From positions 1 to 64,000 of the IMG/VR virus record IMGVR_UViG_3300047557_002984: a stretch of DNA of 64,000 bases; one strand, given 5' to 3'. This stretch comes from a virus. The notes beneath the pieces were generated by a model. It was not told the DNA's origin. It was given only the letters and a program-made list of their open reading frames with translations, and made no database searches. Positions 1 through 64,000 of the stretch are shown piece after piece (within the stretch, counting starts at the first letter, position 1; every line of letters begins with the position of its first letter). The position numbers were made by a program, and so were the translations under genes.

Positions 1-3000
1 CCCCTGTGCCGCCCCCCCCGCCGCCTCCCGGTGAGAACAACGACGAAATGACCAGCCGCGCCAGGCTTTTCAAAATATCGCCAACCAAATCCTTGAAGAA
101 ACCCAGCTTTTTCGTAAGCGAATCAATGCCCTTATCCACCACGCCAAGAACTTTATCCTTGAAGCTGGCACCGATGCGCTCAAAGGATTCTGCCAGCGTT
201 TCCGCCTGCGAGCGGAAGCCCTTAAAGAAGCCTTCAAGCGGGGTTAGTTCTGCGCCCAGCGTGCGAAGCTGCTCAATCTGGGCTTGCAATTGGGTAATCT
301 TGAGCGGGTCAACCTCAGCCTGTTGCTGTACCTCAAGTGCGCGGATCAGTTCGTCGCGGTATTGCCGCTGAATCGCCAGCGTTGCTTGCTTGGCTTCGGC
401 TTCGTTGAGAATGCCCAGCGTCAGCAAGTTCTGAATGCGCAATTCTTCAACCCGCAAATTAGCATCCTGCTGGCTGTATTCCAGCGAGGCCCGTTGCGCC
501 GCGAGCAAGGTTTCCCGCGCGCGAAGCTGCTCCGGCGTGAGCTTTTCAGCCGTGCGCAATTGCTCGGAAATATTATCTGTCGCGGGGAGCGCAAGCCCCT
601 GTGTCTCTTTCAGCAGCTTGTTGCGCGCTTCGGTTGCGGCCTTTACAAACTCGCGCTGATTGGCGATCTCAACCTCTGTTAGTTCGCGTGTCTGGATGGC
701 CAAATCCGCCCGCAATTTGATCAACTGCTCTTCAAGGCGAATCTTTTCCGGCGTGCCCGCTTTCGCTGCCGCCAAGGATTTCTCCGTTGCGGCAATTTCC
801 TGCTGCGTCAGGCCGATGGTCAGCGTTGTGTTCTCGCGCTCAAGGCGAATTTTCTCATCATAGAACTGGCTCAACGTCAGCTTGCGGTCTTCATAAAACG
901 CCTTCACCGCATCCAGTTCGCGCTTATTGGCATCAATTGCAAGGCGTGTTTGCTGCTCTAATGCTTCTCTCTCAAACTGCAATTGCGCTTGTCGGAGTGC
1001 GCGCACCTTGGATGCTGCGCCCTCCGTTTCTGCTTTCAGGCCCGCAGCTTTCGGCTTATTGCGCGCCTCTGCGATCTTGTCACGGAAGTTTACAGATGCG
1101 GCAGCCAGATCGGCGTCTGTGATGATGTCCGCATCCAAGTTTCGCCCTTCCTGTACCCGCTGCGCGGCGTCGCGTCCGGCTTGTCGCTGTTGCGATTTCA
1201 ACCCCAGAAAACTGCGCGCATTGCCGACCAATCCGCTCAAGAGGCTTGATGTGGACGGAAACGCGGCAGCCAACCCGCCGACGATTCCGTTAGCAAGGTT
1301 GCCACCGAGCGCTTGCCCGATTTCGCGCGCTAGCCCGGTTTTACTCAGCAGGCTGCGAAAGCCGGTCGTGATCGTGTCGCTCAGGTTGACAATGGCGCGC
1401 GCGCTCAGGGTAATCACGGCGTCCCACGCTTCGCGCCACGCCTTACTAAGTGAATCCCTGAACCCTTGAATATCGCCGGAAAGCAGATTTAACCCGGCGC
1501 GCACCAATTCACGCACCACGTCTAACGACTCACGCACCACATCCTTGAAGGTTTCCCATTGACCGCGCCAAATGCTGCCAAAAATATCGCTCCATACTTC
1601 CAGCGATTTCACCAGCGCATCCAGTACCGGCCCGAAGATGCGGTTAATGTCCGGGGCGATTTCGCGCCAGAACGTCACCACATCGCCGAATTGCTCCCGT
1701 AGAAAACTGAACGCATCGGCGGCAATGCTGCGAATATTCCCAAAGTCCGTCGCAAAGGCGACCGCAAACCCGGACAACGCAGCGGTTGCAGCAAGGAGGA
1801 TCGGCGCTAAACCGCCGAACACGCCCGCCAATCCACCAGACGCCCCCGCGCCGGTCGCTCCGGCGAATACCGTTAGCAGATTGCCGAACGCCCCCACGGT
1901 TTGCACCAGGGAGCCGAACGCAATCACTAGCGGGCCAATCGCGGCAGCCAAAACACCAACCGCCACGATGATCTGGCGCGTGCTATCCGGCAGTTCGGCG
2001 AAGGCTTTAGAGAGACGCTCAATAATCGGAATGGCTTTTTCGACCAGCGGCGCAAGCGTTTGAATAATGGCAAGGCCGAGCGGGCGCAGCGACACAAGCA
2101 CGCGATCACGCAATTTCTCAAACTGCGTGCCCAGCGATTCTGTAATTTTGGCAAGCTTCGGATTGTTCTCTGCCGCCGCCGCAAACGCGGCAAAAAAGGC
2201 ATCCGTCGTGGTCAATCCTAGCTTCTGCGCCGCTTCACGGATCGCCTTACCATTGATCGGGCTGTCCACGTTGAATAGATTTTTGATGATCTCCCCGGCC
2301 AGCGGCGATTGGCCTATAAGCTCTTTTAAGTCGGTGCGCTCAAAGTTTTGCGTGACCAGCTGCACAAGGTTCTGTGAGAACCGTTGCGGGTCAGCAAGAG
2401 GCGCAACAGCATTTAGCCGTCCAATGGCAGGCAATAGGCGGTCAATTGTCCCTACGGAAACGTTTGCGACACGCAATTGCGCGTCCAGCGTTGCGGCAAG
2501 ATTCGTCGTCAGGCCGGGTGTCTTCTGCGACAAGGCCACCAAGGCGGCAAATCGTTTTTCCGCATTCTCCGCGCTGCCGGTCAGCGCTTTTAGCACGTTG
2601 ACCTGTTGATCAATCTGAATTGTGCTTTGCACTGCACTACGGCCAAGGCCAATGATGCCTGCGGATAGACCGCTCAGGAAGTAACCCGCCTGCTGGATGG
2701 ATTCGCCCGCCTCGCGCACCGTGGATGAGTACCGCTTGAAGAAGCCGAGGACGCTATCCGGTGGCGCGGATCGCCGAATTGCCCGCTCCTGCGCCTGTGC
2801 AAACCGCAGGGCATCGCGCTCCGCTTGAATCGCGGCCCGTTCGCGCAACAAGGCGCGCTGCGCATTCGCCTTGGCTTCGATCTCAACCAGGCGCTGTTGG
2901 TGTTTGCGCTCCGCGTCCTCGCTCTTTGTGTGGCGCGCCGTTGGCGAAAGAATATTGTCTAATTGGCTGCGCAGGCGTTGCGCATTGCGTAAACCTTCCG

Positions 3001-3160
3001 TGATGCCCGCTGAGAGGGCATCCCCGATCTTTTTTCCAAGTGATTGCGCATCCGGCACGGCAGAAGAAAGCGCGGATTGCAGGGCTTGCCGGATTTCGCC
3101 TTTTTTGCGGGTGATGTCACCCGCATCCAGCGCAATTTTGATCACAATCGCTTCAGCCAT
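1..3160 (-). CDS. Tail tape measure protein (partial, runs off left edge)
   Basis: Reading leftward from the ATG at 3160 the frame stays open to the window edge, giving at least 1053 residues. Residues about 100-280 look like the tape-measure N-terminal domain (TIGR02675 type), with 'LKALTGSAENAEKRFAAL' and 'LAGEIIKNLFN'-like segments. Next come two hydrophobic alanine/glycine-rich stretches (about residues 330-400), then long charged coiled-coil regions (about 600-950). This is normal for a protein that sets tail length and is extruded during DNA entry. It lies downstream of the tail assembly chaperone, its usual place. It is separated from the chaperone by an opposite-strand gene, which is unusual. 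The 3' end lies outside the window. Confidence 0.93.
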   Translation of the reverse strand, partial: MAEAIVIKIALDAGDITRKKGEIRQALQSALSSAVPDAQSLGKKIGDALSAGITEGLRNAQRLRSQLDNILSPTARHTKSEDAERKHQQRLVEIEAKANAQRALLRERAAIQAERDALRFAQAQERAIRRSAPPDSVLGFFKRYSSTVREAGESIQQAGYFLSGLSAGIIGLGRSAVQSTIQIDQQVNVLKALTGSAENAEKRFAALVALSQKTPGLTTNLAATLDAQLRVANVSVGTIDRLLPAIGRLNAVAPLADPQRFSQNLVQLVTQNFERTDLKELIGQSPLAGEIIKNLFNVDSPINGKAIREAAQKLGLTTTDAFFAAFAAAAENNPKLAKITESLGTQFEKLRDRVLVSLRPLGLAIIQTLAPLVEKAIPIIERLSKAFAELPDSTRQIIVAVGVLAAAIGPLVIAFGSLVQTVGAFGNLLTVFAGATGAGASGGLAGVFGGLAPILLAATAALSGFAVAFATDFGNIRSIAADAFSFLREQFGDVVTFWREIAPDINRIFGPVLDALVKSLEVWSDIFGSIWRGQWETFKDVVRESLDVVRELVRAGLNLLSGDIQGFRDSLSKAWREAWDAVITLSARAIVNLSDTITTGFRSLLSKTGLAREIGQALGGNLANGIVGGLAAAFPSTSSLLSGLVGNARSFLGLKSQQRQAGRDAAQRVQEGRNLDADIITDADLAAASVNFRDKIAEARNKPKAAGLKAETEGAASKVRALRQAQLQFEREALEQQTRLAIDANKRELDAVKAFYEDRKLTLSQFYDEKIRLERENTTLTIGLTQQEIAATEKSLAAAKAGTPEKIRLEEQLIKLRADLAIQTRELTEVEIANQREFVKAATEARNKLLKETQGLALPATDNISEQLRTAEKLTPEQLRARETLLAAQRASLEYSQQDANLRVEELRIQNLLTLGILNEAEAKQATLAIQRQYRDELIRALEVQQQAEVDPLKITQLQAQIEQLRTLGAELTPLEGFFKGFRSQAETLAESFERIGASFKDKVLGVVDKGIDSLTKKLGFFKDLVGDILKSLARLVISSLFSPGGGGGGGTG

Positions 3161-3189
3161 TGCCTATCCGTCCGCCTTCCCCTGATAAT
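3160..3189 (+). promoter_or_regulatory. Promoter of the plus-strand moron gene
   Basis: TTGCCT (3160-3165), an 18-nt spacer and GATAAT (3184-3189) read as a sigma70-type promoter directed rightward, against the structural operon. The predicted start near 3196 is followed by AAGGAGG at about 3205 and ATG at 3217. Its presence is what expected of a moron, a gene with its own promoter inserted between late genes. It is a motif match only. Confidence 0.5.
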
Positions 3190-3216
3190 TCCCGCCCCCA
3201 AACCAAGGAGGCATCC

Positions 3217-3705
3217 ATGACAATCCTGTTTGCGCTTCTGTTGGCGCTCTCCCAATCCAATCCCGCGACGATTCACCTTGAAGCCGCGCTGGTCTATCAA
3301 AACGGTGATGTAAAACCTGTCGCGCGCACCGAATTTCTGCTGCTCGACGACGACCTGGGCAAAATCCTCAACGAGGCAAAATGCCCGATGCCGTACCCGC
3401 TCAACCTGATCACGCAAGACGCACAGCTTCAGCAGGTCATTACCTACGGCAAGGCGCTGCTACGGCCCGAAAGCTACACCGCATACTTGCCGGAAGCGGC
3501 GAAAGCCTTACAACCGCACGTTCTGCAAGCCCAGAAGACCGGCTTTGACGGCAAAGCGACCTTCACCACGGAGGCGAAAGTCGTCTACCTGTTCGCCGTC
3601 ACACGCACCGCGCGCGGGTACGTGATCTGGAATCACAAGCTCAGCGTCAAACCGGGCGAAAACAAGGTGCAACTCTCACAAGACGAAGCCGCCTTCGTGT
3701 ACTAA
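3217..3705 (+). CDS. Secreted protein on the opposite strand inside the tail operon (moron)
   Basis: 162 residues. The ATG at 3217 is preceded by AAGGAGG with 6-nt spacing; an in-frame ATG at 3160 lacks this. Residues 1-17 form a signal peptide (short N-terminus, hydrophobic TILFALLLALS core, likely cleavage near SNPA-T). The mature part looks beta-rich, with 'FDGKATFTT' and 'VTRTARGYVIWNHKLSVKPG', the style of small carboxypeptidase-regulatory-like secreted domains I associate with acidobacterial genomes. It is the only plus-strand gene in the first 20 kb. Its stop overlaps the stop of the convergent tail chaperone. Function unknown; lysogenic conversion or a surface role is inference. Confidence 0.85.
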   Translation: MTILFALLLALSQSNPATIHLEAALVYQNGDVKPVARTEFLLLDDDLGKILNEAKCPMPYPLNLITQDAQLQQVITYGKALLRPESYTAYLPEAAKALQPHVLQAQKTGFDGKATFTTEAKVVYLFAVTRTARGYVIWNHKLSVKPGENKVQLSQDEAAFVY

Positions 3706-4166
3706 CGCCCGCGCCGGATCGCATCTAATCGCGCAGCTGATTGCTCGACCCCGTGTTGCTGCGCCTTCGTCTGTTCTTCGCGCGCATCCGCACGGTTGAG
3801 CGCCGCTTGGTACGCCCGGAGGCAGGCCCAATCCGCGACGGGTAGCGCGTCCGGGTAAGAGAACGTCGCGCCCGCCGCGTGCAAGCCCGCTAAGTCGTAG
3901 GCTCGCGTGATTACGGCCAGCAATTCGGGCGGTTCCGTGCCCGGCTTTGTGGGCAAAAGTTCGCAGCCCTTCACATTGCAAAGATCAAGAACGGGAAGCT
4001 CGCTGTCTTCGGCGCGCCATAGTGCAATCCGCCCGTTTTCCTCGCATGGGCCTTGCCCTGGGCACGCATCCTTCAATTGGCGGCGCTGGTAAACGTCGTT
4101 TGCGAGGAACTCCGTTAGCCGCCGCGTCAGTCCAAGACGGACGCGCTGATTTTTCCCAGCAGGCAT
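3702..4166 (-). CDS. C-terminal extension frame of the tail assembly chaperone (gpT-like)
   Basis: Open frame of 154 codons in the -1 phase relative to the upstream chaperone gene, overlapping its end by 40 nt. It has an ATG at 4166 but no convincing ribosome binding site. The shared segment carries the heptamer GGGAAAA in the correct phase, so the natural product is probably a fusion: 240 residues of the upstream frame plus 149 residues of this one (389 in total). This mirrors lambda gpG/gpGT. The extension has a CPGQGPCEENG segment and a charged C-terminus. Its stop (TAG, 3702-3704) overlaps the stop of the convergent moron. Confidence 0.8.
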   Translation of the reverse strand: MPAGKNQRVRLGLTRRLTEFLANDVYQRRQLKDACPGQGPCEENGRIALWRAEDSELPVLDLCNVKGCELLPTKPGTEPPELLAVITRAYDLAGLHAAGATFSYPDALPVADWACLRAYQAALNRADAREEQTKAQQHGVEQSAARLDAIRRGR

Positions 4167-4870
4167 TGCACAACCTGGCGCTTCACGATCGGGTCAACCG
4201 CGCCTTTGTCTGGCGGGGTCGCGCCCGTCAAGCTCACAAACAGCGCGTCGTACAATTCCACGTCTGCTTTCAGGTTGGCGCGGAATTTCATCTTGCGCTT
4301 TTTACTGCCGGTGCTAAACGTGGTCGCAGATGCGCGCCGCTCATAATCCCGGCGCTGTTGCTCGGTCGGCTGCCGCAATCGGTGAACGATTGCGTATTCC
4401 GGCGCGTCCTCATCCCCGCCAATCAATTGCCGGATGTCGTATTCCTGCCCATCCAAATCAAAGCCGTCGCCTTCGTCCTCTACCATTTCCACGCGGAACA
4501 GATAGAGCGCACGCACGGCGGCAACCTTATGATCCGCAGGCAGCTTGGCGGCAAGCTCCGGCGTCACGTCAATCCACTCATCCGGCTTGGCGTCCCCCGT
4601 GCGATAGCCCTTCACCTGCAATCTGATCTTGTCCCACAGGCGCGCCGTCGCGGCCTTATCTTCAACGTGAAAGGCATCTTCACCGGGTGAAACTTCTTCC
4701 ACTTCGGTGACGCTTTCGCTTTCCCGTGTGACCAGTTCGGCCAATGTTGGGCGGCGCAATTTATGAGAGAGGGTTTTGCCACCGACGCTGATCTGCACTT
4801 CAAATTCCGTCTGTGTCAGCGGGTAGCGCTTGGGCTGGGTGTCTACGGCGGTCTGTACTGCTTCTGTCAT
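4127..4870 (-). CDS. Tail assembly chaperone (gpG-like)
   Basis: 247 residues, ATG at 4870 with the strong site AGGAGAAGG just upstream. The N-terminus 'LTQTEFEVQISVGGKTLSHKL' followed by an acidic helical protein resembles many siphovirus proteins placed between tail tube and tape measure. Position, the overlapping second frame and the slippery heptamer together identify it as the tail assembly chaperone, which coats the tape measure during tail assembly. Sequence identity to a named family is not claimed. Confidence 0.78.
   Translation of the reverse strand: MTEAVQTAVDTQPKRYPLTQTEFEVQISVGGKTLSHKLRRPTLAELVTRESESVTEVEEVSPGEDAFHVEDKAATARLWDKIRLQVKGYRTGDAKPDEWIDVTPELAAKLPADHKVAAVRALYLFRVEMVEDEGDGFDLDGQEYDIRQLIGGDEDAPEYAIVHRLRQPTEQQRRDYERRASATTFSTGSKKRKMKFRANLKADVELYDALFVSLTGATPPDKGAVDPIVKRQVVQCLLGKISASVLD
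4151..4157 (-). promoter_or_regulatory. Slippery heptamer GGGAAAA for -1 ribosomal frameshifting
   Basis: On the minus strand the codons CTG GGA AAA ATC contain G_GGA_AAA in the X_XXY_YYZ register of the upstream frame, 8 codons before its stop. A -1 slip moves ribosomes into the open frame ending at 3702. Lambda G/T uses the closely related GGGAAAG. Downstream pseudoknot was not modelled. Confidence 0.85.
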
Positions 4871-4937
4871 ATCCTTCTCCTGTCAAGGCTTCCTGATGTA
4901 TTCATCGGCCCGCCGCGCGTCAGGATGCGCGCCTGTC

Positions 4938-4958
4938 CCGCTGCTGTACAGGCAGCGG
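4938..4958. other. Intergenic hairpin before the tail chaperone gene
   Basis: Perfect 7-bp inverted repeat CCGCTGC/GCAGCGG around a 7-nt loop, in the 119-nt gap between 4871 and 4989. No T-tract follows on either strand, so it is more likely an mRNA processing or stability hairpin than a terminator. The rest of the gap holds only the ribosome binding site. Confidence 0.35.
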
Positions 4959-4989
4959 TAAGCGGTGCCGATGCTGAAAGATCACGCTA

Positions 4990-5247
4990 TCAGCGGCTTG
5001 GCGAGTTCCAATCTATGTCAAGGTCTCGGAGTTCAAGCACCGCGCTCACTGGTTCAAGCTGAAAGGCTAAGCCATCGTGATGCATGACTACCTGCGTCGT
5101 ACCTGCCCCCTCACCTACCAGTGCGAAGCAGGAGCTAGCTCTTACGGTAGCGCGCACTGCGTATTGACCGGCTGTCAGCGTGAGAGTGCCCCCAGATGAA
5201 GCGACGCGCTGCACTTCGCTTGTAATGCCTGGAATCGTCGCATTCAT
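4990..5247 (-). CDS. Small beta-helix-like tail protein, unknown function
   Basis: 85 residues. The ATG at 5247 overlaps the TAA of the upstream gene as TAATG, with GGGGAAA upstream; an in-frame ATG at 5289 would overlap the neighbour by 43 nt. 'GGTLTLTAGQYAVRATV' and 'CFALVGEGAGTTQVVMHHDG' read like one or two coils of a right-handed parallel beta-helix of the kind used in tail spikes. It is too short to be a complete spike. Located between tail tube and chaperone genes. Confidence 0.6.
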   Translation of the reverse strand: MNATIPGITSEVQRVASSGGTLTLTAGQYAVRATVRASSCFALVGEGAGTTQVVMHHDGLAFQLEPVSAVLELRDLDIDWNSPSR

Positions 5248-5513
5248 TACCATTTCCCCAGCGGACACGCCGCGTTCGGCATCCGCCATTTCGTGCGTAG
5301 ATCACTCACGCCCCAGCGCGGGCAACCACACGCATTACAAAACAAGCCTGTTTCTGTAGCGGCCATTCGCTCGCACCGTCGCGCCGCCTGTCCGCTGCCG
5401 GTGCAGGTCGCTTGCCGGTGCAGGTATTCCCCAAGCGATGCGTCCCCGTGCCGCAAGAAGGAACTCACGGCACGGTAGAACGTTTTCGCGCGGGTGATTA
5501 TTGGCCGCAGCAT
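5247..5513 (-). CDS. Small cysteine-rich (zinc-ribbon) tail-region protein
   Basis: 88 residues from ATG at 5513, which has GGAG 7 nt upstream and overlaps the end of the preceding gene. The C-terminal half carries several cysteines ('CTGSGQAARRCER', 'CNACGCP') and ends in 'CPLGKW', a layout I recognise from small phage proteins near tail genes with a metal-binding knuckle. Probably structural zinc. Exact role unknown. Confidence 0.7.
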   Translation of the reverse strand: MLRPIITRAKTFYRAVSSFLRHGDASLGEYLHRQATCTGSGQAARRCERMAATETGLFCNACGCPRWGVSDLRTKWRMPNAACPLGKW

Positions 5514-5734
5514 TTGCGCTCCGATACGTGCAAGCGGGCAGCAGCTTCGTCGCGGGCCTGCGCCTCCTCGACGGTGCAATTCCACAGGATTGCCAGGGAT
5601 TCCCAGCGCTCCTGCATTTCCAACGCCTGTAATTGCTCAGCAGTCAAGCCCGCCTTCGGGTCAAGCGGTGGCTCATCCGGCAATAGCTTTGCCGTGGGGG
5701 CGTCCTGATCGGGTTGTGTGTCTCGTTTTGCCAT
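5498..5734 (-). CDS. Small protein directly downstream of the tail tube gene
   Basis: 78 residues. N-terminal half is proline/acidic and probably disordered; the C-terminal half 'LTAEQLQALEMQERW' onward is helical. It starts 5 nt after the tail tube stop. Short helical proteins at this spot are common in siphovirus tails, but no family is recognised. Confidence 0.65.
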   Translation of the reverse strand: MAKRDTQPDQDAPTAKLLPDEPPLDPKAGLTAEQLQALEMQERWESLAILWNCTVEEAQARDEAAARLHVSERKCCGQ

Positions 5735-5739
5735 ATTGT

Positions 5740-6810
5740 CTAACTAAAGCTGCTCGCGGTTGAATTGACGACCTCCACAGTCAAAATGCTCGTGCTGCTC
5801 GTGGTCGCCTGGAATTGCAGATTGACCGCCGCCTTGCCGTTGCTATCCACTTGCTGCACCCGCGAAATGTACCCATTCGGGATAATCCACTTCAGGTATT
5901 CATATGTCGGGCCAGCCGCATCCAGCACCGCGCCACGCACGCCAAAGGTAATGTTCGTCAAGGCGGTGTTATCGGCCATGTTTTGCCACCACGTTAGCGA
6001 GCTATCCAGTAAGACTGTGACCTCTGCCGTCACTGTGCGGTCGCCGTGGTTCAGCGATGCCACATAGGGCGATGCGCTCGTGCCGCTCGTCGTGGTGTAA
6101 TCGCCGCGAATCTGCTGTGTGTCGCCGATGCAGCGGTCATCCGTCGGGTTGTGGTTGTTCGCCAGTTCAATAGACCAACTCCGCACCTGACAGTTTGTGG
6201 CCAAATCCTGCGCGGATCCGTTGTTAAAGCTCACGAACGCGTACGGACTCAGGCACGAAAACGACGGCGTAGACGGCAGCGATGTAACCGCGTGCGGCGT
6301 GCGATGCTTGCCCGTGCCCAGCAGTTCAAATCCGATCTGAACCGGGTTGGTGCCGTCTTGCGACATCCGCATCCGATCCACCACGCATCCGGCATACAGC
6401 CAGGTCGCGCCGGAACCGCTAATGGTTGTGACTACCGTGCTGCCCGGCAATTGCAAGCCCGACGATGACGCCAGCATTGGCGCGCTGTGCTTGTACGCGG
6501 CAGATGAAACGACCGTCGTATCTGTCACCGTGCCACCAACGCCGCGCAGAGACAGGCGACTGTACAAATCAAAATTGGCTTCATCGGCAATGCTGATTCC
6601 CGGCGGCAGCCAGTACGTGTTGCACTGCGTAGAGGCAAATTCAGACCCGGCCCGTCCTAGGTCTGTGCGCTTTTCCAATTCAGGATAGAGCGCAATCGTG
6701 TTCGGATTGGTCGCCTTGAGGAAGTTCGCGCCCGTTGTGACCGGCGTGTTAAACGTGCTCTCCGGGTTTTTCGAGATATAAAGTTCCGACGCTCTTTGCA
6801 AATAAGCCAT
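5740..6810 (-). CDS. Major tail tube protein
   Basis: 356 residues; ATG at 6810 with AGAGGG upstream. Beta-rich, serine/threonine-rich sequence with two similar halves: N-terminal 'MAYLQRASELYISKNPESTF' and a later repeat of 'RTVTAEVTVLLDSSL' and 'YLKWIIPNGYISRV' type strands. This is the usual look of tail tube proteins of the phage_tube_2 group, which stack as hexamers to form the tail lumen. Position after the tail completion genes and before the chaperone supports it. Identification is by composition and synteny, not alignment. Confidence 0.8.
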   Translation of the reverse strand: MAYLQRASELYISKNPESTFNTPVTTGANFLKATNPNTIALYPELEKRTDLGRAGSEFASTQCNTYWLPPGISIADEANFDLYSRLSLRGVGGTVTDTTVVSSAAYKHSAPMLASSSGLQLPGSTVVTTISGSGATWLYAGCVVDRMRMSQDGTNPVQIGFELLGTGKHRTPHAVTSLPSTPSFSCLSPYAFVSFNNGSAQDLATNCQVRSWSIELANNHNPTDDRCIGDTQQIRGDYTTTSGTSASPYVASLNHGDRTVTAEVTVLLDSSLTWWQNMADNTALTNITFGVRGAVLDAAGPTYEYLKWIIPNGYISRVQQVDSNGKAAVNLQFQATTSSTSILTVEVVNSTASSFS

Positions 6811-6911
6811 AGCAATACCCTCTGGTGGTGCAGGCTTGCTATGCGCTGTCGAGCGTTGGCCGGTCTGGTCACTGCAAGGCTTCCTTCGCCGTCCGCTTGC
6901 CTATTTGGTTG

Positions 6912-7028
6912 TCAATGGTTGGCGCTATCGTCGGCTGCGGTTTCCTTCAGCCAAATTTCCAGCGCTTTCACAATCCCCTTGAGGGATGCGATTAAGGTTT
7001 CCAGTAATTTCTTCGTTGCGGGTCGCAT
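6912..7028 (-). CDS. 38-residue helical protein between tail terminator and tail tube
   Basis: ATG at 7028 follows the upstream TAG immediately (TAGATG), so translation is probably coupled. The peptide is one amphipathic helix ('KKLLETLIASLKGIVKALEI') with an acidic tail, ending TGA at 6912. The remaining 100 nt to the tail tube start hold only a ribosome binding site. Too short for family assignment. Confidence 0.6.
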   Translation of the reverse strand: MRPATKKLLETLIASLKGIVKALEIWLKETAADDSANH

Positions 7029-7526
7029 CTAGCACGTCGTCTCCCAGCGAATCTTGGCCGTCCCTTTGGCAACGTGTACCGCGACCGGCGCAATGTCCAC
7101 GCTCAGCGCGATCTGGTAAAAGTCCAGCGGTTGCACCCACGCCAACAACTCACTCAGCGCCGTTCCGTCCGGCGTCGTTCCGGTCAGCGCGCGCGGATTG
7201 GAGAACGCCTGAATCACTGCTTCGCGCTCCGTGCTCATCTCGTCTTCCGAGTTCTGGCCTTCGGCCCCGGTCTTGTATTGAAAGAACTGCCACACGTGAT
7301 AGCGAAGCTCATACTCCGCGCCGTAGCTTTCCGCTTCTGTAACCGATTGGCCCGCCAGCGCGACCATCCAACCGTGAACGCGGGGCGTCGGTTCATCGCT
7401 TTGCAGAATCCCCAGCCAGCCACCATCCTGAATGTTTAAGATGTTGCGCGGCACGACGATTGCGCCCGGTGCAGCGTCCCGGATTGCCTGTGCGATGCCG
7501 TAGCGGATGGCTTGCTCTGTGGCCAT
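7029..7526 (-). CDS. Tail terminator-like protein
   Basis: 165 residues; start ATG overlaps the previous stop as TAATG. N-terminus 'YGIAQAIRDAAPGAIVVPRN' and the alternating strands after residue 50 fit the small alpha/beta tail terminator (gpU-like) fold. It lies between a HK97 gp10-like protein and the tail tube, the position of tail terminators. No motif is diagnostic, so this rests on synteny and size. Confidence 0.65.
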   Translation of the reverse strand: MATEQAIRYGIAQAIRDAAPGAIVVPRNILNIQDGGWLGILQSDEPTPRVHGWMVALAGQSVTEAESYGAEYELRYHVWQFFQYKTGAEGQNSEDEMSTEREAVIQAFSNPRALTGTTPDGTALSELLAWVQPLDFYQIALSVDIAPVAVHVAKGTAKIRWETTC

Positions 7527-7939
7527 TAAATCAACCCCGCGCTATCGCCGATACGCGCAGACGTATCACGAAATTTCTCTACCACGTCTTGAATTGCCGG
7601 GCCGACAAACGGACGCGCCGCCATCCGAGAAGTCCCTTTTTCCAGGTATTCCGCATAGGGCGCAGCGATGGTCAGCACGCCGGTTAGCGCATCGGGGAAT
7701 TGCTCCGTGATGGAGCGGAGAAGGTTGCCGGTACGGATTGCGGGTGCTTCGCCCGGCGCAGAGGCGCGATAAGTGCCGCCCAATGGCTTCGGGCGGCGAT
7801 ACGTGCGACCGGTCTTGATGCGTCCAAACTGCTCCGCGAATGAGCGGCGAAGCTCGTACACCGCATCTTTGATGACACGGCTTACGGTGCGCTCAACCGT
7901 CACGCGAAACACAGCATCATTGATCTCAACCGAAAACAC
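7526..7939 (-). CDS. HK97 gp10-like tail completion protein
   Basis: 137 residues starting with GTG directly after the previous TAG. It contains the family's typical core: a long amphipathic N-terminal helix, 'YRASAPGEAPAIRTGNLLRSI', then 'PYAEYLEKGTSRMAARPFVGPA'. These match the HK97_gp10 family, which joins head and tail. Order in the operon (connector, stopper, gp10-like, terminator) agrees. Confidence 0.87.
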   Translation of the reverse strand: MFSVEINDAVFRVTVERTVSRVIKDAVYELRRSFAEQFGRIKTGRTYRRPKPLGGTYRASAPGEAPAIRTGNLLRSITEQFPDALTGVLTIAAPYAEYLEKGTSRMAARPFVGPAIQDVVEKFRDTSARIGDSAGLI

Positions 7940-8311
7940 CTAAATCGTCTCCACCTGCACCAAGTAAAACCGCCAATATCGCACCGTGCTGTTCGGCGGG
8001 ATCGGAGCGCCCGCCACTTGAAAAAGCTTTGTTCCGTGCTGCCAGCCAATCCCGCGCGCAACATCGGCGGCGGTTAGCTCTAGCTCGCTCACGCTCAGTG
8101 CAAACTGCACATCGGTGGGCAATTGCCGCCCCTGAAAATCCAGCGTGTTATATGTCCAGCGCCGCTTGATGCTCTTGTATGGCACTGCCGCCAACGTGCT
8201 CACATCGCGTCGCAGCAGGTCAATCGCATCCGGTTCGCCCGTCGCCACGTGGCATTCAATGCGCGCCAGTTCAATCGCGTCGGCCTGGATTTGCGCAAGG
8301 TTCGTCAGCAT
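7940..8311 (-). CDS. Head closure / stopper-like protein
   Basis: 123 residues. Helical N-terminus then beta-rich body ending 'STVRYWRFYLVQVETI'. It overlaps the upstream connector gene by 7 nt and is followed at once by the gp10-like gene. By position it should be the head closure (stopper) protein; the sequence itself is not recognised. Confidence 0.6.
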   Translation of the reverse strand: MLTNLAQIQADAIELARIECHVATGEPDAIDLLRRDVSTLAAVPYKSIKRRWTYNTLDFQGRQLPTDVQFALSVSELELTAADVARGIGWQHGTKLFQVAGAPIPPNSTVRYWRFYLVQVETI

Positions 8312-8832
8312 TTCACCAGCGTTCTGCTTGCCAATAACAGCCCGGATAGCTTCATCCGCGCCATTTTGCCGAGTGCGCCCAAATCGCGCCCGGTGGCAAC
8401 CTGAAGCTCTGTCCCGCCCGCGCTGACCGTGCGGGAAAGATAGGCTTCATCCGTCCACGCCGGATTTGTCGCCAGCGCCAAGGCCATCTCACACTGGGCA
8501 TCTTTTACGGGCTGCGGGATCGCGTCAGCCGTCCAAAGACGCCCGCGCAAGTCCACCAGTCCCGTTGTAATCGTGGTATTCACCAACCGACGGCGAACGC
8601 CACCGAGGCGGGGCCATTCCAAGGCTTGCCCGGAGTTGGCCCGGCTCCCGATGTAGTTCTGGTTCTCAATCCACAACATTGCCTCCAGCAGAAAATTCGC
8701 CTTGTCATCGGTTGACACAGCTTCCCACCGTGAAGCGCGCGGCGTGGTCGCAAAGTACGCATCCGCGTTCTCGACGGAAACGTAGCTATTGGACGAAGCG
8801 CCGCTAATTGTTGTGATTAAGGTTGCCGCCAT
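8305..8832 (-). CDS. Head-tail connector, DnaT-like/gp6-like family
   Basis: 175 residues. 'SNSYVSVENADAYFATTPRA', 'LLEAMLWIENQNYIGSR', 'QALEWPR' and 'IPQPVKDAQCEMALALATN' are the hallmarks of the phage family annotated as DnaT-like ssDNA-binding or gp6-like connector. In this genomic position the connector role is far more likely. Start codon overlaps the previous stop (TAATG). Confidence 0.87.
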   Translation of the reverse strand: MAATLITTISGASSNSYVSVENADAYFATTPRASRWEAVSTDDKANFLLEAMLWIENQNYIGSRANSGQALEWPRLGGVRRRLVNTTITTGLVDLRGRLWTADAIPQPVKDAQCEMALALATNPAWTDEAYLSRTVSAGGTELQVATGRDLGALGKMARMKLSGLLLASRTLVKC

Positions 8833-9107
8833 TATTCGTCAGCTTTCCCTTTTGCCGCCGGTTTCGCCGGAGCAGCTTTCGGCGCGGGTGCAAAGACTTC
8901 CACAACGACGCCTTGCGCGGTGTACGCCTGGCTGATGCTCGCTTCATTCGGGCCGGGGTAGACCACAACCTTGTCACAAGGCTCTGTCACACCATCCCAG
9001 GAATCCGCATTGCGATACACAGCGCTTTCACCCTTGGCGCGCAATTCATCGCGCAAGGAAAGCCCTTCGCGGTTTTTCGATTCTGATCCGTAGACAATGA
9101 TTTTCAT
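8832..9107 (-). CDS. Small head-region protein with alanine/proline/lysine tail
   Basis: 91 residues from ATG at 9107, preceded by GGAGA; an upstream in-frame TTG at 9122 is less likely. N-terminal 'MKIIVYGSESKNREGLSLRD' resembles a short Rossmann-like strand-helix unit; the last 25 residues are Ala/Pro/Lys-rich and probably disordered. Unknown function between decoration-like and connector genes. Confidence 0.65.
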   Translation of the reverse strand: MKIIVYGSESKNREGLSLRDELRAKGESAVYRNADSWDGVTEPCDKVVVYPGPNEASISQAYTAQGVVVEVFAPAPKAAPAKPAAKGKADE

Positions 9108-9109
9108 CG

Positions 9110-9532
9110 TTACAGTCTCCAAGCAAAGCGCAGTGTAAACACCGGCTCGGCTACAGTGTTGGCCAACGTTCCCGTCGCGGCGACGCGCACGCGCAACCGA
9201 TCCCCCGCCACCACCTTCAAATCGGAAAGCGTGGTGCTCAGCGTCAGTGTGCGCTTTGTGTGCGCCGCAAGCGCGGTGCCGGTCGTGGTTTTCGTGGTGT
9301 TAGCATCGGTCGCAGCCAGCAACGCGGCAGAGCCAGCGCCAGCCTGACCCAGGTTGGTAATCGAAAACGTCACGTAGTTGGAACCGTTGGCAGCCAAGGC
9401 CGTTGTCCCGGAGAACAACGCCTCTGTCAGTTCGGCGTTCTTCGGCGCGATCACGTAAATATCCGTGTTTCCGGTGGTCGCAATCGTTGCCGGGTTGGCC
9501 TGGATAACCGTCTCACCAAATTTCGCGGGCAT
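9110..9532 (-). CDS. Capsid decoration-like protein
   Basis: 140 residues, Ala/Thr-rich and beta-rich throughout with no cysteines. It sits immediately downstream of the major capsid gene, where head decoration or stabilisation proteins are usually encoded. 'ITNLGQAGAGSAALLAATD' and 'LKVVAGDRLRVRVAATGT' suggest a jelly-roll or immunoglobulin-like sandwich. Assignment is by position and composition only. Confidence 0.5.
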   Translation of the reverse strand: MPAKFGETVIQANPATIATTGNTDIYVIAPKNAELTEALFSGTTALAANGSNYVTFSITNLGQAGAGSAALLAATDANTTKTTTGTALAAHTKRTLTLSTTLSDLKVVAGDRLRVRVAATGTLANTVAEPVFTLRFAWRL

Positions 9533-9596
9533 ATCGCTCCTTTCGTTTCGTAAAGCGCAAGGGCAGGTATTACGCCTGCCCCATTACGCGAAGTGA

Positions 9597-10577
9597 TTAA
9601 GCCGCGATGCACTGCAACACGACGCCAGCGGTGTCTTTGTTGTCCGTCACGCATTTGTCCCAGTTGGAGCCCGTACCGAGCGTGCCCGATGTCGGATTCG
9701 CGCCACCGTTGGCCACGTCCCAGGCAAAGCCCTTCACGCCGATATTGAAAGCGTATTCACCCTGATACCGGCGCACCAACTGTTCCAAGCCCGAAACGTC
9801 GTCAATCAGCAGGTCGGTCGGCTCGGATTCGAGCAAGCGAATCGCGCCCGCCGTCAGGCCCAACACGAAATACTGATCCGGGTTCGGCGTGGTGTTGATC
9901 AAGCTGGCAGAGTCCGTCACCAGAATGGGACGGCCCAAGCCCGGCACGTCCACGCGCTGCAAGAGTCCCTCGTAGATCGGCGCAACCTGATTGGCAACTT
10001 CGTTGATTGCCAAATCGAAATACTGCGTCGAGTGCATCACCCAGGCCACGATGCGGCTGCTGGCATCACCAAACTTGCGCATGGTGCCCAGCAGATTGGT
10101 CATCGTCGCGGTGGCAGGTGATCCCGCTGTCACGTCATTGGTCAGCGCGGCAACGTTGTTGATCGCAACGCGCGCGGCCAACAAGCCGTCGTTCAACATC
10201 CCCGTGACCATTTCCTTGCCGATCTGTTCACCGGCAACGATGTTGAACACGTCAGGATTCAGCCCCGACATCTTGAACGCCTTCTTGGTGGCGTCGTATT
10301 GGAACCGGCGATGAACTTTCACGTCCACGTTTTCAGCCTGCGCCAGTTTGACCGCTGTAGCAGCCGAAACCGAGGTCAGGTCTTGCCGTCCCACCGCCGT
10401 AGCTTGCGTGAAGAACGAGCGGTAAACGTAATCGCCCTTCGTGGTGTTGGAAGTCATCAGAATTGCGCCGTTCGCGCCGTTCGTGATGGCTTCCGTGCTC
10501 TGGGTCAAAGTCTCTGTCAGAGCGGTTGCTACCTGCTCGTTATAGACCTTGAAATCACTCGTCAATGAAGTTGCCAT
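9597..10577 (-). CDS. Major capsid protein (gp13-like, HK97 fold)
   Basis: 326 residues; ATG at 10577 with GGAGAAGGACAC upstream. 'KGDYVYRSFFTQ', 'RQDLTSVSAATAVKLAQ', 'VDVKVHRRFQY', 'GQIGKEMVTGMLNDGLLA'-type helix, 'IVAWVMHSTQYFDLA' and 'GLGRPILVTDSASLI' follow the order of the major capsid protein 13-like family. Located after the scaffold gene, as expected. No protease gene is seen nearby, so scaffold removal is probably by release or by a protease outside the recognised set. Confidence 0.9.
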   Translation of the reverse strand: MATSLTSDFKVYNEQVATALTETLTQSTEAITNGANGAILMTSNTTKGDYVYRSFFTQATAVGRQDLTSVSAATAVKLAQAENVDVKVHRRFQYDATKKAFKMSGLNPDVFNIVAGEQIGKEMVTGMLNDGLLAARVAINNVAALTNDVTAGSPATATMTNLLGTMRKFGDASSRIVAWVMHSTQYFDLAINEVANQVAPIYEGLLQRVDVPGLGRPILVTDSASLINTTPNPDQYFVLGLTAGAIRLLESEPTDLLIDDVSGLEQLVRRYQGEYAFNIGVKGFAWDVANGGANPTSGTLGTGSNWDKCVTDNKDTAGVVLQCIAA

Positions 10578-10633
10578 GTGTCCTTCTCCCTATCCGTTAT
10601 CACCAGACAGGAAGCGTGTTCCTGCCCATCCCT

Positions 10634-11452
10634 CTACATTGGCAGCTTGTTGTACGCGTCGGCCCCGTGCCGCCGTATGTATTCTGCCTTTTCTTCGTGC
10701 GTCATCTTGCTGCGCTTGAAGTTGCCACCACCGCCCGCTGTGCGCGTGCCGGTCGTGGAACCACTACCGCCGTGCTGTTCTGGCGCGTCGTATAAAAAAT
10801 CAAATTTGCTGCGCAGAAACTCATTTACAAACCGTTCCGGCTTCAGGTCGCTGGGCATCCCGTCTTCGTCCATCGGAACCAGCGTCTTGCCGTCCTCGTT
10901 CCATTGGAAGAACTCATCTGCCTCTTTCAGCCACGTTCCCAGGCGCTCTTTCTTCACGCCATTGGAAAGCGCCAGCCCGGTCAGCGTCGTGCGCTTCACG
11001 AACGCCTGATGATCGGCTTGCACTCTGGCAAGCTCCGCTTCGCGCTCTTTCAACGCGGCGGCGTGTGCGTCCTTCAACTTCTTTAATTCGCGGTCGTGGC
11101 TCTGCCGCCATTTGGCTTGCAGTTCCTCCACGTTCACGCTCTTGCCATCTGCGCTCTGGCCTTGCGTGCCGCTCGGCGTGGTTGTCGCCTCGCCTTCGCC
11201 TTCTGCTTGCTTGGATTGCCACTCCTGGAATGCGCTCCAAACGTCATCCTCAACGCCTTCAAATCTCTTGGCCGCGTTCTGCGCAGTTTGTAATTTGCCC
11301 AGAAGCTCTTGATTCTTCTTTTTCAAGCCCGCCGCTTTCGCTTCCGCGTAGCGTTCGGGATCAAGCACGAAACCTGCCTCGGTTTCAGCGTAAACACCTT
11401 TGAACTCATCCCCGACCTCATCAAGGGACGCCACCTGTAACGGAATCGCCAT
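10634..11452 (-). CDS. Capsid scaffolding protein
   Basis: 272 residues. 'LDPERYAEAKAAGLKKKNQELLGKL' begins a long coiled coil; the centre is acidic and Gln/Lys-rich ('LKKLKDAHAAALKEREAELA'); the C-terminus is basic with a GGGGNFKRSKMT segment. This is the usual profile of a scaffold or capsid assembly protein, encoded just before the major capsid gene. SD GAGGAAATGG at the start. The strong terminator at 11494 lies between this gene and its upstream promoter. Confidence 0.82.
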   Translation of the reverse strand: MAIPLQVASLDEVGDEFKGVYAETEAGFVLDPERYAEAKAAGLKKKNQELLGKLQTAQNAAKRFEGVEDDVWSAFQEWQSKQAEGEGEATTTPSGTQGQSADGKSVNVEELQAKWRQSHDRELKKLKDAHAAALKEREAELARVQADHQAFVKRTTLTGLALSNGVKKERLGTWLKEADEFFQWNEDGKTLVPMDEDGMPSDLKPERFVNEFLRSKFDFLYDAPEQHGGSGSTTGTRTAGGGGNFKRSKMTHEEKAEYIRRHGADAYNKLPM

Positions 11453-11493
11453 TTCCTCTGCCTCGCTTCGGAATGCCCAGCCTTACTGGGGAA

Positions 11494-11532
11494 TAAAAAA
11501 AGCGCCGCGACTCCCGAAGGAATCACGGCGCT
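11494..11532 (-). terminator. Rho-independent terminator before the scaffold gene
   Basis: Minus strand: 7 G/C-rich pairs AGCGCCG/CGGCGCT, one mismatch, 6 more pairs GATTCC/GGAGTC, closed by a TTCG tetraloop and followed by seven T. This is close to an ideal intrinsic terminator, placed 40 nt upstream of the scaffold start. It must be read through or bypassed for capsid genes to be expressed. Confidence 0.9.
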
Positions 11533-11676
11533 CAACTCGTGGGTTTGCCTACAATAGGCAGCCTACTTTTTCAACAAAAGAACCTGACGCGTGCGGCGTG
11601 CCGGATGTATCTATCCCGGCTTTGTAGCTCACCCCGAAAGGACGCCGCACTTGAAAATGAACATCAGAATCACTCG
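11494..11676 (-). ncRNA. Candidate structured leader RNA / small RNA before the scaffold gene
   Basis: From the promoter at 11682-11710 a transcript of about 180 nt would end at the terminator above. Its core (11590-11649 region) is closed by a perfect 9-bp stem GTGCGGCGT/ACGCCGCAC; inside are a short UUCG-capped stem, an 11-nt linker and a second stem GCCGG/CCGGC, i.e. a three-way junction. A further hairpin TGCCTA-ttg-TAGGCA follows, then the terminator. No ORF with a ribosome site fits. It could be a stand-alone small RNA, a riboswitch-like attenuator, or a cis-acting antitermination RNA comparable in role to HK022 put. It matches no family I know. Confidence 0.55.
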
Positions 11677-11681
11677 CGCGG

Positions 11682-11710
11682 ATTATACCATAACCGCACA
11701 ATTTGCAAGC
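11682..11710 (-). promoter_or_regulatory. Extended -10 promoter upstream of the scaffold leader
   Basis: Minus strand TATGG-TATAAT (-10 at 11682-11687) has the TGN extension and a perfect -10 hexamer; TTGCAA lies 15 nt upstream and is a weak -35 at short spacing. It overlaps the end of the zinc-ribbon gene, so a new transcript starts before the scaffold and capsid genes. Confidence 0.6.
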
Positions 11711-11943
11711 ACAATTTCTACGACCGGCACCGGGGCTGTAACTTTTCCCTCTTTTGCCGGATACCAGACCGTCAGGCGATGGCACAGCGGGCAATAGGGC
11801 CGCGTGCGGTCGCGGAACTCAATTGCTACCGATTGCTCGCCAATCGTGCAGGCGATCAGCAATCGTACCCCGTCCGTCCGGCCTAGCTCTGCGCCGCAAT
11901 TTCGACACACAAACAAAGAAAGGCTTTGGTATACTTCCATCAT
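11683..11943 (-). CDS. Zinc-ribbon protein between portal and scaffold
   Basis: About 86 residues. Two CxxC pairs, 'CRNCGAEL' near residue 14 and 'CPLCHRL' near residue 52, define a zinc ribbon. Start is uncertain: ATG codons at 11943 and 11940 lack a ribosome binding site, and a TTG at 11979 is possible. The interval 11944-12071 up to the portal stop holds no other convincing gene on this strand. Probable small nucleic-acid or protein-binding adaptor. Confidence 0.6.
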   Translation of the reverse strand: MMEVYQSLSLFVCRNCGAELGRTDGVRLLIACTIGEQSVAIEFRDRTRPYCPLCHRLTVWYPAKEGKVTAPVPVVEIVLANCAVMV

Positions 11944-12071
11944 GCGAAAACAATTTCTCAACGCGTATAAGGGGCGCAAAATTCAGCCGGAAGCCTGGAA
12001 AGCGTTCGCCCTTGACCTCTCCTTTAATGGCTTCCCCGTCAAAGAAATGAGCCACGATGAACTGCTTGTCA

Positions 12072-13622
12072 TCATTGGCGGGCTTGCATTTCGCGGACTG
12101 GCGGAGTTTGCGCCGGAACCACAGGCGGAGGGGCTAACCGCCGCTGTTCTTCCTCAATCCGGGTCAGTTCGTCTTCCTCGTCCAGCGTGTCCGCCAGCAA
12201 GCCGCCGCGCTTCTCGACGGAAAGCAAGGTGCGAATAGAGAGCATCTTGTCTACCGCCTGCTGACGCAGCGTGGCCAAGTCTGCCGGGCTGAGAATTAGT
12301 TCTTCGCCTGTAATCCCCATCTCAACTTCACCGCCCGCATCGTCACCCAAGCCGTACCAGAGCGCGGAAAACTGCAAGGCGAGTTCCAGGCAATCCTTCA
12401 GGGCTTGCGTGATCTGCGAAAGGCGCGACGCGCGCTTGCCTGCTCGCAATAACTGCTCCGTCGCGGTCGTAGCGACGGCTGAGCCTTCCAATAAAAGCGA
12501 CTCAAACCCCATCCGGCGAATCTGCTCCTTGTTCTTCGTAAGCTGCCGCTCCATCGCCTGTAGCCCTGTCCCCGCTGGCTCTGCATAGGCCACCATCCCG
12601 CCAGCCTCACAATCCAAAATCGTTGTCTTGCCCCAGGCTTGCTGCGCGGAATCTTCCTCGGCTGGCTTTAGGTTTACTGTGAACGGGATCGGGGATGAGC
12701 AGATGTGAAGGTTGCTCTCGTGGTCGGATTGCTGCACGTAGTCCTTCACGCACAGACGCCCCAAATCGTAGAGGGTCGGCCCGCCGTTCTGGCGCTCGTC
12801 GTCAGGATCGGGATTGGCAATAAAAGGCGCAACCGGAATGCGGGAGAACTTGCGCGGGTCAAGCTGGCCATTGTCTACCAGCACAGTCTTGGTGGTCTTC
12901 TTGCCGGTGAAATCCGCGTCCCCGTCTTGTTCTTCCCATAGCTCCCACTCTACCGGCCCGGTTACAACGTATTGCCGGTTAGAGATCGCCTCCACGGGCA
13001 AGCGCCAGACGCGATAGCGGACAACTTCCACCTCGCCAAACGCCCCCTCCGGTACGCTATCCACTTCGCGGAAGACGATCTGCTGAAGCGTCGCCTTGCC
13101 ATTGATGAACACGTAGCGCGGGCGCGTGTGAACCTGCGGCCCGGCGTACAGCGTCCAATAGGGGCGCAGGTTTAGCTGTTTGGATTGGGCAGCGTCCAGC
13201 GTGCCACGTTGCGCAACCGGCACGCTCGGCATATCCACCAACACATAGGCCGCGCCGTAATGGATGCCTTTGCGCAGCAACCGATGATTGAACACGTCCA
13301 TGTGTGTTCCGGCAAGGTCTATGTCCTCCGCGTCGGTCACGATCTGCGCCGGAACGGTTTGCGATAGCTTCACCGGCTTACGCAGCACCGCGCCTACAAT
13401 CGCGTCCAGCGTTGCGGCGTAATCACCATCAAATGTGCTTTGCTCCAGCCGGTCAATATAGGCGGCGTCCGACTCTGCCGGGAATTGCGGCAGCATATCG
13501 GTCTTTGCTTCCTGCATTGCAAATGATCCGCCCAAAAGCGTATCCACGAATTGCCACATCGTGCGCAACCGCCCGCCGTAATCCGCGCTCTGGTAATCTG
13601 GTGTGTCTGCCATCCCGTCCAT
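12072..13622 (-). CDS. Portal protein (DUF4055 family)
   Basis: 516 residues, ATG at 13622 with GGGACGGGAG upstream (ATG at 13613 also possible). 'MLPQFPAESDAAYIDRLEQSTFDGDY', shown here only as its first part, 'LDAIVGAVLRKPVKL', 'RLLRKGIHYGAAYVLVDMPS' and 'RPYWTLYAGPQV' follow the DUF4055 portal family. The C-terminal third is helical and acidic, ending Pro-rich. Forms the dodecameric DNA channel at one capsid vertex. Downstream of the terminase as expected. Confidence 0.88.
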   Translation of the reverse strand: MDGMADTPDYQSADYGGRLRTMWQFVDTLLGGSFAMQEAKTDMLPQFPAESDAAYIDRLEQSTFDGDYAATLDAIVGAVLRKPVKLSQTVPAQIVTDAEDIDLAGTHMDVFNHRLLRKGIHYGAAYVLVDMPSVPVAQRGTLDAAQSKQLNLRPYWTLYAGPQVHTRPRYVFINGKATLQQIVFREVDSVPEGAFGEVEVVRYRVWRLPVEAISNRQYVVTGPVEWELWEEQDGDADFTGKKTTKTVLVDNGQLDPRKFSRIPVAPFIANPDPDDERQNGGPTLYDLGRLCVKDYVQQSDHESNLHICSSPIPFTVNLKPAEEDSAQQAWGKTTILDCEAGGMVAYAEPAGTGLQAMERQLTKNKEQIRRMGFESLLLEGSAVATTATEQLLRAGKRASRLSQITQALKDCLELALQFSALWYGLGDDAGGEVEMGITGEELILSPADLATLRQQAVDKMLSIRTLLSVEKRGGLLADTLDEEDELTRIEEEQRRLAPPPVVPAQTPPVREMQARQ

Positions 13623-13635
13623 CTCCCGTCCCGTC

Positions 13636-15012
13636 CTAAATCCGAAACTCGCGCGCCCGGTATTGCGGAAAATGCTTTTGCATCACGCCATACCGCAAGC
13701 AGTCATACGCGTCATCGCCGCCTTCGCCATTCATATCCGCGTCCACTTTGAGCACGTCTTCAGGATCGCGCGGGTCACAAACCATACGCGTGAGCGTTGA
13801 GATCGTGCGCGGGCATCGCTCCCGTACCAGCTTGAGCCGTGGCGCAATGCCCAACTCTTGATTGCCCAATCGTTCCGCGATTTCCTTTGCCCCTGTGATG
13901 CGGTCAATGTTCGCCTTTTCCAGCGTGATCCCTATGCCCGCACCCGTCTCAGGATCAACCGCGTCTTTGTACTGCTGCGCAATCGTGCGGGCCGTCGCAT
14001 CCCCCCGCTGCTGGAAACAATCGTGCCCGGCAACGATTTGGCGGATGCGATGAAAGGGAATCTTGCATCGCTCTGCCAAGCGCCGGATCGCCCGGCAATG
14101 CTGCGGCACTAGCCATTTGTGCTGTACGTGCTCTGCCAGCATATAAATCACGCCGTCATTGTCGCGCGTAAACAACCCAAATGCGGTGGGGTGCGCAAAG
14201 CCGTAGTCCAGCGCCCCCCAGATAGGCCAATCTCCCGGCACGTCAAACGGTTCGCACGTATGCAAGCTCTCGTCCCACGATTCAAAATATAAGCCTTCCG
14301 CGCCAACCCATTTCCCGTCACGCAGCCGCGCCCGCCGAATGCCTGTCAAACTGTTGAGCGTTGCCATCGTGCGTTCGCCTTGTGGCGTCCACACTTGCGC
14401 AACCTCATCCCACAGCGAGGGGTTGTCTTTGTGCGTCGTCTCAAAGAGCCGCAATTCCGGGCGCTTAATGATCCAGTGATCCTCCGCGCCGGGGTTGCAA
14501 TCGCCAAAAATCAAGGGCGTTTTCGTTACCGCACCGCGCCCCGTACACCGCGTCAGCAGCGTCTCCCAATCCGACAGGCTCAGTTCTTCGGCCTGGTTCA
14601 GGTAAATAAAATCGCGTTCACCGGACAGAATCTTTTGCGGGTTATCCATCCCGCCAATCCACAACCGCGATCCGTTCGGGTACTGATACCACTCCGGCTT
14701 CTGTCCGCCGTATGGCTGCGCCGGTGCGTCTCCCATCGCTTCGCGTAAATCCTGAATGCGACGGTATGTGACCAGCACCGTCCCCCAGATCGCCACCTGA
14801 AGCTTGCGCGCCAGAATCGCTTGCGCGCCCGGCGTCTCGCGCAACAGGGAATCCAGACGCCAAACCGTAGCCCAGGTTTTCCCTGTCTCCGCCGGGCCGG
14901 ACAGCATAAACTCTGCCGTCTTTGCTGCGCCCGGTTCGCCCACATACGACTGGATCGCAAGGTTTGCACCGCGAAAGATAGGTGCGGAGGGTTGCGCGTC
15001 CCGCAACGTCAA
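13636..15012 (-). CDS. Terminase large subunit
   Basis: About 458 residues. Walker A 'LSGPAETGKTWATV', Walker B-like 'RDFIYLNQAEELSL', then a nuclease domain with 'WGALDYGFAHPTAFGLF' (first Asp) and 'GEGGDDAYDCLRYG' (later acidic pair). It pumps DNA into the prohead and cuts it. The frame is open upstream to 15225, but that part overlaps the small subunit; TTG at 15012, just after its stop, is the most economical start, with ATG at 15129 an alternative. No start is well supported by a ribosome site. Confidence 0.9.
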   Translation of the reverse strand: MTLRDAQPSAPIFRGANLAIQSYVGEPGAAKTAEFMLSGPAETGKTWATVWRLDSLLRETPGAQAILARKLQVAIWGTVLVTYRRIQDLREAMGDAPAQPYGGQKPEWYQYPNGSRLWIGGMDNPQKILSGERDFIYLNQAEELSLSDWETLLTRCTGRGAVTKTPLIFGDCNPGAEDHWIIKRPELRLFETTHKDNPSLWDEVAQVWTPQGERTMATLNSLTGIRRARLRDGKWVGAEGLYFESWDESLHTCEPFDVPGDWPIWGALDYGFAHPTAFGLFTRDNDGVIYMLAEHVQHKWLVPQHCRAIRRLAERCKIPFHRIRQIVAGHDCFQQRGDATARTIAQQYKDAVDPETGAGIGITLEKANIDRITGAKEIAERLGNQELGIAPRLKLVRERCPRTISTLTRMVCDPRDPEDVLKVDADMNGEGGDDAYDCLRYGVMQKHFPQYRAREFRI

Positions 15013-15025
15013 AGAACGATTCGCG

Positions 15026-15697
15026 TCAGTGTGCAGTCCCTGCGCGATCAGCGATAAGGCCGAATTGATTGAGAGCCGCTTGGAACGCGCGGAGGTCTTC
15101 TGTGTCCCTAATTGTAGAGTTTGCTGCATCAACGATCTTGCCCACCATCGCCAACAATTGCTCAGCCGTGTACACCATTTCAGACTGCACCAGCCGCCGA
15201 TGCTCACGCTCCTTTGTTCTACCAACCTGCTCGGTGACGCGGTAAACCTCCTGCCAACGGAGCGAATCTGCCATACCGCGATTGATCAACGATTCCAGCC
15301 GGTTTAAGGCTTCCGTCATTTGCGCCGCCGCCTCGGCCCGCTCATCGCTCCCCGCTGGTGCTTGCTGTGCGCGTTGTGCCGCCTTGCGGTAATCCTTGAA
15401 TGCGTCTTGCGCCTGATCCCAGAGCGGCAACGATTCGCCGGTTTCCAGCAATTCGTGAAGGCGTGCTTGCAGCAACGCAGCGTCGGCGCGAAACTCCATC
15501 AACTGCGGGTCTTCCAGACTTTCGCGGTATTTTTCAGCGAGTCGAGCGGGAATATACTTACTGCGGCGTCCGTGTTGGTACGCGTGATGCGCCGGGCCAA
15601 TCGGGCGCGTGCCGCCGTGCGTCCGGCAATATTCGCGCCCATTCATCGCGCTCTTGCCGCAAGGTTCGCCTCGGTTGTTTCTCCCTTTACACTTCAT
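15026..15697 (-). CDS. Probable terminase small subunit with N-terminal zinc finger
   Basis: About 223 residues from ATG at 15697 (TTG at 15754 is the other candidate). The N-terminus has 'CKGRNNRGEPCGKSAM' and 'YCRTHGGTRPIGPAHHAYQH', the Cys/His and HGG motif found in many phage proteins encoded before the large terminase. The remainder is helical coiled coil. By position it should bind the packaging site. The zinc-finger N-terminus is less usual than a helix-turn-helix. Confidence 0.65.
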   Translation of the reverse strand: MKCKGRNNRGEPCGKSAMNGREYCRTHGGTRPIGPAHHAYQHGRRSKYIPARLAEKYRESLEDPQLMEFRADAALLQARLHELLETGESLPLWDQAQDAFKDYRKAAQRAQQAPAGSDERAEAAAQMTEALNRLESLINRGMADSLRWQEVYRVTEQVGRTKEREHRRLVQSEMVYTAEQLLAMVGKIVDAANSTIRDTEDLRAFQAALNQFGLIADRAGTAH

Positions 15698-15771
15698 GGT
15701 GAATGACTTATCAAGAAAAGCGTCGCACCGATACGCCAGATGTTCCCTTTTCAAGCGTTAGTTTTACAGGC

Positions 15772-17037
15772 TTAGCCGTTTAATCGCTCTAGCAACTTGG
15801 CGGTCTTACCAGTCTCAGCCTCCCAGCGAGAGATGATCACATTCACGTATTTCGGCTCTACCTCGACAACGCGGGCTTTGCGGTTCGTGCGCTCGCAGGC
15901 AATAAGGGTCGTGCCGGAGCCGCCGAAGGGTTCAAATACTGTGTCGCCTAGTTCTGAGCTGTAACGAACTGCCCGTTCAACAAGTTCAACGGGCTTCATG
16001 GTTGGGTGCTCTTCTGAAACTCTTGGGCGAGGAATCTCCCACACATCATCTTTGTCTCTACCTGCGGAGTCTGAAAACGAGCTTTTACTTTTTGCGTGCC
16101 ATCCGTACCAGATAGGCTCATAGCGCCGGTGGTACTTACTGCGTCCAAGAACAAACTGATCTTTCACCCAGATCACGGTAGCCGACCAATGGAAGCCTTC
16201 AGCGCGAAGACAACTGTCAAGCGTTGGCCATTCAGATGCACCTAAGACGCAGTAAAGATCGCCCGTAAGATATTGAGCGAGTGGCCGCATAAAACCTTGA
16301 AGAAACGCTCGAAAGTCTTCAGGGGAAAGATCGTCATTTTCCAAGCCCTGTCTTTGCCTGTGCCTTGGATTTGAGTCTTTACCGATTGCTACGTTCCACG
16401 GTGGATCAGTAAAACACATCGTAGCTTTTCCATTTGCCATCACCCGCGCCACGTCTTCAGCCTTCGTGCTATCGCCACACAGCACTCGATGTTCGCCGCA
16501 TTCCCACAAGTCCCCGTACTGCACTCGCGCTTGCAATTCTTCGGGTGTTACATCAAAATCGTCTCCACCATTTCCAGGTTTAATATCTTCTACCCGCGCC
16601 AAGCTCGCCAGTAATGCCTCAATCTCATCTCGCTTATACAGCGAACTTACGTCAATCCCACTCTGCGTGTGTTCAAGCAGTATTTCCACGTCCGGCGAAT
16701 AACCGACTTCCGACGCGCGATTGTCCGCAATAGCCAATTGCCGGGCCTTGTCGCGCTCGGCTCCCTGGCCAAGCAACCGTAAGTCCGTGCGTTGGACGAC
16801 AACCAATTCGCTGCCATCGGTTTCAATCACGCGCACGGGTAACTGGTGGTTGATTGCAACCTCCAGCGTCTTGTTGCCAGCAATCACGACCCCCTCGCTA
16901 TCCGCCAGAATGCTTCGCCCCGCGCCTAGCTCGGTCAGCGACCAATCAATGACTTGCCGCCCGCGCTCCGTGCCCTTGTTCACATTAGCCGGATCAGCTT
17001 TCAGGTCGCCGACGCTTTGGATTTTCTTCTTCGCCAC
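15772..17037 (-). CDS. ParB-like nuclease domain fused to DNA N6-adenine/N4-cytosine methyltransferase
   Basis: 421 residues, GTG start with GGGAGAGGGTG upstream. Residues 1-110 are a ParB/Srx-like domain ('LKADPANVNKGTERG', 'GVVI AGNKTLE' type, 'ARQLAIADNRASE'). Residues about 180-415 are an amino-methyltransferase with 'MCFTDPPWNVAIG' (DPPW, catalytic) and 'VFEPFGGSGTTLIACE' (SAM site, FxGxG), beta-class order. It is likely to methylate phage DNA against host restriction; the target is not predictable. Lies between lysis-region genes and terminase. Confidence 0.9.
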   Translation of the reverse strand: MAKKKIQSVGDLKADPANVNKGTERGRQVIDWSLTELGAGRSILADSEGVVIAGNKTLEVAINHQLPVRVIETDGSELVVVQRTDLRLLGQGAERDKARQLAIADNRASEVGYSPDVEILLEHTQSGIDVSSLYKRDEIEALLASLARVEDIKPGNGGDDFDVTPEELQARVQYGDLWECGEHRVLCGDSTKAEDVARVMANGKATMCFTDPPWNVAIGKDSNPRHRQRQGLENDDLSPEDFRAFLQGFMRPLAQYLTGDLYCVLGASEWPTLDSCLRAEGFHWSATVIWVKDQFVLGRSKYHRRYEPIWYGWHAKSKSSFSDSAGRDKDDVWEIPRPRVSEEHPTMKPVELVERAVRYSSELGDTVFEPFGGSGTTLIACERTNRKARVVEVEPKYVNVIISRWEAETGKTAKLLERLNG

Positions 17038-17089
17038 TACTCACCCTCTCCCATCCACCGCTTGCCCGTGAAGCGCTTCCGCCCGATAA

Positions 17090-17293
17090 CTAAGCAGTTC
17101 GCATCTTGACGAACTGATAATCATGCCCACCGATAGAAACTGAGCCAGCCGGGTCTGGCTGCCAATCCGAATCCGCGCGGGATGCGCGATCAGCAATGCT
17201 GAACAACTCTTGCATCACAAGGAACAATTGCCTCGCTTCGGCTGGTGTCAGCGTGATCTCTTGATCCTTTAACGTGATCTCAACTTCGTTCAT
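17090..17293 (-). CDS. Small acidic phage protein, unknown function
   Basis: 67 residues starting 'MNEVEITLKDQEITLTPAEA', a strand followed by a helix. Has a purine-rich ribosome site (TAGGAGTTGGT) before its ATG. Member of a chain of small genes that leads to the methyltransferase. Not recognised. Confidence 0.65.
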   Translation of the reverse strand: MNEVEITLKDQEITLTPAEARQLFLVMQELFSIADRASRADSDWQPDPAGSVSIGGHDYQFVKMRTA

Positions 17294-17301
17294 ACCAACT
17301 C

Positions 17302-17520
17302 CTACCTATTGACCACCTCGCGCCCCGGCACGTTCAGCGCCAGGCTTACCACCCGGTATTCCGGCGTGCGAAACTGTTCGTGCGCGGGCCGGTGCAGCGA
17401 TTGCAGCCTGACGACCTCGTTACGCGCCAAATCCGCATCGTTCCACGCGCTCAGCACGGCAAGCGGCTGGTGCGGGTTGCCCCAATCTTCCACGGTTAGC
17501 CAGATGATGCGGTTTGCCAT
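17302..17520 (-). CDS. Small phage protein, unknown function
   Basis: 72 residues, 'MANRIIWLTVEDWGNPHQPL' then 'FRTPEYRVVSLALNVPG'. ATG overlaps the upstream stop (TAATG). No motif recognised. Confidence 0.65.
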   Translation of the reverse strand: MANRIIWLTVEDWGNPHQPLAVLSAWNDADLARNEVVRLQSLHRPAHEQFRTPEYRVVSLALNVPGREVVNR

Positions 17521-17714
17521 TACTCATCCTTAAACCGCGCTTGCAGTTCGATTGCATCCCCAACGCGCACGCCCAACGGCAGCCGCGCAACGGGCAGGCG
17601 GCAATCGGCGATCACTTCGCCCTCGCTGGTCAGGTGCGCTTCCAGCCATTCGGAACCGTCGGCAGGCGATGCCACCGTGATGATTTCGCGGACTGTGAGC
17701 GTAATGCCGGTCAT
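17520..17714 (-). CDS. Small phage protein, unknown function
   Basis: 64 residues, short beta-barrel-like pattern 'VREIITVASPADGSEWLEAH' ending 'VGDAIELQARFKDE'. ATG overlaps the previous TGA. Not recognised. Confidence 0.6.
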   Translation of the reverse strand: MTGITLTVREIITVASPADGSEWLEAHLTSEGEVIADCRLPVARLPLGVRVGDAIELQARFKDE

Positions 17715-18097
17715 TGTTTCTTTGCGTCCGGCGCAGGCTTCACCACCGGCGGGAAGTACAGCCGTCCGTCCTGTGTGGGCACCAGTTTCAATTCGTGCGT
17801 GACTTCCGTCGCACCGCCGCGCAGAAAGGCGAGCAGCATCAGCGAATCACGCTGCCCCTGCAAGGCGCGCAATTCAGCGCTCAGCGCATCCAGCCGCAGG
17901 TTGATCATTTGCCAGTCGTTCGCTTGTTCCTTGGTCAAGTAAACGGGCTGCGGTTGTGGCGTAGCCGTGACCGGCGCGCCCTTATCCTGTGCGATCACAG
18001 AGAACGCTTGCGTGAGTACCAGTGCTAGCAGCAAGGCCGCGCCTGCCAGATATGCGAATGTCCGCCAATGGGCGGAAACGTCTTTCCCGGATTCCAT
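17711..18097 (-). CDS. Single-pass membrane protein with periplasmic coiled coil (spanin-like)
   Basis: 128 residues; ATG at 18097 overlaps the upstream TGA (TGATG). One transmembrane helix at about residues 13-36 ('FAYLAGAALLLALVLTQAF'), then a coiled coil 'MINLRLDALSAELRALQGQR' and a Pro/Lys-rich end. The topology resembles an inner-membrane spanin or Rz-like protein, and lysis-type genes surround it, but no Rz family match is claimed. Confidence 0.65.
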   Translation of the reverse strand: MESGKDVSAHWRTFAYLAGAALLLALVLTQAFSVIAQDKGAPVTATPQPQPVYLTKEQANDWQMINLRLDALSAELRALQGQRDSLMLLAFLRGGATEVTHELKLVPTQDGRLYFPPVVKPAPDAKKQ

Positions 18098-18279
18098 CAC
18101 TTCATTGCCTCAAGGAATGCCTGCTGCGTTTCCAGCCCGGAAACGATCAGCAGCAATTCAGCCGTTAGTTGTAACGCCTCATCGCGCGCTTGCTCGCGGT
18201 TCGGTGCCTCTGCGCACGCCCGCAGGCCCGCCATAATCGCGGCGCGCCGTTCTGCCTGTTGAACAAATTCGCTAATCAT
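18097..18279 (-). CDS. Small helical protein, unknown function
   Basis: 60 residues from ATG at 18279, a helical protein with heptad-like spacing ('AERRAAIMAGLRACAE'). The frame is open to a GTG at 18330, but that start lies inside the 11-bp hairpin at 18290-18323, so the downstream ATG is preferred. Not recognised. Confidence 0.55.
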   Translation of the reverse strand: MISEFVQQAERRAAIMAGLRACAEAPNREQARDEALQLTAELLLIVSGLETQQAFLEAMK

Positions 18280-18289
18280 ATTTTTCTGT

Positions 18290-18323
18290 GCGCGGGCAAG
18301 TCCCCCGTGTTGCTTGCCCGCGC
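18290..18323. other. 11-bp perfect hairpin before a small lysis-region gene
   Basis: GCGCGGGCAAG (18290-18300) and CTTGCCCGCGC (18313-18323) are perfect inverted repeats around a 12-nt loop. On the minus strand the stem is followed within 5 nt by an A-rich stretch and the ATG at 18279, and no T-tract follows, so it looks like an intercistronic regulatory or mRNA-stability hairpin. Confidence 0.5.
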
Positions 18324-18376
18324 GATCCACAAGGGCCGCGATGACCTGGGTGCTAATCCCTCGTGGAAGCTTGCGA

Positions 18377-18604
18377 TTACTTCACCCGCGCTTGCGCGAG
18401 CTCAGCCACGCGAATGTATTTCGTCCGTTCCTCTGCCATCAGGTTTGCCAGCGCGTAAGCTCCTGCCACGTCTCGACGGACGCTCTCATCACCGCGTAAG
18501 GCTTTCTCCCACGCGTCGCGCCCTAACAAGAACATCACGAAAATATCAACGATGTCCGTTGATGGGCCGCCAAGGTTAAAATCATCAGTCGGGTTCTTGT
18601 CCAT
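18377..18604 (-). CDS. Small protein, unknown function
   Basis: 75 residues; ATG at 18604 has AAGGA upstream, better than the TTG at 18649. 'FNLGGPSTDIVDIFVMFLLG' then a helical, Ala/Glu-rich C-terminus. Not recognised; part of the lysis-region cluster. Confidence 0.6.
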   Translation of the reverse strand: MDKNPTDDFNLGGPSTDIVDIFVMFLLGRDAWEKALRGDESVRRDVAGAYALANLMAEERTKYIRVAELAQARVK

Positions 18605-18698
18605 AAAATCCTTAAACCGGAAAGCGCCGTGCGTCAGCCCCCGTGCCAATTACAGCGACGCCTTCCGGTATTTTGCCGCAGCCCCATGCGGCAAAGCT

Positions 18699-19079
18699 CT
18701 ATGCTTGGGGATCGTCCGTGTCACCGCGTCGGCGTGGTTTCGCGCGCAGGATTGCCCCCCAGATGCCTTGGGCAAATTGCACCACGAATGCGCCCGCGAT
18801 CACGATCAGCAAGTTATTCAAAAAGCTAATTTGCGTCTCTAGGCGGATCATTCGATTTTCCAGCAGTGCCACCGCGCGCTGATCAGCCTCCCGCTGCTGC
18901 TGCAATGCTTCGCGCGGGTCTTTCGCCTCCTGCTCCACCATTGTGATGCGTCCGGCTGCTTCTGACGCGCGCACAGATTGCCTATATTGCGCAATCACGG
19001 TGCCACCGAAGCCCAGCAGCCACAGCAGGCCGAAAGACAGCACAAGCGCCTGTGTTTGTCTTACTTTCCTTGCTCTCAC
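18699..19079 (-). CDS. Two-pass membrane protein with coiled coil (holin-like candidate)
   Basis: 126 residues, GTG start overlapping an upstream TGA. Hydrophobic helix at residues 11-30 ('ALVLSFGLLWLLGFGGTVIA'), a coiled coil between about 35 and 80, a second hydrophobic helix at about 86-107 ('FLNNLLIVIAGAFVVQFAQG') and a basic end. This fits a holin or membrane-anchored lysis accessory protein. Family not identified. Confidence 0.65.
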   Translation of the reverse strand: MRARKVRQTQALVLSFGLLWLLGFGGTVIAQYRQSVRASEAAGRITMVEQEAKDPREALQQQREADQRAVALLENRMIRLETQISFLNNLLIVIAGAFVVQFAQGIWGAILRAKPRRRGDTDDPQA

Positions 19080-19189
19080 CTATCCCCATCCGTTCGTTTG
19101 TGGCACCTGTCAAAACCTTGCCCCTTGCCCGCTCCCCAGCGTTCACCCCGGAGTTTTTGGTAAAACGTCCGAATCCAACACCGAGCCAT
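19076..19189 (-). CDS. Possible 37-residue basic peptide gene
   Basis: ATG at 19189 opens a basic, aromatic peptide ('ARCWIRTFYQKLRGERWGAG') whose TGA overlaps the GTG start of the next gene (GTGA), suggesting coupling. No ribosome binding site. The rest of 19080-19274 shows no better candidate. Confidence 0.3.
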   Translation of the reverse strand: MARCWIRTFYQKLRGERWGAGKGQGFDRCHKRTDGDR

Positions 19190-19274
19190 TAAGAGAGCGG
19201 GCAAGAGATTGCAGGCCGCCCGGCGCGTGCAATAGACAACCTGCCCCGCGCCCGCCAGCGACCATTCCGAGAAC

Positions 19275-19997
19275 TTAGCGCAGTTGTTTTAGCCGAAGCT
19301 CAACCACGTTCTGTAATTGCGTGCTGATGTATTCCTGCACCGCGTTGTATTTCTTGTCGCGCATTTCCCGCAGCAAAAGCGCATCTGCGCCTTTCTGTGC
19401 AGCAATGTCCGCCGTGAAGTCGCTGGCGATGTTTCCCATCGCCGTGATCAGGTTGGCCGTATCCTGTGCGCTACGATACGCCGCCGCACGGCTCGCCTTT
19501 TCGCCCGCTTCGTTCAGTTTTGCTTTGAGTTGCTTGGGTGTAGTGCTTTCCTCTGCCGTTGCAATTGCCAACCGGAAAGCTGAAGCGGTAGAGCGGATAA
19601 TCAGCAACCAGCCACGGACGCGCGTTTCTTCCGGGTGCAGCTTCGCAATTGTGGCGTCAATTTGGCCGAGGTAACGGTCAGCTTCCGCGAGCAATTGCGC
19701 TTTGCTTTGTGGGTTGATTTCAACGGTGGCATCAATCTGGCGGGAGAAGTCCTGGCCGATGTCGGATGTGGATTTCAGCGCCTTTAAAACTTCTTCTTTG
19801 GTCGGGTTGCTCAGCGTGTTAGGCGCGTAGGTATTCACCGCCACCACGACGCGCGACGCAGCCAGAATGCCGATCTGGAAATTGTAGCCAGCCGCCGTCA
19901 GCGGGCGTTCTGCCTTCTTCCAATCACAGGCCACAAGGTTCAATGCGAGCGCGGTAATCAATACCAGCGCAAATCCTTTTCTCAGGGTACAGATCAC
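19275..19997 (-). CDS. Lipoprotein, helical, unknown function
   Basis: 240 residues. N-terminal signal with lipobox ('ALNLVAC', Cys about residue 24) predicts a lipid-anchored exported protein. The mature part is helical with long Ala-rich stretches ('LIIRSTASAFRLAIATAEES'). SD GGAGGTGATC upstream. It lies directly after a small membrane protein, so lysis (outer-membrane spanin-like) or superinfection functions are possible. No family recognised. Confidence 0.7.
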   Translation of the reverse strand: MICTLRKGFALVLITALALNLVACDWKKAERPLTAAGYNFQIGILAASRVVVAVNTYAPNTLSNPTKEEVLKALKSTSDIGQDFSRQIDATVEINPQSKAQLLAEADRYLGQIDATIAKLHPEETRVRGWLLIIRSTASAFRLAIATAEESTTPKQLKAKLNEAGEKASRAAAYRSAQDTANLITAMGNIASDFTADIAAQKGADALLLREMRDKKYNAVQEYISTQLQNVVELRLKQLR

Positions 19998-20008
19998 GGA
20001 TCACCTCC

Positions 20009-20302
20009 TTACAGTTTGCCAGTAACGATTGCCTTCACATGCTCAGCCGTAACGCCGTCCGCTGGATTGCTTTGCAACGCCACGCTGATCAACTTGTCCT
20101 GCAATTGCGCCTGCGCGTGCGCCTTAATCCAAATCCAGACCAGCGAACCGACAAAGAAAACAGCCGCCGCAGCTTCAGCGACTAGGAAATCGGTCTGATC
20201 CTGTGAAACGACACCCTTCTGCACCAAGTACGCGGTAATGCCACCCAGCAGAAAGCGCGTAACGCTCAGGGCGATGCTCTTGTAAATTTCCGTTTTATCC
20301 AT
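20009..20302 (-). CDS. Small membrane protein, holin-like
   Basis: 97 residues from ATG at 20302, which has GGGGAGAAG upstream; the frame is open to 20389 but that extension enters the terminator region. Two predicted membrane segments: residues about 14-30 and 44-62 ('AAAAVFFVGSLVWIWIKA'), then a helical tail. Typical size and topology of phage holins. First gene after the terminator at 20388. Confidence 0.7.
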   Translation of the reverse strand: MDKTEIYKSIALSVTRFLLGGITAYLVQKGVVSQDQTDFLVAEAAAAVFFVGSLVWIWIKAHAQAQLQDKLISVALQSNPADGVTAEHVKAIVTGKL

Positions 20303-20387
20303 CGTTACTTCTCCCCTTTCTCCCGCTTGCAACGCCCGCCGTCGTGAGCACATCGGGTCAGCGCAAAAGCAGAATCCGTCCATAAAC

Positions 20388-20442
20388 AAAAAGCGCCACC
20401 GAGTAACTTCCGGGACGAATCCGGGAAGCCCTATGGTGGCGC
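20388..20442 (-). terminator. Intrinsic terminator between a small regulator-like gene and the late operon
   Basis: Minus strand: 8-bp stem GCGCCACC/GGTGGCGC (20435-20442 with 20393-20400) enclosing a second stem built on CTTCC...GGAAG, followed by TTTTT. It separates the 68-residue gene at 20472 from the lysis/structural genes. Confidence 0.85.
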
Positions 20443-20471
20443 GTCACTGAATTAAATCAGCCGAAACCTAT

Positions 20472-20678
20472 TTAATTGTCTGCTGCGCGTTCGAGCGATT
20501 CAAGCCGCGCAGCTTCCTGCAATAATTCGGATAATTGCTGCTCTGCTGCCCCAAGCGTGCGGCGGATGGAGTCAATCAGACGGCGCTGCTTGGCTGCTGA
20601 CGCACGAATAACATCCGGCGTGATGTCTTGCCGGGAAATCCCTGCCAGCGACTTTACTAGCTTCGCTTGTTGAGCCAT
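20472..20678 (-). CDS. Small helical protein encoded alone between promoter and terminator
   Basis: 68 residues, fully helical and charged ('IRASAAKQRRLIDSIRRTLG', then 'LSELLQEAARLESLERAADN'). It is flanked upstream by a clear promoter and downstream by a strong terminator, just before the late genes. The placement suggests a regulator, for example of late transcription, but the sequence shows no known DNA-binding motif. Confidence 0.7.
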   Translation of the reverse strand: MAQQAKLVKSLAGISRQDITPDVIRASAAKQRRLIDSIRRTLGAAEQQLSELLQEAARLESLERAADN

Positions 20679-20702
20679 ACACCTATTCGGGGCACCGTGT
20701 AC

Positions 20703-20733
20703 ATTATAGCCCAGCCTGTTATTTTTTGTGCAA
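20703..20733 (-). promoter_or_regulatory. Leftward promoter of the 68-residue gene
   Basis: Minus strand TTGCAC (20728-20733), 19-nt spacer, TATAAT (20703-20708). The -10 is perfect; spacing is long. The predicted start is about 20 nt before the ATG at 20678. Confidence 0.55.
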
Positions 20734-20771
20734 GAAATATTTAGAACAGTGAGTGGACGCTGGAGCAGAGC

Positions 20772-20882
20772 GAAAACTTTTTTCGTGTTTTAATAATTTT
20801 ACACTTGCACTTTTGCAAGTGTTGCGATACTATCTGCCTGTCGGTTGGCAATCACGCCAACGACGAACCAAGGAGGTTTCTT
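20772..20882 (+). promoter_or_regulatory. Promoter/operator/leader cassette, copy 1
   Basis: A T-rich block is followed by TTGCAC (20805-20810), 17-nt spacer and TACTAT (20828-20833). The perfect dyad CACTTGCA-cttt-TGCAAGTG (20802-20821) overlaps the -35 and spacer, a classical repressor site. The leader CTGCCTGTCGGTTGGC folds back on GCCAACGAC before AAGGAGGT and ATG at 20883. Related cassettes lie at 21381, 25750 and 61474. Confidence 0.75.
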
Positions 20883-21098
20883 ATGGCAAACACTGCCGCT
20901 CATCAAATCGCTGTTTCCCACTTTGGCGCAAAGCGCATTAAAGCTTTGGCTGCTCTTGGCATCGTAATCGTCGGCATTCAAGCATTGCCGGATGCTACTG
21001 GCTCGTCTCTCAACTCAGAAACGGGGTACTGCCTCGACAACAACGGCGAGCATCAAGTTCGCAGCTATTTGGAAGTGATTGCGCTGGTTAATAGCTAA
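20883..21098 (+). CDS. Small protein behind promoter cassette 1
   Basis: 71 residues, ATG with strong AAGGAGGT. One hydrophobic segment (residues about 20-38, 'KALAALGIVIVGIQALPDAT') and a polar end. Not recognised. First gene of a short plus-strand unit that continues at 21156. Confidence 0.65.
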   Translation: MANTAAHQIAVSHFGAKRIKALAALGIVIVGIQALPDATGSSLNSETGYCLDNNGEHQVRSYLEVIALVNS

Positions 21099-21109
21099 CC
21101 AGCGCAATC
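21077..21109. other. 14-bp perfect hairpin over the stop of the gene at 20883
   Basis: GATTGCGCTGGTTA (21077-21090) and TAACCAGCGCAATC (21096-21109) are perfectly complementary around a 5-nt loop that contains part of the stop codon region. No T-tract follows, so it may protect or process the mRNA rather than end it. Confidence 0.6.
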
Positions 21110-21120
21110 TAACCACCGTC

Positions 21121-21140
21121 CGCGAGCCTGCCCCGCTCGC
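21121..21140 (+). repeat. 20-bp intercistronic repeat, copy 1 of 2
   Basis: CGCGAGCCTGCCCCGCTCGC is identical to 61839-61858, 40 kb away. It can form a 6-bp hairpin (GCGAGC/GCTCGC). In both places it separates the first and second gene behind a promoter cassette. Confidence 0.8.
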
Positions 21141-21155
21141 CTTAATGGAGAGATC

Positions 21156-21359
21156 ATGTCAGTGCAAATCATTAAACCTAAGAGCAACACGCCACAGGCG
21201 GAGCAGGTGTTAATTGAAAACGGTTTTACGGTCTTGTCGCCGTGGGTAGACGACAACCGATTTGAAAAAGACGGGCAAGTTTACAAGCTTTCACATCCTG
21301 TTTGGCAGATTGGCCCGTCGGGAAATTTCGTTGGCGTGCGAATCGAGAAAGAAGATTGA
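21156..21359 (+). CDS. Small protein, unknown function
   Basis: 67 residues, ATG with GGAGAGATC upstream. 'VLIENGFTVLSPWVDDNRFE' and 'VYKLSHPVWQIG' suggest a compact alpha/beta fold. Second gene of the cassette-1 unit. Not recognised. Confidence 0.65.
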   Translation: MSVQIIKPKSNTPQAEQVLIENGFTVLSPWVDDNRFEKDGQVYKLSHPVWQIGPSGNFVGVRIEKED

Positions 21360-21380
21360 GAACCCGCTCGCCTTCTTTTT

Positions 21381-21481
21381 TTTCTCGTTTTTAATGATTT
21401 CCCACTTGCACTTTTACAAGTAGAGTGGTACTATCTGCCTGTCGGTGAGGGAAACGACAACTTTTAACAAGGAGCACGACA
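21381..21481 (+). promoter_or_regulatory. Promoter/operator/leader cassette, copy 2
   Basis: TTGCAC (21406-21411), 17-nt spacer, TACTAT (21429-21434) with the dyad ACTTG...CAAGT over the spacer, preceded by a T-rich block like copy 1. The leader again begins CTGCCTGTCGGT and ends AAGGAGCACGACA before ATG at 21482, the same end as copy 3. Confidence 0.75.
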
Positions 21482-21676
21482 ATGACTTTCAACCAAATCG
21501 CCACGATGAACGAAATCCAAATCAGCACCGCGCTGCGCCAAATGACCAGAACTGAACTCATCGCCTTCTGCAAGGCGAACAAAATCGGCGACATCAAAAG
21601 ACTGGGCGGGCACCTGAACGCCGCCTTCCTGTGGTGCAAAGAAGTGGCAGCCTACGCCAGCATCACGCTGCGGTAA
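21482..21676 (+). CDS. Small protein behind promoter cassette 2
   Basis: 64 residues, helical, 'TRTELIAFCKANKIGDIKRL' followed by 'GHLNAAFLWCKEVAAYASI'. May be a small SAP-like or helix-turn-helix nucleic-acid binding fold; this is a guess from helix spacing. ATG with AAGGAGCACGACA. Confidence 0.65.
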   Translation: MTFNQIATMNEIQISTALRQMTRTELIAFCKANKIGDIKRLGGHLNAAFLWCKEVAAYASITLR

Positions 21677-21729
21677 GGCTGAGGCAGTGCCCCGCTAACG
21701 ACAAGGAACAGACAACGAGGAGTAAAACG

Positions 21730-21915
21730 ATGCGTTACGACTTCATTCTTACGCGCGACAACACAAAAGACGGTGATCAATGGTTTGGCGAGGTCTACGC
21801 CCAACCACAGCAAGATGATGATGACGCTGTTCACACTACCGGATTTTGCGCCACATGGATGGACGCGCAAGCTGACTGCAACCAGTGGATTAAAAATCAA
21901 GAGGCAACGCAATGA
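21730..21915 (+). CDS. Small acidic protein, unknown function
   Basis: 61 residues from ATG at 21730 with GAGGAGTAAAACG upstream; the frame upstream of this is not coding. 'QWFGEVYAQPQQDDDDAVHT' is acidic. Not recognised. Confidence 0.6.
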   Translation: MRYDFILTRDNTKDGDQWFGEVYAQPQQDDDDAVHTTGFCATWMDAQADCNQWIKNQEATQ

Positions 21916-22172
21916 ACATCAGCGCAGCACTAGAACGCCTGCAAGCGCAAGGCGTCGAACTCACGCACCAAGGCTTACGCTACCGCATCATTCTGCTGAT
22001 TGAAGCTGGCAAGTTAAAAGAAGAAGAGGTCAAGCTTGGGATGACGCGCAAGGGCCAAGTCCGCTGGGATTTGAGCGAGAAGCACCTTGAAGTGATCGCC
22101 GCTTATGAAGCGCCGCCTGCCGGGCGCGGTGGCGGGCAATCGAAAGCAAAGCGCAAGGCGCGCAAGGAGTAG
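21912..22172 (+). CDS. Small basic protein, possible DNA-binding
   Basis: 86 residues; ATGA overlap with the previous stop. 'LERLQAQGVELTHQGLRYRI' resembles the helix-turn-helix spacing of MerR-like or excisionase folds, and the C-terminus is Lys/Arg-rich ('GGGQSKAKRKARKE'). Putative nucleic-acid binding, family not identified. Confidence 0.6.
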   Translation: MNISAALERLQAQGVELTHQGLRYRIILLIEAGKLKEEEVKLGMTRKGQVRWDLSEKHLEVIAAYEAPPAGRGGGQSKAKRKARKE

Positions 22173-22174
22173 CG

Positions 22175-22387
22175 ATGGCCTTCAAAGCGCCACCAATGCC
22201 CGCCGCAATCTATCGTCCGGCACCCACCACGCCGGATGAGCAATTCCACGCTTACCGCACAGCACTGGCAATGCTCTGGGCGCACGCCGCAACCGCGACC
22301 GGCAGCACGCGCGATGAACTGGAAGATGCCGCCATCATTGCCCAGCGGGCGCTGGATGCGCTGGCGGATGAGCTACTGGCGCGCTAG
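22175..22387 (+). CDS. Small helical protein, unknown function
   Basis: 70 residues with AAGGAG upstream. Pro-rich N-terminus then two helices ('DELEDAAIIAQRALDALADE'). Ends by overlapping the convergent gene at 22384 by 4 nt. Not recognised. Confidence 0.6.
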   Translation: MAFKAPPMPAAIYRPAPTTPDEQFHAYRTALAMLWAHAATATGSTRDELEDAAIIAQRALDALADELLAR

Positions 22388-22695
22388 GCTGCCTTCCTTA
22401 CCGGCCCCCGGCTTTTGCGCCCGTTCCGTTGCGACGCCCGCACCTTTCGCCGCGTCTTCGCCTGCCCGCCTGCCTTCCCCGCCGCCGCCAACCGCGCGCG
22501 GTGCTCAACGTAAAATGCACCCACATCGGCCAACGCCAGCAGGTAGCGCCGCTGCGTCGCGCTCAACGCAAGATCGTCAAACATTAACGGCGCGCCCGGT
22601 TCCGCTAAGTAGTTGTGCAAATTCCAGGCCGCGAGGGCGGCATCTGCAAGCTGCTCCGGTGTAGGGCGATTACTCCCAGGATTTTGAATATTCAT
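22384..22695 (-). CDS. Small basic protein, unknown function
   Basis: 103 residues from ATG at 22695. Helical N-terminal part ('QLADAALAAWNLHNYLAEPG') and a strongly basic C-terminus (KTRRKVRASQRNGRKSRG), suggesting nucleic-acid contact. Start overlaps the end of the truncated helicase. Confidence 0.6.
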   Translation of the reverse strand: MNIQNPGSNRPTPEQLADAALAAWNLHNYLAEPGAPLMFDDLALSATQRRYLLALADVGAFYVEHRARLAAAGKAGGQAKTRRKVRASQRNGRKSRGPVRKAA

Positions 22696-22888
22696 GGTCT
22701 TTGTAAATCGTCGGCAATCCGAACACCACAACGCGCGAAACCTTGTGCGCGCGCAGCTTGGCTAACTCGATGGCGACCCTGGTCTTGCCCGTCCCCATCT
22801 CCATGAGCAAACCACCAATGCGCGACGGCAGCACTTTGGCAACCGCTGCGCGTTGGTGGCTCATCAGGTCTGTGCGGGTGGTGAACAT
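22670..22888 (-). pseudogene. Truncated SNF2/DEAD-type helicase fragment
   Basis: 72 residues. 'DLMSHQRAAVAKVLPSR' and 'GGLLMEMGTGKTRVAIELA' are the Q-motif-like region and Walker A of a SNF2-class helicase, followed by 'KVSRVVVFGLP'. The frame stops just there, before motif II, so about 400-500 residues of the normal enzyme are missing. The lost part is not found downstream; the next gene begins inside the last codons. It starts 4 nt after the previous stop. A deletion remnant is likely, though an intact mini-protein cannot be excluded. Confidence 0.7.
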
Positions 22889-22891
22889 TAG

Positions 22892-23290
22892 CTATTGCGC
22901 GACATTAACAACAATCGGAGTTTGCGCGTTGAGTTGCGCGATCTCTGAATCGGAAATTGGTCGGCAATCCGTACGAGACCATGTAGCCATGACGTGGCCC
23001 AACAGAATGGAACCAGGGTATTCAAGCGTGTGCCATTTGGTGGGGTGCATGATGTCGCCCCGGTTCGGGACGGACTTGAAAATCGGAGAGTATGCGTGCT
23101 GCCCTTCCGCGTCTGCTTCGTTATACGAGCGATCAATGATCACCCCGCATAAAGAATCTGTGAGCTTTGCGTTGAGAACACCCGAAGGCGCATCTGCGAG
23201 CGAACAGAGAGAAGCGTATGCACTTTGAGGATTGCTGTTGAATCGGGAGGTTCTGACGAACCCCACGAGTTGAAGTTGGATCGTAGACAT
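22892..23290 (-). CDS. Phage protein, unknown function
   Basis: 132 residues, GAAAGGAGAC upstream of ATG. No cysteine motif or membrane segment; mixed alpha/beta ('HTLEYPGSILLGHVMATWSR'). Lies between a zinc-ribbon gene and the helicase remnant. Not recognised. Confidence 0.65.
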   Translation of the reverse strand: MSTIQLQLVGFVRTSRFNSNPQSAYASLCSLADAPSGVLNAKLTDSLCGVIIDRSYNEADAEGQHAYSPIFKSVPNRGDIMHPTKWHTLEYPGSILLGHVMATWSRTDCRPISDSEIAQLNAQTPIVVNVAQ

Positions 23291-23292
23291 TG

Positions 23293-23814
23293 TTAAAAGT
23301 CTCCTTTCGTGTAAGGCGTACCATCATGGTCTGCTGGGCTGAACGATTCGCCTGCCACGCCAATCCCGCCCGCCGCGATGCGGAGCAACTTGGCGCAAGT
23401 CGCGCACAGCGGATCGTATACCGTAACACCCGCAACTTTCCCTTTGCGGAAGGTCGGTTGGCCTTCGATCCGATCACCGCACCGCTCGCAATGGAAAATC
23501 TCAGCAGGAGGGGCGGGAATTTCACCCGACGCTTGCCACGCGGAAACCGCCGATTCAATGGCGGCAACCGCCGCCATACGGATCAGGATGCCGTCGCAGA
23601 TGGCGTACTCCGCTGGGTTTGCATTCAGCTTCTTCAACTGCGCAACCATTCCCGACGGAAGATTGCGCGAAATCTCAGTCTTGCCCGCCGCATCCAGCGG
23701 GAAGAAGTTGATTCCCTGGCTTTTCGTGCCATTGCTAATGGTCACGCGATACGTGCGCCCGTCTGCGCTGCCCGTGACCGTGTAGTTGCCGTCTTGGTAG
23801 ATTGTCGTTTCCAT
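23293..23814 (-). CDS. Zinc-ribbon protein, unknown function
   Basis: 173 residues, AAGGAGAAACGC upstream. N-terminal half is beta-rich ('DGNYTVTGSADGRTYRVTIS'). C-terminal half carries 'CERCGDRIEG' and 'CATCAKLL', a four-cysteine zinc ribbon. Probably nucleic-acid related, in line with helicase-type neighbours. Confidence 0.75.
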   Translation of the reverse strand: METTIYQDGNYTVTGSADGRTYRVTISNGTKSQGINFFPLDAAGKTEISRNLPSGMVAQLKKLNANPAEYAICDGILIRMAAVAAIESAVSAWQASGEIPAPPAEIFHCERCGDRIEGQPTFRKGKVAGVTVYDPLCATCAKLLRIAAGGIGVAGESFSPADHDGTPYTKGDF

Positions 23815-23884
23815 TGCGTTTCTCCTTGATTTCTTAGGGCAAGGGAATACTACCCCAAGCTAGCTTAGGATGCAAGCAAGAAAA

Positions 23885-24529
23885 TCAATCTTCGTCTAAA
23901 AATTCCGGCGCGATTCCCTCCGACACAGCTTCCACCTCCGGCGCAGCCTTCACGCGCGGGCGCAACTCCACGCGCACCGCTTGCAAGCGCCGCTGGCGCG
24001 CATCTTCCGCAACCTGCTGGGCGGCATCAGACACCCGAAATCCGTACTGTTGCGCGAAATCTAGCACCGCCTCATAGCTCTCTGGCGGCACGGCCACGCA
24101 CGGCTTGTCATATCTCGCGCCGGGCAGCTTGATCGCGTGCCGGTACATGTCATCGCCGCGCCGATACTCAATGTAAAACCAGCCCGCCCGCGCTCCCTTG
24201 ATCAGCTTCGTCACCCAGCGCGTTTGTTCATCCTGGTACTGCCCCGCCGCGATGCGCTCCACATCGTAATCATCCGGCACGGCCACCACGAACCCCTTGC
24301 TCAGCAGCTTGTATGCCGCCTCTATCAACCGATCCGGGAGCGGCCCGTTGCGCAAGGTGATCTGGCGCTCGCGTCGCATTTCCTGCTCGTTCCAGCGCAG
24401 GTTTAAGTTGTAGGCAATGTCGCGCAACACATCGTCGCGTTGCGCGAATTTCAGGCACAGCAAGTCGCCGACCGCGTAAAGCTCGGCAATCGTCTCCGTG
24501 CGCGGATTGTCTGGCCGCAAGGTAATCAT
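23885..24529 (-). CDS. Phage protein, possibly helicase-associated
   Basis: 214 residues. 'LKFAQRDDVLRDIAYNLNLRWN', given here in part, 'LLSKGFVVAVPDDYDVERIA' and 'YEAVLDFAQQYGFRVSDAA' remind me of domains that precede SNF2 helicase cores in phage proteins, and a helicase remnant lies two genes downstream. This link is inference. Preceded by a promoter, a short leader and a terminator. Confidence 0.6.
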   Translation of the reverse strand: MITLRPDNPRTETIAELYAVGDLLCLKFAQRDDVLRDIAYNLNLRWNEQEMRRERQITLRNGPLPDRLIEAAYKLLSKGFVVAVPDDYDVERIAAGQYQDEQTRWVTKLIKGARAGWFYIEYRRGDDMYRHAIKLPGARYDKPCVAVPPESYEAVLDFAQQYGFRVSDAAQQVAEDARQRRLQAVRVELRPRVKAAPEVEAVSEGIAPEFLDED

Positions 24530-24565
24530 GGGGCGATTTTACCCTAACCTGGCTTGGGCTGGTAG

Positions 24566-24607
24566 CAAAAAAAATAATCCCGCGCACTTTTTCTCGCACG
24601 CGGGATT
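24566..24607 (-). terminator. Intrinsic terminator
   Basis: Minus strand: perfect 9-bp stem AATCCCGCG/CGCGGGATT with a 14-nt loop, followed by A then eight T. It ends the leader transcript below and any read-through from the DUF559 gene. Confidence 0.88.
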
Positions 24608-24657
24608 GCGCATTTCGTGAGCCAGCCTTTCGGCACCCACCGCCAGCGCAGGCGAAC
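24566..24657 (-). ncRNA. Candidate 90-nt small RNA or attenuator leader
   Basis: Between a promoter (24664-24691) and the terminator there is about 90 nt with no credible ORF. It can form a hairpin capped by GAAA (GCC-GAAA-GGC inside GTGGGT/GGCTCAC). The same order of promoter, structured leader and terminator occurs upstream of the scaffold gene. Confidence 0.4.
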
Positions 24658-24663
24658 GCGGCT

Positions 24664-24691
24664 ATGATAGCAGATCGCGCCGCGCGGGCAA
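24664..24691 (-). promoter_or_regulatory. Leftward promoter between the DUF559 gene and 24529
   Basis: Minus strand TTGCCC (24686-24691), 16-nt spacer, TATCAT (24664-24669). It lies just after the stop of the DUF559 gene. Motif match only. Confidence 0.4.
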
Positions 24692-24743
24692 CTCAGTAAA
24701 GCGAACTATCCGCGATGCCAAATTCCCGGCGAATATCCGCCAA

Positions 24744-25487
24744 CTAGGCCATCTCTGATCGAAGCCTATTAAGCACGGCTGACACATCGGCTAAAACTTC
24801 CTCGTTCGTGAACCGAATAACCCGATAACCAACACGCCTTAAATGCTCATCACGCTGGTTGTCGTAACCTTCTCTGCCATTATGAAAAGACCCGTCTATT
24901 TCCACGATGATTTTATGATCAGCGATTAAAAAATCGGCAATGTATCCATATACGGGAATCTGGGGAGCAATCCCTTGTAGCTTTTGCGATTTACAGGCTA
25001 ACCAAAAACATTCCTCGGCTGGGGTTAAATTCCGACGCATTCGATTAGCAAACTTCGCCTTTTCAGGCTTGCATTTGCTTTGCATGTCCCGCAATTCCGC
25101 AACCTGATCCCTTGATAGCTTAGCTTGACCATATCCAATTTGAGGAACAGCATCGCCCCTGGTCGTGTAACCGCCCTTATTATTTTCAGTTTCCAAGATG
25201 AATGTATATTCCCAGCTAATCCGATCTCTTTCATTGTCGGCTGATGGCATAAACCGCACTCGCTTTAAATGCTGCTTGCCTTCCAGTTCTTTTAAGACTT
25301 TTTGCAGCTTTTCTTTTCCCCAGCCAGTCTTAACCCTGAGCCAGCTCATGTAAAACTGCCAGTTCTTTGGCAAGACAGACACCATCGCCAAAAGAAAGCG
25401 AGCATCTGATGATAGACAGGTATCTAGCATCACATCAGACGATACGATGCCAAAACCGTTAGATTTTCTCTCAACCTTACAAATCAT
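24744..25487 (-). CDS. Winged-helix domain fused to DUF559 endonuclease-like domain
   Basis: 247 residues; ATG at 25487 with AGGAGAAGG. Residues 1-115 look like a replication-type winged helix ('FLLAMVSVLPKNWQFYMSWL', 'KEKLQKVLKELEGKQHLKRV'). Residues 140-247 are DUF559 (Vsr-like PD-(D/E)XK fold): 'RRNLTPAEECFWLACKSQKL', 'VYGYIADFLIADHKIIVEID' with the DF...EID catalytic pair, 'HNGREGYDNQRDEHLRRVGY', 'VIRFTNEEVL'. Monocistronic between terminator and intergenic region. Could act as an initiator-associated nuclease, a mobile endonuclease or exclusion factor; unusual fusion. Confidence 0.85.
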   Translation of the reverse strand: MICKVERKSNGFGIVSSDVMLDTCLSSDARFLLAMVSVLPKNWQFYMSWLRVKTGWGKEKLQKVLKELEGKQHLKRVRFMPSADNERDRISWEYTFILETENNKGGYTTRGDAVPQIGYGQAKLSRDQVAELRDMQSKCKPEKAKFANRMRRNLTPAEECFWLACKSQKLQGIAPQIPVYGYIADFLIADHKIIVEIDGSFHNGREGYDNQRDEHLRRVGYRVIRFTNEEVLADVSAVLNRLRSEMA

Positions 25488-25548
25488 TTGTCCTTCTCCT
25501 GCGTAAAACATTGAAGAAGGCTAAAGAGGCAAGAATGGCAGTGGATTT

Positions 25549-25579
25549 TTGACAAAGCGAGAAAAGGCCGTGTTAGTAT
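25549..25579 (+). promoter_or_regulatory. Rightward promoter of a possible small RNA
   Basis: TTGACA (25549-25554, perfect) and TAGTAT (25574-25579) with a 19-nt spacer. No ORF begins downstream before the hairpin at 25623-25650. It faces away from the DUF559 gene. Confidence 0.4.
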
Positions 25580-25584
25580 CCATC

Positions 25585-25658
25585 CGCTAACAATCTCTCT
25601 TTAACCGTGAATTGTTAGCAACGGCCCTTGAAGGTAGCAGTTCAAGGGCCATCGCTTT
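25585..25658 (+). ncRNA. Candidate 75-nt small RNA with two hairpins
   Basis: Following the promoter there are two perfect inverted repeats: GCTAACAAT/ATTGTTAGC (25586-25594 with 25611-25619) and GGCCCTTGAA/TTCAAGGGCC (25623-25632 with 25641-25650), the second followed by TTTT at 25655. This looks like a short terminated transcript. The first repeat could instead be an operator for the divergent DUF559 gene. The rest of 25659-25750 shows nothing. Confidence 0.45.
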
Positions 25659-25754
25659 TCCCGCACATTATACCAAAAACTACCGAAAATAGAGCAAGAA
25701 AAAGGCCACCCGTAACGAGCGCACCACTCCCGCTCCAACGATTCACCGCTCTTT

Positions 25755-25862
25755 TTTTTTTCGTGTTTAATAATTTTCCACTTGCATTTTTACAAGTAAA
25801 AGGCTATTATCTGCCTGTCGGTGAGGACAACGAAACAACAACCGCTAACAAGGAGCACGACA
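25755..25862 (+). promoter_or_regulatory. Promoter/operator/leader cassette, copy 3
   Basis: TTGCAT (25782-25787), 17-nt spacer, TATTAT (25805-25810), with ACTTG...CAAGT over the spacer and an upstream T-rich block that matches copies 1 and 2. Leader CTGCCTGTCGGTGAGGACAA, ending AAGGAGCACGACA before ATG at 25863. Confidence 0.75.
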
Positions 25863-26087
25863 ATGACAGACCTGATGACACGCAAAGCAAACCTCGAAAA
25901 TCAACTTTCCCAGATCGCAGGCGTTTCCGTCGAAGTGACCGTGCGCGGGCTGCGCGCCTTCACCTTCAGCTTTGAAACCGTGAACGCGGAAGCGGTCGCC
26001 GCTATTGAAAAGTACTTCGGCGACCTCGCCAAGCTGGAAGTCGAAGTGGACGAAGAATGCGGCACATTCATTTACGCCACGGTCTAA
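25863..26087 (+). CDS. Small acidic protein behind promoter cassette 3
   Basis: 74 residues, 'NLENQLSQIAGVSVEVTVRG' then 'FETVNAEAVAAIEKYFG', ending in an acidic strand. A ferredoxin-like beta-alpha-beta pattern is plausible. Monocistronic: ended by a bidirectional terminator. Unknown function; possible early host-takeover protein because of its promoter. Confidence 0.7.
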   Translation: MTDLMTRKANLENQLSQIAGVSVEVTVRGLRAFTFSFETVNAEAVAAIEKYFGDLAKLEVEVDEECGTFIYATV

Positions 26088-26106
26088 AACGCCGGGCGTG
26101 CAAAAG

Positions 26107-26134
26107 AAAAGGCCACCCGCGAAGGTGGCCTTTT
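26107..26134. terminator. Bidirectional terminator between convergent genes
   Basis: AAAA-GGCCACC-cgcgaa-GGTGGCC-TTTT is symmetric, so it works on both strands: for the plus gene ending at 26087 and the minus gene ending at 26138. Confidence 0.9.
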
Positions 26135-26137
26135 CTG

Positions 26138-26389
26138 TTAAGCGGCGTCTGAATGAGTGCTCAGCAGTTCCGGCTGACTGAGCAATTTATTGATCGCTCT
26201 TGAACACTCCCGGTCAGCATCCGTAACTAATCCCTGGCCAGTCTTCAAGAATCCCACCAGCCAAGCCTGACGCTGCTCAATTTCACCGGGCCGGGGTTTA
26301 TATTCTCCGTTTGCAGCTTGTGCGATCATGCTCAAATGAGCCAGCGCAATCGGCAGATAGTCAGCCTGCGTAAGATTTGCGGTTTCCAA
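26138..26389 (-). CDS. Small protein, unknown function
   Basis: 83 residues, TTG start with AAGGAGAAACAAA upstream. Helical ('YLPIALAHLSMIAQAANGEY'). The last 15 residues 'SQPELLSTHSDAA' come from a 40-bp repeat shared with the start of the gene at 26783. Last gene of the small membrane-protein cluster. Confidence 0.65.
   Translation of the reverse strand: METANLTQADYLPIALAHLSMIAQAANGEYKPRPGEIEQRQAWLVGFLKTGQGLVTDADRECSRAINKLLSQPELLSTHSDAA
26142..26181. repeat. 40-bp direct repeat, copy 1
   Basis: Matches 26740-26779 at 38 of 40 positions. Both copies include TGAGTGCTCAGC. The copies sit in different genes, at the end of one and near the start of the other, so this is a duplicated DNA segment. 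Confidence 0.8.
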
Positions 26390-26783
26390 TTTGTTTCTCC
26401 TTGGCTAGCAAGCCGGATTGCTCCAAACTTTTCCAATTAAAATATCCCGCCAACGGAAAAGCTGAGTTATCCGCAGACGTGCGATCTGGCTTTCGACTGA
26501 GTACCCACAAATACGAAATCCCATACTCAGTTTCGGCGATGTTATACCCCGGATAGCGGCGAATGAGCCACCCCTTTCTAACACGACTACGCTTCCACTT
26601 TGACCGATTGAACGGCTCGACAGTCAGTTTTTCCTTATATCGTGTTAAATCAGTCACTTGCGCGACAGGCTGAGCACTCAGTTTGGGCCAAGCTGAGCAC
26701 TCAGTTTGGGCTACATCAGCCGCCGCTTGTTGTAGGTCAGCGGCGTCTGAATGAGTGCTCAGCGATTCCGGCTGACTGACCAC
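26361..26783 (-). CDS. Protein with repeat-encoded N-terminus, unknown function
   Basis: 140 residues from GTG at 26783 with AGGTGGGG upstream. The N-terminal 45 residues are encoded by repeats (see 26669-26779). The C-terminal part ('KWKRSRVRKGWLIRRYPGYN', 'YGISYLWVLSRKPD') looks like a conserved basic beta-rich domain. The frame is open much further upstream, but that part overlaps better-supported small genes. Overlaps the next gene by 29 nt. Confidence 0.55.
   Translation of the reverse strand: MVSQPESLSTHSDAADLQQAAADVAQTECSAWPKLSAQPVAQVTDLTRYKEKLTVEPFNRSKWKRSRVRKGWLIRRYPGYNIAETEYGISYLWVLSRKPDRTSADNSAFPLAGYFNWKSLEQSGLLAKEKQIGNRKSYAG
26669..26711. repeat. Two iteron-like repeats with 23-bp period
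   Basis: GCTGAGCACTCAGTTTGGGC occurs at 26669-26688 and 26692-26711, 23 bp apart, so the copies are read in different codon phases. The core TGAGTGCTCAGC also occurs, inverted, at 26752-26763 and 26154-26165. This points to selection on DNA (protein-binding sites), not on protein. Confidence 0.7.
26740..26779. repeat. 40-bp direct repeat, copy 2
   Basis: Partner of 26142-26181 with two mismatches; see that entry. It overlaps the start region of the gene at 26361-26783. Confidence 0.8.
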
Positions 26784-26794
26784 TTGCCCCCCAC

Positions 26795-27052
26795 CTAAAC
26801 CCGCCGCGCCAGCCACGCCCGCACGGTCAGCTTGGGGCAACTGTCCGGCATCGTCACCCAGCCGCTCAGCACCCAAAGTTCCACCAGAACCACCGCCAGC
26901 AGGAAGGCCCGGCACGCCCACACCGTCAAACGATGCCCCCAAAACCTTGTGGAAATTTTCGCCCATCGCTGACGCAGGGGAAGTGTCGCCCGGTGCGGTT
27001 TGCGGCGAACCTGGGGCGATTTCCGCCGCAGCGTTGGCGCTCCCTTCCCCAC
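26795..27052 (-). CDS. Basic single-pass membrane protein
   Basis: 85 residues, GTG immediately after the previous TAG. Strongly basic N-terminal 40 residues then one membrane helix ('RAFLLAVVLVELWVLSGWV') and a basic tail. Positive-inside rule predicts a cytoplasmic N-terminus. Third or fourth gene of a chain of tiny membrane proteins. Confidence 0.6.
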   Translation of the reverse strand: MGKGAPTLRRKSPQVRRKPHRATLPLRQRWAKISTRFWGHRLTVWACRAFLLAVVLVELWVLSGWVTMPDSCPKLTVRAWLARRV

Positions 27053-27124
27053 CTAGTAGCCCCCCATTTTTAGCAAGCTGTGGGCGATTTCCCACAGCCG
27101 CCAGAGAATCGTCACCATTCGCAT
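27053..27124 (-). CDS. Possible 23-residue peptide
   Basis: ATG at 27124 with AGGAAG upstream; aromatic amphipathic peptide 'MVTILWRLWEIAHSLLKMGG'. Its TAG abuts the GTG of the next gene. Short, so uncertain. Confidence 0.35.
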   Translation of the reverse strand: MRMVTILWRLWEIAHSLLKMGGY

Positions 27125-27181
27125 TGCTTTCTTCCTGGGGCACAGGTTGAAAATGATTTTCAAAATTAGCGCGGCCCTGCC

Positions 27182-27286
27182 CTATCGCCCCCACAACGCC
27201 AGCGCCAGAAGGCAGAGCAGCAGGATCGCCACAAAGGCCGTCTGAATCCGCCGCGCTGGTTTCGATGGCGGGAAGTCGGGAAGCAT
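27182..27286 (-). CDS. 34-residue membrane peptide
   Basis: ATG follows the previous TAA directly. Basic N-terminus (PSKPARRIQT) then one membrane helix 'AFVAILLLCLLALALWG'. Coupled to the upstream 49-residue gene. Confidence 0.55.
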   Translation of the reverse strand: MLPDFPPSKPARRIQTAFVAILLLCLLALALWGR

Positions 27287-27436
27287 TTAGAGCCTCGCCA
27301 GCATCGCCACGATGGCGGCTGCTACCATTCCCCAGCCCATCAGCCACACCGCCAGCAGGATCAACGCCAGCGGGCGCTTCTTCAGCCGTTGCCACGACGC
27401 CCGCACTTCTGCCCGGTTCTGTTCTCGTCTCGTCAT
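27287..27436 (-). CDS. 49-residue membrane protein
   Basis: ATG at 27436 with a strong AAGGAGAAAG. Charged N-terminus (MTRREQNRAEVRASWQRLKK) and one long membrane helix ('LILLAVWLMGWGMVAAAIVA'). First of a run of tiny membrane-protein genes that all lie in frames other than a 344-codon open frame covering the same bases. Confidence 0.65.
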   Translation of the reverse strand: MTRREQNRAEVRASWQRLKKRPLALILLAVWLMGWGMVAAAIVAMLARL

Positions 27437-27499
27437 TCGCTTTCTCCTTGTTTCGCGCCGCCAGCGGGGCGGGGTGAACGCCCGCTGTGACTGACGGCG

Positions 27500-28366
27500 C
27501 TAATTTTTTGGGCCGACGGTAAAGTTTTGGCCGGGCGTGGTCTGGTTGCTCGGTTGCGGTGCTGGCGTGGCGAAACCAAGCGGTTGCGGGCGCTGTGGCG
27601 CTTGCGGGACGGGCTGAACTTCCTCCACGTCCGGCGTCCCGTTGTCGTCCCTGTCTACGTGCGGCTGTGCGGCACGAGCAAAGGCCATCGTGATTGCCAG
27701 CACCAGCGCAGCCAGGGAAGGCAAAAGCGCGTACATGCCGCCGTTGACGTACCAGTCAGGCAGGAAGGTGGACGGCTTTGTTTTTTCCGCCGTCTCCTTC
27801 AGAGATTCTTGCCCGCTCTGCACAATGGTTTCGCCGATCTCCTTGCCTTGTCCCAAAGCACGCCGGGCGGTGTTGTGCTGCCCAACGCCGTTCAGCTTTT
27901 GCGCGACCTCGCCTGACGACGTAACCGCAGCCGTAACGCCCGCGCTTACAATCGCCGCTTGGCCCTCAGATACGCTTTTGAGCATCTGAACGCGCTCTTT
28001 GCTGGATGACTCATACTTCAGCACGGCCCCGGAATGTACGACCTCTGCAATCAGCAGCAGCCAGGACATCCAGAAGCACCAGTTGACCAGCCGGACAACC
28101 GTGGGGTGTGATCTGTGGACACGGCGCGCGCCAATATCGTCCACGAACAATTCCCAGCAGGTCAGGATAAGCGCGACAGCGGGCAAGAGCAGAAGACCAG
28201 CCTTAGCCAAAAAGCCATAGGTGCCCTCTCCCATCACGCTTTCAATATGCGACCAAAGCACCGACGTGGTAGCCACGAGTGCCAGCGTGAAAAACGCAAA
28301 CGTTGCAATCACGCGCTGATTGCGAAACGTCGTCACGCGATTCGGATTTTCAGATTGATTCACCAT
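27500..28366 (-). CDS. Multi-pass membrane protein
   Basis: 288 residues, GAGGTGA upstream of ATG. Four hydrophobic segments: about residues 20-38, 52-70, 92-108 and 210-230, with a soluble coiled region between the third and fourth and a Pro/Gln-rich C-terminus. Resembles membrane proteins found in phage accessory regions (possible superinfection exclusion), but no family is recognised. Confidence 0.7.
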   Translation of the reverse strand: MVNQSENPNRVTTFRNQRVIATFAFFTLALVATTSVLWSHIESVMGEGTYGFLAKAGLLLLPAVALILTCWELFVDDIGARRVHRSHPTVVRLVNWCFWMSWLLLIAEVVHSGAVLKYESSSKERVQMLKSVSEGQAAIVSAGVTAAVTSSGEVAQKLNGVGQHNTARRALGQGKEIGETIVQSGQESLKETAEKTKPSTFLPDWYVNGGMYALLPSLAALVLAITMAFARAAQPHVDRDDNGTPDVEEVQPVPQAPQRPQPLGFATPAPQPSNQTTPGQNFTVGPKN

Positions 28367-28466
28367 TCACCTCGAAGTTGAGGCGATGAAGGCGGGCCGT
28401 TGCGGAAGATGTTGCGGGTCGGATACAATGAAATCCGCTGCAAAGCTGCGCTCCATCGCAGTTTAT

Positions 28467-28503
28467 GGCTCCCGATAGCGCCTTGTAATCACTATCGGGA
28501 GCC
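28467..28503. other. 12-bp perfect inverted repeat
   Basis: GGCTCCCGATAG (28467-28478) and CTATCGGGAGCC (28492-28503) with a 13-nt spacer, no T-tract. Possible operator or RNA hairpin upstream of the membrane-protein gene. The rest of 28367-28547 shows nothing clear. Confidence 0.5.
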
Positions 28504-28547
28504 GCAGCGGTGATGATACACCTTTTGCCAAATTCCCGAAAGATGCA

Positions 28548-28571
28548 AAAGGCCAGCCGAAGCCAGCCTTT
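28548..28571 (-). terminator. Terminator of the anti-CRISPR unit
   Basis: Minus strand 10-bp stem (two G-T pairs) closed by TTCG, AAAGGCTGGC/GCTGGCCTTT, followed by a short T-rich stretch. It starts 7 nt after the stop of the gene at 28578. Confidence 0.75.
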
Positions 28572-28577
28572 CCATTC

Positions 28578-28808
28578 TCACTTTTTCTTTTTCTTCGGTT
28601 TCGGCCCTGAACCGGGCCGCGCCCCGCCGCGCTGTCTCGGTGGCAGGTCGAGCGCAAGGCGCACGATGTTCTGGTTGGTCAGCGCCGCGAAGGCGACATC
28701 ATCCAGATCGGGCGCGTTTGCGCGTGCGCGCGGGCAGATGATGTCGCGCCATTCGGCGGCGGTGAAGCGGAGCTTCTCCACGATGATGGATTCTTTTAAT
28801 GTTCCCAT
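28578..28808 (-). CDS. Small basic-tailed protein in the anti-CRISPR unit
   Basis: 76 residues. Helical N-terminal 50 residues ('IIVEKLRFTAAEWRDIICPR') and a Gly/Pro/Lys tail ending KPKKKKK. It starts 4 nt after the DUF1874 stop. The basic tail suggests nucleic-acid binding. Not recognised. Confidence 0.65.
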   Translation of the reverse strand: MGTLKESIIVEKLRFTAAEWRDIICPRARANAPDLDDVAFAALTNQNIVRLALDLPPRQRGGARPGSGPKPKKKKK

Positions 28809-28812
28809 TTGC

Positions 28813-29334
28813 TTAAATCACAGCCACCCGCTCAATCCCCTTGGCGGTAAAGGTAAATTCCTCGCCGCCCGCAACCTGAACCTCTTTCCCTCCATCAGAC
28901 GCGAAGCCAAGCAAGGGCTCTTGGCTTAACCTAGTATCAAGCAGGACAGGGCAACCATCTGCAAGATTTCGCGGCATATCTTGCGGCTTCCACCATCGAA
29001 GCGAAAACAGGTTGAATGTGATGAGCGCGCCAAAGGTAAATCCAATGGCGTGGCACTCTTCTGCTGTTAGAATTTTGCCTTCGGGCGGTCGCCCGTTGAG
29101 CTTGAAGACAATCGCCACATCTCCAAGCCGCTGCTTATATTGAATGCGATTTACCGGAACATCTTGCCCTAGCAACTCAGAGAGAATCTGCGCTGTGGCA
29201 TCGTGGCCGATGGCCGATGTCACCGTGGCGCTTGGCTGATTTACCAGCCACTGCGCTTGTTGCAATGTCAGCGGGGCATAAACGGACGCCCCGTGCGTTG
29301 TCAGGATTGACGTGTTCAGTAATGCGATGTTCAT
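28813..29334 (-). CDS. DUF1874 protein, AcrIII-1-like viral ring nuclease (anti-CRISPR)
   Basis: 173 residues. The first ~105 follow the DUF1874 (STIV B116-like) family: 'MNIALLNTSILTTHGASVYA', 'TSAIGHDATAQILSELLG', 'VPVNRIQYKQRLGDVAIVFK', 'LNGRPPEGKILTAEE'. In AcrIII-1 (SIRV1 gp29) I recall His47, Arg85 and Glu88 as active-site residues; here His44, Arg82 and Glu85 have identical spacing. AcrIII-1 cleaves cyclic tetra-adenylate and so silences type III CRISPR signalling. Residues 106-173 are an extra C-terminal region not present in the short family members. Sits in its own three-gene transcription unit with promoter and terminator. Family assignment strong; activity is inference. Confidence 0.88.
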   Translation of the reverse strand: MNIALLNTSILTTHGASVYAPLTLQQAQWLVNQPSATVTSAIGHDATAQILSELLGQDVPVNRIQYKQRLGDVAIVFKLNGRPPEGKILTAEECHAIGFTFGALITFNLFSLRWWKPQDMPRNLADGCPVLLDTRLSQEPLLGFASDGGKEVQVAGGEEFTFTAKGIERVAVI

Positions 29335-29372
29335 GATTCTCCTTTACTTCGCAGTATTACTTATGGGTTAAG

Positions 29373-29591
29373 TTACGCAGCAGGTGCTTTCTCTAAGCGC
29401 CAGACATTTCCGGGCACTTGCTGTCCGACCATGTCGGCGAGTAAAGCGGTGGCGTACACTACTGCTTCTTTTTGCCATTTACCACTAATGTTTAGAAATT
29501 CGCCTGTTTGAATGTTAACAACGCAAAAGCCCTGCTTTTGCGTTTCTGGCACGTTCGTTAATGCGCCCCGACTCAGTTCGTCGTGATACAT
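29373..29591 (-). CDS. First gene of the anti-CRISPR unit, unknown function
   Basis: 72 residues with AAGGAGAAATGT before ATG. 'QGFCVVNIQTGEFLNISGKW' then a helix 'AVVYATALLADMVGQ'. Not recognised. Co-transcribed with the DUF1874 gene, 38 nt apart, so a partner or a second counter-defence factor is possible. Confidence 0.65.
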   Translation of the reverse strand: MYHDELSRGALTNVPETQKQGFCVVNIQTGEFLNISGKWQKEAVVYATALLADMVGQQVPGNVWRLEKAPAA

Positions 29592-29662
29592 ACATTTCTC
29601 CTTGTTTTTTTACTGCGTCCTTGTTTCTCTCCGGCGACCCCATGCCGCCTTCGATGGTTTGC

Positions 29663-29690
29663 ATTATATTCAAAGTCGAACTTGAATCAA
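29663..29690 (-). promoter_or_regulatory. Promoter of the anti-CRISPR unit
   Basis: Minus strand TTGATT (29685-29690), 16-nt spacer, TATAAT (29663-29668, perfect). About 65 nt of leader precede the ATG at 29591. With the terminators at 29710 and 28548 this isolates the three genes. Confidence 0.65.
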
Positions 29691-29709
29691 GGGAAAAATG
29701 CGATTGCGC

Positions 29710-29741
29710 AAAAAAAAAAGAGCCAGCCCGAAGACTGGCCC
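29710..29741 (-). terminator. Terminator after the sliding clamp gene
   Basis: Minus strand 9-bp stem GGGCCAGTC/GGCTGGCTC with a TTCG loop and a run of ten T. Ends the replication operon. Confidence 0.9.
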
Positions 29742-29764
29742 TTGCACACCACCGCGCACCATCA

Positions 29765-30856
29765 TCACACCCGCATCGGCATCACCACTTGCCGCTGGCT
29801 CGGTTGCGCCCCTGCATCCGGCGCGCACAATTCAACCCGTGATCTCGCATCTTTCATCCGCAGAACCACATCGCCAGGGAAGCAGCCGAGCGCATCCAGA
29901 AAATATGTGGAATTGACCGCCAGCGCAATGTCCGGCCCAACATAAGCAACCGGCATTTCATCTGCACACTCGCCCGCGTCACTGGCTGCACTGATCGCTA
30001 CGCGCCCATCGCTGAAATCCAGCTTGACCGTGCGGCTGCGTTCATCTGCCATCAGGCCCGCGCGGCGAATTGCAGCGGCAAGGTCTGCGGCGGCCATTGT
30101 GGCGTGGTGGTTGTTGTCTTTCGGCAAGACCAGTTCATAGTTCGGGAATTGCCCCGACAGCAACCGCGAGACAAGCAGGCGCTCTCCGGCGCGCACGAAT
30201 AGCTGATTCTCGCTCACGGCAAGCTCAACGTTGCCGCCAATTAGGCGCTGCATTTCGCTCAACGCCTTGCGCGGGATGAGTACATCTAGCTTCGCATCGC
30301 CCGCACCCGGCAGCGGTTCTTCCGTGAACGCCAACCGGTGCCCATCGGTGGCCACCAAGCGCAGCACGCCGCCTGCGATTTCCATCTTGGCCCCGTTGAG
30401 CGTATAGCGGCTTTCTTCCAGCGTAATGGCAAACGCCACGCGCTCAATTTGCCGCGCCAATTGCGAACCTGGGATTGGCAAAAACTCGCCCGCCGGTTTG
30501 GCCACATCGGGGAAGTTCTCAGCAGCGAGGCTCAGCAGCTTAAACCGACTGCGGCCATACGTAACTTGGATGTGTTCGCCCGGATCGCCGCTAAACGTGA
30601 TCTCTCCATCTGGCGCGTTCCTCACGACCTCACTGAGTTTCTTCGCGCTCAGGCAGCACGCGCCAGACACGTCCACGGCTGCCGCGCATAATGTTTGCAG
30701 CGTCACGTCCAGGTCGGTGCCGGTGATGCGTAACCATCCATCTTTCGCATCCAACAGCACGTTGGACAGAATTGGGATCGTGGGTTTGCGCTCCGTCACC
30801 CCTACCACAAGGGCAAGCTCTGCGAACAGAGCGGCTTTGCTAATGTTGAATTTCAA
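29765..30856 (-). CDS. dnaN: DNA polymerase III beta subunit (sliding clamp)
   Basis: 363 residues, close to the bacterial length. TTG start at 30856 with AAGGAGG 4 nt upstream. Three clamp domains: N-terminal 'MKFNISKAALFAELALVVG'-like start, 'KPTIPILSNVLLDA'; middle 'GAKMEIAGGVLRLVATDGHR'; C-terminal 'ALAVNSTYFLDALGCFPGD' and the terminal 'QRQVVMPMRV' that closes the ring. A phage-encoded clamp would tether the host replicase to phage DNA. No phage polymerase is seen in the window. TTG overlaps the upstream TGA. Confidence 0.95.
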   Translation of the reverse strand: MKFNISKAALFAELALVVGVTERKPTIPILSNVLLDAKDGWLRITGTDLDVTLQTLCAAAVDVSGACCLSAKKLSEVVRNAPDGEITFSGDPGEHIQVTYGRSRFKLLSLAAENFPDVAKPAGEFLPIPGSQLARQIERVAFAITLEESRYTLNGAKMEIAGGVLRLVATDGHRLAFTEEPLPGAGDAKLDVLIPRKALSEMQRLIGGNVELAVSENQLFVRAGERLLVSRLLSGQFPNYELVLPKDNNHHATMAAADLAAAIRRAGLMADERSRTVKLDFSDGRVAISAASDAGECADEMPVAYVGPDIALAVNSTYFLDALGCFPGDVVLRMKDARSRVELCAPDAGAQPSQRQVVMPMRV

Positions 30857-31020
30857 TCCGCCTCCTTCAGTGCCGCATCTGCAAATTGCATGCGGCAATC
30901 GCTACACGTTAATCGGTGCGTTTCCAGCCAGACTTGCCACGCGAGCGTGTTCGGTTTTGGCCAGATACGCGTTGAATTGCACCAGGGGCACGCGAAATAA
31001 AAGTTTTCAGGATTGGCCAT
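30853..31020 (-). CDS. Small zinc-ribbon protein upstream of the clamp
   Basis: 55 residues: 'FYFACPWCNSTRIW' and 'HRLTCSDCRMQF' give a four-cysteine zinc ribbon. ATG at 31020 with TAAGT spacing only; its TGA overlaps the TTG of dnaN. Too short to appear in many gene predictions. Confidence 0.75.
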   Translation of the reverse strand: MANPENFYFACPWCNSTRIWPKPNTLAWQVWLETHRLTCSDCRMQFADAALKEAD

Positions 31021-31261
31021 TACTTACCAGCCTTTGACACCGTTTACACATCGCCACGCCCGCGCGTTCTGCCGTCGCCACGCTTGCGCCCTTGGCCCGC
31101 CGTCGCACGCCGCACAGCATTTGCCGCTTGGCCGCATCCGCGCACCAGTGCGCTTTGCTGTGGTCATTGCCACGGTGCCGGGTGGCGTAATACCACCAGC
31201 ACCAGCCGACGGCGCACGGGGCAAGCGGGGCAACAGGGAATAGCTCAAGCTGTGGCGTCAT
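31007..31261 (-). CDS. Small cysteine-rich protein
   Basis: 84 residues from ATG at 31261, which overlaps the previous gene by 17 nt. Contains 'CAVGWCWWYYATRHRGNDHS' and 'GVAMCKRCQRL', Cys/His pairs typical of small phage metal-binding proteins. Start at 31321 would add an unlikely extension. Confidence 0.65.
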   Translation of the reverse strand: MTPQLELFPVAPLAPCAVGWCWWYYATRHRGNDHSKAHWCADAAKRQMLCGVRRRAKGASVATAERAGVAMCKRCQRLVSNGQS

Positions 31262-31562
31262 TAAACTCTCGCTCTTTCCAGCCGCCGCCCTCTTTCTTGG
31301 GCAATCGCTGAATTGCCACAAAGCGGAACGGGAACAAGGTGGCCGCGACTTTGATCTTGATCAACGCATCTTCTTGCCAGAAGCCTTTGACCTCTCTGCA
31401 CTCGATCTCACCACTCGCCAACTGCACCACGAAATCGGGCGTGTAGCGGCAGTCATCCGCCAACTTGAGCGTGAGCCGCTCAAACCAATAATCCGCGATC
31501 TCACCCGCCAGCTTAAGCGGCTCCAAGACCTCACGCGCATACGCCGCTTCTAACCCGTTCAT
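31245..31562 (-). CDS. DUF1064 family protein (nuclease-like)
   Basis: 105 residues from ATG at 31562 (ATGA overlap). 'LADDCRYTPDFVVQLASGEI', 'ECREVKGFWQEDALIKIKVA' and 'FPFRFVAIQRL' match DUF1064, a PD-(D/E)XK-like phage family: PDF, E and VKG form the usual core. Likely DNA repair, recombination or host-DNA nuclease. Frame open to 31673 but that overlaps the upstream gene. Confidence 0.8.
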   Translation of the reverse strand: MNGLEAAYAREVLEPLKLAGEIADYWFERLTLKLADDCRYTPDFVVQLASGEIECREVKGFWQEDALIKIKVAATLFPFRFVAIQRLPKKEGGGWKEREFNDATA

Positions 31563-31864
31563 CTGTCCGGGCGTGTGTCGTCCTCGGCTTGCGCGGGCAA
31601 CTGGACGCCTGCCGTTTTGTCGGAATTGCTTATAGTTGATTCTTGCGGTTTCTTGATTCTCCATATGCTCCAAACCTCCTGCTTACCTTCAATCCGATGC
31701 GAAAGCTTGTATTGCCCTCGCTCTAGTTTTAGCTTGCTGATTTTCGCGTCAGCGGCTTCCCGCGTCAGTCCTTCGTGCTGGCGCGTCCATCCCAATTCCA
31801 CCCACGCGGCAAGCATCAATTCGCCGCGCGTTGGGCCTTCAAATTTCAAGTGCTGCGCTCTCAT
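31559..31864 (-). CDS. Small basic protein, unknown function
   Basis: 101 residues; ATG at 31864 overlaps the previous TGA. 'GELMLAAWVELGWTRQHEGL' then 'DAKISKLKLERGQYKLSHRI' suggests a winged-helix-like fold. Not recognised. Confidence 0.6.
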   Translation of the reverse strand: MRAQHLKFEGPTRGELMLAAWVELGWTRQHEGLTREAADAKISKLKLERGQYKLSHRIEGKQEVWSIWRIKKPQESTISNSDKTAGVQLPAQAEDDTRPDR

Positions 31865-32487
31865 TGCTGGCTGCCTCCATTCCATCGCGGCCAAGTCACA
31901 CCAATGCGCTGCGCGAAGTCTTCCGCTTGCACCGGGCCAACAAAGCTCAGGCTTTGCACGTTGAATCGATCCCGCAACGCCAGCTTGACCGCTTCCGTGG
32001 TAGCCGTCGGTTCAAGCTGCAATTTCGCCAGCAACTCCGGGTTGTGCTGGATTTGGCATTGTCCGAAAAGATGCTGCCAGTATGCGCCGTGCGGGCCGCG
32101 CTCTTTTTTGGCTTTTTCCGCCAATGCGCCATCGCCCTCCATCAGGATTTCCAAGCGCAACGCCCGGTCGTCGTAGCCGATCAGCTTGGCCGCGTTGAAG
32201 ATTTCCGTTTCCGGCACATCAAACTTCACCTTGGCGCGCTCACGCGTGAAGACCAAGCTTGAGTTGATTTGCGCCAGGGCTGCACCAAATTCCGCAACGG
32301 GCTCCGCAGTATCCGCCGCAACGTAAAAACGCAGCCTGAGCCGTTTTTGCTTCAGCGCGAGCAGTGCCATCGCCGCGCCTCGGTCGGCATTGGTTGGCTT
32401 TGACCAGATTTCGATGCGCGCCGCATCGCCAAATTGTAACGCGTGCGCGGTCGGGGCAACCTCTGCCCAGAAAATCACGGATGTCAT
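31861..32487 (-). CDS. Phage protein, unknown function
   Basis: 208 residues; ATG directly after the previous TAA. N-terminal beta-rich domain, then 'YDDRALRLEILMEGDGALAE' and a helical end. Lies between DUF5131 and replication-type genes. Not recognised. Confidence 0.65.
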   Translation of the reverse strand: MTSVIFWAEVAPTAHALQFGDAARIEIWSKPTNADRGAAMALLALKQKRLRLRFYVAADTAEPVAEFGAALAQINSSLVFTRERAKVKFDVPETEIFNAAKLIGYDDRALRLEILMEGDGALAEKAKKERGPHGAYWQHLFGQCQIQHNPELLAKLQLEPTATTEAVKLALRDRFNVQSLSFVGPVQAEDFAQRIGVTWPRWNGGSQQ

Positions 32488-33522
32488 TTACGCCGCCTCC
32501 TTCAGTCTCGGCATTTCGTTCCATTCGACGCCATCAAGCAGGCGGCCAGCGGCCTTCTTGCCGACGCGGTACATCACTTGGCCAAGGATATTTTCGTATT
32601 TGCTGTAGGTGCCTTCGTGGAACTTCCACGTTCCGTTTTCATCAAAGATGCCGCGCTTGTAGTCGCTATCGTAATAACTCAGGATCGGCTCTCGCTTCAT
32701 TACCGGATGCTCAGCCGGAACCCATTCCCCGTTTTGCTTGAAGAAAAACGGCACACCCGCCGCTTGGCACTGATCGCGTAAACTTCGCGCCCAATCCGGG
32801 TGCATTGGACGCGCGCCGGGGCCAGACTCGCCGCCAACGATCACCCAATCAACGCGAGACGTATTTGCGCCTTCGGGATAGTTTTCATTTGCAGGCTTCC
32901 ACCCGTGGAGCACGTCCCATCGCTCAGGCCCAACTTTGGTTAAATTTACCGGCCCTAGCAGCGGCTCGCACGACAAGAAGCGAACACGCGCCGGAACCTT
33001 CAGCAAGTCAGGAATGCGCTTGTCGACCTGCTCTTGGTTCTCCACGGTTGTGCCGAGCCACACATTCTCCGGCGGCTCACCCCAGCCATCCCACGTCGGC
33101 GGGTACAACCTTTTCAAGTTCTCAGGCCGCTTTGTCAGCAGGAGCCAGTCCAAATGCGGCGTGTCATCGATCAGGCGAAAAAGCCTCTGACGTGGCGAGC
33201 GGAGTTCGGGTCGATCCTCAAACACGTCGGCCAGAGATGCGCAAAACACGCGCCGACGCTCGCCCGCCTTGGCTGCCGCCTGATTCCACGCGAGGGGTTG
33301 CCGCCAACCACGCTCACTAGCAACCTGCCTCTCCGCATTCGCGCCCCAGAGTTCACGCCCCACAGCGCGCGCAATGCGCACGGGTGGCTGATGCTCGGCA
33401 TAACAATGAGCACAAGCCGCCGATACCTTGGCGCAACCAATCCACGGATTAAAAGTGTAGCCAGGCACCCAAGTTCCATCTGGTTGTTGATATGAAGTCC
33501 ATTCAATTTTTGTTAATCCCAT
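32488..33522 (-). CDS. DUF5131 / phage Gp37-Gp68 family protein
   Basis: 344 residues, AGGAGCGGTGAC upstream of ATG. 'TFNPWIGCAKVSAACAHCYA' carries the CxxxxxxCxxC set of a radical-SAM-like iron-sulphur site; also 'WLLLTKRPENLKRLYPPTW', 'VWLGTTVENQEQVDKRIPDL', 'RFLSCEPLLGPVNL' and 'WVIVGGESGPGARPMHPDWA' in the family order. Reaction unknown. The first 22 codons differ from the family consensus and are AT-rich, next to an HNH endonuclease insertion (see findings). Confidence 0.9.
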   Translation of the reverse strand: MGLTKIEWTSYQQPDGTWVPGYTFNPWIGCAKVSAACAHCYAEHQPPVRIARAVGRELWGANAERQVASERGWRQPLAWNQAAAKAGERRRVFCASLADVFEDRPELRSPRQRLFRLIDDTPHLDWLLLTKRPENLKRLYPPTWDGWGEPPENVWLGTTVENQEQVDKRIPDLLKVPARVRFLSCEPLLGPVNLTKVGPERWDVLHGWKPANENYPEGANTSRVDWVIVGGESGPGARPMHPDWARSLRDQCQAAGVPFFFKQNGEWVPAEHPVMKREPILSYYDSDYKRGIFDENGTWKFHEGTYSKYENILGQVMYRVGKKAAGRLLDGVEWNEMPRLKEAA

Positions 33523-33538
33523 GTCACCGCTCCTATGT

Positions 33539-33544
33539 TATAAT
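33539..33544 (+). promoter_or_regulatory. Extended -10 element before the HNH gene
   Basis: TG-T-TATAAT, -10 at 33539-33544, preceded by the TGN extension. The start predicted near 33551 implies translation begins after the GTG at 33548 or at it with a near-leaderless message. Confidence 0.45.
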
Positions 33545-33547
33545 TTC

Positions 33548-34066
33548 GTGGTACGAATTAACCTTCAGCTAGCACGTAAATCTTTATGGCTCAAACAAAG
33601 GGGGAGGCCATCCGCTTTCAAAGGACGATCTCACACAATAGAAGCCAAGCTTCAGATGAGCGCAGCGGCAAAATTGAGGGGATCGAATCGCACCGGCAAG
33701 CCTCACACTGCCGAAACGAAAGCGCGATTGAGTCAGATCACGCGAGAGCGTGGCGCAAGAGGCGAGAACCACTACGCCTATAAACACGGCCAACACCAAC
33801 GCAATCTGAGCGAGCGTCGAACAATTGAATACGCCAACTGGCGCGCCGCCGTTTTTAGCCGAGACTCTTACACCTGCCAGCATTGCGGCGACAGCAAGGG
33901 CGGCAACCTGAATGCACATCACATAAAAACTTTTGCTGATTTCCCAGAGCTTCGCTACGAACTTAGCAACGGCATTACGCTTTGCCAGGACTGCCATGAG
34001 AAAGTTCATCTGAAGCCAATTCCCAAAGCGAAGTGTCGTCGAAAAAAACACGCGCTGCCTACTTGA
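33548..34066 (+). CDS. HNH homing endonuclease with NUMOD3 motifs
   Basis: About 172 residues on the plus strand, opposite to its neighbours. Residues ~20-70 contain NUMOD3-type repeats ('SAFKGRSHTIEAKLQMSAAA', 'RTGKPHTAETKARLSQI'). Residues ~105-155 are the HNH nuclease: 'RDSYTCQHCGDSKGGNLNAH', 'HIKTFADFPELRYELSNGIT' and 'LCQDCHEKVH'. Start uncertain (GTG 33548; an ATG at 33656 would remove NUMOD3). The TGA at 34064-34066 is immediately followed by the remnant of a second DUF5131 5' end. Typical mobile free-standing endonuclease. Confidence 0.88.
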   Translation: MVRINLQLARKSLWLKQRGRPSAFKGRSHTIEAKLQMSAAAKLRGSNRTGKPHTAETKARLSQITRERGARGENHYAYKHGQHQRNLSERRTIEYANWRAAVFSRDSYTCQHCGDSKGGNLNAHHIKTFADFPELRYELSNGITLCQDCHEKVHLKPIPKAKCRRKKHALPT

Positions 34067-34105
34067 CGTGTGATGCGCCCACTCGATTTTTGTATTTTCG
34101 CCCAT
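34067..34105 (-). pseudogene. 13-codon DUF5131 remnant cut by the HNH insertion
   Basis: ATG at 34105 has the strong site GGAGG 7 nt upstream. It encodes 'MGENTKIEWAHHT', the exact N-terminus typical of DUF5131 proteins, where the family continues FNPWIGC. Here the next base is the end of the HNH gene. The intact DUF5131 gene on the other side resumes with 'TFNPWIGC'. The interval 34106-34307 carries only this site and no clear gene. Confidence 0.75.
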
Positions 34106-34307
34106 CTCACTTCCTCCAAAATTCAATTTTTCCGCCGTGGCGCATTCGTAAGATTCGCAATCCGGCCTGCGATTGCCCGACGTGCGCACGCCGGTTGCTC
34201 TTCCCAAGAGAACTGATTTATAGAGTGGCTCAGTCTAGGCGAGTAAGTGATTGCCAGATTTTGATTTCTCTATATACAGTCCAAAGAACATCACGGCGGG
34301 TAAATCC

Positions 34308-35210
34308 CTAAAACTCCTGACAGGCGCGCATAATCGCCCGCCCGATAACTTCCGCAACTTGCGGCACGATGGCGTTGCCGAGCGCCTTCAAAGAGGCCAC
34401 TCGATGCCGTCGAGCCAGTCGCTCGGAAAGCCCTGCAGCTGACTCACCCACCGGTAATTTAACAATGCGCGGCTGCTCCCATTCGTATTGAGGCTGTCCG
34501 GGTCGGGCTGGCCATTGATAACCACCGAAGCCGGAAGACAAGGCGACTTCCGCGCCTGCGCTGCGGGTTCCGTTCCGCTGTCTTTCCAGTCTCGCGTTGA
34601 GGGCGTCGGCCACAGCCGCGCAATTTGCGTTTCCAGATTCGGAAACCTGTTTGCCGCGTTCGCTATCGCATCGTCGGTTATTCCCGCTGCCATCGCGGAG
34701 CAATTTCGCGGAGTAGCCCACGAAGAAAATTCGCTCTCTTCGCTGCGATGCGCCAACGTCTTCAGCAGCCAACTCGACGGGGAACAATTCGTAACCTCTA
34801 GCCGCAAACTCACGCGCAATCCATTCGCTGAATTGCATTCCTTCAACGCAAAGTGAAGTGATTCCGCCAGGATTCTCCGCCAACACCCACACGGGTTTGA
34901 CTTCAGACACCAAGCGCAGAAAGTCAGGCCAGAGCCAGCGATGATCGGCGGCCCCTTTTCGCTTTCCGGCGACGCTGGCGGGCTGGCAGGGAACCCCGCC
35001 GCAAAGAAGGTCAACTGTTCCGCAGTGCTGGGCGACTTGAGCGCCCGTGAGCGTTTTGACATCATTCCACCTCCAAACATCTGGCCAATGCTTTGCTAAT
35101 ACTTTCTGGCAAAATGGCTCAATTTCCACCTGGCCAACGCAACGCATTCCCGCGCGCTCAAGGCCAAGATCGAAGCCACCCACCCCCGCAAAGAGAGATA
35201 AAAACCTCAT
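34308..35210 (-). CDS. DNA (cytosine-5) methyltransferase
   Basis: 300 residues from ATG at 35210. 'SLFAGVGGFDLGLERAG' (motif I, SAM), 'LLCGGVPCQPASVAG' (motif IV, catalytic Cys of PCQ), 'VWVLAENPGGI' (motif VI, usually ENV; here ENP), 'GASQRRERIFFVGY' (motif VIII), and C-terminal 'LKALGNAIVPQVAEVIGRAI' (motifs IX-X). The target-recognition region between VIII and IX is short. No partner restriction gene; protects phage DNA from host enzymes, by inference. Confidence 0.92.
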   Translation of the reverse strand: MRFLSLFAGVGGFDLGLERAGMRCVGQVEIEPFCQKVLAKHWPDVWRWNDVKTLTGAQVAQHCGTVDLLCGGVPCQPASVAGKRKGAADHRWLWPDFLRLVSEVKPVWVLAENPGGITSLCVEGMQFSEWIAREFAARGYELFPVELAAEDVGASQRRERIFFVGYSAKLLRDGSGNNRRCDSERGKQVSESGNANCAAVADALNARLERQRNGTRSAGAEVALSSGFGGYQWPARPGQPQYEWEQPRIVKLPVGESAAGLSERLARRHRVASLKALGNAIVPQVAEVIGRAIMRACQEF

Positions 35211-35214
35211 ACGC

Positions 35215-35484
35215 CTAAAACTCCGGTTGCCAGAACGTGCGCTCAACCGCGCGGCTGTCCGTGCCGCCATCGCCCGCGCTGGTGAATGCCGCTTGCTGCG
35301 CTTCGGTCAATTGCCGATTACTGGTGCGCTTTTGGCCCTTCTTGGCTGCCAGCGTCGCCAGCGTGCGCGGCTGCTTGCCCATCCGTTTGCGCATCATTGT
35401 CGTGAAATTGCGCGTTTCGCGGATCGTGGCATCGAAGGCCACGAGCACAGGATCATTGCTTAAATCAAGTTTCTTTCTTGCCAT
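35215..35484 (-). CDS. Small basic protein, unknown function
   Basis: 89 residues from ATG at 35484 (GGGAGGCAAG upstream). Basic ('TTMMRKRMGKQPRTLATLAA', 'KKGQKRTSNRQLTEAQQ'). Possibly nucleic-acid binding. Between the dCTP deaminase and the methyltransferase. Confidence 0.65.
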   Translation of the reverse strand: MARKKLDLSNDPVLVAFDATIRETRNFTTMMRKRMGKQPRTLATLAAKKGQKRTSNRQLTEAQQAAFTSAGDGGTDSRAVERTFWQPEF

Positions 35485-35486
35485 CG

Positions 35487-36104
35487 TTATCTTGCCTCCC
35501 GTGCGGGCGTTGGCCCGCTTTGCGTGTTGTATCGCCCCGTCACAGTGTAATCGTTCAACGGCGGCGCAGCCATTCGCACCAGTTGCATTTGCATCACGCG
35601 CTGACCTGCTTCCAGCTTGATCGGCCACGGCGCAACGTTTTGAAATTCAAACGTCCACTGCGCGCCTTCGGGCGTGGCCAGCCCAAAGCCCGGATCGCCC
35701 AACCCCGCGTGCAAGTGCTCCAGTCCTCTGCGGCCCGTGCTGCTCTTGCTATAGAGCAGGGCAGTGACATCGCGCGGGATGCGGACAAATTCAAGCGAAT
35801 GGCAAAGCACGAACTCACCCGGTAGCAGGTAGTAAGTGCTAAATTCCCGCGCATCTTCCCAAAGATCATCCGGGCCAAGCGACCACCTATTGCCTACATC
35901 GTGCCCCTCTGTTTCCAGTTGAAACCGCGCCACACTCAGCCGCTCCGGTGTGTAAACCTCTCCCCACCAGCGACGCGGGCGGCGGATCAGATTGCCCAGG
36001 CGCAAATCAATGCTGGCCGGATTGATCAGCGCGGGATCGTATGGCGTCACAAGCGGCGCGTCCCCTTCGCACAGTGCTTTGATTTGTTCGTCGTTCAGGA
36101 TCAA
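35487..36104 (-). CDS. dcd: dCTP deaminase / dUTPase family protein
   Basis: 205 residues. 'PALINPASIDLRLGNLI', 'LLPGEFVLCHSLEFVRIPRD', 'TALLYSKSSTGRRGLEHLHA' and 'GLGDPGFG' follow the Dcd family (S-S-x-R nucleotide site and the A-G-x-x-D-P-G-F segment). Makes dUTP from dCTP or hydrolyses it, feeding thymidylate synthesis. No thymidylate synthase is in the window. In the replication block. Confidence 0.92.
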   Translation of the reverse strand: MILNDEQIKALCEGDAPLVTPYDPALINPASIDLRLGNLIRRPRRWWGEVYTPERLSVARFQLETEGHDVGNRWSLGPDDLWEDAREFSTYYLLPGEFVLCHSLEFVRIPRDVTALLYSKSSTGRRGLEHLHAGLGDPGFGLATPEGAQWTFEFQNVAPWPIKLEAGQRVMQMQLVRMAAPPLNDYTVTGRYNTQSGPTPAREAR

Positions 36105-36116
36105 GCGTGTTCTCCC

Positions 36117-36428
36117 CTATGCGGCCTTAGCCTTGCTGCTCATCAATTGCCGCCATTGGTTCAGGTACGCGGTGATGCGCTGGCGGTAAGCGTCGCACGC
36201 GTCAAATGTCCCCACGATGTCACCGCAAGCCGCGACGCGCTCAATCAGCGCCTCCGCGTCGTGCCAGCGTTCGCCGCTGATTGAGAATCCCGACGGCAAC
36301 GCATCCCACGATCCAAGTTCACCCACAAACGCGCTGATCTCTGCGCACGCGTGGCGAAAGCTCGATTGCACAACCTCACGGCAAAACGCTATTGCTTGCT
36401 CTTGCGTTAAAACTCGCGTTCCTGGCAT
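36117..36428 (-). CDS. Phage protein, unknown function
   Basis: 103 residues, helical ('AIAFCREVVQSSFRHACAEI', 'ACDAYRQRITAYLNQWRQLM'). Follows the primase-helicase by 2 nt. Not recognised. Confidence 0.65.
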   Translation of the reverse strand: MPGTRVLTQEQAIAFCREVVQSSFRHACAEISAFVGELGSWDALPSGFSISGERWHDAEALIERVAACGDIVGTFDACDAYRQRITAYLNQWRQLMSSKAKAA

Positions 36429-36430
36429 TG

Positions 36431-38341
36431 CTAAAACTCCGGTGTAAATGCGTACTCATGCCCCTCTTGTAAAAATGGCACGAACACTTGCACAGCCTGT
36501 CCACGGCTGAGCATTTGCTTGCTGTCGGGGTCAAACCAAAACGGCATGAAGGGCAATTCGCCCTCGCCTTCGCGTTGTTTCTGCACCACCCACGCCCCAT
36601 CCGCGCCGTCGAGCGCGCCTTGTTCTTCGCGCGTCAGCGGCTCGCCAATTGACACTTTGGCCTGTGCCCGTTCGCGCGCCTTGTTGCGCCAAATCGCCAG
36701 CACGTTATCCGCCTGATCCGTGATCCCGCCCGAACCTTTCACGCCGTTGTTATCCGGCGGATTTTCTTCGGTGCCGTCCTTGCGTCCGTGCGCCACCAGC
36801 AAAACGTGCGCGTTGAACTGCTTGGCAAAATTCGCGGCGCGGTCAGCAAACGCGTCCTGTCCGTCTAAGTCGTCGCCGCGAATGCCGCACTTCATCAGCG
36901 AATCAATCACAAAAAACGTCACGCCGTAGCGTCGCCACGCGTACTCGAAGACCTCGAAAATCTTATCCGCCGTCACGCGCCCAACGTGATCAAACAGCCA
37001 CAGCCGGTCGAAGTACCACGTCATCACCTGTCGGATGTACTCCCGCGAGGGCAGGCGCTGCGCGGTCAATTGCCGCACGGCGCGCTTGAGCAACACCGGC
37101 GCTTTCATTTCCAGCGAGGCGATCAACCCGCGCTCTCCGTGTGCAAGCGCGGAGTTCATGATCAGGTTGATTGCCTCCGTCTTGCCGTGGCCGCGATAGC
37201 CCGTCACGATGGTCATTTCGCCCAGGCGAAAGCGAAACTTGTCACCAAAGCCCGCCAGCGGCACAGCAACGCCTGTGTGTGTTCCTTCGTCGGGGTAAAA
37301 CTGCTCAATGACTTGATCCGTAAAGGCAACCGCGCTGCGGAGTTCGTCTGGATCGCACGAATCGGACTCTTCAATCAGCGCGCGCATTTGCTCAGCCGAC
37401 ATGCCCGCGCGAAGGCAATCGTTCACGTCCTTGTGCCCATCCGGCATTTCCGGCACAACGCGGCACCGATGACGCCCCAATCGCTCAATTAAATCCGCCA
37501 CCGCTTCACGGCCCGGCGCATCCTGATCAAAGTTCAGATAAATCACCTCGAACCGCTGCAACTGCTCCCACTCGCTTGCAATCCAGCGGTGTTTGCTGTC
37601 CTTGCCCGCGCCAAACGGTGTCGCCACGGCGGGAATGCCGTACTGATGCCACGTCATCGCGTTGATCTCGCCTTCCACGATCACCACCGCGCGCGCGTTG
37701 GCGGGGAACGCTTGCCAGCCAAACAGGATCGGCTCACAGCCTGCCTCTGCGTCAATCAGCTTTTTGCCGTCAGGCCGTTCCGTGCCCAGGTACTTCACAA
37801 ACTTCAACTCGCCAGACGCCGCCGCTTTGAACGGGAACACCACCGCCGGGCAGGAATGCCGCCCGCTTTTGGCGGCAAAGCTATGTTCCGTTTGCGCGCC
37901 AACTTGAAACGCCTTGATCGTTTCCGCGCTTAGCCCGCGCTCGCGTGTCAGGTAATCCAGCACGGCGTTGCGCGGCATCGTTAGGTTTTTCACTTGCGGC
38001 TTGCGGTACTCAACCGGCGTCTCCGCAAATTTTGAGGCCCGCTGCAATTGCGGTTCGTGAATCCCTAGGAAGTTTTTCGCCCACGTCAGCGCTTCGTTCA
38101 GCGCCACCCCACGCACGGCGCAGTACAAATCCAGCAGGTCGCCGCTTTTACCGGCGGCGAAGTCTGCCCACAGGCCCGCCTTTTCGCCCGAAAGATGCAC
38201 TTTCAGGCTTTGGCCCGGTTCGCCCGCCGTTGAGCCAACGCACCACTCTTGGCCGACGCGCTTTCCGTTAGGGAACAGCGCGCGCGCGACCGATTCGGCG
38301 CGCGCGGCAAGCTGTGTTTTGATCTGTCCGGCGTCAATCAT
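36431..38341 (-). CDS. DNA primase-helicase (T7 gp4-like)
   Basis: 636 residues. Residues ~1-110 have the degenerate N-terminal primase region (no intact CHC2 zinc finger: 'WCVGSTAGEPGQSLKVHLSG'). Toprim: 'ARAVVIVEGEINAMTWHQYG' and 'VIYLNFDQDAPGREAVADLI'. DnaB/gp4-type helicase: 'MTIVTGYRGHGKTEAINLI' (Walker A), 'VTFFVIDSLMKCGIRGDDLD' (Walker B), 'HVLLVAHGRKDG' and 'VKGSGGITDQADNVLAIWRN'. Unwinds the fork and may prime lagging strands; with no intact zinc finger the priming activity is uncertain. Downstream of the initiator gene. Confidence 0.93.
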   Translation of the reverse strand: MIDAGQIKTQLAARAESVARALFPNGKRVGQEWCVGSTAGEPGQSLKVHLSGEKAGLWADFAAGKSGDLLDLYCAVRGVALNEALTWAKNFLGIHEPQLQRASKFAETPVEYRKPQVKNLTMPRNAVLDYLTRERGLSAETIKAFQVGAQTEHSFAAKSGRHSCPAVVFPFKAAASGELKFVKYLGTERPDGKKLIDAEAGCEPILFGWQAFPANARAVVIVEGEINAMTWHQYGIPAVATPFGAGKDSKHRWIASEWEQLQRFEVIYLNFDQDAPGREAVADLIERLGRHRCRVVPEMPDGHKDVNDCLRAGMSAEQMRALIEESDSCDPDELRSAVAFTDQVIEQFYPDEGTHTGVAVPLAGFGDKFRFRLGEMTIVTGYRGHGKTEAINLIMNSALAHGERGLIASLEMKAPVLLKRAVRQLTAQRLPSREYIRQVMTWYFDRLWLFDHVGRVTADKIFEVFEYAWRRYGVTFFVIDSLMKCGIRGDDLDGQDAFADRAANFAKQFNAHVLLVAHGRKDGTEENPPDNNGVKGSGGITDQADNVLAIWRNKARERAQAKVSIGEPLTREEQGALDGADGAWVVQKQREGEGELPFMPFWFDPDSKQMLSRGQAVQVFVPFLQEGHEYAFTPEF

Positions 38342-38344
38342 CGG

Positions 38345-39355
38345 TTAAGCCACCAGCCCTTGTTGTTTTGCCTTCTGGTAATTTTCCATCGTCCAGCGGC
38401 GCTGCTCGCCAAGGCTCATTTGCTCCCAATTCGCTGGTTTGGGCGGCATCGGGATCACAACGGCCCCTTCCGGCACAGGAAAGCATCCGCCGATACGTGT
38501 CGGGGGTTGAGGTTGGCCAGCAAGCGAGACGTGGAACAGGTCTTTAAACGCCCACGGGCTAAGCGCCTTCGTCGGGTAGCGGGCAGCCAGCCACGAAGGA
38601 AAGGCCCGCACGTCGGCGGCTGTTGCCTTCAGCGAGAGCGCAAATTCCGCGAGTTCGCGCATCGTGCTAAAGTTCGTTGCGTGGCCAGGAAAAACATCCT
38701 CCAACGCTGTGCCCAACTCTCCGTGCGGGGCAGCCGTAGGCGGGGGGCTGGTTTTCCCCCTGGTTTTCCCCCTGGTTTTCTTCTGGTTTTCTTCTGGTTT
38801 TTGTGTGTCTGTTGAACAGACCACCTCCGGTCTGTTGGACTGACTACCTCCGGTCTGTTGAACAGACCATCTCTGGTCTGTTGGACTGACTACCCCTGGT
38901 CTGTTCAACAGACTACCCCTGGTCTGTTCAACAGACTGGCTCTGGCGGGCAGATTCTGTTTGCCGGATGGCTCTCTCGGCTTTTTGTCCGGCGCGCGCTT
39001 GCAGGATGTCCAGGCGGACATTGTTGGAGTCCATTTCCAATTCGTAGCACGCCCCGTCGTTGGATAGGTTGTTCTCGTCCGCCTTGACCAGCAAGCCGAC
39101 CTCGACCAAATACGCCAACCCGTGAATGACGGTTGAGCGCCCCAAGCCCGTGCCGTGGTCGCGGATTTCGCCATTGGCCCCGCGTGCGCCGTTGCAGAAC
39201 TGCGACAGGCTGATGCGATCCCGCTGCTTATGAAAGCCCATAATGCGACGCACGGCATACAGCAACAGAGCTAGCTCCGTGCCGGTCAGCAAGTGCATAA
39301 CCTCATCCACGTAGAAATTCGGCACCTGAAACGTATTCGGATGAATCTTTGACAA
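38345..39355 (-). CDS. Replication initiator (lambda O-like) containing the origin repeats
   Basis: 336 residues, TTG start at 39355 with AGGAGAGG upstream. Residues 1-95 are a winged helix: 'LTGTELALLLYAVRRIMGFH', 'DRISLSQFCNGARG', 'LGRSTVIHGLAYLVEVGLLV', as in lambda O/RepA-like initiators. The linker (residues ~140-180) is encoded by six iterons, as in lambda O, where the origin lies inside the gene. C-terminal half helical, likely to contact the helicase encoded next. Confidence 0.88.
   Translation of the reverse strand: MSKIHPNTFQVPNFYVDEVMHLLTGTELALLLYAVRRIMGFHKQRDRISLSQFCNGARGANGEIRDHGTGLGRSTVIHGLAYLVEVGLLVKADENNLSNDGACYELEMDSNNVRLDILQARAGQKAERAIRQTESARQSQSVEQTRGSLLNRPGVVSPTDQRWSVQQTGGSQSNRPEVVCSTDTQKPEENQKKTRGKTRGKTSPPPTAAPHGELGTALEDVFPGHATNFSTMRELAEFALSLKATAADVRAFPSWLAARYPTKALSPWAFKDLFHVSLAGQPQPPTRIGGCFPVPEGAVVIPMPPKPANWEQMSLGEQRRWTMENYQKAKQQGLVA
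38761..38800. repeat. Purine-rich 12-bp repeats beside the iterons
   Basis: On the minus strand, AAAACCAG units recur every 11-12 bp (AAAACCAGGGGG twice, AAAACCAGAAG twice). A strongly strand-biased purine tract next to iterons is how lambda's unwinding region looks, so this may be the melting site. Confidence 0.55.
38807..38936. repeat. Six 23-bp iterons, probable replication origin
   Basis: Units start at 38807, 38830, 38853, 38876, 38899 and 38922, an exact 23-bp period. Each contains the hyphenated palindrome GTCTGTT-n-AACAGAC or the variant GTCTGTTGGACTGAC. Twenty-three is not a multiple of three, so the array changes codon phase and is conserved as DNA. It lies within the initiator gene. 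Confidence 0.9.
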
Positions 39356-39373
39356 AACGCACCTCTCCTGATA

Positions 39374-39420
39374 CGCCAGCGAATCTGGCGCTCGCAATGC
39401 CTGCCCGGCTCAGGGCAGGC
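39374..39420. other. Two hairpins upstream of the initiator
   Basis: CGCCAG-cgaat-CTGGCG (39374-39390) and GCCTGCCC-ggctca-GGGCAGGC (39399-39420) lie just upstream of the initiator start. Possible translational or transcriptional control of initiation. The remainder of 39421-39586 is GC-rich and shows no gene, promoter or repeat that I can support. Confidence 0.45.
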
Positions 39421-39586
39421 GAGAACTAAGGAAACGAGATTGCGCCGGTGAGGGCGCTAGGTCTGAGGCGGGCGCGTGGGCACCGTTCGTCCGTCCAGGC
39501 CGTCGCCGCGCGTGGATTGGGGCGGTGCGCGCGACGCTCGCGTTAGCTTCGGGGGCTGACGCGTGGGTTAGGGTTGATCGTTAGGG

Positions 39587-40495
39587 CTAAGTGATTGCGC
39601 CATCATTGGCGGTCAGGATTCCGTAGCCTTTGCAATGTCGGCAGACTTTCACGCCACCATCGAGCGCCTTCATTCTTTCCTCGACATAAGTATCAAGCTT
39701 CGCCTTAAGCGCGAAATAGTTTTCAGCTTCAAGCTGCGGCAAATCGCCCATCTTTAATTCGATCAGGCTGCGCTGAATTGAACGCAGAGGACTTACTGTG
39801 ACCTTGCCACGTCCGCCACTTCTGCCGGTTTTACCCGCAACGCTTTCTTGATGCTCCACGGGCAATAACTGCTTCACGTAAAACGAGTAGTCCGGCGTGT
39901 AGGAAACTTCAACGCTGTCGCCTTGTTGAGCGATGCGTTCTTTGAGTTTTTTCGTGACATACCGAAACGCTTCTTTGCTGCTTACGGCGCACGGGTATTT
40001 GTAGTAACTGACCGGATGAAAATCGAGCGCGTAGGGAAATTTTGAAATCACCTCAAAGGCAAGTGTGATCGGTTCACAGTCCTCGTCTACGATGTCAACG
40101 GTCACGTCTTCCAGCCTTAGATCGTGACTCGGTACAACGCGGCGCACCATCTGGTAAAGGCCGAAAATCTCATCATTCTTGCGCTCATCGTCGTCATCGT
40201 ATACAAAGAAATCTAACTCCACGGTCGGAGAAAGATGCGAGAGCGAGCTAAACTCCGGCTTCAGTTCGTAATGGGAAGGCTCGGTTGTTTGAGGCTTCTG
40301 AATACTGACCACCTGGGGCGCTCCACCAAGTTGCGCCGCATCTGCGAAATACCATTGCGAATTACCGGGGCATTGATTCACGGGCACCCCGTTGATTTTC
40401 AGGATGTCGCCGTATTCCACCCGCAACGGCAGGTACGGGCTGGGCTGGAAGTAGTATCTGCCGTCTTTTTTAATGGCTAGCATTTTATTTTTCAT
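39587..40495 (-). CDS. Phage protein with C-terminal CxxC motif, unknown function
   Basis: 302 residues; ATG at 40495 has GGAAGGATGG upstream, and ATG at 40504 or 40483 are alternatives. 'AIKKDGRYYFQPSPYLPLRV' start, mixed alpha/beta body, and C-terminal 'KVCRHCKGYGILTAND', half of a DnaJ-like zinc knuckle (CxxCxGxG). No family recognised. Confidence 0.7.
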   Translation of the reverse strand: MKNKMLAIKKDGRYYFQPSPYLPLRVEYGDILKINGVPVNQCPGNSQWYFADAAQLGGAPQVVSIQKPQTTEPSHYELKPEFSSLSHLSPTVELDFFVYDDDDERKNDEIFGLYQMVRRVVPSHDLRLEDVTVDIVDEDCEPITLAFEVISKFPYALDFHPVSYYKYPCAVSSKEAFRYVTKKLKERIAQQGDSVEVSYTPDYSFYVKQLLPVEHQESVAGKTGRSGGRGKVTVSPLRSIQRSLIELKMGDLPQLEAENYFALKAKLDTYVEERMKALDGGVKVCRHCKGYGILTANDGAIT

Positions 40496-40901
40496 ATTGC
40501 CCATCCTTCCACGCCGCTAGCACGCACGCCATTGTGCGCGCCTCGGCTTCGGTTTCCATCAGCGGACTAACCGCGCCTAAATCGCGGCTCTGATCCACCA
40601 TAAGGGCAAACCCAAAACGATCTTTCTCCACAGTCAGCTTGTTCCAGCCGCGTTCGGCCATTGATTCATACGCGAAAGCGGCAGATGTAAGGCGCGTTGA
40701 TGGTTCAAACCACCAGTGACGGCCTTCGTCTACCACCGTCCACGAATCGTACTCAGCCAGGTATTCCACATCCTGCATGCACAACCGCGCACAGGCTGCG
40801 TCCAAGTCCTTGCCGCGAAGGTCAAGAATGTCGCCTTCCATCAGCGCAAGGAAATCCTCGCGGGTGCGTTCGTGTGGTGCTTTTTGAATTGCTTGGCTCA
40901 T
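40485..40901 (-). CDS. Phage ABA-sandwich-like protein
   Basis: 138 residues with GGGAAGGCGCG upstream. 'DAACARLCMQDVEYLAEYDS', 'WWFEPSTRLTSAAFAYESMA' and 'EARTMACVLAAW' resemble small phage proteins of the ABA-sandwich type that are often next to replication genes. Function unknown. Confidence 0.65.
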   Translation of the reverse strand: MSQAIQKAPHERTREDFLALMEGDILDLRGKDLDAACARLCMQDVEYLAEYDSWTVVDEGRHWWFEPSTRLTSAAFAYESMAERGWNKLTVEKDRFGFALMVDQSRDLGAVSPLMETEAEARTMACVLAAWKDGQYEK

Positions 40902-40991
40902 CGCGCCTTCCCGTGTTTGGTAGGTAGTAGAGGCGGGAAGACTGCCCTGAAACGGCGAACCCGCGACCAGCTACATTTGACCATTCGTGTT

Positions 40992-41094
40992 TGCGAGACA
41001 ACGATTAGTGAAGTGCGCGCTGATCGCGGGATTGCTCTTTTACAGGAAGAAACTCGCGGGGTCAAATTAGCACCCACTCTCTCGTTGTCTCGCA
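40992..41094. other. Long-range 13-bp inverted repeat in a non-coding interval
   Basis: TGCGAGACAACGA (40992-41004) and TCGTTGTCTCGCA (41082-41094), 77 nt apart. They may be two operator half-sites for DNA looping or a long hairpin upstream of the gene at 40901. The interval 40902-41267 otherwise contains a terminator (41134-41176) and a short ORF I reject. Confidence 0.55.
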
Positions 41095-41133
41095 TTTCTG
41101 ACTATACGCTTTCCGCTCCCATTTTGCAACAAC

Positions 41134-41176
41134 AAAAAACGCGCGAACCCCTGATTTTACAGGGCCGCGCGCGATT
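41134..41176 (-). terminator. Intrinsic terminator
   Basis: Minus strand nested stem CGCGCG...CGCGCG around CCCTG-taaaat-CAGGG, followed by six T. Ends the small-gene operon 42778-41268. Confidence 0.88.
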
Positions 41177-41267
41177 TTCGCTTACACACAACCGCTCTGC
41201 CAGCGCGGATTGCGCCAGTCGTTTTTCCGCGTAATTTTTGCGGGGGATTCCATGTTTTGCGGTAATC

Positions 41268-41699
41268 CTATAACCGAAACTGAGCCATTCGTTCGCCTTC
41301 TTCCGCCGCCGTGGCTTTGCTCGCTTCTTGCAAGCGTTCGGGGATCACCATATCAAGCCACCAATGAGGGTAATTCGGGTCAGCGTATAGCTCCCAGGCG
41401 CAAAGCACTTTATTGCGCCCTGTGCCGTTCAGGCTTTCCAGCCAATTCTCAACGGTCACGCCCATCCACTTTTTGCCGATGTTGAAACCGTTGTCCGGCT
41501 TTATGTCCATGTCGTCACCTAGCGTGCGCTTGACTAAGCCCGCGCCATACGTTTCAACAAGGAACATTGACAGGGCCGCGCGCTCCGAGAAATCGCACAC
41601 GAAGCCTGTTTCAACGGTTGTCCGCGCAAAGTATCGGTACAGTTCCGACATGCGCAGCCAGTTTTTTGTGGGTCGTGTTGGTAGTTTGATTTCGCTCAT
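41268..41699 (-). CDS. Phage protein, unknown function
   Basis: 143 residues from ATG at 41699 (ATGA overlap). 'LRMSELYRYFARTTVETGFV', 'FNIGKKWMGVTVENWLESLN' and 'ADPNYPHWWLDMVIPERLQE' are aromatic-rich. Not recognised. Confidence 0.65.
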   Translation of the reverse strand: MSEIKLPTRPTKNWLRMSELYRYFARTTVETGFVCDFSERAALSMFLVETYGAGLVKRTLGDDMDIKPDNGFNIGKKWMGVTVENWLESLNGTGRNKVLCAWELYADPNYPHWWLDMVIPERLQEASKATAAEEGERMAQFRL

Positions 41700-41881
41700 G
41701 GCCAGTAATCTGCTCCCGCACCGAATCGCGGCAACTCTACCGCGTGCGGGCGTTCGGCAAACATTGCTTCTCGATAATCCAGCGCTTCCGACGTGATCTG
41801 CCATTCGGCGAACGTGGGCGGGTGCGCGACAATCGGCGGCTGCTCGGCGGCGGTGATGTAAGGCTCTGTGGATGGTGTCAT
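41696..41881 (-). CDS. Small protein, unknown function
   Basis: 61 residues from ATG at 41881, Pro-rich start then 'FAEWQITSEALDYREAMFAE'. Coupled to both neighbours by 4-nt overlaps. Not recognised. Confidence 0.6.
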   Translation of the reverse strand: MTPSTEPYITAAEQPPIVAHPPTFAEWQITSEALDYREAMFAERPHAVELPRFGAGADYWP

Positions 41882-42216
41882 TGGCAAAGACTTTCCCAGC
41901 CTGTTACAGCATAAAGAATCGGCCAGCGATGAAACGGCGCGACATCTGAAGCGAAACAAGCGTGATGCTCGCCATCCGTTGCTTCTTTTCCGTCGCGGTA
42001 AATTACAAGCACGGGGACATTCCCCGTCAGTGCGCCATTTTCCCGCCATTGCAATGAAGGAGCGCCGCCCTGTAGGGGCAAGCGACGCCCCCCGGCCCTC
42101 GGCAGTGAAGCACTGCGAGCGGTTGAGCGAGCGGGCGGAATGGAGACGTGCCAGGGCTTCCGGTGTCTTCCGACCGCCCCGACCCGTTCTCGGCTTCGCC
42201 GGATGGCGCTATTCAT
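41878..42216 (-). CDS. Phage protein, start uncertain
   Basis: 112 residues from ATG at 42216, which overlaps the previous stop. The C-terminal ~50 residues ('GALTGNVPVLVIYRDGKEAT', 'DVAPFHRWPILYAVTGWESL') look conserved; the basic N-terminal half is less convincing and a start near 42035 (TTG) is possible. Confidence 0.55.
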   Translation of the reverse strand: MNSAIRRSRERVGAVGRHRKPWHVSIPPARSTARSASLPRAGGRRLPLQGGAPSLQWRENGALTGNVPVLVIYRDGKEATDGEHHACFASDVAPFHRWPILYAVTGWESLCQ

Positions 42217-42523
42217 CCGGCCACTCGCCCCTCTCTTTCAAGGCAGCAGTTACGTCAAAGCCTGCTGCTGGTGTGATGGCAAATCCGGGGGGATTCGGTT
42301 TCTTTTTGTGAGCGTTAAGGCTCATTGCCATATTTTGCGCAAACTCAATCACGGCTGGATTGCTATTTGCGGCGGCGCTATTCGTAATCCAATCTACTGC
42401 CCAGGAAAGGGCGTTGTTGTATCCCAATCGCTCTCCCTCTAAGAGGGTGCGAACTGTTTGAATTGCTGCTCTTTGAAGAGCTATCTCGCCATCAAGAAGT
42501 TCTTTTTCACTTTTGCTTTTCAT
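42209..42523 (-). CDS. Small helical protein, unknown function
   Basis: 104 residues, 'EIALQRAAIQTVRTLLEGER' and 'WAVDWITNSAAANSNPAVIE', a helical N-terminus and Pro-rich end. ATGA-type coupling to the upstream peptide. Not recognised. Confidence 0.65.
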   Translation of the reverse strand: MKSKSEKELLDGEIALQRAAIQTVRTLLEGERLGYNNALSWAVDWITNSAAANSNPAVIEFAQNMAMSLNAHKKKPNPPGFAITPAAGFDVTAALKERGEWPDE

Positions 42524-42606
42524 AAGTAATCAATATCCAGAACGGATGAAAACCGGAAATCTTTTCGCCAATAGCCCATTCGGATGTCACCCGAAGGGGC
42601 GGGCAT
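42520..42606 (-). CDS. Possible 28-residue peptide
   Basis: ATG at 42606 overlaps the end of the upstream membrane-protein gene; TGA overlaps the next ATG. 'GYWRKDFRFSSVLDIDYL' is aromatic and polar. Accepted only because it bridges two coupled genes. Confidence 0.35.
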   Translation of the reverse strand: MPAPSGDIRMGYWRKDFRFSSVLDIDYL

Positions 42607-42778
42607 AGTAGAAACGAGCGACGCACCAGAGAAGCAGGAGCGAGTCACGCAGGCGGGCGGGACTCCGAACCGCGAGCACCGGCCACAGCAGCGCGGTCGG
42701 CGCATCGTGTAGACAGACATACACACCGCCAGCGACGATTAGGTACAGCACGAATAACACAGACAAGAAATCTTTCAT
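42587..42778 (-). CDS. Small membrane protein
   Basis: 63 residues, N-terminal helix 'FLSVLFVLYLIVAGGVYVCL' and a second weakly hydrophobic segment. No good ribosome site. First gene of the unit ending at 41268. Confidence 0.55.
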   Translation of the reverse strand: MKDFLSVLFVLYLIVAGGVYVCLHDAPTALLWPVLAVRSPARLRDSLLLLWCVARFYYARPFG

Positions 42779-43045
42779 TGCGTAGCTAAAAATTGCCCGG
42801 CAGCGTAACTACCGGGCCAAAAGGTTGTAACAACATAGGCTCCGCGCCTATCCCTCGCCGCGTGGCGAAGATCGTTTGCGCATTGCTGCGCAGAAATTAC
42901 GGCTGGCGGGAGTACAACCACCAGCCGACTGCCCGCTCCCCCGTCTCTCCTTTGCGGGCAATATCAAACTCTTGGTGCAGCGGCAGGGGAGCTTGATAAG
43001 CCCTGCCGCTGCTATCGCCCGCATACAAGGAATTGCGGGCAATCT

Positions 43046-43134
43046 TTTTGCGCGCCTTCGGGAATCGAACCCGCTGCCCGTCTGATTGGTCGCTAAACCT
43101 CTCTAGGCGTCCTTATGGGGCGCAGCGCGCAAAA
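43046..43134 (-). tRNA. tRNA-like element, probably degenerate
   Basis: Minus strand 43130-43050 has a 10-bp closing stem TTTTGCGCGC/GCGCGCAAAA and a canonical T-arm CGGG-TTCGATT-CCCG near its 3' end. D-arm and anticodon arm cannot be drawn convincingly, two unpaired A separate the T-stem from the acceptor stem, and no CCA is encoded. A degraded tRNA, a tRNA mimic or an attachment-site relic are possible. Anticodon not assignable. Confidence 0.4.
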
Positions 43135-43535
43135 TCATAAATGTAAAGACCGGGCGGGGCGGTGCGCCGCTATGGCCTAGATGTAGGCACTGGCGCTGGT
43201 GTCATTCCGCCCCGGTAGTCGCTACTTAGAGTCGCGCGCGCCGCGCCGGTGACTCGTTGCGCCCCGCTGGGGCTGCACTCGTTTCAACCGGCGCAAGAAT
43301 TTTTCGACTCTTTGCACGCAGGTTCCTGTTTCCGCGAGCGCCATCGCTCTCCGCAGGCGTAACTTCCGGGCCTCTCGCCCGTAGAGGATTGCCAGCCTGT
43401 TGCGATTGCTCGCCATTCACCTCAAACAATCACAGTTGCGCGGCTGGCAAATTGGTGGCTACGATTGGCGATTGGCTTCCGCGAACCGCCTGCGCGTCGC
43501 AACGCACACCGTAGCCATAATTGAAAAGACCTTGT
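43135..43535. other. Structured, gene-poor interval
   Basis: No gene is supported; two overlapping 64-85 codon frames lack ribosome sites and have arginine-rich, low-complexity products. An 8-bp stem CGGGGCGG (about 43154) with CCGCCCCG (about 43207) encloses GCCTA-gatg-TAGGC, so a folded RNA of about 60 nt is conceivable. The interval 42779-43045 also shows nothing beyond short hairpins. Confidence 0.4.
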
Positions 43536-43567
43536 AAAAAAAAACGGGCGCGCGTTTCCACGCGCCC
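43536..43567 (-). terminator. Intrinsic terminator
   Basis: Minus strand 7-bp stem GGGCGCG/CGCGCCC with an 8-nt loop followed by G and nine T. Ends the operon that starts at 45213. Confidence 0.9.
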
Positions 43568-43632
43568 AAGCTCCCACTTCCAATCATTCAAGGAGATTCG
43601 CCACGATGCCCGGCGACCGGCTACCCGATGCG

Positions 43633-44316
43633 CTATGCAGGCAGCGCAAAATAATCTTTAGCAAATCGTTGCAACACCGGATGCGGAGGCATTCCCTGAC
43701 GCAAGTGATGAATGGCTTGGCCGACAATGTAACGCCCCATCCGTTCGCGCGTGTTGAACGATTCCGCCGGTTCGCCGACGAGATCACTTTCGCGGTATCC
43801 GGCACTAATCAATAGCGTGGCCAGCCATTCCTTCCCGCCGCGACGCAAGCCGGTAGCCTTGTTCCAGTCAATGTCTACATCGTCAGCATCTTCCACGAAG
43901 GAGTTGAGCCAGCCAATCACCACGTCTAATCGTGTCAGCGGTGCAATGTCCGCTTCCTGTAACGCAAGCAGACCGGGCAAGCCACGAATGGCAGCAGTCA
44001 CAGCGTCTTGCCGTTTGGCCAGTTCGAGTGCGCGGCGTCCAGCGTATGCCTTGCCCGCCGCCGACGCTCGCCAAGCCTTTCTTTCGGCTTCCATCGCGGC
44101 CATATAGCGCGCTTCAATCGCTTTGGCGTTGTCCTCTTGCGGGCGAACGCGCATGAGGATGTCGTTGAACTTAAAAACGACTTCCGCATTGTTTCGCCGC
44201 GCCAGTTGCAACGCTTGCCTTGCAGCGAAGCCGATGCTGTCACCGGCACATAGCTCCATCTTTAACATTCGCTTTGGTTGATTGCGCTTGGCGCGTTTAT
44301 GAGCCGTCTTTAGCAT
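43633..44316 (-). CDS. Phage protein, unknown function
   Basis: 227 residues, AAGGAGAAAGACG upstream. Basic N-terminus, then 'FAARQALQLARRNNAEVVFK' and a helical C-terminus ('RMGRYIVGQAIHHLRQGMPP'). No family recognised. Last gene of the leftward regulatory operon. Confidence 0.7.
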   Translation of the reverse strand: MLKTAHKRAKRNQPKRMLKMELCAGDSIGFAARQALQLARRNNAEVVFKFNDILMRVRPQEDNAKAIEARYMAAMEAERKAWRASAAGKAYAGRRALELAKRQDAVTAAIRGLPGLLALQEADIAPLTRLDVVIGWLNSFVEDADDVDIDWNKATGLRRGGKEWLATLLISAGYRESDLVGEPAESFNTRERMGRYIVGQAIHHLRQGMPPHPVLQRFAKDYFALPA

Positions 44317-44327
44317 CGTCTTTCTCC

Positions 44328-44498
44328 TTACTCATTCCCCAGCAGCACGCACATCACCAGCGCTTGCCGGATGCTGCGTGTCCGCTGTTCGTGGCGCGCA
44401 CGGCGGGCAACGCGCCAGTGATCATATGCTGTGCGCAGGATAGCCAAACCGCCGACCACGCCCAACACGCCGCAGGTGATTAGGATTGCTGTGATCAT
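44328..44498 (-). CDS. 56-residue membrane protein
   Basis: ATG at 44498 with GGAAGGAGCGCTGC upstream. N-terminal membrane helix 'ILITCGVLGVVGGLAILRTA' then a basic helix. Start overlaps the previous stop (AATGA). Confidence 0.65.
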   Translation of the reverse strand: MITAILITCGVLGVVGGLAILRTAYDHWRVARRARHEQRTRSIRQALVMCVLLGNE

Positions 44499-44752
44499 TG
44501 CAGCGCTCCTTCCAGTTCAGCCTTTTCAGCTTTCAGCCTTTCAATGCTGCCTGCGACCCAGATTTTCATTTCAAACTTCGGACATTTGCGGTCGTCACTG
44601 GAAGGGCCGGATTTGCGACCGCTAGGCAACAATGTTTCTTGCGGACAACGGGAAGTCATCCACAGATTGCAACTACCGCATCTTGTTTGCAGCTTCAGTA
44701 TCTCGTTAGGGATTTCACGGAGTCGCTTGATTATCATGTGCTTGTCGCTCAT
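44495..44752 (-). CDS. Small cysteine-containing protein
   Basis: 85 residues from ATG at 44752 (GAGGAAATGCG upstream). 'TRCGSCNLWMTSRCPQE' gives three closely spaced cysteines and a fourth lies in 'DRKCPKFEM', so a zinc site is likely; C-terminal coiled coil 'SIERLKAEKAELEGAL'. Not recognised. Confidence 0.65.
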   Translation of the reverse strand: MSDKHMIIKRLREIPNEILKLQTRCGSCNLWMTSRCPQETLLPSGRKSGPSSDDRKCPKFEMKIWVAGSIERLKAEKAELEGALQ

Positions 44753-44804
44753 CGCATTTCCTCGAAAGGGCGCGGCCCCCAGTGTGCTCATTTTGCCGCG
44801 CCCT

Positions 44805-45053
44805 TTATTTGCCCGCCGCGCAGCGGGCAAGCTCACGCTTCGGTGCTCGTTTTCGTGTGGGTACTGTTTGCGCCTCGCTTAGAAACGCTTGCAGCACCGC
44901 GACGGGGAAGAGCACGCGCCGATTGATCCGCGCCGGTTTGATTTTTCCGGCGCGCACTAGGTTTCGCACTGTCCCCTGGCTTACGCGCAAAAACTGCGCC
45001 GTCTCCGGGTACGTCAGGGGCGGCAGCAGATACGGTAAAGATTCGGATCGCAT
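44805..45053 (-). CDS. Helix-turn-helix (excisionase/MerR-like) DNA-binding protein
   Basis: 82 residues, ATG at 45053 with GGGAGGG 8 nt upstream. 'LTYPETAQFLRVSQGTVRNL' plus 'VRAGKIKPARINRRVLF' is the HTH_17/excisionase-type winged helix, with a basic tail. It could be an excisionase or the regulator of nearby operators. Overlaps the 3' half of the upstream frame in another phase. Confidence 0.78.
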   Translation of the reverse strand: MRSESLPYLLPPLTYPETAQFLRVSQGTVRNLVRAGKIKPARINRRVLFPVAVLQAFLSEAQTVPTRKRAPKRELARCAAGK

Positions 45054-45213
45054 CAAAATTGCCCTCCCGCAGCGCGTTCACCAAAAATTGAAAATATTCG
45101 CGCCGCGACCGAATCATCGGACGTGACGCCTGAATCTGTCCGTCCACCCAGGCAAGTTGCGCGGGTGTCAGGTGCAACAAGAATGTTTTTTCATCTCGTA
45201 AACTCACAATCAT
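44833..45213 (-). CDS. Possible small regulator overlapping the HTH gene
   Basis: 126 codons. The first 60 residues ('LTPAQLAWVDGQIQASRPMI', 'RREYFQFLVNALREGNFDAI') look like a ribbon-helix-helix-type protein and do not overlap another gene. The last 70 share DNA with the HTH gene and are low complexity. The -10 element abuts its ATG, so translation may start at the GTG at 45207 on a leaderless message. Confidence 0.5.
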   Translation of the reverse strand: MIVSLRDEKTFLLHLTPAQLAWVDGQIQASRPMIRSRREYFQFLVNALREGNFDAIRIFTVSAAAPDVPGDGAVFARKPGDSAKPSARRKNQTGADQSARALPRRGAASVSKRGANSTHTKTSTEA

Positions 45214-45243
45214 CTTATACTGCGAAATCTAGTATTGCGTCAA
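45214..45243 (-). promoter_or_regulatory. Leftward promoter with overlapping dyad
   Basis: Minus strand TTGACG (45238-45243), 18-nt spacer, TATAAG (45214-45219). The inverted repeat ATACT-n9-AGTAT (45217-45235) covers the -10 and spacer, so it may be an operator. Drives the HTH operon. Confidence 0.65.
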
Positions 45244-45381
45244 TATATAAAATCACAAGTCTCATAGAAAAATCAGTAATTGCGCAACGGATTCCGTTTG
45301 GTGTATTTACTCTGTCGTTTCCTCAGTGCAGATTAATGCCCCAAAGATATTCCATAAGCTAGTAATCCTGCCTTAGTTCCT

Positions 45382-45395
45382 TACCGCGCGCGGTA
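45382..45395. promoter_or_regulatory. 14-bp perfect palindrome in the divergent control region
   Basis: TACCGCGCGCGGTA between the two divergent promoters. Candidate protein-binding site. The rest of 45244-45480 has half-sites AAAATCAC (45250) and AAAAATCA (45268), and no gene. Confidence 0.5.
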
Positions 45396-45481
45396 GGGAA
45401 TGCCCCTCGTGTGCCCGCTCTCCGATCTTCCCTGCTTTGACCGTATCCGAGCGCAGAATTGCCTCTTCTTCGTGGATCACA

Positions 45482-45540
45482 AAAAATCACAGTGGTTGTT
45501 ATTTTTTTATATTGACTCTATATCGGCCTTGTTGTATTCT
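45482..45540 (+). promoter_or_regulatory. Rightward early promoter and operator
   Basis: Operator AAAAATCAC-agtggtt-GTTATTTTT (45482-45506), then TTGACT (45512-45517), 17-nt spacer, TATTCT (45535-45540). The operator matches that at 61446-61470 with one change and the same 7-nt spacer, and both lie 3-5 nt upstream of a -35. Leader to 45684 is about 135 nt with no gene. Confidence 0.7.
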
Positions 45541-45683
45541 CCTTTTCGTAGTCGAGAGCGCGGGGACGGCGACGGTGAACCTGTTGACCCGTACCCAATC
45601 GGCGAGGCTTAGCCCAATCCCCACACCCGCGCAGACTACAGGTGAAAGGTGCCCCGGATTCTTGCGGTTAAAGAGGTGGCCTT

Positions 45684-46178
45684 ATGCGGACGATGCAACA
45701 GTTGGAAGACGATCTTTTGATTCAGGAAGCGCAACGGTTCACGAAGCTGGCCAAGAGTGCGATTGACGCACTCAACGCGGACGATGCTTACCAATTCGCC
45801 AGAAAAGCGGCGGCGCTCTGGCAGCAGGTCAACACGGTTCGCCTCGCGGTGAACGCGCTGGACGCGCTGGACGCGGCGAAAGTGGAAGCGACGCAGGCGG
45901 ACGCCCGCGAGATCGTGATCGAAGCGACGTCGCGCGGTTATCGCACGCGCTTCCCGTTCAAGCCCAGCGATAGCGCGATTCGCGGTTTCCATCAGGCTGG
46001 GATGGCTTGGCAGGGGTCGCAACGCGACGTTTACTGGACGATTCCAGCAGGCAAGCTGGAATTGGCGCAAGACATCATCCGCTACTGGTGGGAGGAAGAC
46101 CGGGGCGACAAACAGAACCGCCACAATTGCGCGCCTTACGTGGTGCGCGTGGCAGTGGAAGAAAGAAAGGCGGCGTAA
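45684..46178 (+). CDS. First gene of the early operon, unknown function
   Basis: 164 residues, AGAGGTGGCC upstream of ATG. N-terminal coiled coil; C-terminal part 'FHQAGMAWQGSQRDVYWTIP' has the aromatic layout of small DNA-binding domains next to helicases, which is only a suggestion. Leads a run of about 30 tightly packed genes. Confidence 0.65.
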   Translation: MRTMQQLEDDLLIQEAQRFTKLAKSAIDALNADDAYQFARKAAALWQQVNTVRLAVNALDALDAAKVEATQADAREIVIEATSRGYRTRFPFKPSDSAIRGFHQAGMAWQGSQRDVYWTIPAGKLELAQDIIRYWWEEDRGDKQNRHNCAPYVVRVAVEERKAA

Positions 46179-46456
46179 TGAATTTTATTGAGCTGTATTT
46201 TGACGCGCCGGAGCCAGAAACCTCCGTACCGCTAAATGTACAAGGCTTCGCGCCGCTACTGCCTAATTGTCCTGTATGCGGGGAAGAAATGATGCCATGG
46301 GGTAAGCGCAATTGGCGCAGGCGCGGAGAGGCTTCTTACGTATGCAGGGCCACTCACGAGAGAGCGGACAAGCTTTGGCGGGAAAGCGACCTGACTGAAG
46401 TGGAAGCTGCCGTAAAGACGGCAAAGCAAAAAAGTGACGACGAGTGCCCATTTTAG
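46178..46456 (+). CDS. Small zinc-ribbon-like protein
   Basis: 92 residues; start overlaps the previous stop (TAATG). 'LLPNCPVCGEEMMPWGKRNW' and 'SYVCRATHERADKLW' supply Cys/Cys/Cys/His ligands. Unknown function. Confidence 0.65.
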   Translation: MNFIELYFDAPEPETSVPLNVQGFAPLLPNCPVCGEEMMPWGKRNWRRRGEASYVCRATHERADKLWRESDLTEVEAAVKTAKQKSDDECPF

Positions 46457-46488
46457 CCTGGCTCATCAAACTTGGTAAGGAGATTGAT

Positions 46489-46812
46489 ATGAACGCGAAG
46501 CAACCAACACCGGAACCTTGGGCGGTGAATCCGATCAATCCCACCTTCGTGAATGGCCCGCCCGGCTTCAATCACGATTCGGATGGCGATTGGGCAATTT
46601 GCCAAACGTTCGGGCCTGACGCGGAGGCGAATGCTGTGCTGATCGCCGCGTCGCGCGACATGTTGGCGGCGCTGGAAATGGTCAGCGATGAGCTCCACCA
46701 CCGCGCCAGCGGTAATGATGGGGAAAGTCGCTATGAATGCGCCGGAGCGGGACACTGCCCGAAATGTACTGTAGACGCTGCAATCGCAAAAGCCAAAGGA
46801 GAAACATGCTAA
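46489..46812 (+). CDS. Small protein with C-terminal CPKC
   Basis: 107 residues, TAAGGAGATTGAT before ATG. 'PEPWAVNPINPTFVNG' and 'DWAICQTFGPDAEANAVLIA' followed by 'MLAALEMVSDEL' resemble small phage proteins that track nucleotide-like patterns; C-terminal 'AGHCPKCTVDAA'. Not assigned. Confidence 0.65.
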   Translation: MNAKQPTPEPWAVNPINPTFVNGPPGFNHDSDGDWAICQTFGPDAEANAVLIAASRDMLAALEMVSDELHHRASGNDGESRYECAGAGHCPKCTVDAAIAKAKGETC

Positions 46813-47051
46813 CCACACGCACACCACGCACGCAATTTGGCTGGGTGGCCACGGATGAAGTGACCGGCGCATATCTGCTGCCGCTCACGTATTGGCAAGG
46901 CGCGCAGCCACCCCGCTACCTGCTGGCGCTGCCGGTAGACGGCGACGTAATGAACCACGACGCGCGACGCTACGCCACGATCAGCGCACCAACGCTGGAA
47001 AGCGCGATGCGGGCGGCGGATGGCGTAGTGAAGAAGTGGAGGACGCAATGA
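46806..47051 (+). CDS. Small protein, unknown function
   Basis: 81 residues; ATGCTAA overlap with the previous stop. 'FGWVATDEVTGAYLLPLTYW' beta-rich start, helical end. Not recognised. Confidence 0.6.
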   Translation: MLTTRTPRTQFGWVATDEVTGAYLLPLTYWQGAQPPRYLLALPVDGDVMNHDARRYATISAPTLESAMRAADGVVKKWRTQ

Positions 47052-47410
47052 GCATTGTTTTGAACCCAACAGATCACCCGGCGGGCACGGAGTTCATCCA
47101 TGCAAGGGAAGGCCAGATGGTTAGCGACGCAATTACGCGCTGGTCAGAGGGCGGACGGCTGCAAATCAGATCAAAAGGGTCGCTCTATTGGTTTTTTCCC
47201 GCAGGTGTGGAAGTGCTGGAAATCCTGCCCCCATCGCCAACGCCAAGCACGTCAGTGGACTTCGCGGAGCTTGTTGATGCGTGCCGGTCGCTGGACGCGG
47301 AGCTTCTCGACGAGTACGACAGCGAGGCGGTCAACGCGGCGCTCCATCGCATCCGCGCCATTGTGGGCAGATGCGTCAAGATGCCCCAGGAAGGTGGCAC
47401 CAATGAGTAA
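47048..47410 (+). CDS. Small acidic protein, unknown function
   Basis: 120 residues, ATGA coupling. Beta-rich first half ('GTEFIHAREGQMVSDAITRW') and acidic helical second half ('ELVDACRSLDAELLDEYDSE'). Not recognised. Confidence 0.6.
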   Translation: MSIVLNPTDHPAGTEFIHAREGQMVSDAITRWSEGGRLQIRSKGSLYWFFPAGVEVLEILPPSPTPSTSVDFAELVDACRSLDAELLDEYDSEAVNAALHRIRAIVGRCVKMPQEGGTNE

Positions 47411-47798
47411 GGAAAAAGACTTGCTCGCGGAAATCGAGCTCCAAGAGGCAGTAATCGCGGAGGCAACCGAGCGCCTGGAAGCGCTGCGCGTGGAGGTTTA
47501 CGCATTGCAACTTGTAGCCCGTCACAACAAGAAGCCAACGGCTGCGATGTTGGACGTGCTGGCCAAACTCGCGGCGGGCGATGCTGTGTGTCGTTTCGTT
47601 GGCACTCGGAACTGGAAGTCGTATTACAGGCTTCTTAGTACAGATGATCGCGTACCAACGTCCGCTATAGACGGACTGAGAGAGCGCGAATGTATCCAAT
47701 GGCGAACCGAAGAGCGCGCCAGCCAAGTCGCCCGCATCACAGACCACGGGCGCGCAGTGCTTGCCAAGCACCAGAAAGGTGGCGGCGATGCCCAATGA
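47403..47798 (+). CDS. Coiled-coil plus winged-helix-like protein
   Basis: 131 residues. N-terminal coiled coil ('LLAEIELQEAVIAEATERLE') and a C-terminal domain 'AMLDVLAKLAAGDAVCRFVG' ending 'ARITDHGRAVLAKHQ', the pattern of a winged helix ending in the typical 'T-x-x-G' turn. Possible transcription regulator. Confidence 0.65.
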   Translation: MSKEKDLLAEIELQEAVIAEATERLEALRVEVYALQLVARHNKKPTAAMLDVLAKLAAGDAVCRFVGTRNWKSYYRLLSTDDRVPTSAIDGLRERECIQWRTEERASQVARITDHGRAVLAKHQKGGGDAQ

Positions 47799-48144
47799 GT
47801 TTTACATCGTCAACTCCGCCACCGGGCGCATCGTGGACGGCTTCCCGTCGTTCGCGGAAGCGGAGCGCGAATGCGCGTGGTGGTGCGAGCAGCGCCAGCA
47901 GATGTACGTCGTGCGGGAACTGCCCGCACTGAGCTTCCACGAAATGCTGGCGCACAACCGCCGCATGATGGTCGCTCACACTCACAAGTGCCTTAATCCT
48001 AACTGTAACATCGTCTTCACCTGTGACAGCTATATATGCCGCTCCCTAGAGCAGGCCACAGGCGTGGCGTCATCCAATAGAAGGGCAACCTGCGATGAAT
48101 GCTTAAGGTTTGGCCCACGAACGGCGCTTCGCCGTCACCACTAA
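47788..48144 (+). CDS. Cysteine-rich small protein
   Basis: 118 residues. 'FYIVNSATGRIVDGFPSFAE' start; C-terminal cysteines 'HKCLNPNCNIVFTCDSYIC' and 'RATCDECLRFGP' form one or two zinc sites. Unknown function. Confidence 0.65.
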   Translation: MPNEFYIVNSATGRIVDGFPSFAEAERECAWWCEQRQQMYVVRELPALSFHEMLAHNRRMMVAHTHKCLNPNCNIVFTCDSYICRSLEQATGVASSNRRATCDECLRFGPRTALRRHH

Positions 48145-48201
48145 GTCGGCGGAGTCGCTTTTAACAGTGCCCTTAACCCACCGACCCCCAAGGTGGTGGA
48201 T

Positions 48202-48330
48202 ATGTCAGATCAACCAATGAGCGAGCGCCGCGCGGAAATGCTGAGAGCGGCGCTGGCAATGAAAGACCAGTTTTGGATTGAGATTTTTGCAGGCGTGGAC
48301 AGCGAAAGCGAGGAATCCCCCAATGAGTAA
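48202..48330 (+). CDS. 42-residue acidic/helical peptide
   Basis: AAGGTGGTGGAT before ATG. 'RRAEMLRAALAMKDQFWIEI' helix and acidic end; its stop overlaps the next start. Confidence 0.55.
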   Translation: MSDQPMSERRAEMLRAALAMKDQFWIEIFAGVDSESEESPNE

Positions 48331-48508
48331 AGCCAAATTGATCAAGCTGGGCACGCAAGAGAAGCCGCTTGACCAGCGCATCGTGAAACCGCAACCCGCG
48401 CAGCGGATCACGGCGGCAACGGTGGCGCAGTGGGTGAAAGAGCGCGAGGGCCAAGCAATCAAGGCGCGCACGGCCTGGAATGCGCTGTTTGTGGAGGTGC
48501 AGAAATGA
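48323..48508 (+). CDS. Small basic protein, unknown function
   Basis: 61 residues, Lys/Gln-rich, helical ('TAATVAQWVKEREGQAIKAR'). Overlaps both neighbours by a few bases. Not recognised. Confidence 0.6.
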   Translation: MSKAKLIKLGTQEKPLDQRIVKPQPAQRITAATVAQWVKEREGQAIKARTAWNALFVEVQK

Positions 48509-48657
48509 GCACCACGAGCAGCGACGCGCTGAAACCGGCGCAGACTCACGCAGAGCGCCGGAAGGCGGAATACGAAGCCAAGCGCGCGGCAGATCGCCAA
48601 GCGCAACTCGAAAGAAACGCGGAAATCCGCGCGCAGTGGAAAGGGGCAGACCAATGA
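48505..48657 (+). CDS. 50-residue charged coiled-coil peptide
   Basis: 'HAERRKAEYEAKRAADRQAQ' is a single charged helix. ATGA coupling on both sides; GGAGG 8 nt before the ATG. Confidence 0.6.
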   Translation: MSTTSSDALKPAQTHAERRKAEYEAKRAADRQAQLERNAEIRAQWKGADQ

Positions 48658-48929
48658 TCAAACGGATTATCCGCTGGGAAGCAGGCGGGATTAAATTCGC
48701 CCGTGGCTACATCTTTGGCAATTACGGCTGGTCGGTCGCTGACTACGCCAAGCTGGTCAAGCAGGCGAAGCAAGACTTTCCCGGTCTAACCGATGACAAC
48801 ATCGAACCGGGCAAGGTAGTCAAGTCCACCTACATGAACAAGTTCAAGGTGGTTTCGTTCCCGCTGGAACCAACGCAGGCACACCCAGACTACGAAGTCT
48901 GCGATAAGTGGGACTTTGAACTCGCATAA
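48654..48929 (+). CDS. Small protein, unknown function
   Basis: 91 residues, 'MIKRIIRWEAGGIKFARGYI' then 'YAKLVKQAKQDFPGLTDDNI'. Compact alpha/beta protein, no recognised family. Confidence 0.6.
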   Translation: MIKRIIRWEAGGIKFARGYIFGNYGWSVADYAKLVKQAKQDFPGLTDDNIEPGKVVKSTYMNKFKVVSFPLEPTQAHPDYEVCDKWDFELA

Positions 48930-48942
48930 CGGAGGCCGACCA

Positions 48943-49146
48943 ATGAAAGCCGCAACCATACGTCGCATTGATCGCTACGTAAGTCTTTACCGCAACCTGC
49001 GCGCTCGTGTGGATGCGCTGTGCGCCAGTGCGCAAGAGGTTGCTTGGCGCAATCTCGGCAAACTGTTTCTCGCGTTGGTGCGCACCTTCGGCAACGGGCC
49101 GGACGCAGCCAGCGCGGCAATGTGGATGCTAGGCGTCAGTAGATGA
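48943..49146 (+). CDS. Small helical protein, unknown function
   Basis: 67 residues with GGAGGCCGACC before ATG. Basic helical ('TIRRIDRYVSLYRNLRARVD'). Not recognised. Confidence 0.55.
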   Translation: MKAATIRRIDRYVSLYRNLRARVDALCASAQEVAWRNLGKLFLALVRTFGNGPDAASAAMWMLGVSR

Positions 49147-49160
49147 AGGAGGGAAAGACG

Positions 49161-49337
49161 ATGACACCGACTCAACACGAATTTCCGGCAGCGCATCCCG
49201 CGCGGCGGATGCTGCGCTTGGCGGCAATGCAGCGCGCCAGGCTGATCAATACCGCCCAATGCGCCGAGCGCACCGCGCGGTACGAGCAAGCGATTGAGTC
49301 ATTGAAGGCGCAGGCCAACATAGCAAAGGCGGCATAG
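49161..49337 (+). CDS. Small helical protein, unknown function
   Basis: 58 residues from ATG at 49161, with AAGGAGGGAAAGACG upstream; the ATG at 49143 overlaps that site. Arg/Ala-rich helices. Not recognised. Confidence 0.55.
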   Translation: MTPTQHEFPAAHPARRMLRLAAMQRARLINTAQCAERTARYEQAIESLKAQANIAKAA

Positions 49338-49490
49338 ATGCAACCACCGAACACACAAGGCCGCTTCCTCGGCGTCGTGCTGGCATTCGTCGCCCTCGTT
49401 GCGCTGTGCGCTCTTGCCGCGTGGCGAGGCCATCAAGACGGAATTCAAGGGGCCATCCAGCGCCCATCGCAACACACCATCGGGCGCTAA
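49338..49490 (+). CDS. 50-residue membrane protein
   Basis: ATG follows the previous TAG at once. One membrane helix 'FLGVVLAFVALVALCALAAW' and a polar end. Too short for the usual gene-length cutoffs. Confidence 0.6.
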   Translation: MQPPNTQGRFLGVVLAFVALVALCALAAWRGHQDGIQGAIQRPSQHTIGR

Positions 49491-49551
49491 CCGGCGCGGG
49501 GCTGAAATGAGGCGGCCCCGCGCACTCAATAAACCAAGAAAGGAAAATGCA

Positions 49552-49755
49552 ATGTCATCATCATCTGGAAACACTGGCGGCATCGGGCTGGCTGGCGCGT
49601 TTGGGCTGCTATTCATCGGATTGAAACTTGGCGGCGTGATCGCGTGGTCTTGGCTGTGGGTGCTGTCCCCGTTCTGGATTCCGCTGGCGATCTCCGCTGT
49701 GATTCTTTTGGTCGCGGGCGTCATTGCGATTGTTGGAGCATTGGCGCGCGGCTAG
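49552..49755 (+). CDS. Two-pass small membrane protein
   Basis: 67 residues, AAGAAAGGAAAATGC upstream. Two membrane helices: 'GLAGAFGLLFIGLKLGGVIA' and 'IPLAISAVILLVAGVIAIVG'. Unknown function; small hydrophobic early proteins can affect the host membrane. Confidence 0.65.
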   Translation: MSSSSGNTGGIGLAGAFGLLFIGLKLGGVIAWSWLWVLSPFWIPLAISAVILLVAGVIAIVGALARG

Positions 49756-49828
49756 AAATTTATCGCTGATCCTGAAAGGAGGTGAACCGGCACAGAAAGA
49801 CTGTTAGTTGATCGCAAGCTGAAACAAC

Positions 49829-49892
49829 CGGGCGGCTGGCAACGGTCGCCCGAAGAAAGAACACACTCCACCCGCTAGGAGTAGGTAGCGGG
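49829..49892 (+). promoter_or_regulatory. Leader with two hairpins before the annealing protein
   Basis: CGGGCG/CGCCCG and CCCGCTA-ggagtagg-TAGCGGG (49871-49892) lie directly upstream of the ribosome site GGGAGACAAGGG. They may set the translation level of the recombination genes. Otherwise 49756-49905 has no gene. Confidence 0.4.
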
Positions 49893-49905
49893 AGACAAGG
49901 GAAGT

Positions 49906-50313
49906 ATGAGCGAGCAAGTAAAGCAAGTAACGGAACGCCCCGCATATGGGCGTCCAATTCAGGAAATCGTTGCAGATTTGGCGGCTGAAATTCCAGCCAA
50001 GATGCTGGCAACCAAGACTCTCAAAGGCAAAGAGATCACCTATCTTCCGTGGTATCGCGCCGCGCGAATGCTGGATTACTACGCGCCTGGATGGCAGTAC
50101 GAAATCCGCGACATTAAGCCTGTTGGTGCGCAATGCGTGATCATCGTTCGCCTTTCCATTCCGGCAGCGGAAGGAACTTTTTACCGTGAAGCCACGGGGA
50201 TCGAAGAAGAGAATGTTTCAGGATACGGCGACCCGACATCTAACGCCGAATCAATGGCGTTGCGCCGTGCCGCTGCGAAGTTCGGCTTAGGCCGTTACCT
50301 GTACGAGAAATAA
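49906..50313 (+). CDS. Rad52/Rad22-type single-strand annealing protein
   Basis: 135 residues. 'YLPWYRAARMLDYYAPGWQY' and 'YGDPTSNAESMALRRAAAKF', followed by 'GLGRYLYEK', are the core motifs of phage Rad52-like annealing proteins. Short, as in DdrA-like members. Anneals complementary single strands during recombination-dependent replication or repair. Followed directly by SSB, its usual partner. Confidence 0.88.
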   Translation: MSEQVKQVTERPAYGRPIQEIVADLAAEIPAKMLATKTLKGKEITYLPWYRAARMLDYYAPGWQYEIRDIKPVGAQCVIIVRLSIPAAEGTFYREATGIEEENVSGYGDPTSNAESMALRRAAAKFGLGRYLYEK

Positions 50314-50322
50314 GGAGGAACC

Positions 50323-50781
50323 ATGGCTTCATTCAACAAGATCGTAATTGTGGGCTATCTGGGCCGCGATCCTGAAATCCGCTACACGCCGCAAGGGATG
50401 GCGGTTTGCAGCTTCAGCATTGCGACCACCGAACGCCGGAAAGATAAGTCTGGCGAGTTTCAGGATCAGACAACGTGGTTTCGCGTTACGTGTTGGGGGA
50501 AACAGGCAGAGTTCGTCAATGAACGCCTGCAAAAAGGCAATCAGGTGTACGTGGAAGGCCGGTTGACGCAATCGGAATACACGGACAAGGACGGCAACAC
50601 CCGCACATCACTAGAGGTCAATGCCTCCGACGTGCAACTGCTGGAACGCGCGCAGAAGGCCGATGACGAAGGCCAACCGAACGCCCGGAACGCGGCAGCA
50701 ATGACCGCGCAGCGACCGGCGCAAGCGGCACGGCCAACAGGCAAATTCAGCGGAGCGGATGAGAGTGATATCCCGTTCTGA
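50323..50781 (+). CDS. ssb: Single-stranded DNA-binding protein
   Basis: 152 residues, AAGGAGGAACC before ATG. OB-fold: 'FNKIVIVGYLGRDPEIRYTP', 'VCSFSIATTERRKDKSGEFQ', 'TTWFRVTCWGKQAEFVNERL', 'KGNQVYVEGRL'. Flexible Ala/Gln linker and the acidic C-terminal tip 'ADESDIPF' that recruits partner proteins. Forms tetramers on single-stranded DNA. Confidence 0.97.
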   Translation: MASFNKIVIVGYLGRDPEIRYTPQGMAVCSFSIATTERRKDKSGEFQDQTTWFRVTCWGKQAEFVNERLQKGNQVYVEGRLTQSEYTDKDGNTRTSLEVNASDVQLLERAQKADDEGQPNARNAAAMTAQRPAQAARPTGKFSGADESDIPF

Positions 50782-50843
50782 TCGCACCACGACAAACGCG
50801 CGGCGGCACGCCCCCGCCGTCGCGCACAAAGGAGGGAGCCACA

Positions 50844-51080
50844 ATGCCACAGCCCACGCTAACTGACGCCATCAATGCCGTGCTTGCCATTGCGCAACGC
50901 GAAAGCCCGCGCGCACGGATCATCTTGCACCAACTAGCGGCGGCACTGAACAACCCCGCCCGCTTGTCTGCGCTGGCCAGCCTGTGCGCCAACGCGAGCG
51001 CAGTGCAGGTGCAGATTGGCGAGGTCAATGCGGCGGAAACCGGAGACGATTGGCCGACGGGAAAACATTGGAGCGCGTAA
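50844..51080 (+). CDS. Small helical protein, unknown function
   Basis: 78 residues, AAAGGAGGGAGCCACA upstream. 'LTDAINAVLAIAQRESPRAR' and 'LAAALNNPARLSALASLC', helical repeats. Not recognised. Confidence 0.6.
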   Translation: MPQPTLTDAINAVLAIAQRESPRARIILHQLAAALNNPARLSALASLCANASAVQVQIGEVNAAETGDDWPTGKHWSA

Positions 51081-51373
51081 TGGACACCTTAGACACCGCC
51101 GCCAACCTTGCCGCCGTGGAACGCGCCGTTGCGGGCGTGCGCTGGCATCAAGACGATTCGCCCTTGGAATACATCAAAGCGAAGGGCGGCAAAATCATGA
51201 TGTTCAAGGTAGGGCTAGCGGCGGATGAGTATGTTGACAAGTACCGCTGCCGGATGGCGGTGGTGTGGCCAGATAATCGAGGCGCGGCGCAGACATACGG
51301 CGACACTGTGCAAGATGCGGTTATGGTCGCCTTGATTAAACTGGCAATCTTTCACGGATGGAGATCCGACTAA
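51080..51373 (+). CDS. Small protein, unknown function
   Basis: 97 residues; TAATG overlap. 'KGGKIMMFKVGLAADEYVDK' beta-rich. Not recognised. Confidence 0.6.
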   Translation: MDTLDTAANLAAVERAVAGVRWHQDDSPLEYIKAKGGKIMMFKVGLAADEYVDKYRCRMAVVWPDNRGAAQTYGDTVQDAVMVALIKLAIFHGWRSD

Positions 51374-51480
51374 TGCGCCGCCTGACATTCGCCATTCTAT
51401 TCGCGCTCGCCTTACTGCTGGCCAGCTACGGCGGCTGCCAGTTTGGCGCGCACGTCGCAACGGAAAGGGAAGAACGATGA
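51373..51480 (+). CDS. 35-residue membrane peptide or lipoprotein-like peptide
   Basis: TAATG overlap with the previous gene. 'RRLTFAILFALALLLASYGG' followed by Cys gives a signal-like helix with a possible lipobox (SYGGC). Then a short polar end; TGA overlaps the next ATG. Confidence 0.5.
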   Translation: MRRLTFAILFALALLLASYGGCQFGAHVATEREER

Positions 51481-51899
51481 CCAACGAAACACGCGAGCGA
51501 GATATTTACTTGGCAAAGGCGATGGGCTGGCGGTACGTGCCGCCGGGGCCGGAGACGGCAGAAATGTATGGTGAGGGCGTCCACTGCCTGCGCGATCCTG
51601 AGGGGCGATTCTGGCCCTGGCCGTCGCCTTGGGCGAAAACTGAGGATGAGACGTGGACGCACTTAGCCCCTGATTTTCACGAATGGGAAAGCGCGAAGGC
51701 GAAGCTGCTCCGCTGGTTGGCGGCGGATGAGGCGCGGTTCGAGGCGTTCTATAACGAGATAGACGCGGTCTACGACGAAACTGACTGCGAGAACCAATTT
51801 AGCGTTGTAAGTTGGTCGCGCTTCCTGCTCACGCTAACCCCGGCGCAGGTCGCAGAGGCAGCGGAGAAGGCGCTGCGAGGGATGGAGGGAAAAAGCTAA
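51477..51899 (+). CDS. Phage protein, unknown function
   Basis: 140 residues. 'DIYLAKAMGWRYVPPGPETA' and 'FWPWPSPWAKTEDETWTHLA' are typical of small phage proteins with an N-terminal 'A-x-x-M-G-W' motif; acidic C-terminus. Function unknown. Confidence 0.65.
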   Translation: MTNETRERDIYLAKAMGWRYVPPGPETAEMYGEGVHCLRDPEGRFWPWPSPWAKTEDETWTHLAPDFHEWESAKAKLLRWLAADEARFEAFYNEIDAVYDETDCENQFSVVSWSRFLLTLTPAQVAEAAEKALRGMEGKS

Positions 51900-52144
51900 T
51901 GAACATCACGCCTGAGCAAATCCGCTATGGGCGTGGATTCACTTTTCATCTCAAACTGGAAGTGCTGGTTGAGCAGTGCTTGACCTGCTTTGAAACACAA
52001 TGGAGCGCGCCGACATTCGATTGCCGGTGGCATCGCTTCGAGAAACGTTTTATGCAGACGGCTGACGCCGAAGCGCCGACGCTGGAAAACGCGTTGCGCA
52101 AGCTGGAAGCGGTCAGCGCGATGGAGCAAAGGAGGGCTGCGTGA
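51899..52144 (+). CDS. Small protein, unknown function
   Basis: 81 residues; TAATG overlap. 'QIRYGRGFTFHLKLEVLVEQ' then 'CRWHRFEKRF'. Not recognised. Confidence 0.6.
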   Translation: MNITPEQIRYGRGFTFHLKLEVLVEQCLTCFETQWSAPTFDCRWHRFEKRFMQTADAEAPTLENALRKLEAVSAMEQRRAA

Positions 52145-52509
52145 GCTATAACATAGACACTTGGAAAACGAAAAAACTGATTGATTTGAAGATTCCGCTC
52201 AGTGCTTTCTATAAGCACCCACGCGCGGACTGGCATCCAGAAATTAAGAAAAAGGATGGTAAAACTTTCGTGCTTGTTTGCGGGTGCGATCAAGAAATTC
52301 TTGGCGAGGTTGAGGACGGGATTTTGTCCGTAGTGGTAGTAAACATGGCGGGCGAAGGATCGGGCACTTTTTACAAATGGATACTTGAGCCTGCTTTGTC
52401 GGAATCCACCGGAGAGCTTGAGGCCGTGCTAGTCTGGGAAGGCGGTGATTCTATTTCCAGGCTTACCGTAAAAGACGGTAAGGTTGAAAACAAGGAAATT
52501 GACCTGTAA
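52141..52509 (+). CDS. Beta-rich small protein, unknown function
   Basis: 122 residues, GTG start overlapping the previous stop (GTGA), AAAGGAGG upstream. AT-richer than its neighbours (many AAA/ATT codons), which hints at recent acquisition. 'LVCGCDQEILGEVEDGILSV' and 'FYKWILEPALSE'. Not recognised. Confidence 0.6.
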   Translation: MSYNIDTWKTKKLIDLKIPLSAFYKHPRADWHPEIKKKDGKTFVLVCGCDQEILGEVEDGILSVVVVNMAGEGSGTFYKWILEPALSESTGELEAVLVWEGGDSISRLTVKDGKVENKEIDL

Positions 52510-52522
52510 GGAGGGCAGCATA

Positions 52523-52771
52523 ATGATTACCAGCAAAGTCATCAGTGCATCATTGAGCGAAGGCGACAGGGTAATTCTTGGCCACGTTAAACGAGTCACC
52601 GACGGCCTCGCTTTTCCTGTTGATTGCTCGCACTGCAAGGATGCCGGAACAGAGAACCCCGTCATTGACTCAATCACGGAACTGGGCGGCATTGATTTGA
52701 ATACGAATTTACCTATTTGTCAGGGCTGCGCCGAAGCCGAGGCCGACGAAGCCGAGTATATTCACTGGTAG
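52523..52771 (+). CDS. Small zinc-ribbon protein upstream of the integrase
   Basis: 82 residues, AAGGAGGGCAGCATA before ATG. 'FPVDCSHCKDAGTENPV' and 'LPICQGCAEAEADE' form a four-cysteine site. The TAG lies 2 nt before the integrase start. Confidence 0.65.
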   Translation: MITSKVISASLSEGDRVILGHVKRVTDGLAFPVDCSHCKDAGTENPVIDSITELGGIDLNTNLPICQGCAEAEADEAEYIHW

Positions 52772-52773
52772 TT

Positions 52774-53667
52774 ATGAAAAACCAAGCCCTTGCCATAGTT
52801 CAATTGCCTGCGCTCGCACAGCGCTTTACGTCTGCCACGTCTGATGACGATCTGGTAGATAGCTGGATACGCGTTAAAGGCTCAAGAAGCACGCACACGC
52901 GCGACGCCTACGGAAAGATCGCTGCTGATTTCCTAACGTTTGCTGGCTGCCCGCTGTCACAGGTCACAATTGATCGGCTGCAAGATTACGCGGACTCGTT
53001 AAAGGAATATTCCGCCGCGACGCAACGCCAGCGCATCTTTGCCGTCAAGAGCTTGCTGAGCTATGGGCAAAAAACCGGCTATTTGCAATTCAACGTTGGC
53101 GCGGCACTGCAAGCGCCCGCCGCGAAAAATGAACTGGCGCAGCGCTTCCTGAGCGAAACAGACATCTTCAAGTTGATCGAGTCCGAGACAAATACGCGAA
53201 ATCGTTTGTTGCTTCGATTGCTGTACGTGAGCGGCGCGCGCATTAGCGAGGCGCTGGCGCTGCGCTGGTCTGATCTGACGCCGCGCGAAAACGGCGGACA
53301 GGTGACGATCTTTGGCAAAGGCAGCAAAACCCGGCAAGTCTTAATTCCGGGTAAGTTGTGGGATGACCTGCAATTGGTGCGCGGGGAAGACGACGCGCCG
53401 GTGTTTACGTCGCCACGTTCAGACGGCAAGCCGTTGTGCCGCAAGTCTGGCTGGTACATCGTCAAGCAAGCGGTCAAGCGTGCCGGGATTAACTGGAAGG
53501 CATCTTGCCAGTGGTTGCGGCACGCACACGCGACGCACGCATTAAAGCGCCACGCGGACATTAAGCTTGTCAGCGCGACGCTGGGGCATTCAAACGTTTC
53601 GGTTACAAACGTCTACTTAGACGCGCAACCGGGCGAAAGCTCGTCAACATTTTTAATGGGAGTGTAA
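52774..53667 (+). CDS. Tyrosine recombinase / integrase (XerC/D-like)
   Basis: 297 residues. SAM-like core-binding domain to about residue 105, catalytic domain after that. Catalytic set: Arg in 'YVSGARISEALAL', Lys in 'FGKGSKTR', 'CQWLRHAHATHALKRHADIK' (Arg kept; the first His of HxxR is Gln here), His in 'SATLGHSNVS', and Tyr in 'VTNVYLDAQPG'. The usual family has HWLRH, so Q for H is a departure at an active-site position. Probably integrates or resolves the genome; no attachment site identified next to it. Confidence 0.93.
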   Translation: MKNQALAIVQLPALAQRFTSATSDDDLVDSWIRVKGSRSTHTRDAYGKIAADFLTFAGCPLSQVTIDRLQDYADSLKEYSAATQRQRIFAVKSLLSYGQKTGYLQFNVGAALQAPAAKNELAQRFLSETDIFKLIESETNTRNRLLLRLLYVSGARISEALALRWSDLTPRENGGQVTIFGKGSKTRQVLIPGKLWDDLQLVRGEDDAPVFTSPRSDGKPLCRKSGWYIVKQAVKRAGINWKASCQWLRHAHATHALKRHADIKLVSATLGHSNVSVTNVYLDAQPGESSSTFLMGV

Positions 53668-53668
53668 A

Positions 53669-53902
53669 ATGGTTCGGTATTTTTGCGATCAATGCAGTCT
53701 GGAAATAAAAGAGTCAGAGACGAGGGAAAGAAACCCTCTTCACCGCCTGACAGTAACAATTGGAAAGGGCGATAAGACGTTGACTGTTGAGGTCGTTGAA
53801 TCCAAAGACGGCGTTGCCAATGCTGGTCATTTTTGCCGCTATTGCGTAATTGACGCAATAAACAAATTGGATGATAGACCGCGCGAGTTGAGACATAACT
53901 AG
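53669..53902 (+). CDS. Small zinc-binding protein
   Basis: 77 residues, one base after the integrase stop. 'VRYFCDQCSLEIKESETRER' and 'GHFCRYCVIDAINKL' form a four-cysteine site. AT-richer than neighbours. Unknown function. Confidence 0.65.
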   Translation: MVRYFCDQCSLEIKESETRERNPLHRLTVTIGKGDKTLTVEVVESKDGVANAGHFCRYCVIDAINKLDDRPRELRHN

Positions 53903-53925
53903 ACTTATGGAGACACGGAGACGGT

Positions 53926-54237
53926 ATGAAACTTGAACTTCTCACCCCCGATGAACTCACGCCCGATGAGGTTGCATCGCTTAGCGAGCAAGGCGTTGGC
54001 ATGGATGACTGGGATTACCTAATCCTTGCGCCATTGGATGCCGTATCGGTTAGAACAACGCGACGCGATGACTGGAATTGGGAGACAGGGCGCGAAGAGT
54101 CGCGTGATGTAGAGGAAATCTGCCCCAATGAATACCTTCTTGAGCGTCTGCTTGTCGGCTGCTGCGCAAATGTTTGGTATCAGGCACGCTTGCGCAGCGA
54201 TGACAAGCGCGCCATAGGGGTGGCGTACCACGCTTGA
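53926..54237 (+). CDS. Small acidic protein, unknown function
   Basis: 103 residues. 'ELLTPDELTPDEVASLSEQG' acidic start, 'MDDWDYLILAPLDAVSVRTT' core, Cys pair in 'LVGCCANVWYQARL'. Not recognised. Confidence 0.65.
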   Translation: MKLELLTPDELTPDEVASLSEQGVGMDDWDYLILAPLDAVSVRTTRRDDWNWETGREESRDVEEICPNEYLLERLLVGCCANVWYQARLRSDDKRAIGVAYHA

Positions 54238-54283
54238 TTGAGCCGGGACAACCTGGGAGCATTTTTTAGATGGACGTTAAATT

Positions 54284-54502
54284 ATGGCCAACAAGTACAA
54301 GCACTTTTCCCACGCTGCCCAACGTGAGCGCCGGAAGTGGCAAGCTTGCTTGCGGAAGCGCGCATACGAGGAAGCCGCGCACCAATCCGGGCAGGTACAT
54401 TACCGGTGCTCGTACTGCGGCAAATGGCATCGCAGCGGACAACTGACCACGCTTATTGCAACAATCCGGCGTGCGCTAACCAGCGGGAGAAAATGGACAT
54501 GA
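54284..54502 (+). CDS. Small basic zinc-knuckle protein
   Basis: 72 residues. 'ERRKWQACLRKRAYEEAAHQ' and 'HYRCSYCGKWHRSGQL' resemble small phage proteins that carry a CxxC-x3-H site on a basic scaffold. Likely nucleic-acid binding. Confidence 0.65.
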   Translation: MANKYKHFSHAAQRERRKWQACLRKRAYEEAAHQSGQVHYRCSYCGKWHRSGQLTTLIATIRRALTSGRKWT

Positions 54503-54702
54503 ACCAGGATACACACCAAAACTTAGACGAATCCTTAGCGGCTGCCTGCAAAGAGTGGCTAAAAGGCTGTACGTGCGCGCCTGCGGATGCGCCGCAACAG
54601 TGCGCGGAGTGTACCAACGCGTTTCTGGAATCGCTGGTGCATCGCGCGCAACAATTAGGACTGCCTGTTGGAGAGAATGCAATCAATGGCACACCTCGCT
54701 AA
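54499..54702 (+). CDS. Small cysteine-containing protein
   Basis: 67 residues from ATG at 54499 (ATGA overlap). 'CKEWLKGCTCAPADAPQQC' and 'AECTNAFLESL' hold five cysteines. Unknown. Confidence 0.6.
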   Translation: MNQDTHQNLDESLAAACKEWLKGCTCAPADAPQQCAECTNAFLESLVHRAQQLGLPVGENAINGTPR

Positions 54703-55135
54703 GTACACATGCGAACGCTGCGGCGGAACCGGCCAGCAGGAAGCCGGGACGCCTTGCCCACTGGGTTGGGGATACTCTGATCGAGCGGGAACGTGCGACC
54801 GCTGCAAAGGGCTTAGAATACTGGGCAACGTCACGGTGGCGCAAGACGTGCCGCTGGTTGAGGAAATCAACTGGCTAGCGGAAGACGCGTTCTGCGCTGC
54901 CTATCGTATCGGCACGGCGGAAAAGTACCCTGAAATTTTCGCCACCAAAAACGATGACACGTTGATCTTGCGCGACAGCGCGGGCAAGCTGAGCAGTATC
55001 ACGTTTGCCTGCGCGAAAGGCTTAATTGCGGAAACGGCGCGGTACGGCGTGCGCGTGGTCGCATTCAAGCAGGTCGTTGACTTGCAGGAAGCGCGCCCCG
55101 TGTGGCGATGTCCGCAGGAAGGAGATAAGCAATGA
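54686..55135 (+). CDS. Protein with DnaJ-like zinc motif
   Basis: 149 residues from ATG at 54686 (upstream ATG 54677 and TTG 54668 possible). 'YTCERCGGTGQQEAG' and 'AGTCDRCKGLRILG' are CxxCxGxG-type knuckles; the C-terminal 100 residues are alpha/beta with 'AEKYPEIFATKNDDTLIL'. Function unknown. Confidence 0.65.
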   Translation: MAHLAKYTCERCGGTGQQEAGTPCPLGWGYSDRAGTCDRCKGLRILGNVTVAQDVPLVEEINWLAEDAFCAAYRIGTAEKYPEIFATKNDDTLILRDSAGKLSSITFACAKGLIAETARYGVRVVAFKQVVDLQEARPVWRCPQEGDKQ

Positions 55136-55368
55136 CACCACACAACCGCTTTATGCTGTACGTCCTCGGCTCTGCCCTTTGCGGAACCGTGGCAATTAGC
55201 ATCTGCCTGGAATCACCGGCAATGCTTTTCGGATTGTTGCTTGGCTGGGTATCGCTAAGCATCGCGTTGCGCCCGTACATTGCAGAGCAATTCCTTATTC
55301 AATCACGTCAAGCAAATGCTCAATCGTCTGATCCTCCGCCTCATCCGCCAACAGGCGCACCGCAATAA
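55132..55368 (+). CDS. Small two-pass membrane protein, last gene of the early operon
   Basis: 78 residues. Two hydrophobic helices ('MLYVLGSALCGTVAISICLE' and 'MLFGLLLGWVSLSIAL') and a Pro/Ser-rich tail. Its last 74 bp overlap the end of the convergent minus-strand gene. Confidence 0.65.
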   Translation: MTPHNRFMLYVLGSALCGTVAISICLESPAMLFGLLLGWVSLSIALRPYIAEQFLIQSRQANAQSSDPPPHPPTGAPQ

Positions 55369-55753
55369 ATAGCCGCTGCGCCTGCTCCCGAAAATACGCC
55401 ACCTGCTCATCGGTGCCGCCGGGGTGAAAGGTGTTGAATGCCTGCGCCGTAGCCGCGCCGATCCCGTGTACCAGCAAATGCAACAATTCGTGCCGGATCG
55501 TATCGCGCGTGTCCTCGGTTGCGCGCGTGGATTCCAGCAACCACATCTGCGCTTTGCGGTACTGCTGGCAAGGCGAAATCTGCGCCACGGTTTCCATCAC
55601 CCCGCCGTCATCGTTGGCTGACATCTGCGCAGCGCTGAGCGTGTCCACGGTGATTGTCCACAGGTCAAGCTTTAGCCGCTTGACTTCTTGCCGGATGAGT
55701 TTGCGCACGCTCTCAGGGATGGACGGGGCAAAACGCAACTTGGCACGCGGCAT
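55295..55753 (-). CDS. Possible metallopeptidase-like protein (HExxH)
   Basis: 152 residues. 'DTIRHELLHLLVHGIGAATA' contains HELLH, the zinc-binding HExxH motif, and a further His follows four residues later. Acidic C-terminus 'EDQTIEHLLDVIE'. SprT-like small phage proteins look similar, but no third ligand is certain. Convergent overlap of 74 bp with the membrane-protein gene. Confidence 0.65.
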   Translation of the reverse strand: MPRAKLRFAPSIPESVRKLIRQEVKRLKLDLWTITVDTLSAAQMSANDDGGVMETVAQISPCQQYRKAQMWLLESTRATEDTRDTIRHELLHLLVHGIGAATAQAFNTFHPGGTDEQVAYFREQAQRLFIAVRLLADEAEDQTIEHLLDVIE

Positions 55754-55759
55754 ATTTCC

Positions 55760-57169
55760 CTACCCTTCCACGACAATGGGCGCGGCAATCGTGGCACCGC
55801 GCGCAGCATCCAGCAATTGAAAGTTCTGTGTCGGCGTTTCCGGCGAAGCGCCGATTGATTGCGCGTATGCGTTGTAACCGATAAGTGATGAGTTGGCCTG
55901 GAAGCGATACCAGGGCGCAAACGGAAGCCGCGTGTGGTAGTGCCCAATGCTGTGCATATACACTCTGCGCTGCTGGTCAATGCGGGCGATATACTTCAAC
56001 AAGGGCACGGTCATCCCGCCAACGCCGCCCTTGTAATAGGTGTCATCACCGTGATGGAAGGCCAGCGGGTAGCCGTAGCAGTCCACGTAATTCAAGTAAC
56101 CATTAACGACGCGCATTTCGATCACATCATCGCCTTGATAGTGCGCCTCAAGCTCTTTGTAGAGCATCCATTCGTAGCTATTGCGGTAGCCGGTGGAAAT
56201 CCTGCGCTTCTTGGTGGTGCGCCCGTGATTGCCAAAAGATGTCGGCACGATGATGCGCTTAAACTCGCCATCCTCTTTGAGCATCTTCAGCCCGCCCATG
56301 ATCAGTTGCTTGGCAAGCAAGGATTCTTCCGTTGGGCTGAGATAGTTTGATTCTTCCAGTTCGTCGTGAATGTAGCCGGTGATCAGATCGCCACCTAGCC
56401 ACAAGATGAGCGTGTCAATTTGCACGTCCTGGCGCTCTTTGCGCACCAGTTTTAGCCCGTTTTGAAAGAATCGCTTGGCCCGCGCGGTGGCGATGTCGGG
56501 GTTGTATTCGTTCAGGTAGTTGATCGTGGACGGCTCTACGCGCTCGCCAACGTGCCAATCGGAAGCCTGCCAGATTGCCGTGGCCTGCCCACCGTTTACG
56601 CTTAAGTCGGCTTCGATTTTGACCGGGCTAACGGACTCTTGCACGGAGAGCAATGCGGATTGCCGCGCCTCGCTTTCCTCAAGCTGGCGCAGCGTTTCAT
56701 CGTACCGCCGCTTGGTTTCCTTTAACTGCGTTTCTAATTGAATCCGCTGCCGGTCGGTGGCCACCACATCGGCAACCGTTGGCTCTGGCGCGCTTTCCAG
56801 CCAGTAGCGCCCGCCATCTTCCCGCAATTGGCCGCTGCCGCGCAGTTCGTCTACGCGATCCAATGCCGCGCCGCGTGTGCAGCCCAGCACGGTGGCCAGT
56901 TCGTCCAGTGTGCGTGGTGTCTTGAGTGCGCTATGTAGCGCGTCTGTGGAAGGCGGTGCGAACGCGCTCGGCATCGTCGGCGCGGGCAGATCATCCGGGC
57001 GTGGCAGGCGCAAATACCGGCACACGCTGTCGCGGTGAACGCCAACGGCGCGTGCAATGGCTGACCGTGACGGCTTAGCATCCCCAGCGGCGACGCGCCG
57101 GTCGTGCTCAGCCCAGATCGCTTTGATTTTTTGCGGGGAAAGCGAAACCCCGACCTTATGAATGCTCAA
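55760..57169 (-). CDS. Winged-helix protein fused to calcineurin-like metallophosphoesterase
   Basis: 469 residues, TTG start with GGGAG upstream. Residues 1-60 hold a helix-turn-helix ('SRSAIARAVGVHRDSVCRYL'), residues ~75-125 a second winged-helix-like segment, residues ~135-175 a coiled coil. Residues ~195-440 are the phosphoesterase: 'ATAIWQASDWHVGE' (D-x-H), 'ILWLGGDLITGYIHDEL' (GD), 'VPTSFGNHGRTTKK' (GNH), 'LAFHHGDD' (H), 'HSIGHYHTRLPF' (GHxH). Mre11/SbcD-like nuclease or phosphodiesterase with DNA-binding front end. Confidence 0.85.
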   Translation of the reverse strand: MSIHKVGVSLSPQKIKAIWAEHDRRVAAGDAKPSRSAIARAVGVHRDSVCRYLRLPRPDDLPAPTMPSAFAPPSTDALHSALKTPRTLDELATVLGCTRGAALDRVDELRGSGQLREDGGRYWLESAPEPTVADVVATDRQRIQLETQLKETKRRYDETLRQLEESEARQSALLSVQESVSPVKIEADLSVNGGQATAIWQASDWHVGERVEPSTINYLNEYNPDIATARAKRFFQNGLKLVRKERQDVQIDTLILWLGGDLITGYIHDELEESNYLSPTEESLLAKQLIMGGLKMLKEDGEFKRIIVPTSFGNHGRTTKKRRISTGYRNSYEWMLYKELEAHYQGDDVIEMRVVNGYLNYVDCYGYPLAFHHGDDTYYKGGVGGMTVPLLKYIARIDQQRRVYMHSIGHYHTRLPFAPWYRFQANSSLIGYNAYAQSIGASPETPTQNFQLLDAARGATIAAPIVVEG

Positions 57170-57260
57170 ACTCCCAACCCTTCGGGCACCATTCCGATAG
57201 TGTTCGGCCTGTGAGGAATGCGCTGCTGGCGCGTTGCCAGCCCCAAGCCTGCGCGAGCTT

Positions 57261-57641
57261 CTATTTATTGCATGGATTTTCAGGCAACGCTTCCATTGCC
57301 TGATCCCAACTGTCCGCTTCTTTCATCCGGTGAATGATTGGGGTCTGAGGTTGCATTTGGCGTTTGTGACAGCACCATTTGGCAACGCCCCAAACCGGAT
57401 CGGTGGCGTGTGCGCGGTATATTGGCTCAATGTCTGCCATTCCAAACAGTTCGGCGTCAGCCAACCCCCAAGCAAAAATGTCGCTACAGAACACAAAGAG
57501 GCACACTTGATAGCCATCTCCTACGGGAACCGAATTGGCAAAGATTCTCCCGTCACGAAGAAGCACGGCTAATGCGATCTCTTCATCGAAAAACTCTTCT
57601 CCGTCCACCGTAGTTATAACTTGCGCGCTTAATTCATCCAT
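57261..57641 (-). CDS. Phage protein, unknown function
   Basis: 126 residues from ATG at 57641 (ATG 57647 also possible); no strong ribosome site. 'EEIALAVLLRDGRIFANSVP' and 'CLFVFCSDIFAWGLADAELF'. The 91-nt gap to the phosphoesterase holds a short hairpin only. Confidence 0.6.
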   Translation of the reverse strand: MDELSAQVITTVDGEEFFDEEIALAVLLRDGRIFANSVPVGDGYQVCLFVFCSDIFAWGLADAELFGMADIEPIYRAHATDPVWGVAKWCCHKRQMQPQTPIIHRMKEADSWDQAMEALPENPCNK

Positions 57642-57647
57642 AAACAA

Positions 57648-57698
57648 GAAAAACGCCCGCCGCCGTCCGACGCATCCCAGAATCAGCCAACGGCGGGC
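57648..57698 (-). terminator. Intrinsic terminator
   Basis: Minus strand 8-bp stem GCCCGCCG/CGGCGGGC with a long loop, followed by GTTTTTC. Placed after the small secreted protein gene at 57721. Confidence 0.7.
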
Positions 57699-57720
57699 CT
57701 GTTAGCGTGTCGGGTGAGGA

Positions 57721-57918
57721 TCACTCACCCCGTTGCCCTAAATTCGCCACCACAACACCCCTCACCGGCTGCCGTGGTGGTGCTTCAGTCAGTTGAGGTA
57801 AATCGTAAAAATCTTGACAGCATCGCAAGGTGACGGTCTGCGCGGAAATGACAACATCCGTCGCGTTCGCCACCACGGACGAACCGAGCAAGAGAAGTGT
57901 GAGAAGAAATGCTTTCAT
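57721..57918 (-). CDS. Small secreted protein
   Basis: 65 residues from ATG at 57918. Signal peptide 'MKAFLLTLLLLGSSVVANA' with an ANA-T cleavage site, then a mature part of about 46 residues with an adjacent Cys pair ('VTLRCCQDFYDL'). Downstream of the structured RNA at 57930. Unknown function. Confidence 0.65.
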   Translation of the reverse strand: MKAFLLTLLLLGSSVVANATDVVISAQTVTLRCCQDFYDLPQLTEAPPRQPVRGVVVANLGQRGE

Positions 57919-57929
57919 AGAAATTTGGC

Positions 57930-57992
57930 GACCGCCCGTAACGCGCACCGACCCCCGTCTTTGCGCGATTGCTGCCCTACAGCCGGGCGGTC
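57930..57992 (-). ncRNA. Candidate three-way-junction RNA leader
   Basis: Closing stem of 9 perfect pairs GACCGCCCG/CGGGCGGTC (57930-57938 with 57984-57992), inside it GCTG/CAGC (4 bp, 5-nt loop) and CGCGC/GCGCG (5 bp, 16-nt loop with a further GAC/GTC). It ends 11 nt before the start of the secreted-protein gene, a riboswitch- or thermometer-like place. No known class matches. Confidence 0.45.
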
Positions 57993-57998
57993 ATAGCG

Positions 57999-58394
57999 TT
58001 AGGGTTTGGTCGGCTTTTCCTGAGCTTCAAAATCCGCGTCCGCTTGCACGCTGGCAGCGGTCAATCGGTTTGCACGAAGACGCTCTTTTGCTGCCGTGGC
58101 AATATTATTCTCAAAGATCGCACCCAATTGTGCGCTGACAATGGCCAAGTCGTAGATAATTTCGCCTTTGGCGTTTTTCTTACAAGTGCCGTCAACTTCT
58201 TTTTCGCAAAGGTCAATACGTCCACGGCTTTCCACGTAAGGAGCAAGGTATGCAGCGAGTTTCCGATCTGCGGCTTGTTGCGTATCTGCCGCAAATCGCT
58301 GCGTAAAGCGAAAGGTTGCTGTTTGTTGTTGCGCCCCGATCAATGTCGAGGCGAGAACGAGAACGAGAATGGTCAAAAAGAAAAGTCGTTTCAT
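57999..58394 (-). CDS. Secreted protein, unknown function
   Basis: 131 residues, GAGGATTT before ATG. Signal peptide residues 1-21 ('RLFFLTILVLVLASTLIGA'), then a helical mature protein with two cysteines ('DLCEKEVDGTCKKNAKG'). Follows the fibre gene by 6 nt, so probably co-transcribed. Confidence 0.7.
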   Translation of the reverse strand: MKRLFFLTILVLVLASTLIGAQQQTATFRFTQRFAADTQQAADRKLAAYLAPYVESRGRIDLCEKEVDGTCKKNAKGEIIYDLAIVSAQLGAIFENNIATAAKERLRANRLTAASVQADADFEAQEKPTKP

Positions 58395-58400
58395 AAATCC

Positions 58401-61388
58401 TCAATTACAAAGATATACGCGCCAGCGCGTTGAAGTTGTGTCATAGCGAGCGATGGCACATTTGCCCGCCGTTAAAGTCAAATCAGCACCCGTGGACGTG
58501 GTAAACCGATTCGCGGCAGTACTGCTTGCGTTTTCGTTTTGCAAGACAATGTCGTTGCTTCCGACGTTCCAGATTTCCATGATCTGGCCATCTATGTTGC
58601 CCTGTGACATTCCCGTCACATTGCGCGACGCATCGCTTGACCATCGCTGAAACCAACCAGTACCAGGAGCATAGTTGTTTCGATCAGCAGTAATCTGCGC
58701 AGGAGTACGCGCAGGGGTAGAGAACGTAGCAGGCGTGGTGCCTGAACCATTTCCCGCAAGTTGCAGAATGTTCACACCGCCACGCCGCAGCCAGTTGTCT
58801 TGGGAAAGATTGTCAATTCCTAGCTGGCTCAAACTGAAACCGTTTGAATTGACTATGCCGCGTTGCGTGCCGCTAGTAACAATGCCCAAGACTCCCGCGC
58901 CTATTGAGTAAATGCCGTCAGTTGCGGAACCAATTGCTAACGCAGGAGCGCCTGCGGCTCCCGCTTGCGTGATAAAGACCTGCCCGGCAGTACCAGTACC
59001 GATTCCCGCGCCGCCCGTTAGAACAATATTGCCGCCATTCGCATTTCCGCTTGTATTTCGCGCGGCTGCCCCACTGGTGATCGTAATGGCCCCGCCTGCG
59101 GCTGCACCTGTATTACTACCAGCCGTGGCGGCGCTTGCTGTAAGGTTGAACGGCGTTCCGGCTGTCGCGTTTGTAGCAGCAGCAGGAGCATTTGCGGTCA
59201 AACTGACAGCGTTTCCAGCAGTGTTGTTAGCAATGGTGATGTACTGCGTCGCGCTCGTTGTCGGCGAAAAGGCAAGCATTGGGTTGCCGTTTGCGTCGTC
59301 TAACTCCGTGGTGATGCGCGGTGATGTGGCGCGCAAATTACCTGATCCAGCGGTGACATTCGTACCATCAGATGTAAAGCCGGAAATTTCGCCATAGACG
59401 CCCGCGTTATTGTAAGGGATACGGGTATTGGTGCCGCTGGTAATCGTTGTGGTGCCCACGGTGATGCCGCCACCGCCACCACCGCAGCCCGTGCAACTGG
59501 TCACGGTCAGCGCGCCCGCCACGTCCAGCTTGGCAACCGTTGTGCCCGCCGCATTCTGAAAATCAAAGTAATTGCCGGTGGGTGATGTATCCGTATTCCG
59601 CTTGATCAACAGGCCCGTGATGTTGTTCGCGCCCAGCGTGGCCGAAATCTGCCCGCCGCTGGTTGGTGCCGCTACACCAAGGCCGAGATTACCAAACCGC
59701 GTGTTGCTCGTGGTGGCGATGTCCTGCGGCAAGCTCAATGTGACCGCGCCAGTGGCTGCGCTGGCCGTGACCTGGTTCGCGGTGCCCGTGATCGAATTGA
59801 CCACGTTCGTTAAACTCGCTCCGCTCCCCGTGGGCGCAAGGTAATCCGTGCCTGCTACCGCCGATGAGAATCCGCCGCTCCCGTTGCCCTTCAGGATTGC
59901 GCTGCCGGAAGTCGCGGGCGCATAATCCGTGCCGCTCACAGCCGCGCTCACGGTGCCGCTACCGTTGGCTTTCAGGATGCCGTTGACCGTACCCGCGCCG
60001 CCATAGCTTGAACCAATCACCGCGCCATTCCATGTGCCCGTGGTGATCGTGCCCAGCGTCGTGATTGTGTTTTGGCCTGTGTAGGTGCTGGCAATCGTGA
60101 GCGTTGGATTGCCGCTTACGCCATCGCCATTCGTGACCGTGATCTTATCTGTCGTGCCCGTGATGGTGCGCGCCGCGCCTGTGCCCGCGCCTGTGCGCGC
60201 CCAAAGGCCGCTTGTCGAGTTCCCAGCGAGCGCGGTCAGATCGGAATCCAGGTCTTGCTTGTTGCCAAGCTGCGTCTGGATGGCCGACGTGACGCCTGAC
60301 ACATAGCCCAATTCAGTGGACGTGACCGAGGACGCCGTAAGCACGCCTGACGCATCTGTAACCGCCGCGCGTGACGCCGTGAGCGCCGCCAGCTTGGAAA
60401 GCGCAATCGCCGCAGATGCGGATAGCTCGGTATTCGTAATGCCGGACAGGCGCGCCAGTGGGAGCGTGCCGCTGCTCAGGTCTGACGCGCTGCGTGTGGT
60501 AATGTCCCCAAGGCTGGATGTCGTCTTATCAATCTGCGCCCAAGTGTAATCATTCGTGGCCGCAACGACTGCGCCGGTTCGCCCGAATACGGACGAAACC
60601 GCACCCCCACCGCCGCCCGTGCCGTTCGCCTTGGCCGTCACGCGCCCATAGGCATCAATCGTCAAATCGCAATTCGTACAGGTTCCCGCGCTCACGCCGG
60701 ATGTCGCCAAATCTAACGCGCCGCTGGCAAAGTCGAACCGCGCGGAGGGCGTAATGTTTTCCGGTGCGCCCGTGCTAGCCGTGGTGCGCCCTAAGAGCAC
60801 GCCAGAGCTAAGCGTCAGCCCGCTGGTCGTGATCGCGCCCGGCGCAACGTAATCCGTCCCCGCAGATGCTGTGGCCGGTGTGGATGTGCCGCTGCTAACC
60901 GTGTGCTTGAGCAGGCCGCTGGTCAGTGAGCCCAGGCTGAACTCCGCGCTCAGGCCAGATTCCGCCGTGCGCGTGATGAAGGTGGCGCTCGATGGCGCGT
61001 ACCCGGTCGCGGTCAGCGTGCGCAGTGCGTCCGCCTCGCTTAGTAATTCGTGCAGATTGGCCGTGCTGCTGGCGGGAATGTAGAGGCGAATGCCGGAGCG
61101 GAAATCGTACCGCCCCAGGATCATATTAGCCCGGATTGTAGTGATAGATCGCTGCGGTACGGTGAAAGAAACAGCACCCGTGCTAGCGTCAGATGTTACC
61201 GTCTGAGCTACTGTCTGAATAACTGCGCCATCAACTTCAACTTGCACAATCTGAAGCGTGCAAGAGGTGCAAGGCACGTTCGTGGTTTTCAGGAGAACGC
61301 CTGACACTGTGCAGGAGCTAACCGTTTGTGCGCGAGCGGATAAGGTGAGCAGCGCGAAAAGCGCGAGTAGAAAAGAAAGGCGACGCAT
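58401..61388 (-). CDS. Large fibre / receptor-binding-type protein with a signal peptide
   Basis: 995 residues from ATG at 61388. Residues 1-20 are a signal peptide ('RRLSFLLALFALLTLSARA', then QT). The rest is Ala/Gly/Ser/Thr-rich and beta-structured with tail-fibre style repeats: 'DYTWAQIDKTTSSLGDITTR', 'SDLSSGTLPLARLSGITNTE', 'TGTDYAPATSGSAILKGNGS', 'GGAGIGTGTAGQVFITQAG', and a globular end ('FTTSTGADLTLTAGKCAIAR'). Phage fibres usually lack signal peptides, so either the annotation of the start or the biology is unusual. First gene of a three-gene secreted unit. Confidence 0.82.
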   Translation of the reverse strand: MRRLSFLLALFALLTLSARAQTVSSCTVSGVLLKTTNVPCTSCTLQIVQVEVDGAVIQTVAQTVTSDASTGAVSFTVPQRSITTIRANMILGRYDFRSGIRLYIPASSTANLHELLSEADALRTLTATGYAPSSATFITRTAESGLSAEFSLGSLTSGLLKHTVSSGTSTPATASAGTDYVAPGAITTSGLTLSSGVLLGRTTASTGAPENITPSARFDFASGALDLATSGVSAGTCTNCDLTIDAYGRVTAKANGTGGGGGAVSSVFGRTGAVVAATNDYTWAQIDKTTSSLGDITTRSASDLSSGTLPLARLSGITNTELSASAAIALSKLAALTASRAAVTDASGVLTASSVTSTELGYVSGVTSAIQTQLGNKQDLDSDLTALAGNSTSGLWARTGAGTGAARTITGTTDKITVTNGDGVSGNPTLTIASTYTGQNTITTLGTITTGTWNGAVIGSSYGGAGTVNGILKANGSGTVSAAVSGTDYAPATSGSAILKGNGSGGFSSAVAGTDYLAPTGSGASLTNVVNSITGTANQVTASAATGAVTLSLPQDIATTSNTRFGNLGLGVAAPTSGGQISATLGANNITGLLIKRNTDTSPTGNYFDFQNAAGTTVAKLDVAGALTVTSCTGCGGGGGGITVGTTTITSGTNTRIPYNNAGVYGEISGFTSDGTNVTAGSGNLRATSPRITTELDDANGNPMLAFSPTTSATQYITIANNTAGNAVSLTANAPAAATNATAGTPFNLTASAATAGSNTGAAAGGAITITSGAAARNTSGNANGGNIVLTGGAGIGTGTAGQVFITQAGAAGAPALAIGSATDGIYSIGAGVLGIVTSGTQRGIVNSNGFSLSQLGIDNLSQDNWLRRGGVNILQLAGNGSGTTPATFSTPARTPAQITADRNNYAPGTGWFQRWSSDASRNVTGMSQGNIDGQIMEIWNVGSNDIVLQNENASSTAANRFTTSTGADLTLTAGKCAIARYDTTSTRWRVYLCN

Positions 61389-61445
61389 CCCGGAATCCTC
61401 GAAATTCCAGGATGAACGCTGTGGCTCAGCGTGCGGAGTATAACA

Positions 61446-61470
61446 AAAAATCACAGGAATGGTGATTTTT
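61446..61470. promoter_or_regulatory. Operator dyad AAAAATCAC-N7-GTGATTTTT
   Basis: Perfect 9-bp inverted repeat (61446-61454 with 61462-61470). It covers the region of the leftward extended -10 (TG-T-TATACT near 61436-61441) of the fibre unit and lies 3 nt upstream of the -35 of the rightward promoter. A near-identical dyad precedes the promoter at 45512. Confidence 0.75.
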
Positions 61471-61473
61471 CTC

Positions 61474-61551
61474 TTGCGGAACTAGGCGCGCTTGCGGTAC
61501 TATGCGCTTGTCAGTTGGCAAGCACGCCAGCGACGAACCGGAGGAAAAGTA
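61474..61551 (+). promoter_or_regulatory. Promoter/leader cassette, copy 4
   Basis: TTGCGG (61474-61479), 18-nt spacer, TACTAT (61498-61503). The leader GTCAGTTGGC...GCCAGCGACGAACC is close to copy 1 (GTCGGTTGGC...GCCAACGACGAACC), while the upstream operator is of the other family. Confidence 0.7.
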
Positions 61552-61830
61552 ATGGCCAGCTTTTGCACTTACTGTCAAAAAGATTTCACCGAAGGCGAGA
61601 AACCTGTGCGCGCCAATCGGGGCGCACTAGGAAAATGGGCGCACGCTGGTTGTAAGCCTGTCAGCGGCAGTCATACGGCGGCTGGTTGGCGCGTCGCAGT
61701 CAGCGAATCCACAAACCGCAACGTTCCCGTCGGTCTCACCAAGCAGTTCGTGAATGAGTGCAAAGCGCGCGCGTATGCGGCTGGCCTTGAAGCCTTTGGC
61801 GGTGTTACATGTACCGTCTCGGAAATTTAA
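61552..61830 (+). CDS. Small zinc-binding protein behind promoter cassette 4
   Basis: 92 residues, CGGAGGAAAAGTA before ATG. 'SFCTYCQKDFTEGEKPVRAN' with CxxC, 'KWAHAGCKPVSGSHTA' with His and Cys. Second half is alpha/beta. First gene of the right-hand early operon. Confidence 0.7.
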   Translation: MASFCTYCQKDFTEGEKPVRANRGALGKWAHAGCKPVSGSHTAAGWRVAVSESTNRNVPVGLTKQFVNECKARAYAAGLEAFGGVTCTVSEI

Positions 61831-61838
61831 TCACCCCC

Positions 61839-61858
61839 CGCGAGCCTGCCCCGCTCGC
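61839..61858 (+). repeat. 20-bp intercistronic repeat, copy 2 of 2
   Basis: Identical to 21121-21140; hairpin between first and second gene of the cassette-driven operon. Confidence 0.8.
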
Positions 61859-61873
61859 TCACAGGAGCACGAC

Positions 61874-62212
61874 ATGACCAACAAGCAACTGAAAGACATC
61901 ATTGAAATGACGAGCTACGAAACCCGCTCCTACAGCGGGCGCGGCATGTATGGCAAAGAATGCCTCGCCTTCACTGCCGACGCTGGGACATCGAGCTTCG
62001 TCGTCGCGGCGGATTTGATGGAAGCGGCACTTTACGCGGGCGAAGATTTCATTGAGTCAGTTTTGGCAGCAATGCGGGGCATCCGAACGGACAGCCTGGG
62101 ACGTGGCACGGTGTTCTACTTTCCAGGCGTGCCCGCTGACGGGCTTCGCTTTGAGGAAGCGGAAGACGAAGGCGACGCACCGGGCGAAGGCAACCCGGCA
62201 CAGTGGCGGTAA
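61874..62212 (+). CDS. Phage protein, unknown function
   Basis: 112 residues, CAGGAGCACGAC before ATG. 'LKDIIEMTSYETRSYSGRGM', 'GTSSFVVAADLMEAALYAGE', acidic end. Not recognised. Confidence 0.65.
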   Translation: MTNKQLKDIIEMTSYETRSYSGRGMYGKECLAFTADAGTSSFVVAADLMEAALYAGEDFIESVLAAMRGIRTDSLGRGTVFYFPGVPADGLRFEEAEDEGDAPGEGNPAQWR

Positions 62213-62223
62213 GGAGGGGCGCT

Positions 62224-62610
62224 ATGACCGAGCAACAAACCAAGGAGCTTTTCAATATCCACATCGTCACGAACGACGCCCGCACCATCTTTGCCAGCGG
62301 TCGCGACTTCTTGGAAGCGTTCGAGAAAGGCGCAACCATCGAAGGCGCATTTCTGGTCACAGCGTACTGGTTTCACCGTGAAATTCCTGCATGGATCGCC
62401 GCGCTTGACCAGCTTTACGTTGAGTACGAGTTTCACCATGGCCAGCGTGTTGACCTCGCCATCAAGTATCTGCGCGCACAGGGCGTGCAATGCCCAGAGT
62501 TCACCGATTACCTGCTGCGCCAGTCTCGTTACGGGACTGCGCCAGCGGGGAGCGTCAGCGATGTGGTATTAGGAGCGTTCCACCGCTCGCTGGATTGGAG
62601 CAATGAATGA
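62224..62610 (+). CDS. Phage protein, unknown function
   Basis: 128 residues from ATG at 62224, TAAGGAGGGGCGCT upstream. 'FNIHIVTNDARTIFASGRDF' and 'YVEYEFHHGQRVDLAIKYLR'. Alpha/beta protein. Not recognised. Confidence 0.65.
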   Translation: MTEQQTKELFNIHIVTNDARTIFASGRDFLEAFEKGATIEGAFLVTAYWFHREIPAWIAALDQLYVEYEFHHGQRVDLAIKYLRAQGVQCPEFTDYLLRQSRYGTAPAGSVSDVVLGAFHRSLDWSNE

Positions 62611-62864
62611 CAGATCAAGGCTTAATTGGCAAAACTGTCTATTGGGTAAGCGTTGGCCACATCTCGCGCGGTGTGGTCAGGGATAGCCGTGAGGTTATCT
62701 GGCCTAACGACACGCTCACGATTGAGCATGTGGACGGATACAAGCAAACTATCGGCGCGTCACGCGTCCACTGCGATCCGCTTGATGCCGCCAGAGAAGC
62801 GCGGGAATGCGCGGAGGCGCTGCTGGATGCAGCGAATCAGTTGGAAAAGGAGGCAAGCGAATGA
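62607..62864 (+). CDS. Small SH3-like protein, unknown function
   Basis: 85 residues, ATGA coupling. 'KTVYWVSVGHISRGVVRDSR' looks like a small beta-barrel, then a helical end that closes with EASE. End sequence shared with the next three genes. Confidence 0.6.
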   Translation: MTDQGLIGKTVYWVSVGHISRGVVRDSREVIWPNDTLTIEHVDGYKQTIGASRVHCDPLDAAREARECAEALLDAANQLEKEASE

Positions 62865-63241
62865 ACCCAGACCACAACGCCCTAAACCACTTTCTTGCAG
62901 CAGCAATGGGCGAGGATGAATTTCTGCCGCGATGCTTCGCGGAACGCCACGCCATCAACGGCGATGGCGATTGTTTGGATTGCGGCATTGACGCGCACGA
63001 ATCGCCGCAAGTGCCGCCGGATTATGCCGGGAATCAAGCGGAAAGCAGACGCTTGCTGGCGTGGATCAACCGGCAATACGGCGGGGTAAGGTTGCGGTTT
63101 ATGAAACACTTATGCGACCTGTGCGAATTGCACGCCCCGCTATCGCTCTTAGAGGTGCTAACGCTGATGGCTGAAGTGCCACTGCTCGCGATTGCGCAGG
63201 CAGCGGAGTTGACGATTAAAGAGAAGGAGGCAAGCAAATGA
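62861..63241 (+). CDS. Cysteine-containing phage protein
   Basis: 126 residues. 'GDCLDCGIDAHESPQVPPDY' and 'HLCDLCELHAPLSLLEVL' supply two CxxC pairs. Ends EASK. Unknown function. Confidence 0.65.
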   Translation: MNPDHNALNHFLAAAMGEDEFLPRCFAERHAINGDGDCLDCGIDAHESPQVPPDYAGNQAESRRLLAWINRQYGGVRLRFMKHLCDLCELHAPLSLLEVLTLMAEVPLLAIAQAAELTIKEKEASK

Positions 63242-63432
63242 ACCTGATTAAGCTTATCAAGCAATGCTTATGCGATCACAACTGGATCGCGCGAATTAAG
63301 GAAAGCAAAGAGAAATGGCAACCCGATACGCACTGGCGCGTAATCGCCGCTGAGTATCGCTGCCCAAAATGCGGGAAAACGCGCCCAATGGACGAAGAAG
63401 AGGCGCAACTACTCGCGGAGGCAAGCAAATGA
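63238..63432 (+). CDS. Small zinc-ribbon protein
   Basis: 64 residues. 'IKQCLCDHNWIARIKESKEK' (CxC-H) and 'YRCPKCGKTRPMDEEEAQLL' form a zinc ribbon often seen in phage small proteins. Ends EASK. Confidence 0.7.
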   Translation: MNLIKLIKQCLCDHNWIARIKESKEKWQPDTHWRVIAAEYRCPKCGKTRPMDEEEAQLLAEASK

Positions 63433-63800
63433 ACGAATTTACCCAAGAAGAAAAAGCCAAACTGCCCAAGTGGGCGCTGCAAAAGATTGAAATGCTTGAA
63501 TCTGAACGCCAGGCCGCAGTCACAGCGCTGCGACGGTACACTGACGAGCAAACGGGAAGCCCGTTCCGCGTGACTGAATTAGAGTGCATCGGCGAACAAG
63601 TCGGGCCGACATTCATCACGCGATACATTCAAGCCTACAAAATGGAAATCGCTTGGAAGGGCGTAGAGCTTACTGTTATCACTAAGGATGATGGCATCTT
63701 CCTATCTTGGGTGGCAGAAAATCAGAGCGTGCGCAATTTCGTAGGCTTAGTGCCCCTCGCGTTCCAACAGGCCACATTGCGCGCGGAGGCAAGCGAATGA
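63429..63800 (+). CDS. Phage protein, unknown function
   Basis: 123 residues. Helical N-terminus ('KLPKWALQKIEMLESERQAA') and a beta-rich C-terminal part. Ends EASE, sharing the junction repeat. Not recognised. Confidence 0.6.
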   Translation: MNEFTQEEKAKLPKWALQKIEMLESERQAAVTALRRYTDEQTGSPFRVTELECIGEQVGPTFITRYIQAYKMEIAWKGVELTVITKDDGIFLSWVAENQSVRNFVGLVPLAFQQATLRAEASE

Positions 63801-64000
63801 ACCAATGGCAACCAATGAGCACTGCGCCGAAGGACGGCACGAAAATTCTAGGCTGGCGGAAGGATTGCGGCGTTCTCTTGATTCGTTGGGATTGTGCCGC
63901 ATCGTTCCTAACCGCTGACGAACGGCGGCATATGGACGAAGATTACCTATCCGCGATGGATTGGTTTTGCGCCGATTTCATCACCGGCGCGCGTCTTGAG
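63797..64000 (+). CDS. DUF551-like small phage protein (partial, runs off right edge)
   Basis: ATG at 63797 overlaps the previous stop. 'NQWQPMSTAPKDGTKILGWR' is the N-terminal signature of phage DUF551-like proteins. At least 68 residues; the end is outside the window. Confidence 0.7.
   Translation, partial: MNQWQPMSTAPKDGTKILGWRKDCGVLLIRWDCAASFLTADERRHMDEDYLSAMDWFCADFITGARLE

Follow-up and report, generated by a model that had tools for sequence, protein, structure and literature searches.

Here, we describe a 173-aa protein encoded in a tailed-phage genome, which is very probably (roughly 85%) a phage cyclic tetra-adenylate (cA4) ring nuclease of the AcrIII-1 type that blocks type III CRISPR signalling. 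The gene lies in a stretch of 64,000 nucleotides (the window), positions 1-64,000 of the 74,321-base virus record IMGVR_UViG_3300047557_002984, where it forms part of a compact group of three genes preceded by a promoter-like site (Table 1). The protein matches the DUF1874 family profile, has the predicted fold and the catalytic residues of this family, and carries a C-terminal extension. An earlier note on this DNA had called the extension and the two small genes of the unit undescribed, and this holds for both, as no relatives of them were detected; the enzyme itself is a further AcrIII-1 of a known kind, and it is the tail that is unexplained.

Table 1. Coordinates of the features of the three-gene unit and its boundaries in the window
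Feature	Position	Strand	Remarks
Intrinsic terminator, dnaN/unit boundary	29718-29743	(-)	11-pair stem followed by 8 T
Sigma-70-like promoter, TTGATT-16 nt-TATAAT	29663-29690	(-)	10/12 matches
72-aa ORF, first gene of the unit	29373-29591	(-)	Good Shine-Dalgarno AAGGAG; no relatives
DUF1874/AcrIII-1-like ring nuclease (predicted), 173 aa	28813-29334	(-)	PF08960, catalytic residues, fold
C-terminal extension, residues ~110-173	28813-29007	(-)	Absent from other aligned DUF1874 proteins
76-aa ORF, third gene of the unit	28578-28808	(-)	Start 4 bases past the DUF1874 stop
Hairpin closing the unit, terminator-like	28545-28575	(-)	Broken T tract

DUF1874 domain and active site

The 173-aa protein matched PF08960 with an E-value of 3.6e-25 (88.5 bits, cut-off 26) over positions 1-100 of the 101 in the profile, and its DUF1874 domain comprises residues 1 to about 105-109. 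Pfam gave PF08960 only, and the PADLOC Csx16 model PDLC01147 also matched the protein (E 1.7e-20); a structure predicted for Csx16 is similar to that of the DUF1874 protein 2J6B (PMC12409355). In an ungapped alignment to 2x4i and 6scf, residues H44, R63, R82 and E85 pair with H47, R66, R85 and E88 of SIRV1 gp29, and the 6scf chain has Ala opposite His44, as expected for the H47A mutant. The AcrIII-1 spacing of His44, Arg82 and Glu85 and the AcrIII-1 family membership, both claimed previously, were thus borne out by the profile, the alignment and the fold.

Within a set of 35 viral and cellular DUF1874 homologues, window protein included, H44, R63 and R82 were conserved in all 35 sequences and E85 in 34. 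Since these residues are near-invariant in the family, any member would be expected to have them, and their presence does not count as separate evidence; they are a family signature, indicating an intact site but not marking it out as special. A second copy of the full-length protein was not found in the collections searched, and in the tree the protein grouped near its closest matches (L022, L011 and L012), with weak support for its own fork.

Predicted fold and known relatives

An AlphaFold2 monomer model of the 173-aa protein was built from the alignment of these 35 sequences. The pLDDT was about 90-97 in the domain and mostly 37-57 in the extension. PDB matches of the model were 2j6b, 6scf (AcrIII-1), 8y7g (Csx1-Crn2 with cA4), 2j85 and 2x4i, and all those with E ≤ 0.001 were DUF1874 structures; a structure search of BFVD returned I3VYU1 of phage THSA-485A. 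The modelled fold is therefore that of DUF1874.

SIRV1 AcrIII-1 (gp29; 6scf, 2x4i) is likewise viral and shares the fold and the four aligned residues, but it has 114 aa without this extension, comes from an archaeal virus and is about 20-24% identical by structure alignment. I3VYU1 of Thermoanaerobacterium phage THSA-485A, a bacteriophage DUF1874 protein that matches structurally, has a demonstrated anti-CRISPR effect, abolishing cA4-mediated immunity in a reconstituted system (PMC7371418), but is 102 aa long, lacks the extension and shows 30% identity. Closest among named phages were the DUF1874/YddF proteins of the Fusobacterium phages phiFN37, phiBB, phiKSUM and Fnu1, with 50-52% identity over the domain; these have no such C-terminal extension, that of phiKSUM being N-terminal instead. 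In Marinitoga Csx1-Crn2, the Crn2 domain has the same fold and catalytic histidine, and mutation of the active-site His495 abolishes its cA4 cleavage (PMC7293037). That protein is, however, cellular and fused to a CARF-HEPN effector, which indicates that the domain tolerates fusion, whereas the window extension (~65 aa) has no detectable relative. A 2025 survey covering 28,114 phage genomes detected AcrIII-1 in 36 of them, far more often than any other phage ring nuclease (PMC12409355).

Proposed function

By analogy with its studied relatives, the protein would bind and cleave cA4 and block immunity. In an infected host, cA4 would be produced by a type III CRISPR complex and bound by the dimeric DUF1874 domain. 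His44 would serve as the general acid, with Arg82 and Glu85 in the active site, and cA4 would be cut to linear A2 products, so that cA4-activated effectors such as Csx1/Csm6 would stay off.

Lipothrixvirus (archaeal virus) homologues are annotated as 'DNA binding protein', in line with a regulatory, DNA-binding or moonlighting protein in which the catalytic residues were retained by descent. As the strict retention of His, Arg and Glu argues for catalysis, and the family members tested are ring nucleases, we consider such a role highly improbable.

C-terminal extension

The extension, put at 68 residues in the earlier note, is present, with a length of about 64-68 residues set by where the end of the domain is placed. 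No tail like it was seen in any other DUF1874 protein aligned, and searches of phages, viral contigs, Pfam, PHROGs and fetched loci returned no relatives. It was modelled, at low confidence, as short helices and four beta strands, and could alter dimerisation or specificity.

In another viral contig, a DUF1874 protein (L015:1894-2538) is extended at its C-terminus by about 100 aa that differ from the tail described here. Together with the N-terminal extension of the phiKSUM protein, this indicates that additions to the DUF1874 domain occur.

The extension may have originated when a small adjacent phage gene became fused in frame, and it may have no role in the ring nuclease reaction, a possibility that is compatible with a ring nuclease and to which we give slightly less than even odds. 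Its lack of relatives and low model confidence fit such an origin, as does the different, longer extension in L015, since additions at this end occur. The codon-position composition of the extension, on the other hand, resembles that of the remainder of the gene, so that it is probably translated and kept, and a free-standing version was not found in the searches.

Organisation of the three-gene unit

The order of elements is dnaN, a strong terminator, the promoter, the 72-aa gene, the DUF1874 gene, the 76-aa gene and a weaker terminator, making a three-gene operon with the DUF1874 gene second plausible. All three ORFs of the earlier note and the promoter that it assigned to them were located (Table 1); the promoter was the best site of the 6.5 kb scanned, and the ribosome-binding sites are clear for the first two genes (72-aa and DUF1874).

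Terminators had been claimed on both sides. The upstream one is far stronger than chance would produce: at random, 64 kb should contain 0.05 stems of 10 pairs with T6 behind them, and only two sites of this kind are present in the window. The downstream hairpin, near 28548-28572, is weaker; although stable (-19.5 kcal/mol for the fold of 28525-28580), it has a poor T tract (TTTTGCATCTTT) and was not listed by the terminator scan. Termination there is less certain because of the interrupted T tract. A long hairpin, GGCTCCCGATAG...CTATCGGGAGCC, was also observed at 28450-28520 (-), just downstream of the unit and ahead of the next gene, in a stretch with a folding energy of -31.1 kcal/mol.

The promoter, the terminators and the tight spacing make a self-contained unit plausible, but this does not extend to a functional tie of the small genes. 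Relatives of the 72-aa protein were absent from phages, viral contigs, Pfam, PHROGs and fetched loci, and the same collections yielded none of the 76-aa protein beyond one short motif (GGARPGSGPKPK; GGARPGSGPKPKKKKK at its C-terminus) that recurs in otherwise different phage proteins. The other DUF1874 genes examined had neither gene as a neighbour, and the search for paralogues within the window found none. The small genes are present in the unit, and co-location is all that marks them as partners. It is unlikely that the extension has co-evolved with the two orphan genes as a module changing the action of the ring nuclease; such a module may, for example, tether it to the type III complex, widen its ligand range or counter a host back-up system sensing cyclic nucleotide depletion.

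Phage genome and a second counter-defence gene

The record encodes terminase, portal, Gp13-like capsid, tail, primase-helicase and DnaN proteins and is that of a tailed phage. Cas1 had no match in it, and by its location in a virus, as opposed to a type III CRISPR locus, the DUF1874 gene belongs with the viral branch.

Used as bait for related phages, dnaN gave zero matches, and the primase-helicase retrieved 45 phages with 34-44% identity. Of these, 43 records, many of which are fragments, were tested for DUF1874 and gave no match, as would be the case for an accessory gene. It was also absent from L009, a 23.7-kb contig that may be a fragment and whose capsid protein, identical to that of the phage, marks it as a close relative.

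A 305-aa protein encoded at 39587-40504 (-) resembles Gad1 (Gabija anti-defence 1), matching PF25705 (E 5.4e-15, 56 bits, cut-off 27) and the solved Gad1 structure 8u7i (E 1.2e-5 over residues 50-297). It is likely a Gabija inhibitor and thus a second counter-defence gene; the Gad1 match was found in none of the 16 other phage records tested. Its presence in the same phage fits the counter-defence reading of the DUF1874 gene.

DNA methyltransferase genes are located at 15772-17037 (-), 34308-35270 (-) and L057:6740-7780 (-), two being of N6/N4 type or adenine-specific and one of C5 type; the three possibly protect against restriction. The gene at 24744-25511 (-) encodes a 255-aa protein with a C-terminal DUF559 domain (E 1.7e-28), which also matches, less strongly, a restriction-endonuclease-like family.

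Host clues and occurrence of type III systems

Weak hints in the sequence point to a host in the Acidobacteriota. Beyond the window, at positions 65188-65628 (-) of the record (in L057:3000-3770), lies a gene whose product has a Soli_cterm domain (TIGR03437); this family takes its name from the acidobacterium Solibacter and had no matches in the 14 control genomes. Of the named phages listed, a Tunturiibacter phage gave the best E-value for the capsid protein, and Tunturiibacter is an acidobacterium.

A strong Cas10 match was present in 9 of 29 genomes carrying DUF1874, most Clostridia among them being without one; strong matches alone were counted, as the Cas10 palm profile also matches in E. 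coli. The domain by itself is therefore no proof of a type III system in the same cell, such as the earlier note predicted for the host or its relatives. Carriers without strong Cas10, and the uniqueness of the extension, would suit a retuned DUF1874 protein that, with its pocket covered or widened by the extension, removes or sequesters a different signal such as cA3, cA6 or a CBASS nucleotide. We regard this as decidedly unlikely, given that all four conserved residues are kept, favouring the cA4 reaction, and that the studied DUF1874 relatives cleave cA4 (PMC7293037; PMC12409355).

Implications

The putative cA4 ring nuclease described here is a further, diverged AcrIII-1 from a bacteriophage whose host group may be poorly sampled, and its additional C-terminal part and two orphan neighbours are directly testable. 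The DUF1874 and Gad1-like genes point to a phage with one counter-measure to CRISPR signalling and another to Gabija. A change in ligand choice or localisation, if brought about by the extension, would illustrate the retooling of a ring nuclease by phages.
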